A DNA stretch of 64,000 bases. Origin: Chrysoperla carnea. Its lineage: Eukaryota; Arthropoda; Insecta; Neuroptera; Chrysopidae. Below the pieces are notes generated by a model, which saw only the letters and a program-made list of their open reading frames with translations, made no database searches and had not been told where the DNA came from. The stretch is taken from NCBI RefSeq assembly GCF_905475395.1, contig NC_058339.1:54507172-54571171 (forward strand), read 5' to 3'. Position 1 is the stretch's first letter, and each line of letters begins with the position of its first letter. The position numbers and the translations under genes are program-made. Shown one piece after another: positions 1 through 64,000 of the stretch.

Positions 1-707
1 TATATACATGTCATACGGCATATATATTTATTATTAACAACGCTTCCGGCATGTAAATCCTATATGAATGATGGTTTAATATGATCATTCACCAATATTT
101 TGGTCATATTATTATAATTTCACTTTGATAATTTAATTTTAGTAGGCAATAAATGTGAAGTCACAAATTAACCCTTGAAACTCGTGAAACTTTTATACGA
201 GTATCTTTGCCAGACCATACACTCACTCTAAAAATCTAAAAATATGCGGTCTATCCACAAATTTGTTTTTAAATTGCAGGAGAAAGGGAATTTCGAAAAG
301 CATTCTAATTTGCATTACAGCCTTCGTCTACAAGTTTGTCTACAAAAACAAATACCAATAGTTACTGTTAAAAAAACCATAATCACTATATTTATTTTAA
401 CCAGACAAATAATTAATTGACCATAATTCTTTAACATAAAAGAACAATATATTATGATAAATAATCGTATATTATAATGAAATGTCTATCGTTAAGTGCA
501 AATTTGTGGCAAAAAAACATACTTCAAAACGGAAATTAGTTAACATTTTTAATAAATAGAAAAAAGTAACCTTATAATGGTATTCAATTTCACATTCATT
601 AATATGATGGATAGACACATATTAACCGCTAGTTTTTTCATTATTTCTATTTTAAAGGTTATTAAACTTAATGTATCGTTTTGCTTTATTATTTTTTAAA
701 TAAATAT
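1..707. other. No gene recognised
   Basis: AT-rich DNA with only short chance reading frames. It may be part of a long intron of the reticulon-like gene at 9694-10783, whose remaining exons are not visible in the window. I see no conserved protein motif, RNA gene or clear repeat boundary here. Confidence 0.5.
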
Positions 708-1002
708 CGAGGTACCTGGTGCCCAGGGTAAACGGTATCAACGACGTCTCTTCGAATTTTTGGGAAATTTGTTCTATAATCGATCCAAACTCGTTACCCG
801 CGTGTTTTTGGGGTTGCTGAACACGAATATTGCGACAGAATCTGTTTCCGCGGTTCATGGTGTCCATAGTCAATGGTATCCTCGGTGTCCCCACGAATTA
901 AAGTTATTATTACGTGAAAAATATAATAAAAAATCATGTAATAATAAGATAAATTTATGGAGAAAATGAGGATACCGTTCATCCTCGGCATCCGGTACCT
1001 CG
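708..1002. mobile_element. MITE-like element with 32-bp inverted ends
   Basis: The left arm at 708-739 begins cgaggtacctggtgcc. The reverse complement of 971-1002 begins cgaggtaccggatgcc. The two arms match at roughly four of every five positions over 32 bases, and both end in the block aacggtatc. The segment between them (about 230 bp) has no coding potential. No certain target duplication is seen, so the family is unassigned. Confidence 0.5.
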
Positions 1003-1559
1003 GAGCCTTGTTGCGATATTTATGTTCAGTGACCCCAAAAACCCCAGAGTAACAAGTTAAACGATTTAAGTCGTTTCAGTCGTTTCATGGTTTAACACAC
1101 AAACATGCCCGAACAACATATTCCATTGTCTTTATTTATATTAAAGCACAACGCACATGATCCGATAAAAAAAGAACATATGTTGGTTTGAGAAATCTTT
1201 AACAAAAGGCGAACAAGTGTCACGAAGAATAACATCATTAAAAATAATAATAAAGGTTCTAAAACATAAGGATTGTTGATGATGGTGGCCTGAAAATGGT
1301 GTTAAATGAACAGTAAATAATTTTAACGCATGAATAGTTGAAATATACACGTTAGTACATATTATTAATAAACCTTGAATATAGATAGATCTCTCCATAT
1401 ACTACACGGTTTTCCATTAAGAGATGTCATTTTAAAGTTCGCACCAATTGTGTACGGCCAAGGATATTAATATTATTATCTGATAATTGGATATTTGCCT
1501 GATTTTTTTTCGCTTTATTAAAAACTTAACCATGCAACAACAGAGGATATAAACTAGGC

Positions 1560-1736
1560 CACAGCCTTCATGATGTAGGTGTTAAATTAGGATTCCGCAC
1601 CAAAATAATAAAATCTACGAAATTGTGAACAAAAGTAGTATAAATGACGACATATGAAATGGAGGTTATAACACAATAATCTTTGTATTTAAAATTGAAA
1701 TTTTCCAGTGAAGCGGGTAGTTTACAGCTAGTTTGA
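1560..1736 (+). mobile_element. Helitron-like 3' end fragment
   Basis: The segment shares a run of features with 33590-33706: a 'gactccgca/gattccgca' block, then 'tttgtatttaaaat', then the terminal motif 'gtgaagcgggtag...acagctagt'. The gaagcggg hairpin followed within about 20 bases by CTAGT is the usual form of a Helitron 3' terminus. Assignment to Helitrons is by that motif only. Confidence 0.45.
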
Positions 1737-2654
1737 GAAATAAAACAATCAATGTTCGGTGAGGTAGAGCAATGCAGCATTTTTCCAAACAATAAAAATT
1801 GGTCGCCTCAGCCGTGCCGACCTTTTAAGTGAGTTTTCACTTGAAATTGGGTTACAAATTTATTTCGATTTTAGTAAGAAATTTAATTTTATAATTTTTA
1901 AATGATACCTCTTGATGTAAAACTTTATACAACTTAGTCAGCATGTACTCTAAATATAAAAATATAAAATTCAATGATCAAAGCAAACCAAATGTATTCA
2001 TGTGTTTATAAAAACAAAATTATACAAATACAGAAGAAAAAATAATCAATTTGAATGTATTTTTAATGTGACATTTCCAATAATAGAATTTAAAAAATTA
2101 GCAAATAAACCAGAAGCAATCTTTATAAATATAACCTTGACCAAAATTTAACCTCTGTCCTTGAAGGTCTCCTTGATTCATACCTTCCACCCTGGATATT
2201 ACTTTCCTTATTGAAGTTAAGGTAAGGATGTAGTACGTCTCGCAACTAAAAGCGATTGCGTAAACTAACGCTAGATGTGCGATTGTAAAGCATCCTAATT
2301 TCTATGAAGCAAATAAAAATTACATGTAAATGAATGATTTGAAAACATGATTTTTAATTATTATTGCTAACAGAGCAATCAACAATTTTCGCAATTTTTA
2401 TTCAAGGCATCTTTCAGTTGCAAGACCATCTTTCAAGATGCATCTTTCAGTTGCAAGACCCCTACGTAGTTTTAATTTGAAAAGAAATACCAAAATCCAG
2501 TTGCTAACTTTTAAACCAATAGTTTTTGGAAATGATCCGGGAACCAATTTACATGATAAACGCGTGGGTCTCGCAAAACAATTAATGAAAGTATATTGTG
2601 TGCAAGTATACCATCACCTTTAGGATGTACGAGCACCAAGGCAATTTTAAATAA
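1737..2654. other. No gene recognised; short direct repeat
   Basis: AT-rich sequence without recognisable genes. A 20-base direct repeat (catctttcagttgcaagacc) occurs at about 2408 and 2440, separated by 12 bases, probably from slippage or local duplication. Confidence 0.5.
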
Positions 2655-3178
2655 AAACCTTGATTTTTATACCATGTATATATGAAATATATCAATGTAT
2701 ACTAAGTTTAATCCCAAGTTTGGAACGCTATGATAACTCAAAAACGAAAAGAAATATCAAGCTGAAATTTGTATAGTGTGCTCAGGACGTAAAAGTAAGC
2801 TCGAGTTAATGAGCAATATAGGTCAATTGGACCTTGGATGTGCAGGGCCCATCTTGTAAACCGTTATAGAGATAGAACAAAAGTTTAAATGTAAAAAAAG
2901 ATCCTTATAAAAAAATTAACAACTTTTGTTCGAAACATTTTTTCATAAACATCACTGTTTACCCTTGAGGGCGCAAATCAGGTGCAAATTATATAGTATG
3001 TATTATATGGGAATATCAGTTATGTGTCTATGATATATATGTGTATGTGACTTTTTACTATCTTTCTTTACTTACACGACGTAAAAAAACAAACGATCAA
3101 CACTGTATTTACATGGAATTACAACATTTAACTCAGTCAATTGTTTGTTTTCACTTGTTTTTATATGAAGTTGGCCTA
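2655..3178 (+). repeat. Dispersed repeat family R1, copy A
   Basis: This copy is matched in inverted orientation by 5715-6298 and in direct orientation by part of 50955-51262. Shared blocks include 'actcaaaaacgaaaag', 'atatcaagct', 'cttgtaaaccgtta', 'agatagaacaaaagttta' and 'aaacatcactgtttaccc'. The copies do not encode an intact protein. I do not know the class; it behaves like a middle-repetitive element or the untranslated part of one. Confidence 0.75.
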
Positions 3179-3637
3179 AGCCTATTGAATTATATTATAT
3201 CATGACAATATAAAACGGAAAGTAAGAATACAATTTTTCGATATCTGGAGTAATTTTCAAAATATCGAAAATTGAAAATTTTGTTTAATTATTTAGCTTT
3301 CGATATTTCGAAAACTAAGGTAGATATCGGAAAATTTTATTCTTATTTTTCGTCTACATTCATGAAATTATAACAAAATGCATCATCAAAGTTGAAAATA
3401 AGGTACCAAAAATTTCAAAACATAATCTAAAATTGACTTGATGCTCGTACTATAGAAAATGTGTAAGATTTATATTATCAATCTTTTTCAATAACCACTC
3501 CAGTCGTTCGATTTATTATAAATCTTTTTCAATGGCCACTTATTGACTTTATAGTCGATCAAGTATTATAATCAAAACACCTACAGTAAGAAATTAAAGA
3601 GTAGCTGCTTCAAACTGCTTGACATCCAAGTACACTA

Positions 3638-4042
3638 CAGTCAAACCTGGATAAGCGAGAGTTCAAGGGAGCACAATCTCATTCTCGCTTATAGAGGTTT
3701 CTCACTCATCCGAGTTTCTCGCTAAAGCAGGTAAATGGGAAGCGTTCCTCTCTAATAGAGGTACGCAGCAATAACAAGTCACAGCAAGTACGAATATAGT
3801 AAATATTCCTCCTAAATAATAAAAATAAATAAAGCTCGACTGTCGCTTATATAGAGGTATAATAGATAAGTAGCAGTCTCACTTACGGAGGTCCATGAGG
3901 GAAAAATGACTCTCTTTTACAGAGGTTTCTGTTTCTCGCTAATAGAGATTTTGGGAGCTTAAAATGACGGGTCCTGGCTATTACTCTCACTTAAAGAGTT
4001 TTCTCACTTATCCAGTTCTCACTTACTCAGGTTAATTGACTG
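3638..4042. mobile_element. pogo/Tigger-like MITE (405 bp, TA-flanked)
   Basis: The left end reads CAGTCAAACCTGGATAAG and the inverted right end reads CAGTCAATTAACCTGAGTAAG, so both share CAGTCAA and CCTG.ATAAG/AGTAAG blocks. A TA dinucleotide lies directly outside each end (3636-3637 and 4043-4044), as expected for Tc1/mariner/pogo insertion. The interior contains degenerate repeats of 'ctcgctaatagagg' and no transposase, so it is a nonautonomous element. Confidence 0.7.
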
Positions 4043-4776
4043 TATATTAACTCCAACATTCAAAAAAAATCCTTAAATCACTACTAATAGTTAGTTTTGA
4101 AACGTTAGATAGTCAGTCAAGCAACATCAAACAAGTATAATCCCAAGGATAATGCGTCTATTATCCAGTTAATACAAGATTCGCCCCCTTGTCATGCATA
4201 TTAGTCGTATATCATTCAAAATTAACATAATTAAATTTATTTAAAAAACTAATTAGATAATCTAACACCTAAATAAACAACATACATATTTCATTTCTAA
4301 CCTAATTAAATTTTATATTAATATAATGAAAATATTAATTATATTATGAAGAAAAATATTTTTGATCCATTATCAATTATCATTTTCAGATCAATATCTC
4401 TATGCTTGTCTTAACGATTATAATTTGATACGGTTTTATGAATAACTCATTAAATTATATTATTATTAAAATTCATACTTCTACCGAATAAATATATTTT
4501 ATAAAGCTTCCATAACACTTCTGATTATTACAAATGTTTCCTTTAGGTTAAGATAACACAGACGGCGAATGTAACGCATGTTTTTTCCAACGCACGTCAA
4601 TTTAAATGTACGATTATTAGGATTACATAGTGTTTTTATATGGAGGTCTAACGTGCGTTGACATTAACGTTCGTCTGAACATTCTATTTTACATAATGTA
4701 TTGCTGAAACGCATGTTTGAAGCATCGTGTAACCTTAGCTTTAGATCGTTTAATCCATACTCACTGAAGAAAATTT
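4043..4776. other. No gene recognised
   Basis: AT-rich sequence with no recognisable gene, RNA or bounded repeat. Confidence 0.5.
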
Positions 4777-4890
4777 ATAGTTCTACTAGCTTGATACCCA
4801 CCCGCTTCGATGGGCTTAAAAATAAAAACCACCGCGTTATAGCCTTCACCTCCCTTGCTCTCAGTTATCCAGTTCTAGAAGGGGAAAGGA
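4777..4890 (-). mobile_element. Helitron-like 3' end fragment
   Basis: The minus strand reads 'gaagcgggtgggtatcaag' followed by CTAGT, the same terminal pattern as at 33671-33706. The rest of the element is not recognisable, so this is a truncated copy. Confidence 0.4.
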
Positions 4891-5714
4891 GTAAAAATTA
4901 AATTTTAAGTTAGGGGTGGGGGGTTGGCTAAACAGAAATTTTGACCTGAAAAGTGCATAAATTCAACAGTTTTTTAGCATTAACACATAAACATCTAAAT
5001 CGATGGTAAATCCAGGTCCTGAAGAGGCCTCTCTGCCCTTCCATGTATTTTTTGTCTCTCAAAGAATATTATAACAATTTCAAACAAAAAGGAAAATCTC
5101 ATTTGATTTATTTATTTTCAACTTGTAGTTTTTCCCATATTAGCAAAAAAACTAAGTGCTGATTTTTTGTAAATAAAGTTCAAAGAAAATTTGCTATTTA
5201 CATAAACGCCCAAAAAACTGTTTAGACGACATAAATTTATTTGATTACAAATATTCTAGAGGGATATAGAAAAACGTATTTCACATGCACTTTTTTACCA
5301 TCGCAGAATTAGCTTTTATTATTTCCTCATGATTTTCCGTTAAATGTCAAATAGCTAATTGCCTATTGAGTGTGAAAACCGTGCAGAAAGAGAATACTTA
5401 TCCTGAGTAATGAATACGTTAAACCGAATAAAATGTATAAAAAACCTAAAGCTATACACACACTAGATGTGAGACTAAGTCTCCACGCACTTTTGTCACC
5501 TCCGCTTTATGTTTAGTCTTGGGGTTACACTTTCAACAAAACATATTTAATCATAAATGTACAGTAACTTTTAAACCATTCGTATTATTTCAAATGTAAT
5601 GCAGGCTATATGCATGTAAGTTAATCTGTTTAATAGTATACGCTTATAATATTCTACGCTCATCACTATACTTGATACAAAATATTTTAAACATGTTTAT
5701 TTTTATAAAAATTC

Positions 5715-6298
5715 AAATAAAAACAAGTGAAAACAAACAATTGACTGAGTTAATTGTTGAAATACCATGCATAGTCAGTGTTAATTTCTTTATCACATTA
5801 CACATACAAACATGTGACACATACAGAACTGATAATCAAGTATAGTACATATTATAAAATTTCCTCCTAATTGGCGCCCTCACGGGTAAACAGTGATGTT
5901 TACGAAAAAATGTTTCAAACAAAAGTTGTTTTATTTTTGATTAGGAACATTTTTTACATTTAAACTTTTGTTCTATCTCTAACGGTTTACAAGATGGGTT
6001 CTACGGACCCAAGACCCAATTGACCTATGATGCTCATTTACGAACTTGACCTCACTTTTTACGTCCTGGGTACGCTGTAAAAATTTCAGCTCGATATCTT
6101 TTTTCGTTTTTGAGTTATCGTGTCCACAGACGGACGGACGGACGGACAACCGGAAATAGACTAATTAGGTGATTTTATGAACACCTATGACAAAATTTTT
6201 TTCCTAGCATCATTATTTTTAAGCGTTACAAACTTGGGAGTGAACTTAATATGCTATGTATATTTCATATATACATGGTATAATAATTTTAAACAAGT
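5715..6298 (-). repeat. Dispersed repeat family R1, copy B (inverted)
   Basis: This is the reverse complement of the element at 2655-3178. It is more complete near 6060-6180, where it contains the block 'acggacggacggacgg' (a GACG microsatellite) next to 'tttgagttatcgtgtcc'. Together copies A and B form a large inverted repeat with about 2.5 kb between the arms. It has no intact reading frame of note. Confidence 0.75.
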
Positions 6299-6309
6299 TT
6301 TTAAAAATA

Positions 6310-7175
6310 CAAGGTGGGGCAAAAAAGTATGCGATTTTGAAAACGCTGTAAAAAGGAATATCATTTTTTTCAAATAATCTTTAAACCACCTTAAACTACC
6401 TAATAAAGCATTTAAGAAAATTAATTGCAATTTTAAGTAAATTGTATTGTTTTTAAGTCAATATATTGTTAAGTATATTGTATTGTCAATATTGTACTGG
6501 AAATCAATCATGTTTTTCTTTCAACGGTTATCACGTTTTTCCGGTCATTCATTCAATCACAATGGAGTGGTGGGTACTCTAGCATTGTTTTGTAAACCGA
6601 CAGTAGTTGATAGCCAAAATCCAACTTTTTGTGCATTTGTTCATACAATTTGAACAAAAATGGTCTTTTTAGAAAAACAAATCACTTTTATTGGATTTAT
6701 TGGAAAATTTTCCTTTTTACAAAAATAATTATTCTAAAAAACAATTTTGGGTAAAACTTTTCAATTGGTTTTTATCTTAACTGTCCGGTTTGCGGAAAAA
6801 TGTTTCGAACAAAAAATACTACTTTTTTAATCAATAACAACTTTCTAATTTAAAGTGTTCATCTATCGATTACTAGTTATGGAGTAGAGTGAGCTTTTCA
6901 TTGGGCTTGAAAACCTAGGTCAAGTTTAATGTTTGCGTTAGATGTGCGCCTACACACCCAACATTTATATCGATAAAAGTTATTTTTCGAATTTCAAGCA
7001 TCAATTGTAAAAGCTCTCTGTATATAATTTGCTTAAAAACACATGTTTATTTTTCATAAATGCATAAATGGTTTTTATGTAGTTTAAAATGGTAAAAAAT
7101 AATTTGGAAACATCGATGGGTTTTCTTTTTACAACGATGGGTTTTCAAAGTCGCACATTTCTCTGCCCCACCTTG
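6310..7175. mobile_element. mariner-like element, nonautonomous (866 bp)
   Basis: The left end reads CAAGGTGGGGCAAAAAAG. The inverted right end reads CAAGGTGGGGCAGAGAAA, and the match continues through 'GCGA.TTTGAAAA'. TA lies directly outside both ends (6308-6309 and 7176-7177). The reading frames inside are short and do not resemble a transposase. Confidence 0.75.
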
Positions 7176-7721
7176 TATAAACTGCAAATAGTCTTGATGT
7201 TATTATACGTCCCAATGAAATAGGGTTGTATTGAGCATCGAAGAAGCGATAAATTCTTAAAAGGGTAAGAAAATAATGTAATATGCAAAAGGTTAACGTA
7301 CCCTTTATATTTATATAAATTAATATGAAGTTTGATGTTAATTCATAAGAGTCTACCCTTAATAAAAAAGAATGCTGTCAACCCTTACAAGTTTCATCAA
7401 TAACAGGCTTAAACTTTATATCAATCTCTCTATAAAATACTGTTAAAGATACAAGTTTTATTCGTCTCATTGCGAGCGGTTCACTCGCAATGAGAACACT
7501 TGAGTTCTTATAGCATATGTTTTAAGAATTTCGGTTCTTTTATAGTAATTTTCTCAAAATTGTTCACTTATAATGTGAATGACTGTACATTAAAAGACTA
7601 CACCCAAAGATTATAGCAAACAAATACAAAAGTTCTAAAAATAAGTAGTGAATTCAGAATTCAGAAATGATTTCATTTTTATGTCAACATAACAATTTTA
7701 TGTTCATGTTGCAGTAAACAT

Positions 7722-7993
7722 ATCGGGTGTCACAAAAGTAAATTTTATTTTAGTTTAAATTTTAAATGGAAAGCTCCATTTTTTATCGTCGATACGTGTA
7801 AAAGAAAAAAAAAAAAAACAAAAAAATATTTCAGGCATAATAATTTTTTCATGCTTTTTCGAGAATTAGCAATCATAAGGGAGGAGGATGTTAAATTTCA
7901 AAGCAGCACAAATAAGCTGACTATATAAATATTTTTCACACTTAAAATTTTCACGGAAAGTTCTTGGTTCCGTTACTTTTGCAACACAGTGTA
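7722..7993. mobile_element. TA-flanked MITE
   Basis: The left end 'cgggtgtcacaaaagtaa' and the inverted right end 'cactgtgttgcaaaagtaa' share a GTGT..CAAAAGTAA core. TA dinucleotides flank both sides. The interior is non-coding and includes an A-rich tract near 7807. Confidence 0.55.
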
Positions 7994-8401
7994 TAAATAT
8001 TTGCAAAACCTACATACAAAATTTTATAATAATATATTTTTACGGAACAAATTTTTTTATTTTATCAAAAGAGAAATAAAATTTATACTAATAAGGCCGT
8101 TAAAAATATTACTGCCGAATAAATATTTTGAAAGGTAATTAAATTATCTGATGCATCTCAAGAATATAAATATTTTCTTTTCTAAAAAGATGTACGCAGT
8201 AAGCATTTACTACGCTTGCGCTCTTAAATCATTTTTTTACATAGAAACATAATTCTCATGAAAATATTTAGGTTATGTTAAACAGGGTTGTTGTGCAACG
8301 TTGCCAAACTTATTAATTGAATAAAAAACAAAAAATTGATATAAATTCAGAGACTATTAAACTTTCAGAGAATATTTTTATCTTTCTATGGATTTTTATG
8401 G

Positions 8402-8612
8402 CATTGTAAACAAAAGCACAGTTATTTACATTATTATTTGGGCATGTTTACACCTACAAGAAATGCAATACAGGATGTATCAGAATAATTAGTCTTAAGT
8501 TCAAGGCATGGTTAACAAAAAAGCAGTTATTTATATCATTATTTGCGCATATCTACACCTACAAGAAATGCAATACTGGGTGTACCAAAATTGCTAGTCT
8601 TAAGTCGAAGGT
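8402..8612. repeat. Imperfect tandem duplication, unit about 105 bp
   Basis: Two adjacent copies (8402-8506 and 8507-8612) share 'acacctacaagaaatgcaat', 'agtcttaagt' and 'cagttattta' at a constant spacing of about 105 bases. The copies differ at scattered positions, so the duplication is not recent. Confidence 0.7.
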
Positions 8613-9693
8613 CGTAGCTAGAAACTTTTTTATTAGTACGGATTTATTTTTGCCGGAGTATTTACAAAAAGATTTTTAGTTTGGATAAAACCGAAATTTA
8701 AAAAAACCAAGAGTAAAATTTTACGGTATCTAAATTAGTTATTGAGATAACGAAAATTTGGTGATGATTTACTACGGGCACAGTGAAAAAAATTACTATT
8801 TAGACGCCTCAAATACCTTTCATTTCATCAAGAATGTCAACGTAATAAAGAAAGCGAACAAATTCGAATTTATATATAATTTTAATAAAAAAAATCACTC
8901 AACAAAAATATGATTTGATTTGTTTGTAATTCTTCTCTTTAACGATCAAAAACCACTGAATATCATTGTAAATTCGACTCAAGACATGCTCAGCATAAAA
9001 ATTTTTACACATTAACATTTTAGGAAGCAAATAAATTTGAGAACATCGAAATAATTTAAAAGTTATAATGAAATATACCGATCCATTGATTTTTCTCCTG
9101 AATTTACCATTTACACAATGAATATAGGTATGTTTATAGCACAGTTCGTTCATGAATTAATCAGTGTACAAGAGAAATAACAATTTAATTTTTTACATTA
9201 ATTATATTCCACACAATAAATGTATGTATGTTTATAGCACAGTTAATTCGTGAAGCGATAGCGCTATAATTCCTTTGTCTTATCATAAATGTATTTAAAA
9301 ATACGTATACATACTACCAAAAAACAACAAAAAAGTATAAGTTCTAACGTTGTTAAGTAAAGCACGAATTTTGATCTTAAGCCAGGGAAAATTTCTTTCG
9401 CCAACATTTAAATAAAAATGCTATAAAACGCTACAATGGTAATTTTGGGTAATTTGTAATTCTAGTTTTTTTGGATTTTCAATATTCTTAGGCAATCTTA
9501 AATTAATTTGAGACGATATAAACAACAAAGAATTTCCGTTGTTAAATTAAAATAAAATATTCTACTTCTGAATTTAAAAGACCATATTCTTGGCACACTC
9601 AGTGGAAACTTATGCAAACAGTATTTAGGAGAATAATTTTACAAAAGTATTAACCTACACTTTACATTTTAAAAAAATGAATTAATAACTTAC
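8613..9693. other. No exon recognised; possible reticulon-like intron
   Basis: Sequence directly downstream, in the transcription sense, of the splice donor at 9693. I looked on the minus strand for the reticulon homology domain and saw no convincing exon. A short duplicated phrase ('ggtatgtttatagcacagtt' / 'gtatgtttatagcacagtt') occurs at about 9127 and 9226. Confidence 0.4.
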
Positions 9694-10783
9694 CAAGACC
9701 CATTTTAAGGAACATTTCTTCAGCTTGCATAATACCAACTTCAGGTTTCTTAGCGGTGCTAGTCGAAGGCTTTGATAATTCAATACTCGATTTCTTTTCG
9801 ATACTCGCTTTTGTTACAGTTTGCTTCACAGGTTCAGGTTGTTTCACGGGTTCAGGTTGTTTAACAGGTTCAATATAGTCATCCTGAATAAATTCACGAA
9901 TTGGTTCATCTGGTTCGATCATATACCCTTTAACAGGAATTTCCGCTGGTGGAGCAGATGGAACAACACTAGGTTGAATAGCACTTAAAATTTCCTCTTT
10001 CGGTGTTGGTGACGAAAACATATCATCACTATCATGTAGCTCATGTAGCACATCCTTGAACTGATCAGAAGGTAACGCAGTTGGTGAATCAGCTCTTAAT
10101 AAATCATCAGCCGATGCAAATTTAGCTTTATGATCATCATGCAAATATCGGTCCTCATCAATATCCAAATCTGGATCACTGTCAGTAAATTTATCAGCCA
10201 AATCATTAAATGACGGTTGAATTTTACTTGATTCATGAGAATGATCACTAGCTCCACGTTCGTAATCCAATAAATTTTGTGTAGTTGCTTTTAAACCATT
10301 TAACAACGAATCAATTTGTTCTGTCGATTCAGAATTTTGATAATTTTTTATTAAATCCGTTGGTGTTAAACCACTGATAACTATATCATCCGTTTCAACA
10401 TTATCCAAAAAATCGGGTTTTTTATTATACTCTGAAGGTATCTTTAATTCTTCAATATTCATTTCCATTGCTTTGATATTTTCACTTGCTTGTTTTTCTT
10501 CAATATTTTCTTTTGACATTATTAGTTCATCGCCTGCGTCGAATGCAGTTCCTGACGCCGCGACGTTATTGATTGGCGCATCACTAACCAAATCGTTCAC
10601 TTGAGCACGTGGAATATCACTACTGTCACCGGTGTCAATTAATTTTTCTGTATCTTTTGTTATATGCTCTAAATGTTCAAAATCATCTAATGAATCTTGT
10701 TCGCGACGTATTTTATCTTTTGGATCTATGGGTGCTGCTGCTTGTGTTGTATCTATTGTAATCTCTTCATTGAAATTTTCCAT
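9694..10783 (-). CDS. Reticulon-like protein, N-terminal exon (partial gene)
   Basis: The exon encodes about 363 residues from ATG at 10783 to a strong donor (G|GTAAGT) at 9693. The frame could also start at an upstream GTG, but the ATG giving MENFNEEIT is the natural start. The protein is acidic and of low complexity: DDFEHLE near the start, many D/E/S stretches, a PEPVKQ triplet repeat and a proline-rich segment near the C-terminal end, and then AEEMFLKMGL at the splice site. A long disordered acidic N-terminus with a DDFEHLE motif is typical of the long isoforms of insect reticulons, which shape tubular endoplasmic reticulum. The membrane-hairpin reticulon domain itself is not seen, so the call is an inference. 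Translation past the donor would add only ten residues, which argues for splicing. It could instead be another disordered insect protein. Confidence 0.5.
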
Positions 10784-13326
10784 TTTCGGTTTCGATACGG
10801 GATAAAACACACACTTATTTTAAAAAAAGTTTTTGTTTTTCTTTTTTTGGCCAAAAATTTTGGGAATTTTAAAAATATTGTAGAAATTTCTTGTATATTA
10901 CACGAAGTGTCAAAATGTCAAACAAATTTGTTATTTTTTTTAATTGAAAGAGTTTTTTTTGTATGAGAGTGAATTGAAGTGGTAGTCACTTGTTTTATGT
11001 CCGTGATGTAAGCAAAGCAAACACAAGCATCGACTGATGACTAGTTCTCGTTGTATCGTGGACTACCGACTTTGTGTTTAACATTGGGATTGGATTGGAT
11101 GCTATGCCGGTTAAAAACGTATACCATATCATTGGTGGAGAATTATATTATGAACCAGACAATTCCCCCACATAGCGTCATCCGCATATGACTCATTCCC
11201 TTTACCTTATGTTTTTAATATTGTGTAATAATAATCATTACTTCACTTCTTTTACTATTATTAAAATTTTTTTAAATCATAATCATTTTTATAGTAATTG
11301 CAAAAATAATGTTAAGTTCATTAATCTTAAGATAAAATTCTTAACTATTTTCCATGTGGTAAATATTGGTTATAATCCGTTGCGTTTTATTCAAGTATGT
11401 GTGTATATGGTATATTTTTATCTCTATGTATGTACTATAAGAAATGTTTTACACCCGAAAATTCGATGATGAGGCGTGTTTATGAAATCCAGTTACTCTC
11501 GTGGCCTAAGCTGGCCTTAGGTATCAACCACAATCAGCTGACACAATTTCTGTGTTGGCCAGCATCAACATGCTCTGGATTGAAGTTTAAGACCCACTAA
11601 TTCCACATATACAATTTTTAGTTATTTATCTGAATTTCATAATAATTGGAAAGTACACGTACAGTTTTAAAAAACTTTTAAAAGATAAAATTTTCATAAA
11701 ACATCCTGTGACGTAATAATATTAATTAGGAATTGTTCAGTTATATTCTGTATACAATTCTTAATTAAAAATATTACGTCACACGATGTTTTACGAAAAT
11801 TTTTCTTCGGGTGTTTTCGTTTCTCTTTTAAACAGTTTTTTAAAACCGTATTTAACTTTTTTCGGATTTTAACTAGACTCTATATATATCTTCTATTCAC
11901 CTTTTTTATTTTTTTTAACGATAAAATATCAATTTTTAAATAGTGCACTACTTTTTTTAAATTTCTAAACCAACCGCGACATTTTGTTGTATTTTCAATC
12001 AACTGCCTATTTTAGTTTTTCAAAAAAATTTAGGGGGAGGGGGCGGCAAATTTTTAAATTCCATCCTGAGGATAACCGAATCTTACCAATGGTATATTTT
12101 TTGTAGTAAATAATTTACTGAATCTAAATTCATCGAATTAAGAAATACAGGAAATTTGAATTCTAAAAGCTCCATGTTCCTCGTCAAAATATTGATCAAC
12201 TTAATGTTATCTGGGCTTCTTGGCCTTTAAAATAATGTCATCATAACCAATATTACCAAAATAGCATTTCGCGTTTGCAGCTAAGTCACAAAAAACGATT
12301 TCAAAATTTTAATTTGGCTGCCTAGCTTCCAAACGAAGCTACTTGGTACTACAGGCAAGTCTATCTAAATCGATTTATTTTGAGTTGTACTATATCTGGT
12401 CGAGCATTGTACAAATATTTTAAGAACAGCCTGTATATTACCCAATTAATTTTTTTACATATTATACATAGACAACTTGTATGCCTTAAAAATTAAAATT
12501 GCCTAAAAAATTTTTAAGTCGCATCTAAAAAATTTTTATGACTCATAACAAATACAAAATTTTCAGAAAATCGATTAATCATATCTCAAAAATGTATTAC
12601 ATTTTATACAGAGATATCTTTAAATTTAATTAGTCAGAAATTTAAAAATCGATTAAGATCATATTTCTAGCTCATATAATCTCAATTATATTTATTCTTA
12701 AATTTTCTATGTGTTATGTAAATTTGAACTTGTATACCATCTTATTTTATTTGTTTATTTTTTTTCAAAAGCTGTAAAATTTTTTAGTATAGTTATTAAC
12801 AACAAATTTTTTTAGTATAGTTAGAAAATTACAGATAATTATTCTAAGCACTTAGACCTGTATATATTATGTAAATCGGAATTTTGGAAGTTGCAATTAC
12901 TTTTAAGCATCTAGGCATTCAATAATAACTCTTTTAGCTTTATAAAAACACAAAATTCAATTATCAACTTTTATAACAAGTTATTTATGCAAATTTCAAC
13001 TTTTAATTATTCAAGTCTGTATTCATTGTTAATAATCACAACTATTTATAAGTACATGAGTACATCTGCACTTCCTGTACTAAATTTATTAAAATATTTC
13101 AGATATTTGGAATGGACCATCTAATAAAGTGGCAGCTTATCAGTGAACCTTGAAAATTTTATGCAGATTTTATAATTGTTTTGAAAAAATTGTGATTATT
13201 TAAGCAATAATAACGTAATAATCATCATTCCGTGTGGGTTGGGTTCCTGCATAACGTTGATACGTTTTACGTGATTGTGAAAGCGCTTGCGTTTTGTCTG
13301 TTTACGGTGCTTGACATACAAAAAAC
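10784..13326. promoter_or_regulatory. Divergent intergenic region (reticulon-like / lace)
   Basis: The 2.5 kb between the start codons of two divergently transcribed genes should hold both promoters and 5' untranslated sequence. I see no clear TATA box or initiator that I would assign. Apart from the foldback repeat at 11646-11870 and AT-rich filler, there are only short chance reading frames. Confidence 0.4.
11646..11870. mobile_element. Foldback MITE, family R2 copy 1
   Basis: The left arm (about 11650-11735) contains 'aaaacatcctgtgacgtaat'. The right arm (about 11762-11865) contains its inverse, 'attacgtcacacgatgtttt', and the match extends outward over about 75 bases on each side. A related copy lies at 17222-17404. 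No protein is encoded. Confidence 0.6.
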
Positions 13327-16300
13327 ATGGACATGAGAATGAGACGAAATAAATACACGGGCACTTCAATACTTTGTGTTGAAAATACAACAGAAAATGG
13401 AATAAATAAAAGTACAACTAATGGCATTAATAAAAGTTGTTTTCTTAAATCGTATACAAATGGATATGTTGAGGTTAGTTTTTATATCTATGTTAATCGT
13501 TCACATGCCCTAGACCTTGCTGTAAGATAAAATTATTCACAATTTATTAAAATTTTTTAGGTCAATGGACAACAAAAACTGCCGGAAAAAAAGAAAGATA
13601 TTCCAAATGAATCCAAACCGAAGGAAATGTTTGAGAAACCAACGTTAACTACAGCGTGTTTAACGTTTTTCGGTTTTTATATGCTTATGCTTCTTGGCTA
13701 CATAAATCAAATCTTATTCAAACCAAAAACCGCTACAGAAAATTATCGTGATGGATACCCGCCTTTGTATGACTCATTCGAAAGATTTTACTTGAATTAT
13801 GTGTATCGACGTATTAAGGATTGTTGGAATACTCCTGTGTCAAGCGTTCCAGGATCAGAAATTGTGATTAAAGATCGGATTACAAGAGATTATGGATGGA
13901 CTTTTGAGTATGTTTTCGTAATAAGAATTAGTTTCGAGATTAAAAATATTTTTAATACATTCTGAGGCGTAAATTGATATTACGCATTTATAAAGTAAAT
14001 TGAATGTTCATAAATTTTTCAAAAACTAGAAAAGTAGGTAAACAAAATTAAACGTTCGATTACATACACGTTTTCGCAGTTAATTTTAAATATTTTATTC
14101 AAACATTTCTAAAAATTGTTTGAGGGAATGATATTTTGAAAATCGTAAGTCGTATTATAAATATTTTAAAACAATACATCCAGCTGACTTTGGTAGCGAA
14201 ACAGTATCCAAATTCGAACGAGGGTTTGTTTGGGTTGTGACGTTTTCATTCATCTGTTTTCTGCTACTTTTCAGAAAAAGCACTCAATAAATATGGAATC
14301 TGAAGAACAGTTTTTTAAAATATGTTATTTTGTATAAAATTAACTCTCGAAATTATTTTTGATTAACTCTTCGAAAGTGCGCCTAGAATAAAAAATTTTT
14401 ATTTTTCAGACTTACAGGTACAGAAACGAAATGTTTGAATTTGGGTTCGTACAATTATTTAGGATTTGCTGAAAATAATGGGCCATGTGCGCATAATGCG
14501 GTGAAATCTATTGAAAAATATGGTATATCAACTGCTAGTCCCCGTTCCGAATTGGGAACAATTCCATTGCATTTAGAACTTGAAGCGTTGACTGCTAAAT
14601 TTTTGGGTACTGAAGATGCTATCACTTTTGGTATGGGATTTGCTACAAACGCATTGAATATACCTACGCTGTTATCGTCAGGGTGCCTTGTTATAAGTGA
14701 TGAAAAGAATCATGCTTCATTAATTTTGGGTATACGGCTGTCTGGTGCTACAACCAAAGTTTTTAAACATAATAGTAAGTATTTTAGTTAATTTTTTTAC
14801 CTCGTTTAAAAGTTTTCAATTTGTCCCATTAATTTTGACAATGGTATTTTCATTCAATTATTAAAAAATAAAGCGAAAATTCGATGATACCTTCCCCAAT
14901 AGAAAATTTTAAAAGAAATCATTAATAATGCTTGGATAGTTCGAAAAAAAATCCTACATTCTGAATAATTTCACTAAAACCGACCCAAAAACACAAAAAT
15001 AATCCATTCATTGACGTGAACCAATATTGAATTAAAAATATAATTTGAAGAAATCTAACGTAATATATTTTGAGCAAAAAATTAAAGTAAAATATTTTGA
15101 TATATGACACGTATATTAGGAATTAATAAATGTAAAGGATGTGGCCATACAACCTTAATCCGGCGTCAGATAGAGGAGAAGGTCGGGTATACAGGCACGA
15201 ATGCCATCTGATATTTGTGTCCAACACAAATATCAGATATGACTACTGTAATTACAACAGAATCAGTACATGTCATTACGATATTATTACACAGAGCAGT
15301 GGAGCAGTGGCGCAGTGGAAGCGTGCTGGGCCCATGTCTCAGAGGTTATAAACGAAAATATGGAGAAGAAGAGCGTTTATGACTGGACACAATCATTAGA
15401 GGCGTTGAAAATCGTATATTCTTTATTAACATTACCAGTAATGGGGGCCTTTTTCTCTATCTTATTTCTTATACTTTTTGGTGGCGAACAAACAGCACAT
15501 AGACGTTGTGGCCGGGTATATAGTTTATCTGTTATTTATGAAAAATCAACATTTATTTATTTAAAAATGAGCATATAATAATCAAAAATTGAAAAAAAAA
15601 AACTATGTATAAATGTTACGTGATCATTGCTTAACTCTTGTAAACTCCACCGTAGCCGCAACGACACTAAATGGAATCAGTGTAGCGAGACCATCTCGAC
15701 AAAAAATCGGTAGATGTTACCTTTAAAAATTAAATTCAAAATATTCGTCTAGATGCGAAAGGTAGTGGTTTAACATGATTCTTCATTATTATGAATGCGC
15801 TGCCTAAATAATAAAAAACGTAGATTATGGAAAAACTGTATAAAAACAAAATCAAAACTCGATAGATATACCGTTTTAACGGGAAATTTGACAACGGTGA
15901 ATAAAATAGCAAATACGTTCGTAAAACTCTGAAAAGGGATAGGCAATTCATCAATAAACAATAAATACGTTGTATTTATAAATGTTACGTGGCTATAATG
16001 ACCGGGTACAACTTATCCGCGCGCTCTTCATAGACCGCAGCTACTTTGAGTAGCAAATAACGCGCGTATTTTGTTTTAAAGTTATTAGGGATTTAAAAAC
16101 CGTCGGATATTAGATATCCGGCGACAATGACACCGGGTTAATAATTAATTTTTTTTCCTATTTTTAAGATATGAAACATTTGGAAAAAATTTTATCAGAT
16201 TCAATATGTTATGGACAACCGAACAAGCCTAAATACACACCATGGAAGAAAATTATAATTGTGGTAGAAGGTATTTACAGTATGGAAGGTTCAATTGTTA

Positions 16301-18200
16301 AATTACCAGAAATAATCGCTTTAAAAAAGAAATATAAATCGTATTTGTATTTGGATGAGGCACATAGCGTTGGGGCTATGGGTCCTCGTGGTCGTGGTAT
16401 TACGGATTATTATGGATGTAATCCAAAAGATATTGACATTTTAATGGGAACTTTTACAAAAAGTTTTGGATCTGCTGGTGGATACATTGCAGGTTCTAAG
16501 GTACAATTTTTTTTATTTTTAAGTTTCGAGTGAACATTACACACGGTTGGCTTATATAATATAGGTTTATGAATAATGAAAAAAGACTACTATTAATGTT
16601 TTAATATAATATTTAAAAAAATTTATTTGATGCTAATGGGATTCGAATCCCAACTTCTAACAACACTCCTTCAAATTCAAGGTATCGAGTCAAATTTTGA
16701 AATTTCCACAGCAAAAACTTTATTTCGCAAATTTTGAAAGGTAGAAAAAATTTTTATTATGTAGTGATTCCAATTTTTGTTTAATATAGAAGCAAATTTT
16801 TGTTATGTAGTGGTACCAGCTTTTGTTTGAAACAGTTTTATACCCTGTATATAAATAAAATCTTAATCTGTTTCGTCATTTCATGTAAAAATACTAAAAC
16901 AATTGAGCTTCAATTTCTTAAAAAGACATTACCTAGAATAAAATTGGTTTAATCACAAATTGGTACGAATAAAAGCAAAATTTGGTAAGTGGTTATAAGA
17001 GCACTACGGTTTTCATTAGTTGAAATACTAAGAGTGTCTTCTAGTGCTAAAAATTAAGTTTAAATTCGTGACTACGCAAAATTAGTACATGAATTGGGTT
17101 ATTAAACTTTGCTAAAAACTTTTTAAAAGCTATGTATAATTAAATACAAGTTTATTAAAATGGGTTACAAAAAAGAATTAAAATGAATTATACAAAATAA
17201 TTCACAGATTACAAACGTTATTTAGGTACAGTGTACTATATGTTCGTGACGTAGAAATATTAAAATACAAAATCCTATGTATAAATTATTTACATATATA
17301 ATTAAAATTACTACGTCACACGATGTTTTACGATAAATTTTCTTTCGGTGTTTTCGTTTTTCTTTTTCGATCAAAATTTTTTTGAAACTGTATGTAACTT
17401 TCAAATTATCATGAAAAAATATAAACAGTTTTGTTATAAAACTTATATTTTGTTATAAAACAGTTACAAAAAAAATTTTGTTAAACAAATTGTTTTAATT
17501 TTTTGTAAACCCAATATATTTCGGTATATACAGGGTATTTAAACACAAACTATGTGTTAGTTTTTTGTTTTGTTTACAAAACAATTTATTATACATCTAA
17601 TTTGTTAATTTTATTTATTTTTACAGAAATTAATTAATTTTCTACGTGTAAATAGCCATGCTCATAATTACGCTTGTTCAATGGCCGCACCCGTGGCTCA
17701 ACAAATTATCACCTCCATGAAGATAATAATGGGCCTAGAAGAAAGTGGTGATGGAAAACGACGTTTAAATCAACTAGTTCGAAATACAAGATATTTTCGT
17801 CGACGATTACATCAAATGGGACTTATTGTATATGGTCACGAAGATTCTCCTGTTGTCCCAATTTTAGTCTATCTTTTCTCAAAAATAGGGTTTGTTTACA
17901 CTTTTTTTTTTTTTTGAAATTTTTAAACATTAAAATAAATAAATAAGATTATTTTGTTTTTGTAGAGCTGTAGTGAGATTATTAAAATCAAAGAATATTG
18001 CAACAGTTGGAGTAGGTTTCCCAGCAACACCGTTAATGGAGGGTAGAATTCGTATATGTTTGTCAGCATCGCATACAAAAGAACAATTGGATCATGCATT
18101 AGAGGCAATTGGTGAAGTTGCAGATTTATTAGGTTTAAAGTATTCACGATTACCAAAAGAAGTTGGTACGATTTGTTATGAAGATATTGCGATTAATTAA
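13327..18200 (+). CDS. lace: Serine palmitoyltransferase subunit 2 (SPTLC2 / lace)
   Basis: Six exons join in frame: 13327-13473, 13561-13907, 14410-14774, 16169-16500, 17627-17889 and 17966-18200. They give 562 residues, the same length as human SPTLC2. The protein is the catalytic, pyridoxal-phosphate-binding subunit of serine palmitoyltransferase, which condenses serine with palmitoyl-CoA in the first step of sphingolipid synthesis at the endoplasmic reticulum. Visible features are a hydrophobic anchor at about residues 79-101, the [12 protein letters not shown] segment, the [13 protein letters not shown] segment holding the cofactor-contacting Asp and His, and GTFTKSFG with Lys384 as the Schiff-base lysine. 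The motif VGFPATP lies near the C-terminus. All introns are GT-AG and every phase closes (for example GA|A, A|AT and GG|A). The start ATG is the first in frame, followed by a poorly conserved N-terminus. Downstream AATAAA-type signals are near 18398 and 18533. Confidence 0.97.
15206..15238. repeat. Perfect 15-bp hairpin
   Basis: The arms atctgatatttgtgt (15206-15220) and acacaaatatcagat (15224-15238) are perfect inverse complements around a 3-base loop (cca). It lies inside lace intron 3, within the segment of foreign composition. Confidence 0.8.
15303..15375 (+). pseudogene. Initiator tRNA-Met-like pseudogene or SINE head
   Basis: The first 33 bases follow the eukaryotic initiator tRNA-Met from the acceptor stem to the CAT anticodon, lacking two bases of the acceptor region. 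The internal promoter block tggcgcagtgg and the segment gcgtgctgggcccat are intact. The anticodon 3' stem (ctcag, with one G-T wobble) still pairs. Past 'agaggt' the T arm and 3' acceptor are badly degraded, so it cannot be a working tRNA. It is either a decayed tRNA copy or the head of a tRNA-derived SINE. Confidence 0.65.
17222..17404. mobile_element. Foldback MITE, family R2 copy 2
   Basis: The right part carries 'ctacgtcacacgatgtttta' and 'ggtgttttcgtttt', matching 11770-11850. The left part has the inverse 'cgtgacgtag'. It lies in lace intron 4. Confidence 0.5.
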
Positions 18201-18307
18201 AAACAGAATTTTCGTCAAATTAGCACAAATAATAAGCATTGCGTCGTATGGATCGTTCGTATTTTATAATAGGTAATTGTTTTATGAAATTTAGAAAAGC
18301 GCTGTAT

Positions 18308-18569
18308 CTACTCACACGCTAGTGTTATAGATAAAGCATTCGCTTAAGGATTATATTTTCGGTCATAATGCTAAATTTCACGTGGAAAACGCAAACAATA
18401 AAGCTGCTACTTGTGAACCTTGGTTTGTGCAAACAGAGTTTAAAACGGCGGAGAAATACAAAAAAATTCGATAAAAAAAATTCATATAAGCACAAAAGTT
18501 AGAAAAATAGTACATAGCTTAACTTATGCGAGAGAAATAAAAATCATCCTCATGTTAGCGTGTGAGTAG
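18308..18569. mobile_element. MITE-like element with 14-bp perfect inverted ends
   Basis: ctactcacacgcta at 18308-18321 is the exact inverse complement of tagcgtgtgagtag at 18556-18569. The interior is about 234 bp and non-coding. It lies about 110 bp past the lace stop codon and so is probably inside the lace 3' untranslated region or just beyond it. It contains possible AATAAA signals, so it may supply the gene's polyadenylation site (inference). Confidence 0.5.
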
Positions 18570-21500
18570 GCATAACGTTAAAAAAATTGTTAATTTTAAA
18601 TTTTTCGTTGTAAATCTAGAAAATATTCTTTTCATCTTTATTTAAAATGTTGTTCATTTAATTATTTATGTGCTTGTGGTTTTATTTAGCGGTTAAGCCC
18701 ATGTTTTCATTAAGATATCCCATTAAGTACAATAGAAATATTTATTTTTATAATTTGGTGTTGTAAAAATTTTGTTTCTCCCGCAAATTAAAATATCGAT
18801 AATTTTTATTTTTAATTATTTACATCGAAACAATTTATTATGTGGACCAAATACTATTAATACGTTTGCACTAAGTATTTGGTACAAATTATAAAAGGTA
18901 GTAAAATTAGCTTAGTGTTGTACCAAAATATATTTTTAAATCAGGCATGGCATCTTGACTTTAAAAGTAAATCCGTGGTGGCCGAAGCTGCAATTAAAGC
19001 GCCAATCTGGGTCCAGTTATGACAATCATTGTTTTAGAGTCTGCGGCGTTATATCTTTGCTAAATAAAATTCTGGATTAAAAAATATCGAATAGCGATAC
19101 ATGCCTCAAATTAAAAACAAATTTATACTATCCTTTTTTTTTTGGCTTTAGTACGTTCGATGTAAACATAATGGAAAGATGCAAGCATTTAGATGTAAAC
19201 AAATACTTTAAAATATTCAATGATTTTGAAAACAGTGCCGATTTAAGAGCAGAACATAGTTGACAACCGCCCAAATCACTAAAACTAGATCGGGACACGT
19301 AGATAATTTGAAAAAGTTTATGCTCTAATAATTAATTTTCTGTTCATTTATTGGCAATGTTTGTATTTAAATATTATTCGCCATGCTCATAGATCTCAAT
19401 ATTTTTTTATGAGACTTCAAAACGAATCACTTACCGTGGTGTTAAATATTTTTTTTTTACTCTCGAATTTCTGTTTACTTTTATTATTCATTTTTAATTA
19501 CGAAAAATCCAATTTTTGAGCTTATCTATAGTGAGACTTTACACAGTTTGAACAATCTCCTATTGTGTTCTATGTTTTCAGTCTAATAAATTAATATTCA
19601 GAAAGTTTCAGAAAGGAGCGAATTTTAAAAATAAGGGTTTCTGCATTGCAAATAAATTAAGTCGACATTTATAAACATATAATTTTATATTTTTTATTTT
19701 CTTAAGAAAAACCGAAATATGTTCAAATAAAAATGTAAAACTTGAAGCTGAAGTATATTTATTGAAGTATTTACGCAATGTACTTAAATTGAAATATTTA
19801 ATTTCGCTTACCTATATTTATTAAACAACATCAATATTTTATTTTAAACATGAATATCTATGCTAAACTATGAGGGCTAGAATTTCTTTGTTATATTATT
19901 ATCATTAAATTGGAAACGAAAACCTGATGTCCAAATAAATAAATGACCCTCAAAATTTTTTAAATTATGGGAAAAAAATTTCTAAAAATAAATCACAATT
20001 TTGGAGAAAACACAAATATTGTGTTTTAGGCTTTTTATTTTCGAAAAAATCACATCTTAAAATACACGTGAATCTCGAAAAACATTCATTTTGGGAAAAA
20101 GAGTATAAAATAACATTAAACGCCACTTTCGGATCGTTAATTCAGTGAAGTAGTGGCAATACAGTATTATTACAAAATATACGCAAAATGATTTAAACTA
20201 TCTTTTTAGGTACCAAAGTTTGAAAAATCGAAATACGAATTCCAATATTTCTGCGGGATCCTTGAATTTACGTATCGTTGCAAGTTATATTTTCAGAAAG
20301 TGTAGAATTAATAAATCCTAAATTAAAGTTCAATGCAATGAAGGTTTTACATTATTTTTAGTGTATCTCTTTAAATGAAACAGATATACTGCAAACGTCG
20401 GTTCAAACCTAACCCAGCATAAAAACACCATAAAAATTCTCGCTAGATGATAATTGACATTAGATTGCCAGCTCCTAAACTATTATTGCAGTATTAAATT
20501 AGGACATATTTTAATTTAAGTGAAATTTATTATTATTTTTTTTTTATAGACACAAACAACAAGTACATTTTAATTAAATATGATTCTATTTTTTTTGTAA
20601 TTATTGGTTTTTATTCAATTCATTTTTATAGAAAACTACAATACATTGAAGATATATAAGTTCAAGAGTCAAAGAAGGATATGCAACAGCATTTTTTTTT
20701 TCTTATGAATTTAAATTCAATCTTTCCCGTCCTTGGAGATTTGCTTTAGTCAACAATTTATATAACGCGGTTTAGTCATTAATGTTCGTCTGCATTCGCG
20801 AGCGCTCAGTTACCATTGATACTCAATATTTCGACAGTCCAATTTTTCTTTAAGATACGTAGGGTGGTGGAGTGCAGTATACATGGGCATAGTTCATTAA
20901 TCTAATTGAGCGCTCAGTTCGGCCGAACACAGCCGAACATCTAGATTTCGAAACAAACAAAACATATTTTTAAATAGATATCTACAGCTTTGTGCTATTA
21001 CAACACTCTTATTATTAAGCGTTTATTTTGCTGCAAGTTGGGCCTAGCCATTTCCGAAAAAACGAAGGCTAAAGCAACCTTCCATCAATAAGTATCTGCC
21101 GTTTGGTTATATCAGAATTGTGTATAACGCTATATTGTTCAACCAAATTGTTTTTAATTATTATAGCATTATGAAGTAGCCTTAAGATTTCAAATAACGT
21201 ACGATTAAATCAATGAAATTTTATGCAAAGTATTCTAAAACACCTTCATGCCTCATTAGAATTTTATTACGATTTTTGATCATTCTCCTGCATCTACGAA
21301 AGTCTCTTTTGCTTCGAGTAGATTTGAATTTTAAGGAGGCTGAATGATTGTTTTGGGAAATTTTATAAAGATTATATTTATTATTTGTAGGTTTAGTGAA
21401 TTATTGAATTATAAAATTATCATAAGTAATAATTACCTTAATAAATTGATTAATAATTATTTTTATAGAAAATATAATAATTAATTCTTGGATTCACCAA

Positions 21501-24049
21501 ATCACATTTATTTATAATTTTATTTTATGTAATAACAAAACCACTCAGGTAATATTTAACATAATTATTTCTCAAAATTTAAAAATAATTAAACAAATTT
21601 AAGATAAGGAATGAAGATATTTTCTGGTGTCTTATTTTTATTTGGTTTTTTTATTTAACTAAAATTGTTTAGAAAAAATTCATATCCAGTCATATCAGTA
21701 ACTAGATAACTATAATAATCGTTAAAAAAAATAGAATAAAGGGATTGGTTTTTAATGAAGCTGAGATAAAAAAACGGGAACAATAAGTGTCATCGACATT
21801 CTAGCTTTCTCATAGCAACTAATCAATTTTAAAAATAGTCAAAATAAATCTGATTGCGGCTAAAAAAATGTTTGAAATTTTTTTGGAATTAGTTTTTGAG
21901 CCATAAAAATTGGACGGAATTTATTTGCTGTCTATTGTGTGGGGTATGATAAGAAGACCTTAAATGTATTATTGGCTCCCTGAATTTTCTAAAATGGATG
22001 TAGGTGTGCGAAATGTAGTACAATGTTTTTTATTTTTAGCCGTACTTCATCCGGTAATTTTCAAACTTAAGATGCTATTCTTTAAAGGGTAAGCATCCTA
22101 AAATCTAGAATGGGTATCCAAATTTGAGGGGACGTGTTTAGCTATTTCCTCATATACCTACGCCAATGATCACTTTTCATTCATTGTTCGAAATATTTCG
22201 AATTCTGTAGGATGTACATTCGGAATTTGATTGATTATTTATCTTACATCTATCTATAAAAACTGTTCTTGCTTTCTTCTTAAAATAACAAAGCCGCCGA
22301 GAGGTATAACTTATATTCGATAGATGTTGATTGAATTTACGAAAACTCATGATATGAGTCAATCGTGGTATTGATATTAGTTGCCTTAAAAAAACGTACA
22401 AAAATTTAAAAAAAAAAAGAGATTAGATCATGGTTGATTTTAATACTGCTGTAGGATAATTCTTATTATATTTAGAAAATAAATTTTTTGACCATTAAAT
22501 CTTTGAGAATTTTTAATAAATATAATTAAAACAAATGAAAAAATAGTATATGTAGTATGTTCAGGACGATTCATCACAAACCTGGAAATCTAGATTTTAT
22601 AGCTTATAAAATATAAATTTGGTACAAATCCGTTCAATTCTTGTGATACGTTTGTCGCTCGCGTAAACGTTTCTTGATGTTGAAAATGGGATTCCAAAAT
22701 CTTGCTAAAAATTAAAATTTTACCAAATGCTGTTTATTAAAATACCGTCGTTTTTAATCTTTTTTCGTGTGTAGAACAGTAAAGTATGAGGGTAGAGAAT
22801 TAAGGCTATGTGTTATCCTTATATAACTTATATAATGCTTTTTAACGAACACTTTTTGATACACTGAGATAGTTCTCCTTACCTCAACCCTCAATAACAG
22901 CAAAGTGCTGAATTAGCTAAGTAACATATTCATCTAAAGCCTATTCTACAACTGAAAGAATATGCTGTTTGTCTGATAACGCCCACATGTCGATCTACAA
23001 CCATTTTAATTGTAGAATATATAGGTCGAATTTAGTCAGAAAGCTTGTTCAGGACAAACATCTCTGTACTTAGTTATGCTGAGTGTATAACATTCCTTAC
23101 TGCACTTTGTAACTATAAAGAGGTCTAATGAGTGTAAGAGTCTTAATGTGGAAATTTCATCCGCGGTCGAATAATCAAGTGTTAGTTTCCTCCTAAAGTT
23201 AACGAATAAGAGTAATTTTGTAGAAGTTTAAAAGTGAACATTCTATATGATACTATTTTAACGCAATATGATACTATATTAAATATATAAACTTTCATCA
23301 AAAAATTGTATTCCATTAAATTTAAAATACTTCATATTTAGACAATTAAATAATTATTCTGAACTAATTATACTGTAAACGATATTTAAAATCTGCTTAT
23401 ATAAATTTTATTAAAATCTAACAAATCCTTCTTTTAGGAAATTTTAATTTTATTCAATTAAAAATATAGAAAAGCTTTTAGGAATATACACTTCAATTTT
23501 ATAGATTTGTCTTCTACGACAAACACATTCGAAATTTTTAGCTATTTTTTAGTATTGAATTTTAAAAAAAAATCATGTTACATTTTAAAACTATAATTTG
23601 AAAAAAAATTAGATTTTAGAGTTTCCTCAACTGATTTCTTAATGCACTCTCTTTTCTTGAACTAATATTGAACAAGAATATCTTAATTATTGAAAAGGGG
23701 GTATTCGTTTTTATTATAAAGGTCATTTCTTATTTATTTTTATAAAATCGTTAGTAGATTGTCATGAATTGTGCATGGACAATATTAACAGAAAAAATCC
23801 CTATTTCTTTGAAAATTATAAGCTTGTGACCTAAACTTATTTTAGCCACCAACTATTTGATGGCCATTTTAAGGGATTTAGGAAAAATGGACGGAAAAAA
23901 ATTTTTGTAATAGTGTCCCATTTTTGAACACAAGGGCTAAAAACTTCAAAATCCAACCAACTCGTAATTACAATAATACTCCGGACCTATAAAATTATCG
24001 GTCTATTTTTTCCGAATACTCATTTTAAGTGTACGCTCTGTAATAGCAA
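18570..24049. other. Gene desert; no gene recognised
   Basis: About 5.5 kb of AT-rich sequence with no convincing exon, RNA gene or well-bounded element. The only GC-richer patch is near 20790-20940, where 'gagcgctcagtt' occurs twice (about 20800 and 20905). A short minus-strand frame at 22177-22401 is not recognisable. Confidence 0.5.
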
Positions 24050-24342
24050 ATATGTAATACTCCTAAATGCCAGCATAGTCAAGAGTGAGAGGTACGGGCG
24101 AAAACATCACGGTGCAGACGATATATATCTCTCACTCTGTCGACGCAGGACTGTGGCTATTTAACGCATGCGTCACTTCATGGCCAATTATTATTCGTGG
24201 CGCGATAGTAAATGGCCAATATTAGAAGAAAGTGTAATTCGGACGCATGCGCACAACATACAAAGTACTTTTGCTCTGTCTCGCTTGTTTTCGCCGGTCT
24301 CTAGAGGAACTTAGGGCGGTGGCAACATAGAAGTATTACATA
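24050..24342. mobile_element. GC-rich MITE-like element
   Basis: The left end reads atatgtaatactcctaaatg and the inverted right end reads atatgtaatacttctatgtt. The GC content (with gcatgcg motifs near 24165 and 24243) stands out from the flanks. Inverted matches such as 'cgggcgaaaacatc' against 'cggcgaaaacaagc' continue inward. No transposase is present and no target duplication is certain. Confidence 0.5.
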
Positions 24343-25519
24343 TGTGTGAAATAGTGGCACAATTCTAATTTAAAGATATGCAACTTCTATAATTTTAGAT
24401 TTTTGATTACAATATTTAAGCGTAAAATGCTCCCTTTTTATTAATATATCACAATTTTTATATTAAACACCAAACAAAATAATGGTGAATGCTAAAAATT
24501 TTTATTTTCACTATTTCAAAAAAATGTCATAGTTAGATCCATTAACTAAAATCAAACAAAGGATTTATGATTTTTCATTTATTTTTATACTAACGAACTT
24601 AATTTTTTCACGGACTGGACGAAAATTGTTTTTTATGACCAAAATTGTCGACAAGAGGCAAATTTAAAATAATTTTTTAAGGAGTGCAGTCTTAGGAATA
24701 AACTTCGTATCATTAAGTAAAAAATTTATAATTATTCTTTATTTATCGAGATAATAATTCCAATTAGAACTAGAAATCACTACTCTCTACTAAAATTAAG
24801 AAATCAAATAAGTCGAGGCCTTAAATCTGAAAAGGTGTTATCCAGCTGAAAAGGTGTTATCTATATGAGGCGTATAACAGAACTTTACAGATTTGATTTT
24901 AGTCAAATAATAAATTTAAATTATCGTTATTGATTTGCATAAATGAGGTGTTATTCTCTCGATAAGTAGAGTATAGATATTAATTGTCGTGTATCACGAC
25001 TTTTTTTTTTATAATAATGTTGTGGATCAAATTTTGCGCAGTTATCTTCATTTTTAAGTTTTATTTTACATACGAACATAACAGCCAAAAGATATTTAAA
25101 GAAAAAACAAAATTCCTATTTTAAAATGTTATAAAAAATGTAAATTCATGGCTTGAAAACATATTTATATTTATATAAGTTGATTATTTTGTACAAATAA
25201 TAATTAAATAGTTTATTGAAAATTTGCTATGATATTTATAATAAAAGAAAAATTCAATACATTATTATGCTTTTTTTTTAATTTTTAATATGCCCTACAA
25301 TTTAAAACTTTGGGGTATTATTTCCAGTGTATGTTCGTCACTATATTAGTACATTTTTAAGAACTTTATCTGAATTTTTCTGAAAATCAACATGGCTGCC
25401 ATGTTTATCCCATGAGCTTTTTAATTTGTTTTGAAAAACTTAAATTCAATATTTATACTGCATGTTACCCTTTAAAGATTTACTATTTGAAATTATATGA
25501 GTATTATCACTGATAATAA
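24343..25519. other. No gene recognised
   Basis: AT-rich spacer. A 13-base phrase, ctgaaaaggtgtt, is repeated at about 24828 and 24846. Confidence 0.5.
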
Positions 25520-25608
25520 ATTAGATCAATTTTTATATAAATACATATTTCGACCACTTGGTAGCCGAAATACGTATTTATATAATACAAAAATTGATCT
25601 AGGAAATT
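25520..25608. repeat. Large palindrome built from two half-copies of the hammerhead-like repeat
   Basis: A left arm containing 'tagatcaatttttatataaa' and a right arm containing 'ttatataatacaaaaattga' are imperfect inverse complements over about 40 bases. They meet at 'cgaccacttggtagccg'. The right arm is the 3' half of the repeat seen at 63736-63825, and the left arm is an inverted second half, so this is a head-to-head pair. Confidence 0.65.
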
Positions 25609-26279
25609 AGAGCAAACATCGAAATGCATTTGAGATTATTTACTAATTCATATTTTACGACTTCAAAAAAATAGTGGTTGTTTCCAAATAAAAACTTTAT
25701 TACATTTTCAAAAAATTAAAAATTACATAATTCTAAAAATATTTCGAAATGAAAAATCAATTAAAAAAATATAATATTTAACATGAAGAAATGTATCAAA
25801 AATGGTACATTTCGAACACTCACACCAGTGAGCGATTACTAGTTTAGCTAATAGGATTTGGAAGGGACTCCGCCGACAGCAATGCATTTTTTCATAATAT
25901 CTTGCCTGTCTTAAAATATATTTTAAAATGAAACAAAATTCCGGCCGGCGATACAATCATTTGCACTCATGTTTTAATTCAAAACGGATCGCAAAACAGT
26001 TAATTGGCCAAAATAATCAAAGCTCACTAATGGCTAATTGTTATGAATGCAAACAATACTGTGATTATGATATCGAAGACTATAATGGCGTTAATAAAGC
26101 TCCAAAAGAAACAGGAAAGTACAAGGGGGTAGTTTATTGAAAATTACAATCGTTCGTAATATATGAAATATATACAGCGGATCAAGTCGTGGAAACGAAA
26201 GGTAAGATAAGCAGCAACGCCACAAGTGTAGGTGATAACTTGGAACCTCAAAAATCGCTTCTATAAGATATACCCGTAC
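25609..26279. other. No gene recognised; downstream flank of the receptor gene
   Basis: Spacer just past the stop of the acetylcholine receptor gene. A 70-codon plus-strand frame at 25928-26140 has no recognisable motif and is probably fortuitous. Confidence 0.4.
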
Positions 26280-29200
26280 TTAAAATGAATACATCATGGC
26301 CAAAATAACATAAATAAAAGTGTACAAAACAAATGATAATCGATCAATAGCCGTGGCAAATGAAAGCCAATCTTGTTGATAATTCTTCTTTGTGGAACCA
26401 CTTGAAATCATTTGATGATCATCGTTTCCAAGATGTTCATCAAAAACAATCGACGAATGTTCTTTTAATTCTTCAGCATTAACTCGATGTGACATTAAAT
26501 TCTATATGGTATAAATTTGGAATATTAATACTACATAAAGAATTTAAAAAAAACCGAAGAATCTTTATGAAAAATTGACTAGGAAAATATCCCAAAATCA
26601 AGGTTTTCAATAAAAATTCTTCAAGGTGTTTTTTAGGAAATACTCACCTGACTAGATATTTGAAGACTTAATATTCGGCCTAACCAACCGGTTAGTAATT
26701 TTTTTATGAACCATGGTAAGTTAGTATTATGTTTTGTTCTTGAAATATGAAGAACAATTACCGAAATAATTGTTGAAAAGCATGCCAGGTAAAGATTATT
26801 CGTGAAAAACAAAACTGTAAATAGTAAAAATAATTTTAAAATATAGTATTCAATATTCCGTCAAGATTTTATATTCAACGAAATCCATGACTAAAATTCA
26901 TGACGTAATATAAAAAACTCAATATGACGTTTTATCCCATGTGTCTAATAATAGCTCTCGATAAATATGGCAGGGATGGCGAACCAATGGCACCTGATAC
27001 AATATTTGGCACGCCACCGGTCACAAATTTCATGAAGTCTTATATTACGAACGAACGCTATGAGTGATTCTATATCTAATATGAACGATGTAGATGTACG
27101 AAGGCAAAAATTGATTCTTCTGCGAGATTTTCTCAGTTCAAAGAATTATCGGAAAAAAGTTTATTTATGTCATTTGATAAACTGAACTTGTCCCAATTCG
27201 ATGGGTTGGAAATATTGAAGAATTTGAAACGCAGCTAATTGATTTTGCTGATTATTTTCAGAGCTGAGAAACGTTAAAGACTCGCTTAGAAACCGTTTTG
27301 ACAAATGACTCCAGTTCAGCATGCATTCTGTCAAAAGTAACATCTTAAAACCCTAATATAAATTATTTGTCATCTAATCTGCAATAACAGAAGACACACT
27401 AACTGAGATATTGCGAAATGTGTTTTTTTTGTAGTAGTAGTAAATAAAGACTTTTATTATTATTATTCCAATAATCATGAAATTAAAATTATTTGTATGT
27501 TAATGGTCTCAGTTCATTTTTTTTTTTTAAATGGCACGTTGTTGCAAAAAAAATTCGCCATCCTTGCTATATTGGGCTATGTTAATATCTTTCGCAGTAA
27601 ATTTACTCAAAACTTAATGCTATTGTCATTTTTTTTCATTTCTAAAAGTTAGTAACTCCTGGTTACTACGTTAACTTACTGACTAAAGGTGTATGAAGAC
27701 GAAGAGGAGGTATTTTATGAGTTAAATACATTAAAATTAAACAATTGATGACAGCAACACACCCATTCAGTAAAATTTTTTCACCAGCATGAGAGGGAAG
27801 CCAAAATGTGGATAGTGTCATAAAAACAATAGCTGAAAATAATACATTATTTTCAAATTAGTAAAAAGAGATTTTAATTTTGTTATGGGCTTTGTTATTT
27901 TCAGTTTAAAGTGATCTGCTTACGCTTGCGCTCTTGGTATTTACTTTAACAATAAAACAAACATAGATATGGGAAAATTATAAGGAAACCGCTCATTCAA
28001 TACTACTTAATTTCTATGCAGTATCACATTGAATTCGTGAGCAGTTAACTTTTGTGCAATATTAGCCAACCCTTTTAGGTATAAACATGATTTTTACACT
28101 TACCAAATGCGGGTGTAACAATAATGGCTCTGTACGTTGGAGAGTTTCTAACTACAGTAAAATTATAAGAAATATGAGGATATGGTTCTTCACAACACGC
28201 ATATATAATATTTTTTCGCACTTTCCGTAGTTTAGTTAGCTGCCATTCTGTATTTGATATAAGTAATTCGATCTAAAATAAATAGGTAATTAAGTATAAA
28301 TTTGATTAATTTTTTTAATATTAATTACATAAAGTGTCTTAAAAAAGTGTTTGCCAGTGACACACATTTTGAGATAATATGTACGTACCTCACTTGAATT
28401 CCCATCGGACATTTGTAAATCGATTTGATTACCATCATACGTCCATGATCCCATTTTTAATTCACATAATTGTGTGTCAAAGGGCCAATATCGAAAATTT
28501 AGATCACAAAAGACATTAAATTGTGATGGTGGTACCCAAATAACATTGCCATCATTACCAACAAGGGAATGGGTGCTGCCATAATGATCAATACTATTTC
28601 CATCGGCACCATTGTAAACAACAACATCAGGCTGCCAAATTTCATGATCGGCTAAACGAATTATTTTTACACCACCATAATCGGATGCATTCCATTTTAA
28701 TTTCTCATCCAACCATGTCTAAAATTTCATTCTACTATAAATTTTTTTTGTGAGCAAAGAAGAAATCGATTATCTTATCTTATCTTATATATTTAAACGA
28801 GCAATTCTTGTATATATATATTTGGAATCTCGGAAACGGCTCCAACGATTTTCATGAAATTTTGTATGAAGGGAATTTTGGGGGCAATAAATCGAACTAG
28901 CCACTTTTTTTTTAGAAAAAGTTCCTTTTTCTCGAAAAAAACACGATTTACCAAACAAACAAACAAAAAATTCCCAAAAAAACACGATTTACAAAAAAAA
29001 ATATATAACGTACAAAGCTCGTTCATTCAGGGGCTTTACATTAAATTAGTTATTCAATAATCTTTAATTTGGTAAAGTGTAAACAATTTAAAGCGTCAAG
29101 GGATTTGAACAAAATTTGTATTTTGACTTAGTATAAAATAAAGAATAAAACCATAAAAAACGCAATTAGCCCACGGCATATTTATGATATAATCTATGTA

Positions 29201-32200
29201 TAGAAATTTATGTCGAAAGATCGGTGTATTGACGTCATATCGTGGGGCTCTTTTAGCGCGAATTTAAAAATATTAAATTTTATTTTGGAATTCAACTTAA
29301 TTTATGTGAAAGTTAAATCTTGAAACTAAAAATTAAGACAATGCAATGTTTATGTGGAACTATATGGTTTTGATAACCTTATAGAAAACTAGAAAATTAC
29401 TTACAAATCTTGTCCAACAAAATATTGAAAATGTTGATTTGTGTTCATCAATATCGACATGTAGGACATTTAAGCCAAGATAAACTGTTGTACTTTTCGA
29501 ATGTTGTGCAGGTCTAGAAAATTTATCATAATTCTGAAGTAATGCTCTTTTTATTAAATCAGTTTCAGTAGCGTTCCAAATTGGTTTCGAACTAATATCT
29601 GTAATTGCAGGCATAGGATCTGATTGAAATTATTTATTTTCCATATAGATTGTGTAAAATTATTTTATCAAAAAAAAAAAAAAAAACTCAATAGCTCGAT
29701 ATCTTTAAAATTTTGGGAATGGTATTGGCACAAACAGAGGGTTTAAATAATTAATACCACTGTCTAGTAGAATAAAAATACGACCGCTTTTTTTTTTTTT
29801 GCATAGACGCACATAAGCGTAGTGCCCGCGATCGCATAAAAATGAACTTGCTGCAAACCGCCAATTTTTGCTGGAGCAAGATAAATGTAATAAATGTATC
29901 GAACTAATCTTGTCCAGTGTAAAAAGTTAGTTGATTATCCGATATTCACTTGTTTCAAAGTATACTGAAGCATGTATTTCCAAAAGCGTACCTATCTTTT
30001 AAATCGGGGAAAGGCAAATTAAAATTTTTTTGTCATAGATGGGGGGGGGTAAAATACAACAATATTTAAACGCAAACCCATACTTAACCAGCGAATTGTG
30101 TGTGCAGCCCAAATCAAGGGTGAGGCAGTTATTGTGGAAGGGGAGGGGGAGGGGTATACAAAAATTGAAGCAATAGGATTTTTGGTAATATCCGAAATAT
30201 AAGTCTATAAGATTTTCTGTACAAGATACAATTGGCAAAATGCGGTACACACATATTGCAAAATCAAATACTCTGGCTCCAGGTATGTGATGGAAGGAGT
30301 CTTAATAATAATATTTGTTCTCTCAGAATATTATAATAATAATCGAAAAAATTGGATTAATTTGATAATTAAATAAAAACTACAAATTAAACCATTTTAT
30401 AGTTTTGTAAAAGTCCCCTTTCATATAAGTAAGTGACACCTACTACGCCTGATGACTATCATTGGTGAATAAATAATTTTTGCATTTTTTCCTTAACTAT
30501 ATTTCATAAATTAGGCCTCAGATCGAAATTTGGTCAAGAGGTTTTTTTTAATTTTTTTTTCAGCTTATTCAGAAAGTGAAGAGGTTTATAGTAAATTATG
30601 GAACACCCTGTATACAAATTGTTTAACTTGAAAGTTACATCATTTTAAATAGTAAACCCTTTATATCGTTGGCCCTATCAGAATATCTTTTATAAATTAA
30701 CTATTCATCAAACAAAGCAATAATATTTATTGTTTTAAGTGCCTAGCTTGTATGGCTGCTATTGTTGTTTATTTACTATAATTATTCTATTAAACCAGTA
30801 AACATTTTTTTATATTTCATAATGCTAATTGGTTATCAATTCTTATTGCGAATGTGAGAGAAACAGTGGCGGCTCTAGAGTGATTTAAGTGGTGCCTCTG
30901 CACCGGTGGTACCATAGAAAACGCTGAAAAAGCAACATATTTTCCTATTTTGAGTATATTTGATAGCTTTTTGGGTTGTCCCAATTAAACAAATAAATCA
31001 TTGTTTATTGAAAGTCGGGGTGCGACAACGGCATTTCGCACCATACTTAAATCTTGCTTGGGTCCCTTGTTGGAGAGAAAGATTTTTTATGTCAGATCTG
31101 ATGGTGGAAACGCAGTGAAGAATACTTTTTGAAACATTTAAGGACGTTCATGCGTCAAAGATATAAATAGAGAAATAATATAAAATATGATAATACAATA
31201 GTTTAAATGATTCTGAATGATTTAAAGAAGAAAAATGTGCTGTTATCGAATTAATTTCGTGGAATTTTAAGTTTAAAATCTAAATCGATATTTCTCAAAA
31301 ATAATTTTCGATTTATACTATTTGTGTCACTGTTTTATTTTCCATGCTGACATTTTTTTTGTAATCAAGATTATTAGTGTTTTATTTTTATTTTTTTTAA
31401 ATAAATTATCTATCACACGAGCAAACTAGTTGAACTGTTTTCGTTGATAGTTAATATGAAGGCGGAAATATTTAATCATGGAAGCAACATGAAGATTATT
31501 ATATGAATCTTTATTGTACACACGAATTAAAAAAAAATGAACTAGTTGATGTAACGGATTTTAATTATTTTTTAGAAAAGATTATACAACGATTAATATC
31601 TTTTTACGAGATTTTAGATTTAAATGTTTTTTAATATTTTTTTCTCAATTTTTATTTTAGATGTGCTCAAATTTTTTGATTGATATTATACAGATTCTAT
31701 AAATATATAATATTTTTATATTTTATGTTTATAAATAAATCTAATATTATCTTCATTAAGCCTCAATAATACACAACAGAATTATGTCTTTGTTCTAGTA
31801 AATCTAATTTTTATAAAAAGAAAATTGTGTATTAATTATATTTTTTAGGACAATCTTTTTGTTTGCAGCTTGGCAAACGATTCATAACTGTTATTCGTAC
31901 TAGAATAATAAACCACACAAAGCATATTAATAAAATTTTTTTGTTAGAATAGCTCCAGGCCGTCAGAGTGTAATCTGTTAAATCATACATTTTCTTATTC
32001 GCCAATGCTTGCCTGCAACTGGGAAGTTCTTCGGGCGCCTATGATTGAATCAACAAAATTGCCGCGGTATTACTGACATTAAATGACTTCAGCTATCAGT
32101 AGTCGAAAATCAAACTTCAAAATTGCTTTTCATTCAATTCAAGCCAGTGGCCCAGCATAGTCTTTAATATTATTTTTATTTCAAGTTTAAAAAATCACCC

Positions 32201-34592
32201 TATATTTTCTCAAATTTAAAAAGTCAAATACTAATTCAAATTTTTTTAAAGCTATACAGTAACGAAAATATTAAAAACTTTTCGAAGACATGTAATCTTG
32301 GAATTTAATAAGCGTATTATTCATTTCAAATTATTTATATTTATTTTAATAGAAAAAAAATTGAAAATTTTATCAATATACTTTATCAATGCCCGACGCT
32401 TCCACCAAATATTATTATCTATATATGTATATAAAAGAAGAAATTGACCGACTAACTGATCGATCAACACACATCTGAAACCGCTTTCTAGAAGCATGAA
32501 ATTCTCTACACACGTTCCTTAAATGATGTAAGTGTGCACTTAGAAGGTATTTTCGGAAATTCATCCCCAATGGGTTAAAAAGGGAATGAAATTTTGTATA
32601 TAGAAAACCCATGTAAATAATTTTATAGACTAATATATATCAACGATTTCTATAATGTCATGTTACAAAGGTTTTTTAACTTTTGTGGTTAATAATATTT
32701 ACAAAAGAAAATTCTAATTATTATTCTTCTCACAAGCAGTAGTTGGGAATGCTTCTTTTTAAATTGAAAATCTGAAACTATATATTTTATCGTTGTACGA
32801 AAAATTTGAAACAATGGTTATAAAGCGTATATATAAAGTTCGAACCGGCAGAAAATGTCGAGAACAAACCATTGAAGATAGAACACAGTATAAAATAATT
32901 TTCTTACAAAATCAAATATCATAGGATAAATATTTGACACAGAACTACTAATAGTTACGGTTCTATAAAATATCTACTTCATATTTTAAGTATACCTATT
33001 CAAATTTTAAGTATCAAAATTGATATTCGAGTTTCTGTTCATAAAAACAAGTATTACTAATCAAAAAACGAAAATCAATCACTCCAGTTGTTTATATACA
33101 ATATCTGCATGTCCAGTTTAGCGGTTGTGAAAATGTTTTTATATTATTTAGTATTATATATAAAAGAATACTCATAACTGACTGACTGGCATATGAACGC
33201 ACAGCTAAAACTCTTGGGCCTAGGACCATATAAATTTGCATGTGGATTTTTTTGACACTATAGATAAACCTAAGAAAGGATTTTTGAAAATTTAACTCTT
33301 AAGGTTATAAAAAAGCGGATGAAAGTTTTTTAAATGTATCAATATAGTATAAACATTATCGAAGATAATAAATGAAAACTCTAGGATATTTCGAAATAAA
33401 TTTCGATTTTGACCCAATTTACTAGATCACTTTTTTGTATTTTATAAATACGTATTTCGACTACCAAGTAGTCATCATCAGTATGAATTAGTCATCATCA
33501 TTATTAATATAGGTTTACATTGGATACACCGATAGAAAGCTATATATGTATTATCAGCGCGTAACATGAGATGTATTTTATCTTCAAAAAAACTAGGACT
33601 CCGCATCAAAAAATTAAAACCAACGAAATTACAAGGATAAGTGATGGCAATAGTTTTTGTATTTAAAATGGTAGTAGCCCAGCGAAGCGGGTGGGTTAAC
33701 TGCTAGTTATAATACAAAAATACATAATTCAAAAAGTTCAAATATTATAACTACTTTATACCTATTTTATAAAGGAATTTGAAAAATTTATATTTTTATT
33801 ATAATTCTATTATCGAATTTAAGGTGAATTTATCCTAGTTTTTTAGTATATTTTGACTTCATAATCGCAATATTTTATGGGTAGAAGTTTAGAAGTTCGC
33901 CCGCGGGGTAGAATGTAGGTCGAGTATAATTATTACAAATAAAAACTCTTCCAAATGACGGTAAAACTTACTAACGTATTTATTCAAAAATATCTTTTTT
34001 GTGCAAAATAAAAAATAGTTTATTGTTTTTTCGACTAATTTTAAACAAAAAAATCATTTTTGCTTAGATTTTGAAAGTGCTAAAATGCTTTTTGTTTATG
34101 ACTGCAAAGAGCAATAAAAGCTTAATTTTCCGCATTACATTTGATTCTAATATCTAAAGATTTTAAAAGATATTCAAATTTAAAAATCGTAAAATTCTGT
34201 TTTTTGGCAATCTTGGTTGGGCGAAAAAAATCATAAAATTTATTTCTTTTGTTTTTTATTTTGAAAACGAAGCGTTTTGGAACATGTTTGTTTTGACGTT
34301 CCCTACAACCCCTAGAAGTTTGTCAATATTAAAAAAATTATTTTGATAAAACAATAAATTTCAGGATTTTTAGCAAATAAGAATATTTTTGAATCTCATT
34401 ATTAACTCATATCAACTGCATTAAAAATTATTCAAAAAAATTCTTATGATCTTGACTTATGTGAAAGATTTAAGAAATCATTAAATGTACAATAATAATA
34501 AATAGGTACTTACTTTCAGCAATTGTAAAAGATCCCGTAATATAAAACACAAATATTAATAATGTAATTTTAGAACAATAAAAGTAAATCAT
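26280..34592 (-). CDS. Divergent nicotinic acetylcholine receptor alpha-type subunit
   Basis: Seven exons (in order of translation) join in frame: 34514-34592, 29405-29619, 28389-28718, 28104-28272, 27680-27832, 26648-26814 and 26280-26501. They give 444 residues. Exon 1 encodes a signal peptide (MIYFYCSKITLLIFVF...). The ligand-binding domain has LLQNYDKFSRP, WQPDVVVYN (loop A), the 15-residue Cys-loop from Cys169 to Cys183 with YWPFDTQLC, GSWTYDG (loop B, Trp190) and YACCEEPYP (loop C). The adjacent Cys234-Cys235 pair marks an alpha-type subunit. Four membrane segments follow, at about 254-277, 282-302, 316-338 and 420-442. The M3-M4 loop is short, about 80 residues. The pore segment after GEK is unusual: Leu at 2', Cys at 6' and Val at 9' instead of the usual Ser/Thr, Ser/Thr and Leu. 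It is a membrane ligand-gated ion channel subunit. I cannot assign an orthologous subunit number. Confidence 0.93.
26971..27566 (+). mobile_element. hAT transposon relic in the receptor gene intron
   Basis: The left end CAGGGATGGCGAA and the inverted right end CAAGGATGGCGAA agree at 12 of 13 positions, as in hAT elements. The plus strand near 27123-27240 reads FSQFKELSEKSLFMSFDKL, and after a frame slip continues as EEFETQLIDFADYF. That resembles the transposase-derived region of the GTF2IRD2/SCAND3-like hAT group. The frame is broken by a shift and stops, so it is dead. The flanking octamers (aaatatgg / ctatattg) match only partly. It lies between the M2 and M3 exons on the opposite strand to the gene. 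Confidence 0.7.
28760..29060 (+). mobile_element. Helitron-like 5' end fragment
   Basis: The sequence starting 'tatatatttaaacgagcaat', with 'cggaaacggctccaacgatt' following, is the kind of 5' leader found in many insect Helitron-like elements. It continues with two 'aaaaacacgattta' repeats (about 28937 and 28980) and an AAAC microsatellite. No helicase is present. It lies in the intron between receptor exons 2 and 3. Confidence 0.45.
30864..31072. mobile_element. Short hAT-like MITE (209 bp) with 8-bp target duplication
   Basis: gagagaaa occurs at 30856-30863 and again at 31073-31080, directly flanking a segment that starts CAGTGGCGGCTCTAG and ends CCCTTGTTG. An exact 8-bp duplication and a CAGTGGCGG start fit hAT-type insertion. 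The two ends match each other poorly. The duplicated octamer is purine-rich, so chance identity is more likely than for a mixed octamer. Confidence 0.5.
32400..32630 (+). mobile_element. Helitron-like 5' end fragment
   Basis: The run 'tctatatatgtatataaaag', then 'ttgaccgactaactgatcg', and later 'cacacgttccttaaatgatg' and 'tcatccccaatgggttaaaa' follow the usual 5' region of insect nonautonomous Helitron-like elements. The 3' end is missing here. Confidence 0.5.
33145..33706 (+). mobile_element. Nonautonomous Helitron-like element
   Basis: The 5' part (33155-33330) has 'tatataaaagaatactcata', 'actgactgactggcatatga' and 'ctaagaaaggatttttgaaa', like the element at 32400. The 3' end reads 'cagcgaagcgggtgggttaa' and then ctgCTAGT at about 33701-33706, with a potential hairpin (ccca...tggg). 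The middle holds a hammerhead-like repeat on the minus strand, perhaps a later insertion. No Rep/helicase is encoded. Confidence 0.55.
33437..33491 (-). ncRNA. Hammerhead-ribozyme-like motif, copy 1
   Basis: On the minus strand the core CTGATGA (33475-33481) is followed by one unpaired base, then a perfect stem gactac-ttg-gtagtc, then GAAA. A short self-complementary block, atacgtat, follows. This is the layout of type I hammerheads with very short stem III, known from Penelope-like elements and retrozymes. A single extra base between the core and stem II departs from the consensus, so activity is uncertain. A near-identical copy lies at 63736-63800. Confidence 0.45.
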
Positions 34593-37193
34593 TGTTTGTA
34601 TGAAATAAAAATGTTGAAAGCAATTTATATATTCAAATGATCATCATATTTCATAATAATGTATAATATAGAGTACATACAATTTTATTGTCAATAAAAA
34701 CAACTTGCTAACATTATTTAAGGCGGATGTTCGTTATCTTCCCACTTTATATAATTCTTTACTTCTATATTAATCACAATTTATATATAGGGCAAGATTA
34801 CAAGGATTATGTAAACCCCGCTACTAGGCAAACCTGGGAAACTGCCTAGAACGCCAGGATATATGGGGTGCTAATTCTTCTGATAATTATTAAATTAGTA
34901 GCATTACACTGGCCTCAACACGGTCAATATTTTTGAAGCAATATTATTGATTCAATTGATGGTGAAATTCGGGTGCTCTTTCACGATTTAATGATATAGG
35001 AACCAGGAATAATTTAATATTAGGATCATATTTATGCATGGGGAAAGACTAAAAAGGCTCTATAAGGCTCCTGAATGAAAATGATCCAGTAACATTTAAG
35101 TTATAAATTTTGTTGTCGTAGGTATATTTATAATGCAGTGAATTCGTATATTCACAATGCCGCAACTGCCACGGTTTTTGTACACAAAACTAGTAAACAT
35201 GAAAAATATTTTAAAAATTGAACATTAAGAGTATATATCTCTCTTGAGATCCCATATACCGGATCATGAAAGAATTTGTATGCAAGTAGTTTCAGGTCGT
35301 GATTTTCTCCCTATGCCCTTAGGTGTATGACTGTTGCGTGAGCAGCTAATACTTTTTGGATGCAATCATGGAAGTTGTGTGATGTAATAACATATTAACT
35401 GTATTATTTAAATGCAAGCACGCATTTAGAGAGGGGCAATTTACTCCTCCAAAAAAGTAGGGAAGTTAACTATTGTAGCTTTCGGATGCTTGTAGCTAGA
35501 ATAGAATATCTAAAAAATTTTGGGATATTTCTTGATTTTTTCAAAAGAGTAGGTAATGACTCGAAAATATAAAAGTCAGATTATTTTGTCAATTGATTTG
35601 TTTCTGAGATATTGACTAAAATTGTATACGAGGACTGATATATCCCAGTTATCCAGTTTCTGGATATTTTTAGTTGATATCCAGAAACTTGCAATTCTTT
35701 AGAAAATCAACCAAATTTTCTTGTCTTTCGATTATTGTTAAGTATGCTAGTAGTTTCTGAGACATGGAGTAAAATCTTAAATAAGGCCTGATATTTCTTC
35801 AGTTGATGCCCAGATGATTTTACTGGCTAAAAGCAACCACATTTTCTTATCTTTAAATTATTTAGGGTAAGAAAGATCCTAAAATCATAAAAATTCAGTT
35901 TATTTAACGATTAGATTAGATTAGAAATATTCTTAGAAATATCTCCAGAATTGTTTGCAAAAAAAGCTTCTTGTAAACGCTTTTAGACGATATCTCAAAA
36001 ATTATGCATCCAATCGTTAAATGAACCCGATTTTTATACTTTTTGAGTCAAAATTACCTAATATGTATAGTTTCATCAAATTCCGAAACAAAAACTTTTG
36101 CTCGATTTTTTTAACTCTTAAACAAAATTGCAAACAATCGGAAAATTCGATTAGGATAAAAATCATTATCTAGAATAATTTTGATCCAAAAAATAGAAAA
36201 TTTGGGTTCATCTAACAATTGGACTAGTAGTTTTTGAGATATAAACTAATCGTACATGATGAATGATATATCAGAGCAATTTCTTCAGTTAAATTTTGCC
36301 GTTCAGTAGCAAAATAAAATTTTCGCAAAGTAAAGATCCAAAAACATTAGAAAATAGAACTATAAAGAGCATGAAAAGTATAAAATTATTAATTACTTTA
36401 AAAACGAGCATGGAAATTTTATATTGCTCTTACAAAAAATTTTCTGGATACGCGCTTGAGATGAATCTATTAAAAACGAATATATATGATTATTTAAATT
36501 TTATATATATAGGGTGTCCCATTTTTTCAAATTATTAGTAATTATCTTAAAAAAATGTATTATGTAAATATTCTTAAGATCTACATAATCATTTTAGTAA
36601 TATTTTTAGTATCGAAATTTTTTTTCTAGCCTTTCCAGAAAACTTTCATTCGATACAAAAGAGATAGTTTTCTAAATTTATTTAGTCAAACAAATTTTTA
36701 TTTAGCTACTCACTTTATTAAGATTAAAAAAATAATAATATTTTCTTTATCTCACGCAAATTTTATCCAATTTTAATTTTGAATTAGGGGAGCGGAGGCT
36801 GGCAACAGGCAAGGACAAACATACATGATGACGTAGGAACTATTTAGGTCTGTTGGATCATTTGTCTAACTTCGAATTTTTTACTCAGTTACGTCATCAA
36901 AAATCCATAAATTTTGAATTTATAGGTAATACAAAAATTAGACATTGCGCCAGAATTGCTAAGAAAAAATTTCAAAGAAATGCGTCGCTCAATTAAGATT
37001 TTCCACTTCATTATTTAAAATACCTACGTCTTCCTCGTATATGAAATACGTCTTGGCGCCTGACCTATAAACATTTTTTAAATTGATAAACAAAATAATT
37101 TATTTGACAATTTTTAAATTATGACAAATTTTTGACAATTTTTATAGAAAATATTAAGTATTGTATTATTCAAAAGATTTGAAGACTAAAAAT
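34593..37193. other. Divergent intergenic region (receptor / HSF2BP)
   Basis: This 2.6 kb lies between the divergent start codons of the receptor gene and the HSF2BP-like gene. From about 35480 to 36230 it carries a repeat with phrases such as 'tagtttctgagacatggagt' and 'gtttcatcaaattccg' that recur at 52380-52800. A lone 'agggtgtcccattttttcaa' at 36510 resembles one end of a mariner MITE. No gene is recognised. Confidence 0.5.
35480..36240. repeat. Dispersed repeat family R3, copy 1 (internally repetitive)
   Basis: The block 'tttcatcaaattccgaaaca' with a preceding 'aacccgatttttatactttt' matches 52670-52770 in the same orientation. Within the copy, the theme 'atttttgagatat' and 'ttttctt.tctttcgattat' recurs several times, suggesting degenerate internal repeats. 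Its class is unknown. Confidence 0.5.
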
Positions 37194-40100
37194 ATGTGTA
37201 CAAACAAAGAGACAATAACTGCATTCATCTCAAAATCAATACCAGAATTAACACGAAATGCTCGTGCAAAAATATCGGAACATAGTAAAAATGATCTTAA
37301 TGAATGTGATATTCGCTGGGAATTACATAATAAAAAAATAGAATGTGATAAAGCTAATGAACAAATTCGGGAATTACAAAATAAAATTGATAATTTACGT
37401 ATTGAATGGCGATCACAACAAGAACATTTAGGGAAATTAAATCAAGAGTATATACAATTACAACAGACACTTGGTGAACATAGTATTTACTGTGCAACAT
37501 TAGGTATTCTAAATTATCCTTTTATTACTCATAATTAAGAACTTGATATGCAGCCCATTGCATACAAATCCTAACCATCTGGTAGAGGAGCTGGTAACAG
37601 AAATTTTCGCACAATTTGAGCAAAGTTTATCGAATGCGCTGACCCCATACATGAGTATGAAACAAAAAAATTTCTTTGTTTACTGAGTTTTGGAGGATCA
37701 ATTATCAGCACTAGTTGCTGTGTTGATAGGCCACTTTATAGTCATTTCCGGTCTGAACAAGCTGCAAACTCCAGACACAAAAATTTAATTCAAAAAGCTT
37801 TTCAGTTTTTTCTAAATGATAAAAACATTGTATTGGTATCTTTTCAAGCTTCTCAGGCACAGTGCTTTTAATAAAACCTCGCATATTAATTTTTAAACTG
37901 GGGTACTGTGGTGTTAACAATTAACCCAACAATATAAATAAGCTGTCGTTATAACAATACAATATAAACAACCCGACGATATATTCATTCAACGGCTCAC
38001 ACACATACAATACAACTAGAATTCTAAAAAGAAATAAACAATATCGTTTTATACTACTTAAACAGAAATAGAAAACATATACAAGTAAAATATATGCAAT
38101 AGAACATACGTGACAGTTCTAGAATTTGCTTGACTGTACGGTAACAATTGATAATTGATTGTAACTATATAAACAGCGCACAGTGTGCGATACCGTCAGA
38201 TTACAATACAGACTCTTCAAGTTAACTACAGTCAAGTTTTATCATCTATCAGAATAACATTAAGTAAAAGTATTGTGAACTATACTTTTTTATTACACAA
38301 ATTTGATTACGTTAAGCCAAGAGTACAAATTAAATTCTAGGTGCAACAATGGGTAGTTTATTATGGAAAGTATCACGACTTGATGGCGCAATTGAAAGTA
38401 TGTTAGAAAGTAATCGTATTAATCAAATGCTTATAATTATGGATAATTCATTAAAAGCATTTATTGAGGTGTTTGGCCGTGATATACCTGATCCATATGG
38501 TAACGAATATCAGTTTGTATTATCATGGATGGGTATTCTAACAAATATAAGTGCATGTCCAGATGGACGCTACTATTTACTTAACAAGTGTGAAGGACAA
38601 CAGTTGATCACAAATTTGATTGATAGTGTACAAAAATTGACACATCATAACGGTAATTAAACAAATTTAGCGGCTTAACTGCAAATATGTAATTTAGTAT
38701 TTTTTTCTGTGAAGATTGGTAAAACCCTTGTGAAAAAAATATTTGAACTAGGAACTCTGAATAACTCTGAATTTCTAAACGTTTTTGGACTGTCTAATTC
38801 AGACGGAATAACTCTGAATTAGGCAGTCCAAAAATGTATAGAAATTCAGAGTTCCAAAGACTTTTTCAATGTTTCTAAGACTTTTAAAGAGTTTTTAAGA
38901 CAATTATTAAGGCTTATTCTTTCGATATCTCATAAACTTATAGTCAATCGCAAATCAAACCAAATTTTCGTGTTACATCAATTTTTTCTGGTTTAGGAGT
39001 ACTATTGCAGCGTATGATATTAATGATTTTATATAACTTAATGATCAATGCAAATGGTGTAATATTCATCCAAAATCATACCGAATTTACATCAATATTA
39101 AGCAAAACATTATTGAATTGTAAAGTTGATAAAGAAATACAAGATTTAATTTATAAATTAATATATGCTCTAACACAAAATATACCAACATGTCAGTATT
39201 TAAAACATCTAAAAGAAACCTTACCATGGGGCCATATTGAAACAACCATATGCGATAGACAATCACCAAATCAAGATATTGCAAATAAAATTAAAATCAA
39301 TTGCAAAAATATGGAAAATAAAATACAAATGGAAAAACTATGGAATAATCGACCAGAGGAATTAATTATTGGTATGGCGTTAAATGTGCCATTAACTTCA
39401 ACAACGAACGTAACAAATAAAAAATATGAACCATCACAAAAAATTTCAGCACATACATTTGTAAAAACACCGTCAAAAAGTTCAATACATTCTTCGTCTG
39501 AGAATGTTGATATGAATAATGCTACAGTGGCAGAAAAAACTTATTTACCAGACTTAAACTTCTCTGATCAATCACAGGCGATTAATTTTTGTTTGTGGGG
39601 AGATAGAGCCGCAAAATGGAATAAAGGTGAAATTGATAAGAATGTACAAACGTAAGTAAAATCAACTTTTAGCAACCTTTCAATCATGCATGGCAGATTT
39701 TTAATAATGTAAAGCCATGCAAGGTTTTTAAACTTTGGACTACTTAAAATATCGAGTATCTGAGACAGATTTCAGTTTACTAGCTCTCAAATATTTCCAC
39801 TTATTTTCTTATAGCAGCTATGTACAAATTGATTGATTGATTATTAATCTTGAACTCATTGAATAGACCAACTACAATCACTTCCCAGGTTCTCGCGCGG
39901 GGAGAATGTTTCTTTTGAGATTGCTTTTTATATATTACCACTCAGATATTTGACCACTCCCATTAAACATTTTACTCAAACGCTATTGCGACGATAAACA
40001 TCGTTTTCGGTAGGTACAAATTTTCCTAAGTCGAAGTTTTAAATCGAATATTTACGATTTTTTTCAACCGTTCCTGGCCAGTAATTTTATATGACGCATA

Positions 40101-41052
40101 TTGAATTGTTTCAATAGAATAATCATGCTGAGATTAGTTTGATCTATTTGCCCACCTCATTAAACGGTTGACTTAAACGCTATTACGAAAAATATAACTT
40201 TTTCATTTTTGATTTTAAATGAATGATTATTGATTAAAGAAATTTTGACTCTAAAATGACAATCGGATTTATTTAAACATAATGCGAGTCTCCAAGATAT
40301 AACTTTGTCAGTTCATTTGATTTTAATTTTGAACATTGATATATCTCGAGAATCAAGTACGGAAATGATTTTTTTAGCCTTGTAGTATCGTTTTCACCAA
40401 GGTCAAATTAGCCTAAAGTTTTCGTGAAAATAAGAAACATCTTTTAAATCATAAATTATTCTTGAGGCTTACAAATGTGTGCGTACAATAATGGTGCAAA
40501 GATCAATCCTACCCTGACACCATTAGATATATAATAATTTATAAAAAAATATATATAATATGTATAATTTGTTTCATAAATAGTAAAGTTGCACAAAGAA
40601 ACTCGTACAAATTAGAAGACGATGACCTTCCTAGAAATACAGAATGTATTTTCGCAAAAAATATTACACTCACTGCAAATATTGTACCTTGTGATGATGA
40701 CACAAATCCAGTAAATATGAAACCTAATAAGGATACAAATATGAACATCAAAATAATAGCTGCAACCGAAAAGCATAATGAAGGTGAAACCGAATCTGAG
40801 AAACAAACACATAATACTGAAATTTCAACGGATACAAATAAATTACTGTACACAATAAATCGTATAATGACGACTTCAACTGAAAACTATATTTCTAAAT
40901 TAGAAGTTGATTCAGATTTTATAGTAGAGAATTCCGTTGAAAATGCGATTCCAGAATGTAATGATCAACAATATTCACCTGAATTGAAAAAGCACAAGTA
41001 TCATTGTAAACATCTTTGTTCGAAAAATTGTCAAATATGTTTAAATAAATAA
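37194..41052 (+). CDS. HSF2BP / MEILB2 homolog (meiotic BRCA2 localiser), C-terminally extended
   Basis: Four exons join in frame: 37194-37503, 38341-38652, 38997-39651 and 40584-41052. They give 581 residues. Residues about 45-100 form a heptad-rich coiled coil. Residues about 104-300 follow the armadillo-like domain of vertebrate HSF2BP. Matching landmarks are YCATLG-ATMGSLLWKV, YQFVLSWMGILTNISA, DGRYYLL and LLQRMILMILYNLMINANG. In vertebrates this protein binds BRCA2 and brings it to meiotic double-strand breaks with BRME1. Human HSF2BP has 334 residues. Here about 280 extra residues follow, mostly polar and low in complexity, ending in a cysteine cluster CKHLCSKNCQIC (Cys567, 571, 575, 578). 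Exon 3 begins at 38997, not after the closer 'gcag', because only that restores GVLLQRM. Polyadenylation signals overlap the stop codon. The HSF2BP assignment is strong for residues 1-300; the role of the tail is unknown. Confidence 0.85.
37504..38340 (+). other. Intron 1 of the HSF2BP-like gene
   Basis: 837 bp between the coiled-coil exon and the armadillo exon. A minus-strand frame at 37711-37920 has no recognisable domain. Around 38160-38310 there is a TATA-like 'taactatataaacagcgcac' followed by 'cagattacaatacagactc', which looks like a promoter or a degenerate LTR, but I could not establish element ends. Confidence 0.35.
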
Positions 41053-41185
41053 ACACTGATGTCCCATAAAAAATTAATTCGAAATGTCATCATTTGTTTA
41101 TTGTAATTTTATATTGAAATATATCATGCTCTAATTTTCTGTCCCTTGTCAAGTACCTATTTGTAAAATTTTATGTAATTTTTTC

Positions 41186-41285
41186 ATAAAATTATTTTAC
41201 TTTCACTTAACAAATCTATAAATAAGACGTATGGAATAAAATTATTTTACTTTCACTTAACAAATCTATAAATAAGACGTATGGA
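41186..41285. repeat. Perfect tandem duplication, 2 x 50 bp
   Basis: The 50-base unit that starts ataaaattattttactttca and ends agacgtatgga is repeated exactly at 41186-41235 and 41236-41285. It lies about 130 bp past the stop codon of the HSF2BP-like gene, in its probable 3' flank. Exact identity points to a recent duplication. Confidence 0.9.
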
Positions 41286-41794
41286 ATTTAATTTTCTTGG
41301 TATGAAAAACTCGGTGATGGATACGCTGTTTCCATCGATGCTTCAGCAGCATTGGTTAATCTGGCCTTGTTCTTCTAATTTTTACGCAGGCGAGAATTAA
41401 ATCTAACAATCAAAAAATTAACTTTGATTTATCACCAATCCAAAAATTTTGATTCTGCTTGTATCACACCCAAATTTTATCCTATTTTAATAAACCAAGT
41501 ATGTAATCCCGCTAATTTTGGGCCATACTTTTCTAATTTCTGGTCAAATTTATAGTTACTGCAATAATTTTCAAAATTTAGCTACCATGGTTTCCACATT
41601 TGGCCCAAAGGGTTGTATAAAAGACTCACTAACAAAAACATGGAAAGGACGACCCAAAATTTGTATATTACAAAAAAAAATTTGAAATCCAAAAATTTTG
41701 ATTATGCATTTTACATGCATATATTTATATATAAAAGATATTGATAAGGTATACAGATAATAATAATTTTTATTATTATAATCAACCCATTCTT

Positions 41795-42070
41795 CTTCCT
41801 TTTTTAAAGAATGTCGTCTTTAAAAATTATAGCCTATGTTATTCTGTACTTTTCGTTATTCTGTAAGTTTCATTTAAATCCATTCAGTACTTTTCGAAAT
41901 CGTCCAGTGAAGCGGGTGGAAAAATGCTAGCGCGTGATGTTATATAGCCTATATAGACTTCCTCGATAAATGGGCAATTCAGCACTAAAAGAATTTTCCA
42001 AAAAGAAACAGTATAGTTCCTGAGATTCAACCAAAAGAAAAGAGTTCAACCAAACGTTCATTTATTAATA
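41795..42070 (+). repeat. Dispersed repeat family R4, copy 1
   Basis: It shares 'attatagcctatgttattct', 'aagtttcatttaaatccatt', 'gtgatgttatata', 'ctcgataaatgggc' and 'gttcaaccaa' in the same order with 62480-62715. It resembles the 3' part of common insect LINE or Helitron-like repeats. No coding capacity is left. Confidence 0.65.
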
Positions 42071-43233
42071 GCATCATGATGCCATCACGATATAACCTTA
42101 TCAACAAGAAATTTCAGCCCCTGTATATCGCATTATGAATATAATGCAACCGCTCTCATATAAAACCCCCTAATATTACCACCGTATATCTGATTAATAT
42201 ACGCAATCCCAGCAAATGTAGATACACATATATAATCCGTGGAATAACCAAATCGAATCAAAGTATGGTTATAAGGCTTCTACTTATCACCATTTTATAT
42301 CCTTATATAAATGGGTTATTATGATGTTGTTTATTGCAACTTTTCTGGATATTAGTAAATAAAATACAACTAGATTACTGGTACAATAAAAATACGTGTT
42401 TATTTAAGCCTAAGAAGGAATAATTCATACAGGTTTGGCTCTAAATCGAAATAATGATTTTTAGTATAGAAAAACAAAGTCGATCAGAAAACAAAATTCA
42501 AATGATTGTAACTTAGTTAATTATTGAGATATCAAGACGAATAGAATGCAATAGAAAGAAAATTTTATTTACAATTTTTATATCCTGGCAAATTTTTCTA
42601 CTGGAGATGATTTTCGAACTCTGAGCCAAAACCACAAAAGGGTATCTTTAAGTCCCCAACAAAGACGCGGACTTTCTCGATCGTTTTTCAATACCAAATG
42701 TCATCATCCGGGTACAGTCAACAATAGGGTATTCCACTATTTTTGAAAAAGTACTTCAAACTGTTGATTTTGCTAATAAGACACCAAAAATTTATTCCGG
42801 AAAAATACACACGCTTTCTTGCCAAAAACTTAATTTTTTTTTTAAACTGTCAAAAACGCGGGCTTCCAATTTGATGACGTAATATGTATATCACTATACG
42901 AAATAACACAAATAGTTTGACAGATATATTCATAGACATCTGATTATAATATAAATACTTATCTATGTATATATTATACCCAGCTGTCTACACTGAACTA
43001 ACTGATGGTCTATGACCCATACCGCTATGACATCACAGCAGGGCTTACCCGCGTTTTAGGTCGGAAAAATTTGTTTTATGACTCGAAATAAGAATATTAA
43101 TGTATATTTTTACATAGATTTTAACTTTTTTCAAATTTCATGATTTATTTTTGACTAACGATAATACCCTATTATTCTGATTTGTACTAATTATTCCGAT
43201 TAAAAATTTTATTTTCATTTGTCTATAAAATAA

Positions 43234-43244
43234 TTTATTTTATT
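43234..43244 (-). terminator. Polyadenylation signals of the zinc-finger gene
   Basis: Two overlapping AATAAA hexamers on the minus strand (tttatt at 43234-43239 and 43239-43244), about 20-30 bp beyond the stop codon. Confidence 0.55.
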
Positions 43245-43264
43245 ACATTACAAGTGATTTATTT

Positions 43265-44608
43265 TCATTCATGAGATTTTTTATGTCTATTTAAGGTATG
43301 TTTTTCGGTGAATGTTTTCTTGCAAACATCACATGAATATGGTCGTATTCCTGTATGAGTTCGTTGATGTCCTCTTAAATGATGTTTGTGGGTAAACTTT
43401 TTACCACAAACATCGCAAGAAAAAGGTTTTTCACCCGTATGAATGCGTTGATGTGCGGTTAACACATTGCGTTGGGAAAATGTTTTATTGCAAACATCAC
43501 AATGATGAGGTTTCGCTCGACTATGCGTTCTTTGTCCAATTTCCTGTTTTTCATTTTTTATTATTAATTTTGATGAAAATTGTTGTCCAGTTTCAAAGCT
43601 TCCATTTCCAATTGTTAATTTTGATTGTTGTCCATTTCCCATGTCTTCAACTTTACTAAAAACTTCACTATCTACTTCAGAATTACTTAATTCAGACTTT
43701 TCTTCAAAATGAATTCGCTGATGTCGAACTAAAAGTTGATATTGAGTAAACTTTTTTTGGCAGATCTTGCATGAAAAAGGTTTTTCTCCAGAATGTATCC
43801 GTTTATGTGTAATTAATGTGACTTTTTGGATAAATGATTTATCACAGATATCACACGAGTATGGTCTTTCGCCCGTATGAGTTCGTTTATGATAATGTAA
43901 ATTGGTTTTGTTAAGATATCTTTTGTTACAAATATCACAAGCAAACGGTTTTTCACCCGGATGATCACTTCGTATATGAGAAATTAAATCAGTTTTTCTA
44001 TTAAATTTTTTATCACAAAAATCACATGAAAATTGTTTCTCACCAAGGTGTGTTTGTTTATGTTGATATAAATTACTTTGGTGGCCGAATTGTTTGTCAC
44101 AAATGTCACATGAAAAAGGTTTTTCTCCTGTATGAATTCGTTTGTGTCCAACTAGGTGGTGATGTTGGGAAAATGTTTTATCACATACATCACACGAAAA
44201 TGGTCTCTCTCCCGTGTGAATTCGTTTATGTCTTTTCAACAGATCTCGACGGGAAAATGCTTTATTACAAAGCTCACATGCGAAACATTTTTCAGGGTAG
44301 CTTTCAGTAAAATTTTGTACATGTTCAACTGAAACATTGTCTTCTATTGTTTCATTTTTAATAATTATTAGCTCAGGATGAATTTGTTGTTCTATTTTTA
44401 TGTCTTCGTCTTGGATGATCAACCCTGTATGAATTTGTTGTTCTATTTGGAAGTCTTCGTCTTGAGATATCAATTCTGTATAAATTTGTTGTTCTATTTT
44501 TATATCTTCCTCTTTGATCAATTCTGTATTGAATTGTTGTTCAATATTTATATTTTCAATTTTGTTGAACACAACATTATTTAAATTATGATATGAATAA
44601 TTCGACAT
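43265..44608 (-). CDS. C2H2 zinc-finger protein with ten fingers
   Basis: One uninterrupted exon encodes 447 residues. Seven tandem C2H2 fingers run from about residue 108 to 305 with TGE(K/R)P-type linkers. A linker of about 60 residues follows, and then three more fingers run to the C-terminus. The fourth finger has an extra residue before its last histidine (HIRSDH). The N-terminus holds four copies of a 17-residue repeat (residues 21-86) with the core IEQQI.TELI.QDED. In it the IKIE and IIKNE segments fit the SUMO-attachment pattern psi-K-x-E. No ZAD, BTB or KRAB domain is visible. It is most likely a nuclear sequence-specific DNA-binding regulator; no ortholog can be named. An intronless gene with polyadenylation signals just after the stop could be a retrocopy or simply a single-exon gene. 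Start chosen: the ATG at 44608, the first in the frame. Confidence 0.92.
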
Positions 44609-44811
44609 TTTATTTATTTTAATTCACAATGTTCTTTACATGAATATTGGTAGTGACAGCTAACCTCTCACTTTGGCCATTTTATTTTTACCTTCAAAAT
44701 TATTGGGTTTGTAAGAAGTACTTGTAGATGTCAGCAGTTTTAAAAGTAATTGAATACCACAGACTAAGATTGAATGTAGACCGATTCAACCCAATTTTCA
44801 ACTAAGACTGG

Positions 44812-44999
44812 ATTAACCATTGACGTTAGAGTTATATAAACTACTAAACTTATCTACTACTAAACTTATCACGTATCACTTTACATTTTTTTTGTTACGA
44901 ATCTGCAATGGTTGGACCTAAGCAATTACCTCAGGTGTTGGCACGCTTAAAATCGTTTGACACTCAATCTATATAACTCTAACGTCAATGGGATTAACT
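44812..44999. repeat. Inverted repeat with 20-bp perfect core
   Basis: attgacgttagagttatata (44819-44838) is the exact inverse complement of tatataactctaacgtcaat (44970-44989). The match continues outward with one mismatch through 'ggattaacc' / 'gggattaac'. The spacing is about 130 bp, typical of a small MITE, upstream of the zinc-finger gene. Confidence 0.7.
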
Positions 45000-45238
45000 T
45001 AGCACAAGTTAGCCTTTAGTAACTCTCATTAGAAAAGTGATACGCATTAAACTATAAACTCATATTTCTAAAATAAGTAAACAATATTCTGTTCACGATA
45101 ATTATCTACTTCAAAATATTTTAACGTGAGATTCACGCTAAGCCACAGTCGTGTATATATAAGTCCGCTAAACATGATAGACTCCCGTGAAAATATAATT
45201 CTAGTCAATACAGAGACTATATCAGTAAAATTCTTTGC

Positions 45239-45276
45239 CTGATATGTTTATATAAAAAATTATATAAACATATCAG
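45239..45276. repeat. Near-perfect 38-bp palindrome
   Basis: ctgatatgtttatata and its inverse tatataaacatatcag are separated by only a few A/T bases. It could form a cruciform or hairpin. Confidence 0.8.
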
Positions 45277-46262
45277 TCTCTATGTCCAAAAATTTGACAT
45301 GCTCGTATCTATCTTAATGTTCTGATTTATTCATATATGATTTTTGCATATGATCTAAAATGATCTGATATTACCTAAAAAATCTTGTAATGCACTGATA
45401 TTAGATTATATACTAATTACTTTGATATCTTTCCATATATCCTTTTCGTAATAACTGTAATCTAATAATGATTATTGGTTCAAATTTTGTACATTGTACA
45501 TTATCCAAATAAATAATAATTTTTTGGGTATTAAATGCGAGATAAGCGTTTTTACCAGTTATTTTTTATTCCATGCTAAGTGGGAATATTAATTTCGATT
45601 ATTTTTGAGAATTAATATTAAATTGTGGCATGTTTACAGCCCAAAATTTTCAGTTTAGAAATTGTAGCTAGCAAAAATTGAATTTCAAAAATTTAATTAA
45701 TAGTAAATTATTTTTTATAATTCAAACAATTTTTTTTTAGGTTAATATCGCTAAAAGCTTTTTTAATATCTTTATATTATTTAAAATTAAAAAATAACAA
45801 ATGAAATATTTTTATGATCCATCAATAATAGAAAATATTTTAGTAGGTATACTATTGTGAAAAATCATTAAAATATTTTCCAGACCTTAACCTTGAAAAC
45901 AGTATTTAATTGTCCTAGTTTTCGCTTATATCATTTTATTCAATACTTGCAGCACAAACCGGGAATAACCTTCGCCTATTATATATACCTTGATATTGAC
46001 CTTAAACTACTGTCCTGATTTTGGAATTTTTATGTTAAATTTTCAGTTACGCATGATCTGTAACCTAATAACGGAATATGTAAAAGGATAATATTAATTT
46101 ACCTATTACATTTTATATACACAAGGAATTACATTTCAATGCAACATCTGTTCTTCTTTTAAGTAAATATTTTCATTCAAGATAAAATAAAATTATTTTC
46201 TAAATTTTTTCTTGAATGCGGTTATTATTTTATCAAAAGTAATGCTGAAATTTTTTTCAACA

Positions 46263-49200
46263 ATGGGTGATAAGGTAACACAAAATTCTGCTTTTTAATA
46301 ATACAAATTTTAAATACATGTATGTATTTTAGCCGTTAAAAGGATATAAAATTACTGACTCTGAGAGGAAACAAAAAATTGGTATTGCTGCAAAAAGTTT
46401 AGATGATTTAAAAGATAAAACACTAAAAAAATTAAAAACAAACTACGGGGTAAATTTTTTATTGTTTTATAAATTATTAAAATCAATATCTATCTATAAA
46501 TTTTATTACTTTTTTAGAATTCGCCAGTGCCAAAAAACATATATTTTCAATTGGTTGATGGAACCATTGTTGATACTGAACAATACTTTCAAACACTTCC
46601 ATCACAAACGACACTAGTGTGGGTTGAGGAAGGCAAAGTCGCAGAAACTGGTAAATATAATTTAAATTATTATTAATTCAGGAAAATTGAACACAAAAAT
46701 TGAATTGATGTTTTGAAAATAATTTTTCATAAACAAAATTTTAGTTAATAGTACGAAAGATAAAATTTAATAATCGATTCGAAAAAGTTAATTTTATATT
46801 CGAAAATTATTTTATAACTTATAATCGAAATAATTATTTTATAATCGAAAAAAGTTAATTTTAAACTAGAAGAAAAATTCAAAAACAAAAAAATGCATAT
46901 TTTATGAAAATTTGATACTTAATAGATTTCAATATATAGTGTGTCCTCGGATAAAGGTAACTATACTTATACGTAAATTTCCTTATTTTGCATTTTATGA
47001 AAAAAAGTCATTCTTTATAAGAAGTTTTGCTTATTCTGAAAAGTGTGTAGTGTATATTTAAAACTTCTTAATAATGTACAGGGTAGCCAAAAATTTGGAA
47101 TCACTATTTTTATTTTTGGTAAACTACCCTTCTTTTTTATAAGTTGGCGAAATGTTACTAAGAAAAGTTACTCGCAATTAAAAATTATGACTATATACAA
47201 AATATCAAGAAGATCCGAGTACTTTAATTATAGCATCATTTTTTATTTGAACAAAAGCTCTAATTATAAAAAAACGTAAGAAAGAAAATAATAATAAATC
47301 AATGAACATGTACTATCCGAGAGTATAATTTTTTGTGGACTCGTTTAGAAAATTAAAAAGAAAATTTATTATCTCGGATAAACATTCAATAAGAATGGAA
47401 TTGTCTAAGTTGGAAAGATCTTCTTGATATTTTGTAAAGAGTCATAATTGTTAATTTCGGGTAACTTTTTTTAGTAACATTTTGTCAACTTTTAAAAACG
47501 AAGGGTAGTTTAGAAAAAAAAAACAAATAGTGATACCACATTTTTTGCTACTCTATACATTATTTAGAAGTTTTAAATATTCCTACATACTTTTCATAAT
47601 AAGCAAAACTTCTTATAAAGAATGACTTTTTTTCTTAAAATGCAAAATTTACAAGTATAGTTACCTCTATCCGGGGACACACTGTATATAGTATATATAA
47701 ACACTTAAATAAATTAAACAATATATTCAGTAGAAATAGTTACTATAAAAATTACATTTATTCCGGAATAAGGTATTTTCCGAAGAAGTATGTATGTTTA
47801 TAAGAATATTTTTACGGTTACCTAAGTTTCGCTGGGCAATTTCATTTTAATTTCCTTGGACCCCTCTCACCTACTTAATCCCCTAAGAAAGCCATTGTAC
47901 TCCTGAAACTTTAATATTATTTCAGCTTTAATCTCTTCCCCTTAACCCAAGGGCGGATAAAAAATTTTTGCACCCGCAGACGGTTTCAAAAAGTAGCGCC
48001 CCCCGTAATAGAAATCGATCAAATGATTTTTTTTTTTTTGGTCTTTTAGTTTCAAGTTCTTTATTTCTTAAAACCTGTAAAATCGCGTTGGTTGTTCTAG
48101 ACAGTGCTCTGGCTCGAGCTATGACTGTTAAATAAGAACGTAGATGAATACATTCATTAAAAAAGCATTTTTGTAAATTACCAGAATCTTTACTAACATA
48201 CTTGCTCTATTTAGAACTACTCCAGTGTTCAAATTGATCAAATTGCTTAAATGCGAAAATTTACTGTAAAAATTGCTGTAAAATTATCGTCCCTTTTAAA
48301 ATTCAACCACAAATCTGTCTATAATTATTAGATATACTCTCACTCTGAATGTTTTCTGACCAGATAAAGAAGAAGTAATATCTTCGTCAGATTCATCTGC
48401 TGTGAGCATTCTCTTTCGTATCCTCTTTGTGTCCTTTTCATATTCTTGGACTGTTGAGAGTTCCAAGACTGTCATACATTTGAATAACTGCACAAATGTC
48501 AATATAGACTGTAATTTTTTGTATACTTACTATTTAATTAACTGTATATTTTTTTTAATAGTTCCACGCGCGCACCCCTTTGTAAACTCGCGCCACTAGG
48601 CTCTTGCTTATTTTGCCTTATGGATAATCTACCTCTTCCTTAACCCCCTAAAGAGGCAAGCCTTTATACACACTACATACAGACAGATATTGTTCTCTTA
48701 TAATAAACCTCGTAAGTGGAAACTCAGCATAACGTCAGGTAAGCGAAAGTAAGCAAAATGGTTGTAGGATTCAAATTTTGAATCTAATAGTGACCTGGAA
48801 AGTAAATTTTGAAGCTCTTTCAATATGAATTTGTGTTTTTGAAGATTTTAAGAAAAACTTATTTACACATTTCAGATGCGGAACGTTTGTACAAAACAAT
48901 ACGGGAAGTCAACATTGAATACATAACTGCCGGTACCAAAGTACAAGATTTTGTGATGAACGAATTGAAATCGAAAATATACAAACTAGCTGATAATTTT
49001 AATAAAAACGACCAGCATGATAAAATATTGTTGAGTTCAAGGCTTGAACATCCAGATTGGTTTGAGGGTAAAATTTGTTGCATTGTTTTTATTATTTTAA
49101 AGAAATAAGCACATTATTTATTTTACGTTTATCACACCTAAAACAAACAAAAAATCAATTCAGGTTTAAAATATTAAACTTATATCGTAATAATCCATTA

Positions 49201-52200
49201 ATCTTAAAATGGATATTTTATTAAAATGAAATATATATTAGAAAAATTGTATTTTTATAATAGATATTTATAATTGTTAACAAAATAATTAACAATAATT
49301 AATTTTTTAACGCTTATTCAAGACCTAGGATCTAGCAACAAGATTCTTTTACAAAAGCCGTCGTGGATTATACGTCAGCTGCTTACTTTCCGTAAAATTG
49401 ATTTCCATTTATTTAAAAATATTTGCCTATATTTTTAACAAATGAAAATTATCTTTTTCGAAAAGTAAGCAAATGATGTTTAATACATTGCATTATAGTC
49501 AGCTGACGATTATTTTAATATTCTATATGGATTTATCATGAGCTACTATTTTTTTAATTAACGCAATAAAAAAAGGCATAAATCGAATCTCTTATAGACA
49601 ATCTGGATTTGAGATTTTTTAATAAATCGACGGTCATAACTTAACAGAAGGGTATCACTCAAAATAAGTTGTATAATTTGAACAAAGACATCAAAATTAG
49701 TAACTTTGAATTTGATCTTGCTCTAATAAAAATACTCCAATATATTTCCTTTTGAAATATATAGGATCTTCATTCTGATCCAATCTCGATCAAAATTTTG
49801 AATTGGATTGTACACAGATATATAAATAATTTTTTACTTCAATCAAGTCAATTCATGTTCCAGTCATGATGTTCCTTTTAAAATAATAAAATTTTTACAT
49901 ATTTATATCTGAGCAGATATTCTGAGGAGTTATTTCCGTGAATCGGTTAAAACATCCCTAATTATATGTCATTAATGGACATTGATAAGCGAATGTTTAT
50001 TCTTGACATCGATTTTTATCAGTAAATATTATACTCACTTGCGATATTAGTAGTTTTAATTTTTTGTAATTTTATGTTTCGATATTCTTCTGGAATTCTC
50101 AGACATAAGCCAATTGAGCAGATTGCTTTCTTGATTTGCATTATTTATGTTGTGTTCGAAAGAATTGAAATCTGATTTTTTCAGTCAGAACATTTGGTCT
50201 TGCAACTAAAATATAAAGATATTATAAAATAGACGTTGCTTAACTGTCGTAAAAGTTTTAGTACAAATAAATGTTTAAATTTTCTTAGCTTGTTCTTGTT
50301 TAAAAATAGATTTGCCATTTATTTTCTTGATGTAACCTGGAGCGTGCCTCCATTTTTAAGCCAGTACCTCCAATAATATTAAAAATTGAGCGGCTCATTG
50401 AATTAAAAAAAAATAATAAAAAATAAATAATACCGATTAACATGCAGTGAACAGAGGAGGTGGAATATTCTTCTCTAACAGGTTGGATAGTCTACATTGT
50501 AGTGTAATCAAGTTACAGCTTGTTTGTTTTTAGTCTATATATTTGTTAAATCATTTTCTTTAGGAATTTTTTTATTGTATAGTCTTCTTGGTGTAAAAAA
50601 TACCCCTTCGACAATAAAAAACAACTTCAGTTTTCCTTAAAATAGTACCTTAGTGACAGAAATGTTTATTATATTATTAAGTTTTCATATAATGATTTCT
50701 CATTAATGTAATAATATTGCCTAAATTTTATAATAAATGATATAGTATGATTTATTATTATTTATTAAAAATTATGGAATTTTAACGCTAAGATGTCAGC
50801 CTCACGAGGCAAAAAAATGTAAAGCATGCTTGTTAGACTAAGCTGATTTTTTCATTGAATGAAAAGACAAAAGATGTATCATATTTATAGTTACATATGT
50901 TATCTCTGGCACACATACTTTGAAATTTTAAGTTTTTAAACTTTTAAGCATTCTATTTTTACTTTTTATATCATGTGTACTAAGTTTAGTCCCAAGTTTG
51001 TAACTCTTAAAAATATTGATGCTATGAAGAAAATTTTGGTATAGGTGTTTATAAAATCATCTAATTAGTCCATTTCCGGTTTTCTGTCGTTTGTCCGCCT
51101 GTCATCACGGTAACTCAAAAACGAAAAGAGATATCAAGCTTGTAAACCGTTAGAGATAGAACAAAAGTTTAAATGTAAAAAATGTTTCTTATAAAAAAAT
51201 AAACAACTTATGTTTGAAACATTTTTTCGTAAACATCACTGTTTACCCGTGAGGGGTTAACTACTTGTTAACTATACTTTTGATATTTGATTTAAACGAC
51301 ATAGTGCCCCAATTTATAATAAAAACAATTATTTTAATGTTTCATATAGTTCTATAGGAATATTTTGCTGTCAAGTTGCTAGATACTCTTTCTAAGCATT
51401 TAAGTTCCTCCATAGTTAATATATTTATATTAATGATGAAATCATTTTTGAGAGCTCACATAATAATATAACGAATTATATGTATATATAAGCAACGAGA
51501 CGCAAAATTCGATACTACACGCAACGAATATCAATGTCTGTCTTATAATATTTTTACGAAAAAAATATCATTTGAAGTTTTCAAATTCTCAAACATAAAA
51601 ATATTAATAAACAATTATGTATTTTGATTAATATTTTTATGCGTTCAAATAATTTTTATAGGTTTAGACACAAGATCAAAAACAAAAGAAGAATATTTAT
51701 TTCGTAGATCACAGGACCGTATCCGTAATTATTATTATAAAACAAAAGATGAATTAAACAATGTCAATTCAAAGGAAATTAATAATTTATTATCATTTTT
51801 ATCAAAAGAATTAAAGAATGTTAATTATTTTGGTTGTTATTTCGATAGAAGACATTTTACAATTGGTGATACTAATTTAAAATGTTTATGTGATAAAAAT
51901 GGTTACTTTTATTGTGAAGGTAAATGGAATAAAGCAAAATGTGAAAGTATACCAAAGCATGTTATAAATCCGTATGATAGCCGTGAATCGAGAATATTAT
52001 TTCAAACATGGAATTTAGATCATGTTGTTGAACGATCTAGATCGATTATACCAAAAATAATTACAAATAAAGAGGATCATATTAATTTTCAAAAAGTTTT
52101 TAATGATTTATTTACAAAACATAATTTAAAATTAGTTCATATTGTTTGTCATGATAAACAACGGCATTTAAAAGATATTTCTGATTATAGTATTACAAAA

Positions 52201-52230
52201 AATGATGATCAAGAACTTCATTTAAAATGA
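46263..52230 (+). CDS. Caspase-activated DNase (CAD/DFF40, Drep4-like)
   Basis: Five exons join in frame: 46263-46274, 46333-46449, 46518-46650, 48876-49067 and 51662-52230. They give 340 residues; human DFF40 has 338. An in-frame ATG at 46242 would add seven residues. I prefer 46263 because MGDKPLKGYKIT fits the family N-terminus and its context (caacaATGG) is better. The enzyme cuts chromatin between nucleosomes during apoptosis after caspases remove its inhibitor ICAD. Residues about 1-80 form the CIDE-N domain (ending ...TTLVWVEEG). The nuclease domain has INPYDSRESRILFQTWNLDH, carrying the catalytic Asp271-His272 pair, and HIVCHDKQRH with His311, His315 and His320. All of these correspond to known CAD active-site or zinc-binding residues. 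The gene is complete and apparently intact. No inhibitor gene is in the window. Confidence 0.95.
46934..47689. mobile_element. Foldback element with about 300-bp inverted arms
   Basis: The outer ends are 'tatagtgtgtcctcgg' on the left and 'ccggggacacactgtata' on the right. The arms match over most of about 46934-47235 and 47395-47689, including 'aactatactt', 'aagtcattctttataagaag', 'ttactaagaaaagttactcg' and their inverses. About 150 bp separate them. TA dinucleotides at both outer ends suggest a Tc1/mariner-type origin. It lies in CAD intron 3 and would form a very long hairpin in the pre-mRNA. Confidence 0.8.
47948..48598 (-). mobile_element. hAT transposon relic with transposase remnant
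   Basis: The minus strand at 48296-48502 encodes a remnant with EYEKDTKRIRKRMLTADESD followed by KTFRVRVYLIIIDRFVVEF. This resembles the region before the dimerisation domain in ZMYM/THAP-associated hAT transposases (an F.V.V...I.D..V.E. pattern). GC-rich ends flank it: CAAGGGCGGATAAAAA on the left and 'ctcgcgccactag' on the right. The rest is deleted. No clear target duplication is visible. It lies in CAD intron 3. Confidence 0.55.
49068..51661 (+). other. CAD gene intron 4 (2.6 kb)
   Basis: AT-rich intron with no gene. The only recognised content is the R1 repeat copy at 50955-51262. Confidence 0.5.
50955..51262 (+). repeat. Dispersed repeat family R1, copy C
   Basis: It begins 'tgtgtactaagtttagtccc', passes through 'tgtttataaaatcatctaat' and 'aactcaaaaacgaaaagaga', and ends 'aaacatcactgtttacccgt'. 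The order is the same as in copies A (2655) and B (5715). Compared with those it lacks the block between 'atatcaagct' and 'tgtaaaccgtta', a deletion of about 100 bases. Confidence 0.75.
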
Positions 52231-52379
52231 CAAACGTATTTGATAGTGATTTTTTAATATTAAGTGGGCTTATTTATTATGTATGAAATGTTTTGAGATT
52301 TTAGATTTTAATCTCCAAAAACATATGACTGAGTGTTAGCGCAAATCCTGGAAAAAGCGAACCCTCACTCCCAAAAAAA

Positions 52380-52800
52380 GTAAGAATGTCAACTAATTGT
52401 TGGCAAATATTTTCTAGATTTTTTCAAAAAAGAAAATTGTTTAAAAACCTGGAAAATTTTCTTTTTTTTCCATTTGGATAGAAATAATCTTCTTGAGTAA
52501 TTTTGATTCAAAAAACAAAAGCGGGTTCTTCTGACAATTGGAAGATTCAAAAATATCGACAAAAGTCGTATACGAAAAATGATATCCCTTCGTAAATTCA
52601 ACAAAATTTTCGTGTATTTAAATTATTTATTTTCATTTTGATTGGACGAGTATTTTTTGAGCTTTTCACAAAATGAACCCGATTTTTTTTTACTTTTTGG
52701 ATCAAACTTACCTTATATGGCTATATACCAAGTTTCATCAAATTCCGTAACAAAAAATTTTTTCTATTTTTTTTAATTTAAAAAAAAGAAGGGGGTGAAA
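52380..52800. repeat. Dispersed repeat family R3, copy 2
   Basis: It shares 'aaatgaacccgattttt', 'actttttggatcaaac' and 'aagtttcatcaaattccgta' with 36010-36110. Its class is unknown. Confidence 0.5.
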
Positions 52801-55800
52801 TTTCTCCCTGGAGATTAGTATTAACTGCTTTCAAACTTGTTTTTAGAATATTTTTACTAAAGATTGTATGAAGTAATCATCAAGACTCAGAAAAGACAAA
52901 TCCAGACATGGCTCTAGAGTTTCGGGTGAGGGGAAATGTTTAAGATGAAGAAATCGTGTTGCCTTGAATTTACATCCTAATGCGTTCCTAATAAATATTA
53001 TCCTTTCATATTCGTGTTTGGATTTGTATTTTCTAGTTCGAAATATTCATTGTAATGAAACTTTCGTAATAGACCTTTTCATTGTTTTTGAATAGGTAAT
53101 TAGGATTTATTAAAATAAACAACTCGATTTAATAAAAGTATTTGTTATGCTTTTTAATGCTTTTAAATATTTAGTAATTTTGTTTTATTGAATGATATAA
53201 ATAAAAAAGAAGTTTCACTTCTTACAAGTGTGATATCTTAAAATAAGTTCACACCCTTATTTCAGCACTTGTTTAATCATTAAGCCACTAAAAAGTATAA
53301 AGTGTTGAATAACAAGGAAATTATCGTAATCATTCCGTTACAAAAACTTATAATCGTGGTTACATATTCATTAAGCGAAATTCGTTTTAAGGACCAAATC
53401 AAATCTAAAAAGAGCATCACACTATCCGATCAACAATCAAAATTCTGTTAGTAGATGACGATTTAATGGCAGATTGTAGTCATCTTCGGCATATCAATTA
53501 AAGGTGTGAATACAGCCATAATTTTGACTGAGACTGTCCGGTGATGGTTCGGTGGCTGAATCGACCTAAGGAAATAATTTGTATATCGTTACCGCAGAAT
53601 TATCAATTACAAATTGCCGTTAATTTGTTTTAATAAAATTTTGGTTTTAAATATCACGTATTGGTATTTTTAACGGAATTATCACGTTCATTTTTTAATG
53701 GCTTATTTATGCAATGATTAAAAAAAAAAACTTAATTATTTTAATATATAAATTATTTAAACTATGAAGACAAAAAAACTATATTATATATACATTATAT
53801 TAGATAATTTAGTGAATAAATATATTAGGGTAGTTCGTAGATCATTTTAGCTAAAAGTGCCAAGTTAAATAAGATATTAAATAACGTAGTGTCAATATGT
53901 ATGCATTTTCTTAAAGAAAGTATTATTTTTTTGTTGCTAAAATATTTTTTGATACATGCATAAAAGTGTATACAGGATGCATCCTAAATACTAGAAACTA
54001 TTTTAAAACCAAAATGGCATACGTCACTTTAACGTGACAATTAGCACCTAAGTTTAAATTGTATTTCATTGGAATAAGTCTAGGCCATAGACGCGCAGAA
54101 TAATACAAAATTTATCTCAGAAATAGTGTAAATTAAACAAAATCTCAACTGTAAATAAAAACATGGTATAAAAGGTTTTCAGGAATCCAATACCATTGTA
54201 CTGGTGGTACCTGTATGCCATTCACGCAGGCGTAAATGGTTGGGTACGACAATATTTGGATCATTTCATGTTGCAATGTACAAAGATCAGAGTTATATTA
54301 CTATATTATTATAGTTTTAGTAATATGTGAATGAATGTGTGTTTTTTTTATTGAAGAATTAGAATATTTTCTTTTTCAAAAAATTCCAAAATTTTCTATT
54401 CGATTTTAATCAATGGTAGAGGCATATATGTAATATTCGTATTTGGTCAACTGGCATGGGGCAGAATGTTCCAACGTTACGGTGCTGGAAATATATTATT
54501 CTCTCTATCCTCTGAGAGACGTTGACTACAGACAGAATATTTCTATTTTTGTCAAAAAAAAGAAAAAATATTTTTTTCCATAATCCCAATTAGAAAAACA
54601 TTATCCTATCTTAAACCTTTGCTTTGAAGCATTCCCAACTTTAAGCAAAGCTCGTTATTTTCTCGATTAGCAATATCTTTCTCCCCCTTTACAGATTTTA
54701 TATTTAAAGCACCGATTTTTCAGTGCCATACTTCAACAAAATAGATGTCCTATTCTGAATGTTTATATCCTAATAGATGTTGACCTTTTATAAGACTGAT
54801 TTTGCAGTATTATCTCTTCGGCATCTAAAACGGTTGAAAATGACTACGATATGACTACGTATATAATAAGCCCAATTTTTCTTTAATTTTAACGAGGGTA
54901 CACTATTTTGGTTAATCATTGTATTTGATTAAAATCGTAAAGAACATAGGTACTGCACGGTTATGGCCTACGCGATGATTTATAAAATAATATTTTTACA
55001 AAGCTTTAACTGTTGATAACTGTAATAATGAGAAATAATGATCTCAAATATAGAAATTGTTTTGTAGTCGATGTTAATTTTTTTAAAAAGTGGTTTGAAT
55101 GGCTATGGAGATGTATCTGTGTTCCATAAATCTTCTCGCTATTTTTGATATGAATATTGTAAATTTGGTCATCATATCAAAACAAGTAAAGAGAATTTTA
55201 ATTTAGGATATCTTATAATTTAATTATTTTGAGTGTTACGTAATTGATAAATACTTATATAATAAAAGATACGATTCTGGGCACAACTTTTTATACCAGC
55301 CATTTTGACTTTTCATTTCACAATAAATACAAACAAGTCATGTATTGGAATTTTTGGAAATGTGCAGTTATTAATGCACAGAATCCAGTAAAAATAGGTT
55401 ACAACCTTTAAACTGACCCATTCATAAAAATTTTGCGCCCAGAAATATTTTATTTTCTAATGATTGAAAGTCCAATGTATTTTAGAAATGTTTATCAATG
55501 TAACAAAAGTATTAATTGGGCAAGTATTTCACAACAATGATAAAATTTCTTTGAAAATTTAAGAGCATAGAATTTTAAAAAAAAGTTAAAATTTAAATTA
55601 TTGTTGATTTGCTTACCTCTAAAATGAACTTAGTATTGTATTTATTAAAAATATCATTTGATTTAAAAATATGTGAAAGACTATTTAGAATTAGAAGGCT
55701 TAGTTCATTCGTGGAGGAATTGTTCATTTTAAATAGGCTGTCGAACTCCATAGCCGATATAAAAACTATATAAACTCATAAAATGGACTGCTCATATCGT

Positions 55801-56927
55801 AAAATGCATAATCTTGTTAATTTTTATTTCTATATTCGAATGAGCAATTCATCTTAAACGTCCATGATATAACCAAATTGAAAACAAAACAAACCGGCTA
55901 GAAATGATGAACAACAATTTACTTACAATATCCATTTTCTGGAGGTGATAATTAACAAAAATTTTATTTGAACGTCATAAAAACATATTGAATTGACAAT
56001 ATATTTTTGCTACAGAATTTATCCTTCCCAAAACCAAATGTTCAAATATTCCTAGTCGTGTACAAAATATATAAAAAAAAATATAATAATAAATTTCATT
56101 TCTTTATATTTCTAAATCTTTAAGTATTTTCTCAAATCGTGAACTGCCGATTTTAAGTAATTTTAGTTAAAAAGACTGTTTTTAACGAATTTATTAGTTT
56201 AAAAAAATTTTGTATAGCCTGGTTTATTTTTGACTTTGATATGAAATATATATTATGTAGAAAATGTAAACAGAACTTATTTACTTAAATTTTTCAATCA
56301 CTAAGTATTGTTGAATTCTTTACAATTTATTACAATTGGGTTTTAGAATACTAATTTATGAATTCAAAAAAGTAATTTACAAAAAATACGTAAATTATGA
56401 TGGATTTAATTTAATATTAGTTTTTGAAATTGAATATTCGATTATATTAAAATAAAAAAATTGTATAAATAAGTATTATTAGACTTTGTCATACATATTT
56501 TATAACTACGCAGGCTTGAACGGAATATCATCGCATTTTAACCGATAAAAGCTATTAAAACGCACTTGAAAGTAAATTTTATTCCACTAAATGTTAATTC
56601 CGTAACAGAACTTAACAAGCAGCCAAGTAAAAATACGATTCCGTAATTTGCCCGCTTTATTGTTTTATTAACAAAATCACCAGTTTTTCATTTAGAGATT
56701 TAATCTCGAAATCATTGAATTGAACATATAAATTGATGGGAGCTCCAACGTTCCACTTCTTTGATTGATTCATATTTTAGTCATAGTTTATGTTACATAT
56801 TTTTATTATGAAACTAAAGTTTTACATTATACTACTCAAGATATGAGGATGAGACTGTATGCTTCAATGGAAAATACACATTACGTATTTTCATTTATAC
56901 AAATAGAAAGAAACAAAAAAAAATTAC

Positions 56928-56999
56928 ACAGAAGCTCGGACTAGAATCCAGGTCCTCTAGATATCCGGTCTAGAGCGTAACCAACTCCATCACTTCTGT
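56928..56999 (-). tRNA. tRNA-like sequence, probably a pseudogene or SINE head
   Basis: The minus strand has exact tRNA geometry in 72 nt. A perfect 7-bp acceptor stem (acagaag/cttctgt) encloses two linker bases and a D region containing gagttggtta. A perfect 5-bp anticodon stem (ctaga/tctag) with a 7-base loop, ccggata, follows, then a 5-base variable loop and a 5+7+5 T arm. The T-stem has two mismatches, the D-stem barely pairs, and base 33 is C, not the near-universal T. Read literally the anticodon is GGA (Ser), but a serine tRNA should have a long variable arm. It is therefore most likely a decayed tRNA or the head of a tRNA-derived SINE. Confidence 0.5.
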
Positions 57000-58854
57000 T
57001 CTATTTAAGTGACACAAATTGTATGTGATCTGTTCGTGTCTTTATACTATTTGTATGTTTGTGTATACAGAACACACAAACGTTTCGCACTACTATATAA
57101 GTTATCGAGTTACATATTTTGATTATGAAACTCAATTTTTTTCAAATTTTTGTATACTTTATGTAAGTCAAAGTTCTTCAGTTTATGTTAAATTTCTTAA
57201 ATTAAAATATGACGTCAGTGTTCTGAAAAAATTTTTAAAAACATATCGATCATATTAAAAAGGTAAAAACGCACAACATTATCTAATATTGCAAAATGTA
57301 GGTAATCCATTATTTTACGTATTTGCAACAAGTTTAAAATAATATGAATTCTAAAACCTAATTTTATAAATATTAAAAAAAATTTTGTATTTATAATCCT
57401 GTAATCTTGTTGTCCGATATGATATTTAGAAAAATCTTAATATAAGGATACTTTTGTATAAAAACATGGCTTATCTATTAATTATAATTTGTAAAAAATA
57501 TATCAGACTGTAGTTTAATAATTCGTAATTGTATTTCATTCATGAAGAAAGTAAGATAAAAATATTTAGGAAAAGTGTAAAGAATTTTCTTGTTTGTTTG
57601 AGTGGGAATGATGTTTGAAAATCGTAAGCTGTGTTCGAGTTTAAAATGAACCAAATAGGATTAAAATAAAACGATTAAGCCTGCATGCATAGAAATTAGT
57701 GGCAGGGTAAAATGAAGTAAGAAACGGAACTTCATGTGTTGTGCAAAGGAAATGAATTCATCAAGCATACATGTAACGCTTAATTTTTTACATGTCGACA
57801 CCGTTGTTAGTTAGCCTCTTTTCGAATGCCGACTCTTGACGTGGTTTTTTTCGACTCTCCTTGCTTTTAACAGATATACTATAAATTCTCCTCTAGCTTT
57901 TTATCGATATAAAATTTGAGATATATTCTTTCTGTAGTGGGTACGGAACCATTCTATAGTGAGTTGTGTTCATCCAAAAAACTGATTCGATAAAACACAC
58001 GGGCTATACTAGAATATGGGCTGAAGGAATTTGAGTATGTTCAAAAATCGCGAATTGAAATTTTTCCTATATTCATGCAGAGAAATAATTTGAGCTTTTT
58101 TTTTACCCATATTGCTAAAACCCTCTGAAAACTTTTGGTTTTAGTATTTTACCATATATTGAATCAATAATATTGACCCAGTGAAGCTAGTTTCAAAGAA
58201 TATGGAGTGGTGAAGGTAAACTGACCCCTTTATCAGTCAAATGTACTTACAAAATAGAAAATAAGTTTTAAAAAACGTGGAGTGTTCTTAATTTGTTTGA
58301 TGATCCATTAAACGATTCGTGGAAAACCTTTCTGATCATGATTTTTGCATATTCAAATCCATCTAGCGCATTATCTATACATATTGATAAATGGGTACAT
58401 GATATTTAAATTTAATAAGTTTGAATGTATTTTCGAATGAACTGAATGTTTGTTTTGAAGAGAAATTTTTTTTTATAAAATTTTATTCGAATATAATATA
58501 ATGATATTTGAGGTATGAATGGCTGCTATTTTGGTTAGTTAATACTTTTTCATGAATGAAAAACATATCTATTTTATTTAGATAATTAAAATATGTATGG
58601 ATAAAATTAGTTTGATAGTAGTCTTTAATTTTCGAGCAATAATAATCTTACTTAAAAGAGTTTATGAAATATACATTAAAATATACATACATATATTTTT
58701 GTAAAATTTGTTTGATTTTATGGAAAACGTTATAAAGAAAAACTATTTTCAATTGTTATTTTTCTAAACTTATCAATTGCTGTTTCGCTTGAAATAAAAT
58801 TGTTTTTATGGAGAAATAAATAAATTGATGTTATAAATACATTTGGATATTATT

Positions 58855-59093
58855 TTTTTATCAATTGTATCTCCAGGATTATTCTTACAAATTTGGAATT
58901 GCAAGCATTCTGATTATTCAAAATTAAAATTATATTTCAATTGTTAAAAATAAATTTATTTTTATTTTTCATAAATTAATATTAATTCGGTTACCCATTG
59001 TTTCGTCAATTGCGTATTTCAGTACTCAATGTTTCATCACTCGTTACATTACTCAATGCTTCATCGCTAGTTTCATTACTTGATGTTTCGTCA
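58855..59093 (-). pseudogene. Partial duplicate of the TRMT1 last exon and 3' flank
   Basis: Bases 59020-59093 match 60372-60445 at about 85 percent. The preceding AT-rich stretch (58870-58970) matches 60220-60310, including 'aggattattcttacaaa' and 'aaaattaaaattatattt'. On the minus strand it would read DET-SSNETSDEALSNVTSDE before a stop, a close copy of the acidic tail of TRMT1. It lacks the upstream part of the exon and is not expected to be used. Confidence 0.8.
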
Positions 59094-60160
59094 ACAGTTA
59101 ACTGTGAATAATGTAAATATCGAACAGGTAAATCAATTCCAATACATAGGAAGCATAGTGTCAAAGGAAGGTGGAACCGATGAAGATATTACCTGCAGGA
59201 TAATTAAGGCCAAAAGAGCGTTTGCATACAGCCTGCACCAGTGTGGCAATCAAACCAAATAAGAAACAAAAAACTCAAAATATTGGAGGCAATGTAAAAT
59301 CAGTCCTTCTGTATGATTGCTAGACGTGCCAAGTGACTAAAACGAATGCAAATAAATTACAGGGATTCACAAACAAATGTCTCAGAATAATCTTCAATAC
59401 ACTGACCAGAAAGAATTTAAACGAAAAATTGATGAGGAAAGTAAGTCAAAGCCTTATGAACGAAACAATAACGAAAATAAAGTTTGGGTTGATAGGCCAC
59501 AGCTCAAGAAGACCATGTAATCAGTGGTGGATTTACACTAGGGGCAGTCGGGGATAGTGCCCAGGGCGGCAAATTTTCTAGGGCGACAAAATTTGGAAAG
59601 TGGAAAAAATTTTGTTATTGTCATCAAAATTTCTTAATAGAAAATTTTTATTCTTTTAATTATTAATAATACACCATTTAATAGATAATTTAAGAAATTC
59701 GACCCATACAATATTTGTCAAATCGAAATATTGTAAATCATAATTTTGACACCTTAAGTAAAAATTTATCTTCGAAATAATTTAATTAATTCATTTTTTT
59801 GAAGATTTGAAATGGTAATATTTGATTTTTTAACTTGCTGGAATCATAAAATTTAAATTTGGTTTTTTTAGAAAAATTAAGAACGCTTTTGAGCTATTTT
59901 TGCATTTAAAAAAAAAAAAAAAATTAATCAATGAATTTCTTAAAAATCGAATAATTTAAAAAAAAAAACTACATAACTTTTTTAGTGATATTTCAATGAT
60001 GGGGCGGCAGAAGTTTAAATCCGGCCCTGCATGTAATACCATCAACAGACAAGACCTATACTGGAACCTAAGGAATCAGAGAACTTGGGAGGCCCAAGAT
60101 AAACTGGAGGAGATCAGTCGAGAAAAAGATGAAAATCCTGGAGGGAAATAAAGCAAATGG
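59094..60160 (+). mobile_element. Non-LTR retrotransposon relic (post-RT region)
   Basis: The plus strand has QFQYIGSIVSKEGGTDEDI at 59140-59200, then NVKSVLLYDC and NKCLRIIFNTLTRKNL, then GLIGHSSRRPCN. After an insertion it resumes at about 60036 with TINRQDLYWNLRNQRT. This is the conserved stretch that follows the reverse transcriptase in many insect LINEs (usual forms are YLGS.IS..GG, CLR.I and GH.LRRP). Stops and frameshifts break it several times, and the reverse transcriptase and endonuclease are absent. Confidence 0.85.
59522..60029. mobile_element. hAT-type MITE (508 bp) nested in the LINE relic
   Basis: catgtaat at 59514-59521 is repeated exactly at 60030-60037. The element between starts CAGTGGTGGATTTA and its inverted right end starts CAGGGCCGGATTTA, agreeing at 11 of 14 positions. 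Removing the element and one octamer restores the LINE reading frame from RRPCN into TINRQDL. The interior has 'cccagggcggcaaatttt' and no transposase. Confidence 0.92.
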
Positions 60161-60299
60161 CTCAGAATTAAGTAGGGTGGAAGGCAATTCTTGCAATGTT
60201 GTTGTTATCTTGTATCTTCTAGGATTATTCTTACAAACATACAATTGCGGGCGTTCTGGTTTTCAAAATTAAAATTATATTTCAACTGTTAAAAATAAA

Positions 60300-60305
60300 T
60301 TTATT
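60300..60305 (-). terminator. Polyadenylation signal of TRMT1
   Basis: AATAAA on the minus strand about 40 bp past the predicted TRMT1 stop. Position and motif only. Confidence 0.5.
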
Positions 60306-60342
60306 TTTCATAATTTAATATTATTTAAACAATTAGTAGAAT

Positions 60343-63300
60343 TTATAAATTTTCATGGTTTTTCGTCGTTTCAGTATTCGATATTTCTTCACTTGTTACA
60401 TTACTCAATGCTTCGTCACTAGTTTCATTACTCAATGTTTCGTCAGCTTGTTTAAAATGTTTGTCTGCTTCGTTGCTTATGGATTCATTTGATCTATTTC
60501 GTTTCTTACTATATTTTCCTTGATTTCTTTTACTTTTCGATAATTTATCAATATCAACCCTGAAACAAATGTTGAATAAAGATGATTATTGTCATTGTAA
60601 AGATGATTATTGTAAAGATGATTGATGATTAAGTATTGAAAAAAAATAGATTTGCTGTAATCAGTTTAGCAAAAAATTTCTCTAAATTTGAGTTATATAA
60701 TGTTATGCTTCATATTATATTTTGAAGATTTTAAGATTGGAGAGTCGTGTTCTGTAATGTTTTGATACAAGTGAACTAGGGAGTGATTTTTACTACAAAA
60801 AAAACCCGAAATTAAACTAAAAAAAATTCAATATCGAACAAAATTTGGTTCTGTTATAAATTAATCGATTTTTGTACTCTGTAACGTTATCAGAATCCAT
60901 AAAATTTGATTATTCTCCAGCAAAGCTAAATTTGATTCGAATTTAGTCAAATTAGTACGTAAGTCCAATAAATTTGAGATTTGTATTATGAATATTTTGT
61001 TATCACAATTGCACAATAATTTGGGAGATTTGTTTATCTACATTTATTGATTTTTGGACAAAATTTTTGAAAATTTAAGAATAGAGAAAGCAGATAGATA
61101 CATAGAAAATTCTTTAAACACTTCAGTTTTTTTTTCGATGATTAAAATTATTTTTTAATTTTTCTTACATAGCTGTCCCACGAGTTCCAGGTCCCCAATT
61201 AGCTTGTGGATTCTCTTGATATCTAAGTAAATTTAATTTTCTTGAATCTGGATTAGCATGTGGATGTAAATTCCAATTAATGTTTATATTAGAGTTTTTG
61301 TTTTCTAATAATTTTAGTGCAGGATCTTCCTTTGCAATTTTGGCTTTATTTACAGGATGTGTTGTTTCCCAATTTCTTAACAAGTCCCATAAAAATGAAG
61401 CTGGAGCATCAGTTTTAATTGATACTCGATTTGCATGTGAAAACGATACTTTATAGCCTGCATTTAATATAGCGGATCTAAAAATTAAAATAAATTTTTA
61501 TGTAGTAATCAATGAAGTATGGTTTGAGAATAGAGACTTAATACGAAATATAAACTGTCAATACAGACCTGTCCATCATTTATACATGGAATCACAAATT
61601 CACAATACGCGGGGCAAGAATATTAAGGCCATGAAACCTACTATGCCGAGCTATAAGTGCCCATGACTGAATTTAAGGCGCCTATCTGGACGAGGTATAG
61701 TCATCGGTCGTTGCCTATTTTGTACTGCGCATTAGACTGTCTAAGTGATTTAAAACAATTGAAATTGTTCAATTGATTGAAAACAAGAGACAGCCTGATA
61801 CGCAGTGCAAAGTACGCAATAAGGAACTCGCACAGGTAGGCGCCTTTTTCCTGCTACTCTCTTCACTTTAGTTATACGTCTTTAATATTTATGTTCTTGA
61901 CCCAGAGATTTTTTTTTAAATGTACTATTAGTCTATAATTAACATAAGTCTGTGGATCAAATTTTGAAACTTTTGGATATCCTTACCTAACTTTCATCAT
62001 AGATGGTGTTTCTAAATGCATTTTTCCGCACAATCTATCTAAGGTATAATATAGAGGAACGTCGATCAATTCTTCTCGTATTACATTTAAAACGCCTAAA
62101 ATACGTTTTAAAGTACCCAAATGTTGCGGCACTGACAATAATACTTTTGATACAAAAATATCATCGTGAATAGGAGCTGACCATATTGGTCCACCAACCT
62201 ACAATATTTTACAATTATATAAATATATACAATATTAATTATATAAAATTAACTCAATTTGAATTTTAAGATTTGTTTTCTAAGTGAAAATAGAATTCGA
62301 AAAATGTATGTATTTTATTCCCTATACTATTAAACTAGATGTTATTCGTCGATTCGCTGGACGATCTCACTTATCCCCCCATTCATAACAGTCGTAATAT
62401 ATGTTACTTTTTATTATGAAACTAAATTATTTTGCTTTCAAAATCGAAATTGTTCAGAGAAGCGGGTGGATAACTTCTATCTTTATAAATTATAGCCTGC
62501 GTGTTATTCTGGCGTATGCGCTACATTATTGTAAAGTTTCATTAAAATCCATTCAATAGTTTTAGAAATAGTCTAGCGAAGCGTACGGGTAACTATCAGC
62601 TCGTGATGTTATATAGACTATAGCCTTTCTCGATAAATGGGCTATCCAATACTAAAAGACTTTTTCAATTCGAAACAGCAGTTTCTCAGATTAGCGCGTT
62701 CAACCAACCAAACAAATTAACAAATCGAAGACCAATTTCATGTTGGGCGACTGGCAAAGTTACATTTGAAATCTTGGTCAAAAAGAAAAAAAGTTTTTAA
62801 ATAGGGTCTTAATTGGTAAGTTTAATTATTTAGATCATCATACTTAAAGACAAATAATAAACTAAGTTTAATTACCCGAAATTGATGTCCACAGTGTTCA
62901 CACTCTTCATTAACGGGTAGTCCCACTGGAATAACACTTTTTAAAATATTTGGATTTTTAGATGGTTTTAATACACCTAAAGGGTGTAAATTAAATGTTT
63001 CACATCCAACACACTCGTACACGAAACTTAATTTGCTAAACATAAAACATAAATATTTTAAGTTTTTGTTTCTAAAAAACAAACCTGTTAGCCGATTTAG
63101 AACTGTTGAGAGGATTAATTAACTGTTTTAAAATTCCTACACACATTATCAAAATATTGTTTCTTTTTTTTTTGTATTTGAGATATCTTCTTATACGTTC
63201 AATTTTGTTGCCCAGACTGAACTAATATTTTTTTAATATATTCATTTATATAGGATTTTTCAAGTAGCGTTTATTTATAACTAGACAATTTTATTTACCT

Positions 63301-63447
63301 GGTTGTTTTCTTACAAATAGCTGGTCCAGTGAAAATTTTAACAAAAACACGAATATAAAAATCTGCAGCCAAAGACAATAATGGCACAATATATCGTCCA
63401 TAACGATTTGCATGCGATTCTATGCATTGTAATAATATTCGTAATGC
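60343..63447 (-). CDS. TRMT1: tRNA (guanine(26)-N(2))-dimethyltransferase TRMT1, 3' part (partial)
   Basis: Five exons (in order of translation) join in frame: 63299-63447, 62876-63035, 61987-62198, 61169-61477 and 60343-60559. The 5' exons lie beyond the right edge. The enzyme makes m2,2G at position 26 of many tRNAs. Conserved text includes ALRILLQCIESHANRYGR, PLLSLAADFYIRVFVK, a four-cysteine pair (YECVGCETF ... EECEHCGHQF) that probably binds zinc, GGPIWSAPIHD and SIKTDAPASFLWDLLRNWE. It ends RYQENPQANWGPGTRG. A stop at 61165 would end the protein after GTAM. However, a strong donor (AT|GTAAGA) at 61168 and a matching acceptor at 60560 add a basic NQGKYSKKRNRS segment and an acidic DE/SNxT-rich tail of about 70 residues. 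I prefer the spliced form. AATAAA on the minus strand at 60300-60305 follows the stop by about 40 bp. The identification is firm; only the last exon is less sure. Confidence 0.92.
62400..62715 (+). repeat. Dispersed repeat family R4, copy 2 (TRMT1 intron)
   Basis: It matches 41795-42070 in order, with a longer 5' part that includes 'gagaagcgggtggataac'. It contains 'aagtttcattaaaatccatt', 'gtgatgttatatagactata' and 'gttcaaccaaccaaac'. It lies in the intron between 62198 and 62876, antisense to the gene. Confidence 0.65.
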
Positions 63448-64000
63448 CTAAATAAGATAAAAATTTGATTAAAATAATACCCTTTATACACTTAAAGTAT
63501 ATTGCGAACTCTAGTCTCACCATCGGTGAGTTAATTATACGAAGTTCTCAAAAATCTTAGTAATGTAAGTTCAAAGACATGTTAGTGTATAGATCGACAC
63601 ATTTATATGAATATATGGGTAATAATCGAAGATAATAAATGAGAACTCTAGGATATTTCGAAATAAATTTGCACCGTGCAGTCTGCCACCAAATGAGCAA
63701 CGAGTAACATACATAATAAGAGTAATTACGATTAGCTAATTCATACTGATGATGACTACTTGGTAGTCGAAATACGTATTTATAAAATACAAAAAACTGA
63801 TCTAGGAAATTGGGGCGAAATCGAAAAATAAATATATGTTTATATGGAATAAAAATTTTGTTGGACATTTTTTTTAAATATTTTTTAACTTTCAATTAAA
63901 ATATTAAATTTCCAAACGCGAAAATTTTTTTTAAGTAGGATAAAAAAAATCTATAATTTCTTATTTACAATTAGCTACTTTTTTTAAATAAGCTTATACT
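63448..64000 (-). other. TRMT1 intron sequence at the window edge
   Basis: The acceptor at 63448-63449 shows that another exon must lie upstream (higher coordinate), but none is visible before 64000. The stretch contains the hammerhead-like repeat at 63736 and an inverted partner piece at about 63626-63668. Confidence 0.6.
63736..63800 (+). ncRNA. Hammerhead-ribozyme-like motif, copy 2
   Basis: CTGATGA (63746-63752), one unpaired T, stem gactac-ttg-gtagtc (754-768) and GAAA (769-772), followed by a palindromic atacgtat block and T. The bases before the core (ttcata) can partly pair with those after the presumed cleavage site (tataaaa), which would be stem I. The order stem I, core, stem II, GAAA, short stem III, UH, stem I is that of a type I hammerhead. 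The unpaired base is the main departure from consensus. Confidence 0.45.

Follow-up and report, generated by a model that had tools for sequence, protein, structure and literature searches.

Does a probably insect genome encode HSF2BP/MEILB2, known from vertebrates as a meiotic binding partner of the DNA-repair protein BRCA2, and what might such a protein do with a long C-terminal tail? The question is raised by a four-exon gene on the plus strand at positions 37194-41052 of the window, the whole 64-kb stretch of DNA analysed here. MEILB2 is described by Zhang et al. as occurring only in vertebrates. The name HSF2BP is also attached to two insect annotations, that of a cold-responsive gene in Apis cerana (PMC5484514) and that of a member of a heat-shock gene list from Ischnura elegans (PMC4182773). 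These annotations share the gene name with the window gene and are likened to it by name only; the passages that carry them treat them as heat- or cold-shock genes, without sequence, domain or meiosis analysis. The sequence-only reading of this locus had held that no insect version with this tail was described, which is roughly right for the passages of the open-licence literature consulted, given that the insect annotations exist as stress genes only.

The joints between the exons all have GT-AG borders, in phases 1, 1 and 2, and the joined exons give an uninterrupted frame of 581 residues (Table 1). Each exon is found once when the joined protein is searched back against the window with tblastn, and the same search at E up to 1 finds no second copy of the gene in the 64 kb. 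By codon log-odds, trained on 1586 codons from other open reading frames of the window, the reading frame is the best of six in all five gene segments scored, while both introns scored have negative values in all frames. Judged from the sequence, the gene model is real, and the four-exon structure proposed earlier holds. The earlier claim of three exon joints within the region aligned to vertebrate HSF2BP does not hold, given that joints 1 and 2 alone fall there and joint 3, at codon 426, lies inside the tail.

Table 1. Coordinates of the exons and protein features of the HSF2BP-like gene in the window.
Feature	Position	Strand	Residues and content	Splice sites
Exon 1	37194..37503	+	residues 1-103 plus one base; N-terminus, probable coiled coil; starts with ATG	donor GTATTC
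Exon 2	38341..38652	+	remainder of codon 104 through residue 207; ARM domain, first half	acceptor TTCTAG, donor GTAATT
Exon 3	38997..39651	+	remainder of codon 208 through residue 425, and two further bases; ARM domain, second half, then the beginning of the tail	acceptor GGTTTAG, donor GTAAGT
Exon 4	40584..41052	+	second part of tail to residue 581, and stop codon	acceptor CATAAATAG, in phase
Groove stretch 1	38532..38570	+	G168, N172, G179, R180 = human G188, N192, G199, R200	
Groove stretch 2	39023..39049	+	M217, Y220, N221, I224, N225 = human M235, Y238, N239, I242, N243	
Tail, first part	39326..39651	+	residues 318-425; no known domain	
Cys/His cluster CKHLCSKNCQIC	41005..41040	+	residues 567-578; four Cys in 12 residues	

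The window has a G+C content of 28.6%, and a compact, AT-rich gene neighbourhood of this kind is not vertebrate-like; an insect source is plausible. A perfect 50-base tandem duplication lies directly downstream of the gene, at 41186-41287. Further downstream, on the opposite strand, a 452-residue open frame at 43265-44623 encodes many C2H2 zinc fingers, as seen by eye. Exons for a nuclease of the DFF40/CAD type occupy 48806-52230 on the plus strand: the open reading frame at 48806 has a weak DFF40 match (E 0.0058), and 51628-52230 matches Pfam DFF40 (3.5e-59) and PDB 1v0d_A, the DNA fragmentation factor 40 kDa subunit (7.6e-32). On the minus strand, an exon at 28290-28718 encodes a nicotinic receptor ligand-binding domain (Pfam E 2.2e-36); among the best 60 of its 108 PDB matches many subunit types occur, the top ones with similar scores, and therefore the exon is not assignable to one subtype. 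Also on the minus strand, an open reading frame at 61165-61497 matches the Pfam family TRM, for N2,N2-dimethylguanosine tRNA methyltransferase, with an E-value of 3.2e-06, just at the curated cut-off. The window further contains exons for an aminotransferase domain, which we take to be those of serine palmitoyltransferase.

Homology of the armadillo (ARM) domain to human HSF2BP, as claimed from the sequence at first sight, is firmly supported by sequence comparison and far beyond chance. With phmmer, the best PDB match of the protein is human HSF2BP (7ldg_A, E 1.5e-16; 7bdx_A, E 1.7e-12), and apart from it the PDB search at E up to 1 gives autophagy-related protein 11 alone (E 0.035), matched along the coiled-coil stretch. 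The local alignment of the ARM domain, with 49 of 212 aligned residues identical, scores 174, and none of 1000 shuffles exceeds 61. An hhalign comparison of the two single sequences gives an E-value of 1.1e-13, and tblastn with human HSF2BP as query on the unprocessed window DNA matches exon 2 (38337-38585, E 7e-10). The ARM part of the human sequence used agrees with the PDB letters. Like human and mouse HSF2BP/MEILB2, the window protein has the homologous ARM domain, the LLW motif (human L130, L131, W132) and a coiled-coil-like stretch ahead of the ARM domain. The ARM dimer interface is less conserved, with 4 of 11 named residues identical to those of the human protein; the changes M-L, A-M, V-A, I-M and F-M stay non-polar, and A-T and L-N do not.

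In Pfam, the full protein has no credible match (best E 0.3, from three coiled-coil or DUF models), and among the 11 pattern matches in prokaryote genome contigs, none is a relative by tblastn. AlphaFold, run without an alignment on lone exon pieces, reaches a mean pLDDT of 65 for exon 2 and 34 for exon 3, and Foldseek with the weak half-domain model of exon 2 has a best E-value of 0.29, with HSF2BP not among the best 50 of 260 matches. An unaligned half-domain is a poor test, and this modelling outcome neither supports nor refutes the ARM fold. Orthology to HSF2BP/MEILB2 is suggested by similarity to a single protein, the human one.

The N-terminal part of the earlier alignment fares less well than the ARM part. 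Residues 1-95 do not significantly match the human N-terminal region, since 197 of 1000 shuffles score as high, and the hhalign match to human HSF2BP starts at residue 43 of the window protein. Hydrophobic residues fill 5-6 of 8 a/d positions in windows starting at residues 36-71, a count made without a shuffle control. In vertebrate HSF2BP, the first part of the protein is formed by a beta-cap and the alpha1 helix, which bind BRME1 and DNA (PMC11297322). Unlike in human and mouse HSF2BP, this BRME1-docking helix and the beta-cap are not recognisable here; either they are absent or diverged or a 5' exon was missed. A candidate for such an exon, at 35262-35312, was found with lax settings as a 17-residue match with 9 identities (E 0.068) to a human query peptide. 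It was rejected as a chance-level match, given that 22 of 200 shuffled queries score equally.

The ARM groove is conserved at most of the positions named for BRCA2 binding. In human HSF2BP, changes at N192, G199, R200, Y238, N239 and N243 abolish BRCA2 binding (Ghouil et al. 2021, PMC8322138); G199 is buried and makes no contact with BRCA2, R277 and S281 are contacts, and E201 and K245 are groove residues at which mutation is tolerated (PMC8322138). All six of the abolishing residues are identical in the window protein, as in human HSF2BP, and so are W132, G188, M235 and I242 (human numbering). R277 is replaced by K and S281 by A, and the mutation-tolerant E201 and K245 by Y and N. Of the 12 residues named as contacts or as binding mutants, 10 are thus kept; with the two mutation-tolerant residues counted, the figure is 10 of 14. 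Against the background of 49/212 over the ARM domain, the chance of six in six is about 1.2e-4 and that of 10 in 12 about 9e-6, values that serve as a guide because the comparison covers two sequences and structure may be the reason why such residues are kept. The groove is best read as one for a BRCA2-type ligand, and the BRCA2 link, which was also part of the earlier reading, appears well grounded in the kept residues. BRCA2 binding and a meiotic role may be expected of the window protein.

Both the open frame and the codon usage show the C-terminal tail to be coding, in agreement with the earlier observation that the frame stays open over two exons. None of 20000 first-order Markov sequences is as open as exon 4 over its 155 codons, and 22 of 20000 stay open over the exon 3 part of the tail from about residue 328. 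The in-frame codon log-odds are +0.30 for residues 328-425 and +0.265 for residues 427-581; the two other forward frames are negative, and the highest values among the reverse frames are +0.16 and +0.04, respectively. Human HSF2BP ends opposite residue 317, which leaves about 264 additional residues, unlike in the human and mouse proteins, rather than the 281 first reported; the border is approximate because the alignment of the final 57 human residues is not above chance, its score being reached by 385 of 1000 shuffles. The extension is judged to be new with respect to the human protein, the sole comparison.

The tail is rich in N, K, T, E and S; it is polar and probably mostly disordered. 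It has no Pfam match, no PDB match at E up to 10 and no heptad register above 5/8. As a repeat within the window, exon 4 has one 36-base match (49407-49442) and the exon 3 part has none. FxxA is a recombinase motif; neither it nor the recombinase motif F-x-P-P is present in the tail. The tail was also considered as a ligand for the protein's own groove, and this was rejected, given that its best BRCA2-like groove motif has 3 of 7 positions, a count exceeded by 1798 of 2000 shuffles. Any function assigned to the tail is one that we infer.

The cysteine cluster reported for the end of the tail is present, and within it CKHLC may resemble a cysteine motif that HFM1/Mer3 helicases have close to their end. 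It is suggestive rather than striking, because shuffling the tail gives four Cys in 12 residues 233 times in 20000, and shuffling the whole protein does so 232 times in 5000. The proposal that the tail binds zinc or replaces BRME1 finds no positive support in the searches made, with neither a credible Pfam match nor a PDB match. The likeness to BRME1/MEIOK21 of vertebrates, compared by description, lies in a basic C-terminal end only; the tail has no detectable similarity to any PDB chain at E up to 10.

Other explanations bear on the ends of the protein and on the identity of its partner. It is rather improbable that the working protein ends in exon 3, with intron 3 retained, a length of 426 residues and exon 4 belonging to another isoform or transcript. 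The intron 3 donor is the consensus GTAAGT, exon 4 is open for its full length in the required phase and has coding codon bias, and no further plus-strand open reading frame of at least 100 residues starts between exon 4 and position 44000. What speaks for such an ending is an in-frame TAA that overlaps the donor (ACG-TAA-GT, 39649-39657), so that unspliced RNA would end after residue 426 and splicing decides between a protein of 426 and one of 581 residues. Three further in-phase AGs also flank the chosen exon 4 acceptor (exon starts at 40527, 40599 and 40635), and therefore the exact intron 3/exon 4 joint is not certain. With four intact exons, GT-AG joints and selectively conserved functional residues, a pseudogene or an assembly artefact is extremely improbable.

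The groove may have been kept for a partner other than BRCA2 with a similar peptide, such that the protein would be an HSF2BP homolog and no BRCA2 localiser. This is unlikely while carrying some weight: the six residues kept are those needed for binding BRCA2 itself, against which stand the changes at R277 and S281 and the further partners with similar motifs raised by Ghouil et al. (PMC8322138). In mice, removal of BRCA2 exon 12 disrupts the interaction with HSF2BP and does not phenocopy HSF2BP loss (PMC8322138), and therefore a kept groove is no proof of a BRCA2-loading role. A further idea is that the tail stands in, within the same chain, for vertebrate BRME1 and the beta-cap, and so binds the coiled coil and DNA. 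BRME1 is reported to be conserved among vertebrates (PMC7188823), the alpha1/beta-cap is not recognisable here, and a basic Cys/His stretch ends the tail much as basic RKTK ends the BRME1 fragment (PMC11297322). The tail has neither a PDB relative nor a heptad register that would favour such a role, and a 5' exon could have been missed, which makes this substitution quite doubtful. The wider proposal, that HSF2BP predates vertebrates and that one chain here holds a BRME1-type DNA-binding and stabilising module as a built-in, possibly zinc-dependent tail, is speculative and of low probability.

The favoured reading, held to be probable, is that of a divergent, probably insect HSF2BP/MEILB2 ortholog whose groove would grip a BRCA2-type motif and whose tail would act as a tether or regulatory arm. 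In this proposal, the coiled coil and the ARM domain would oligomerise, the conserved ARM groove would grip a short disordered BRCA2-type motif, and BRCA2 with its recombinase cargo would be placed at meiotic breaks. The tail would most likely be the tether or regulatory arm, as proposed from its basic end, two S/T-P sites and possible zinc knuckle.

The vertebrate-only statement of Zhang et al. is contradicted by a probable insect homolog in which the BRCA2 groove is intact. What the BRCA2-HSF2BP link does in mouse meiosis is currently in doubt (PMC8322138), and an older role of that link would become testable in insects.
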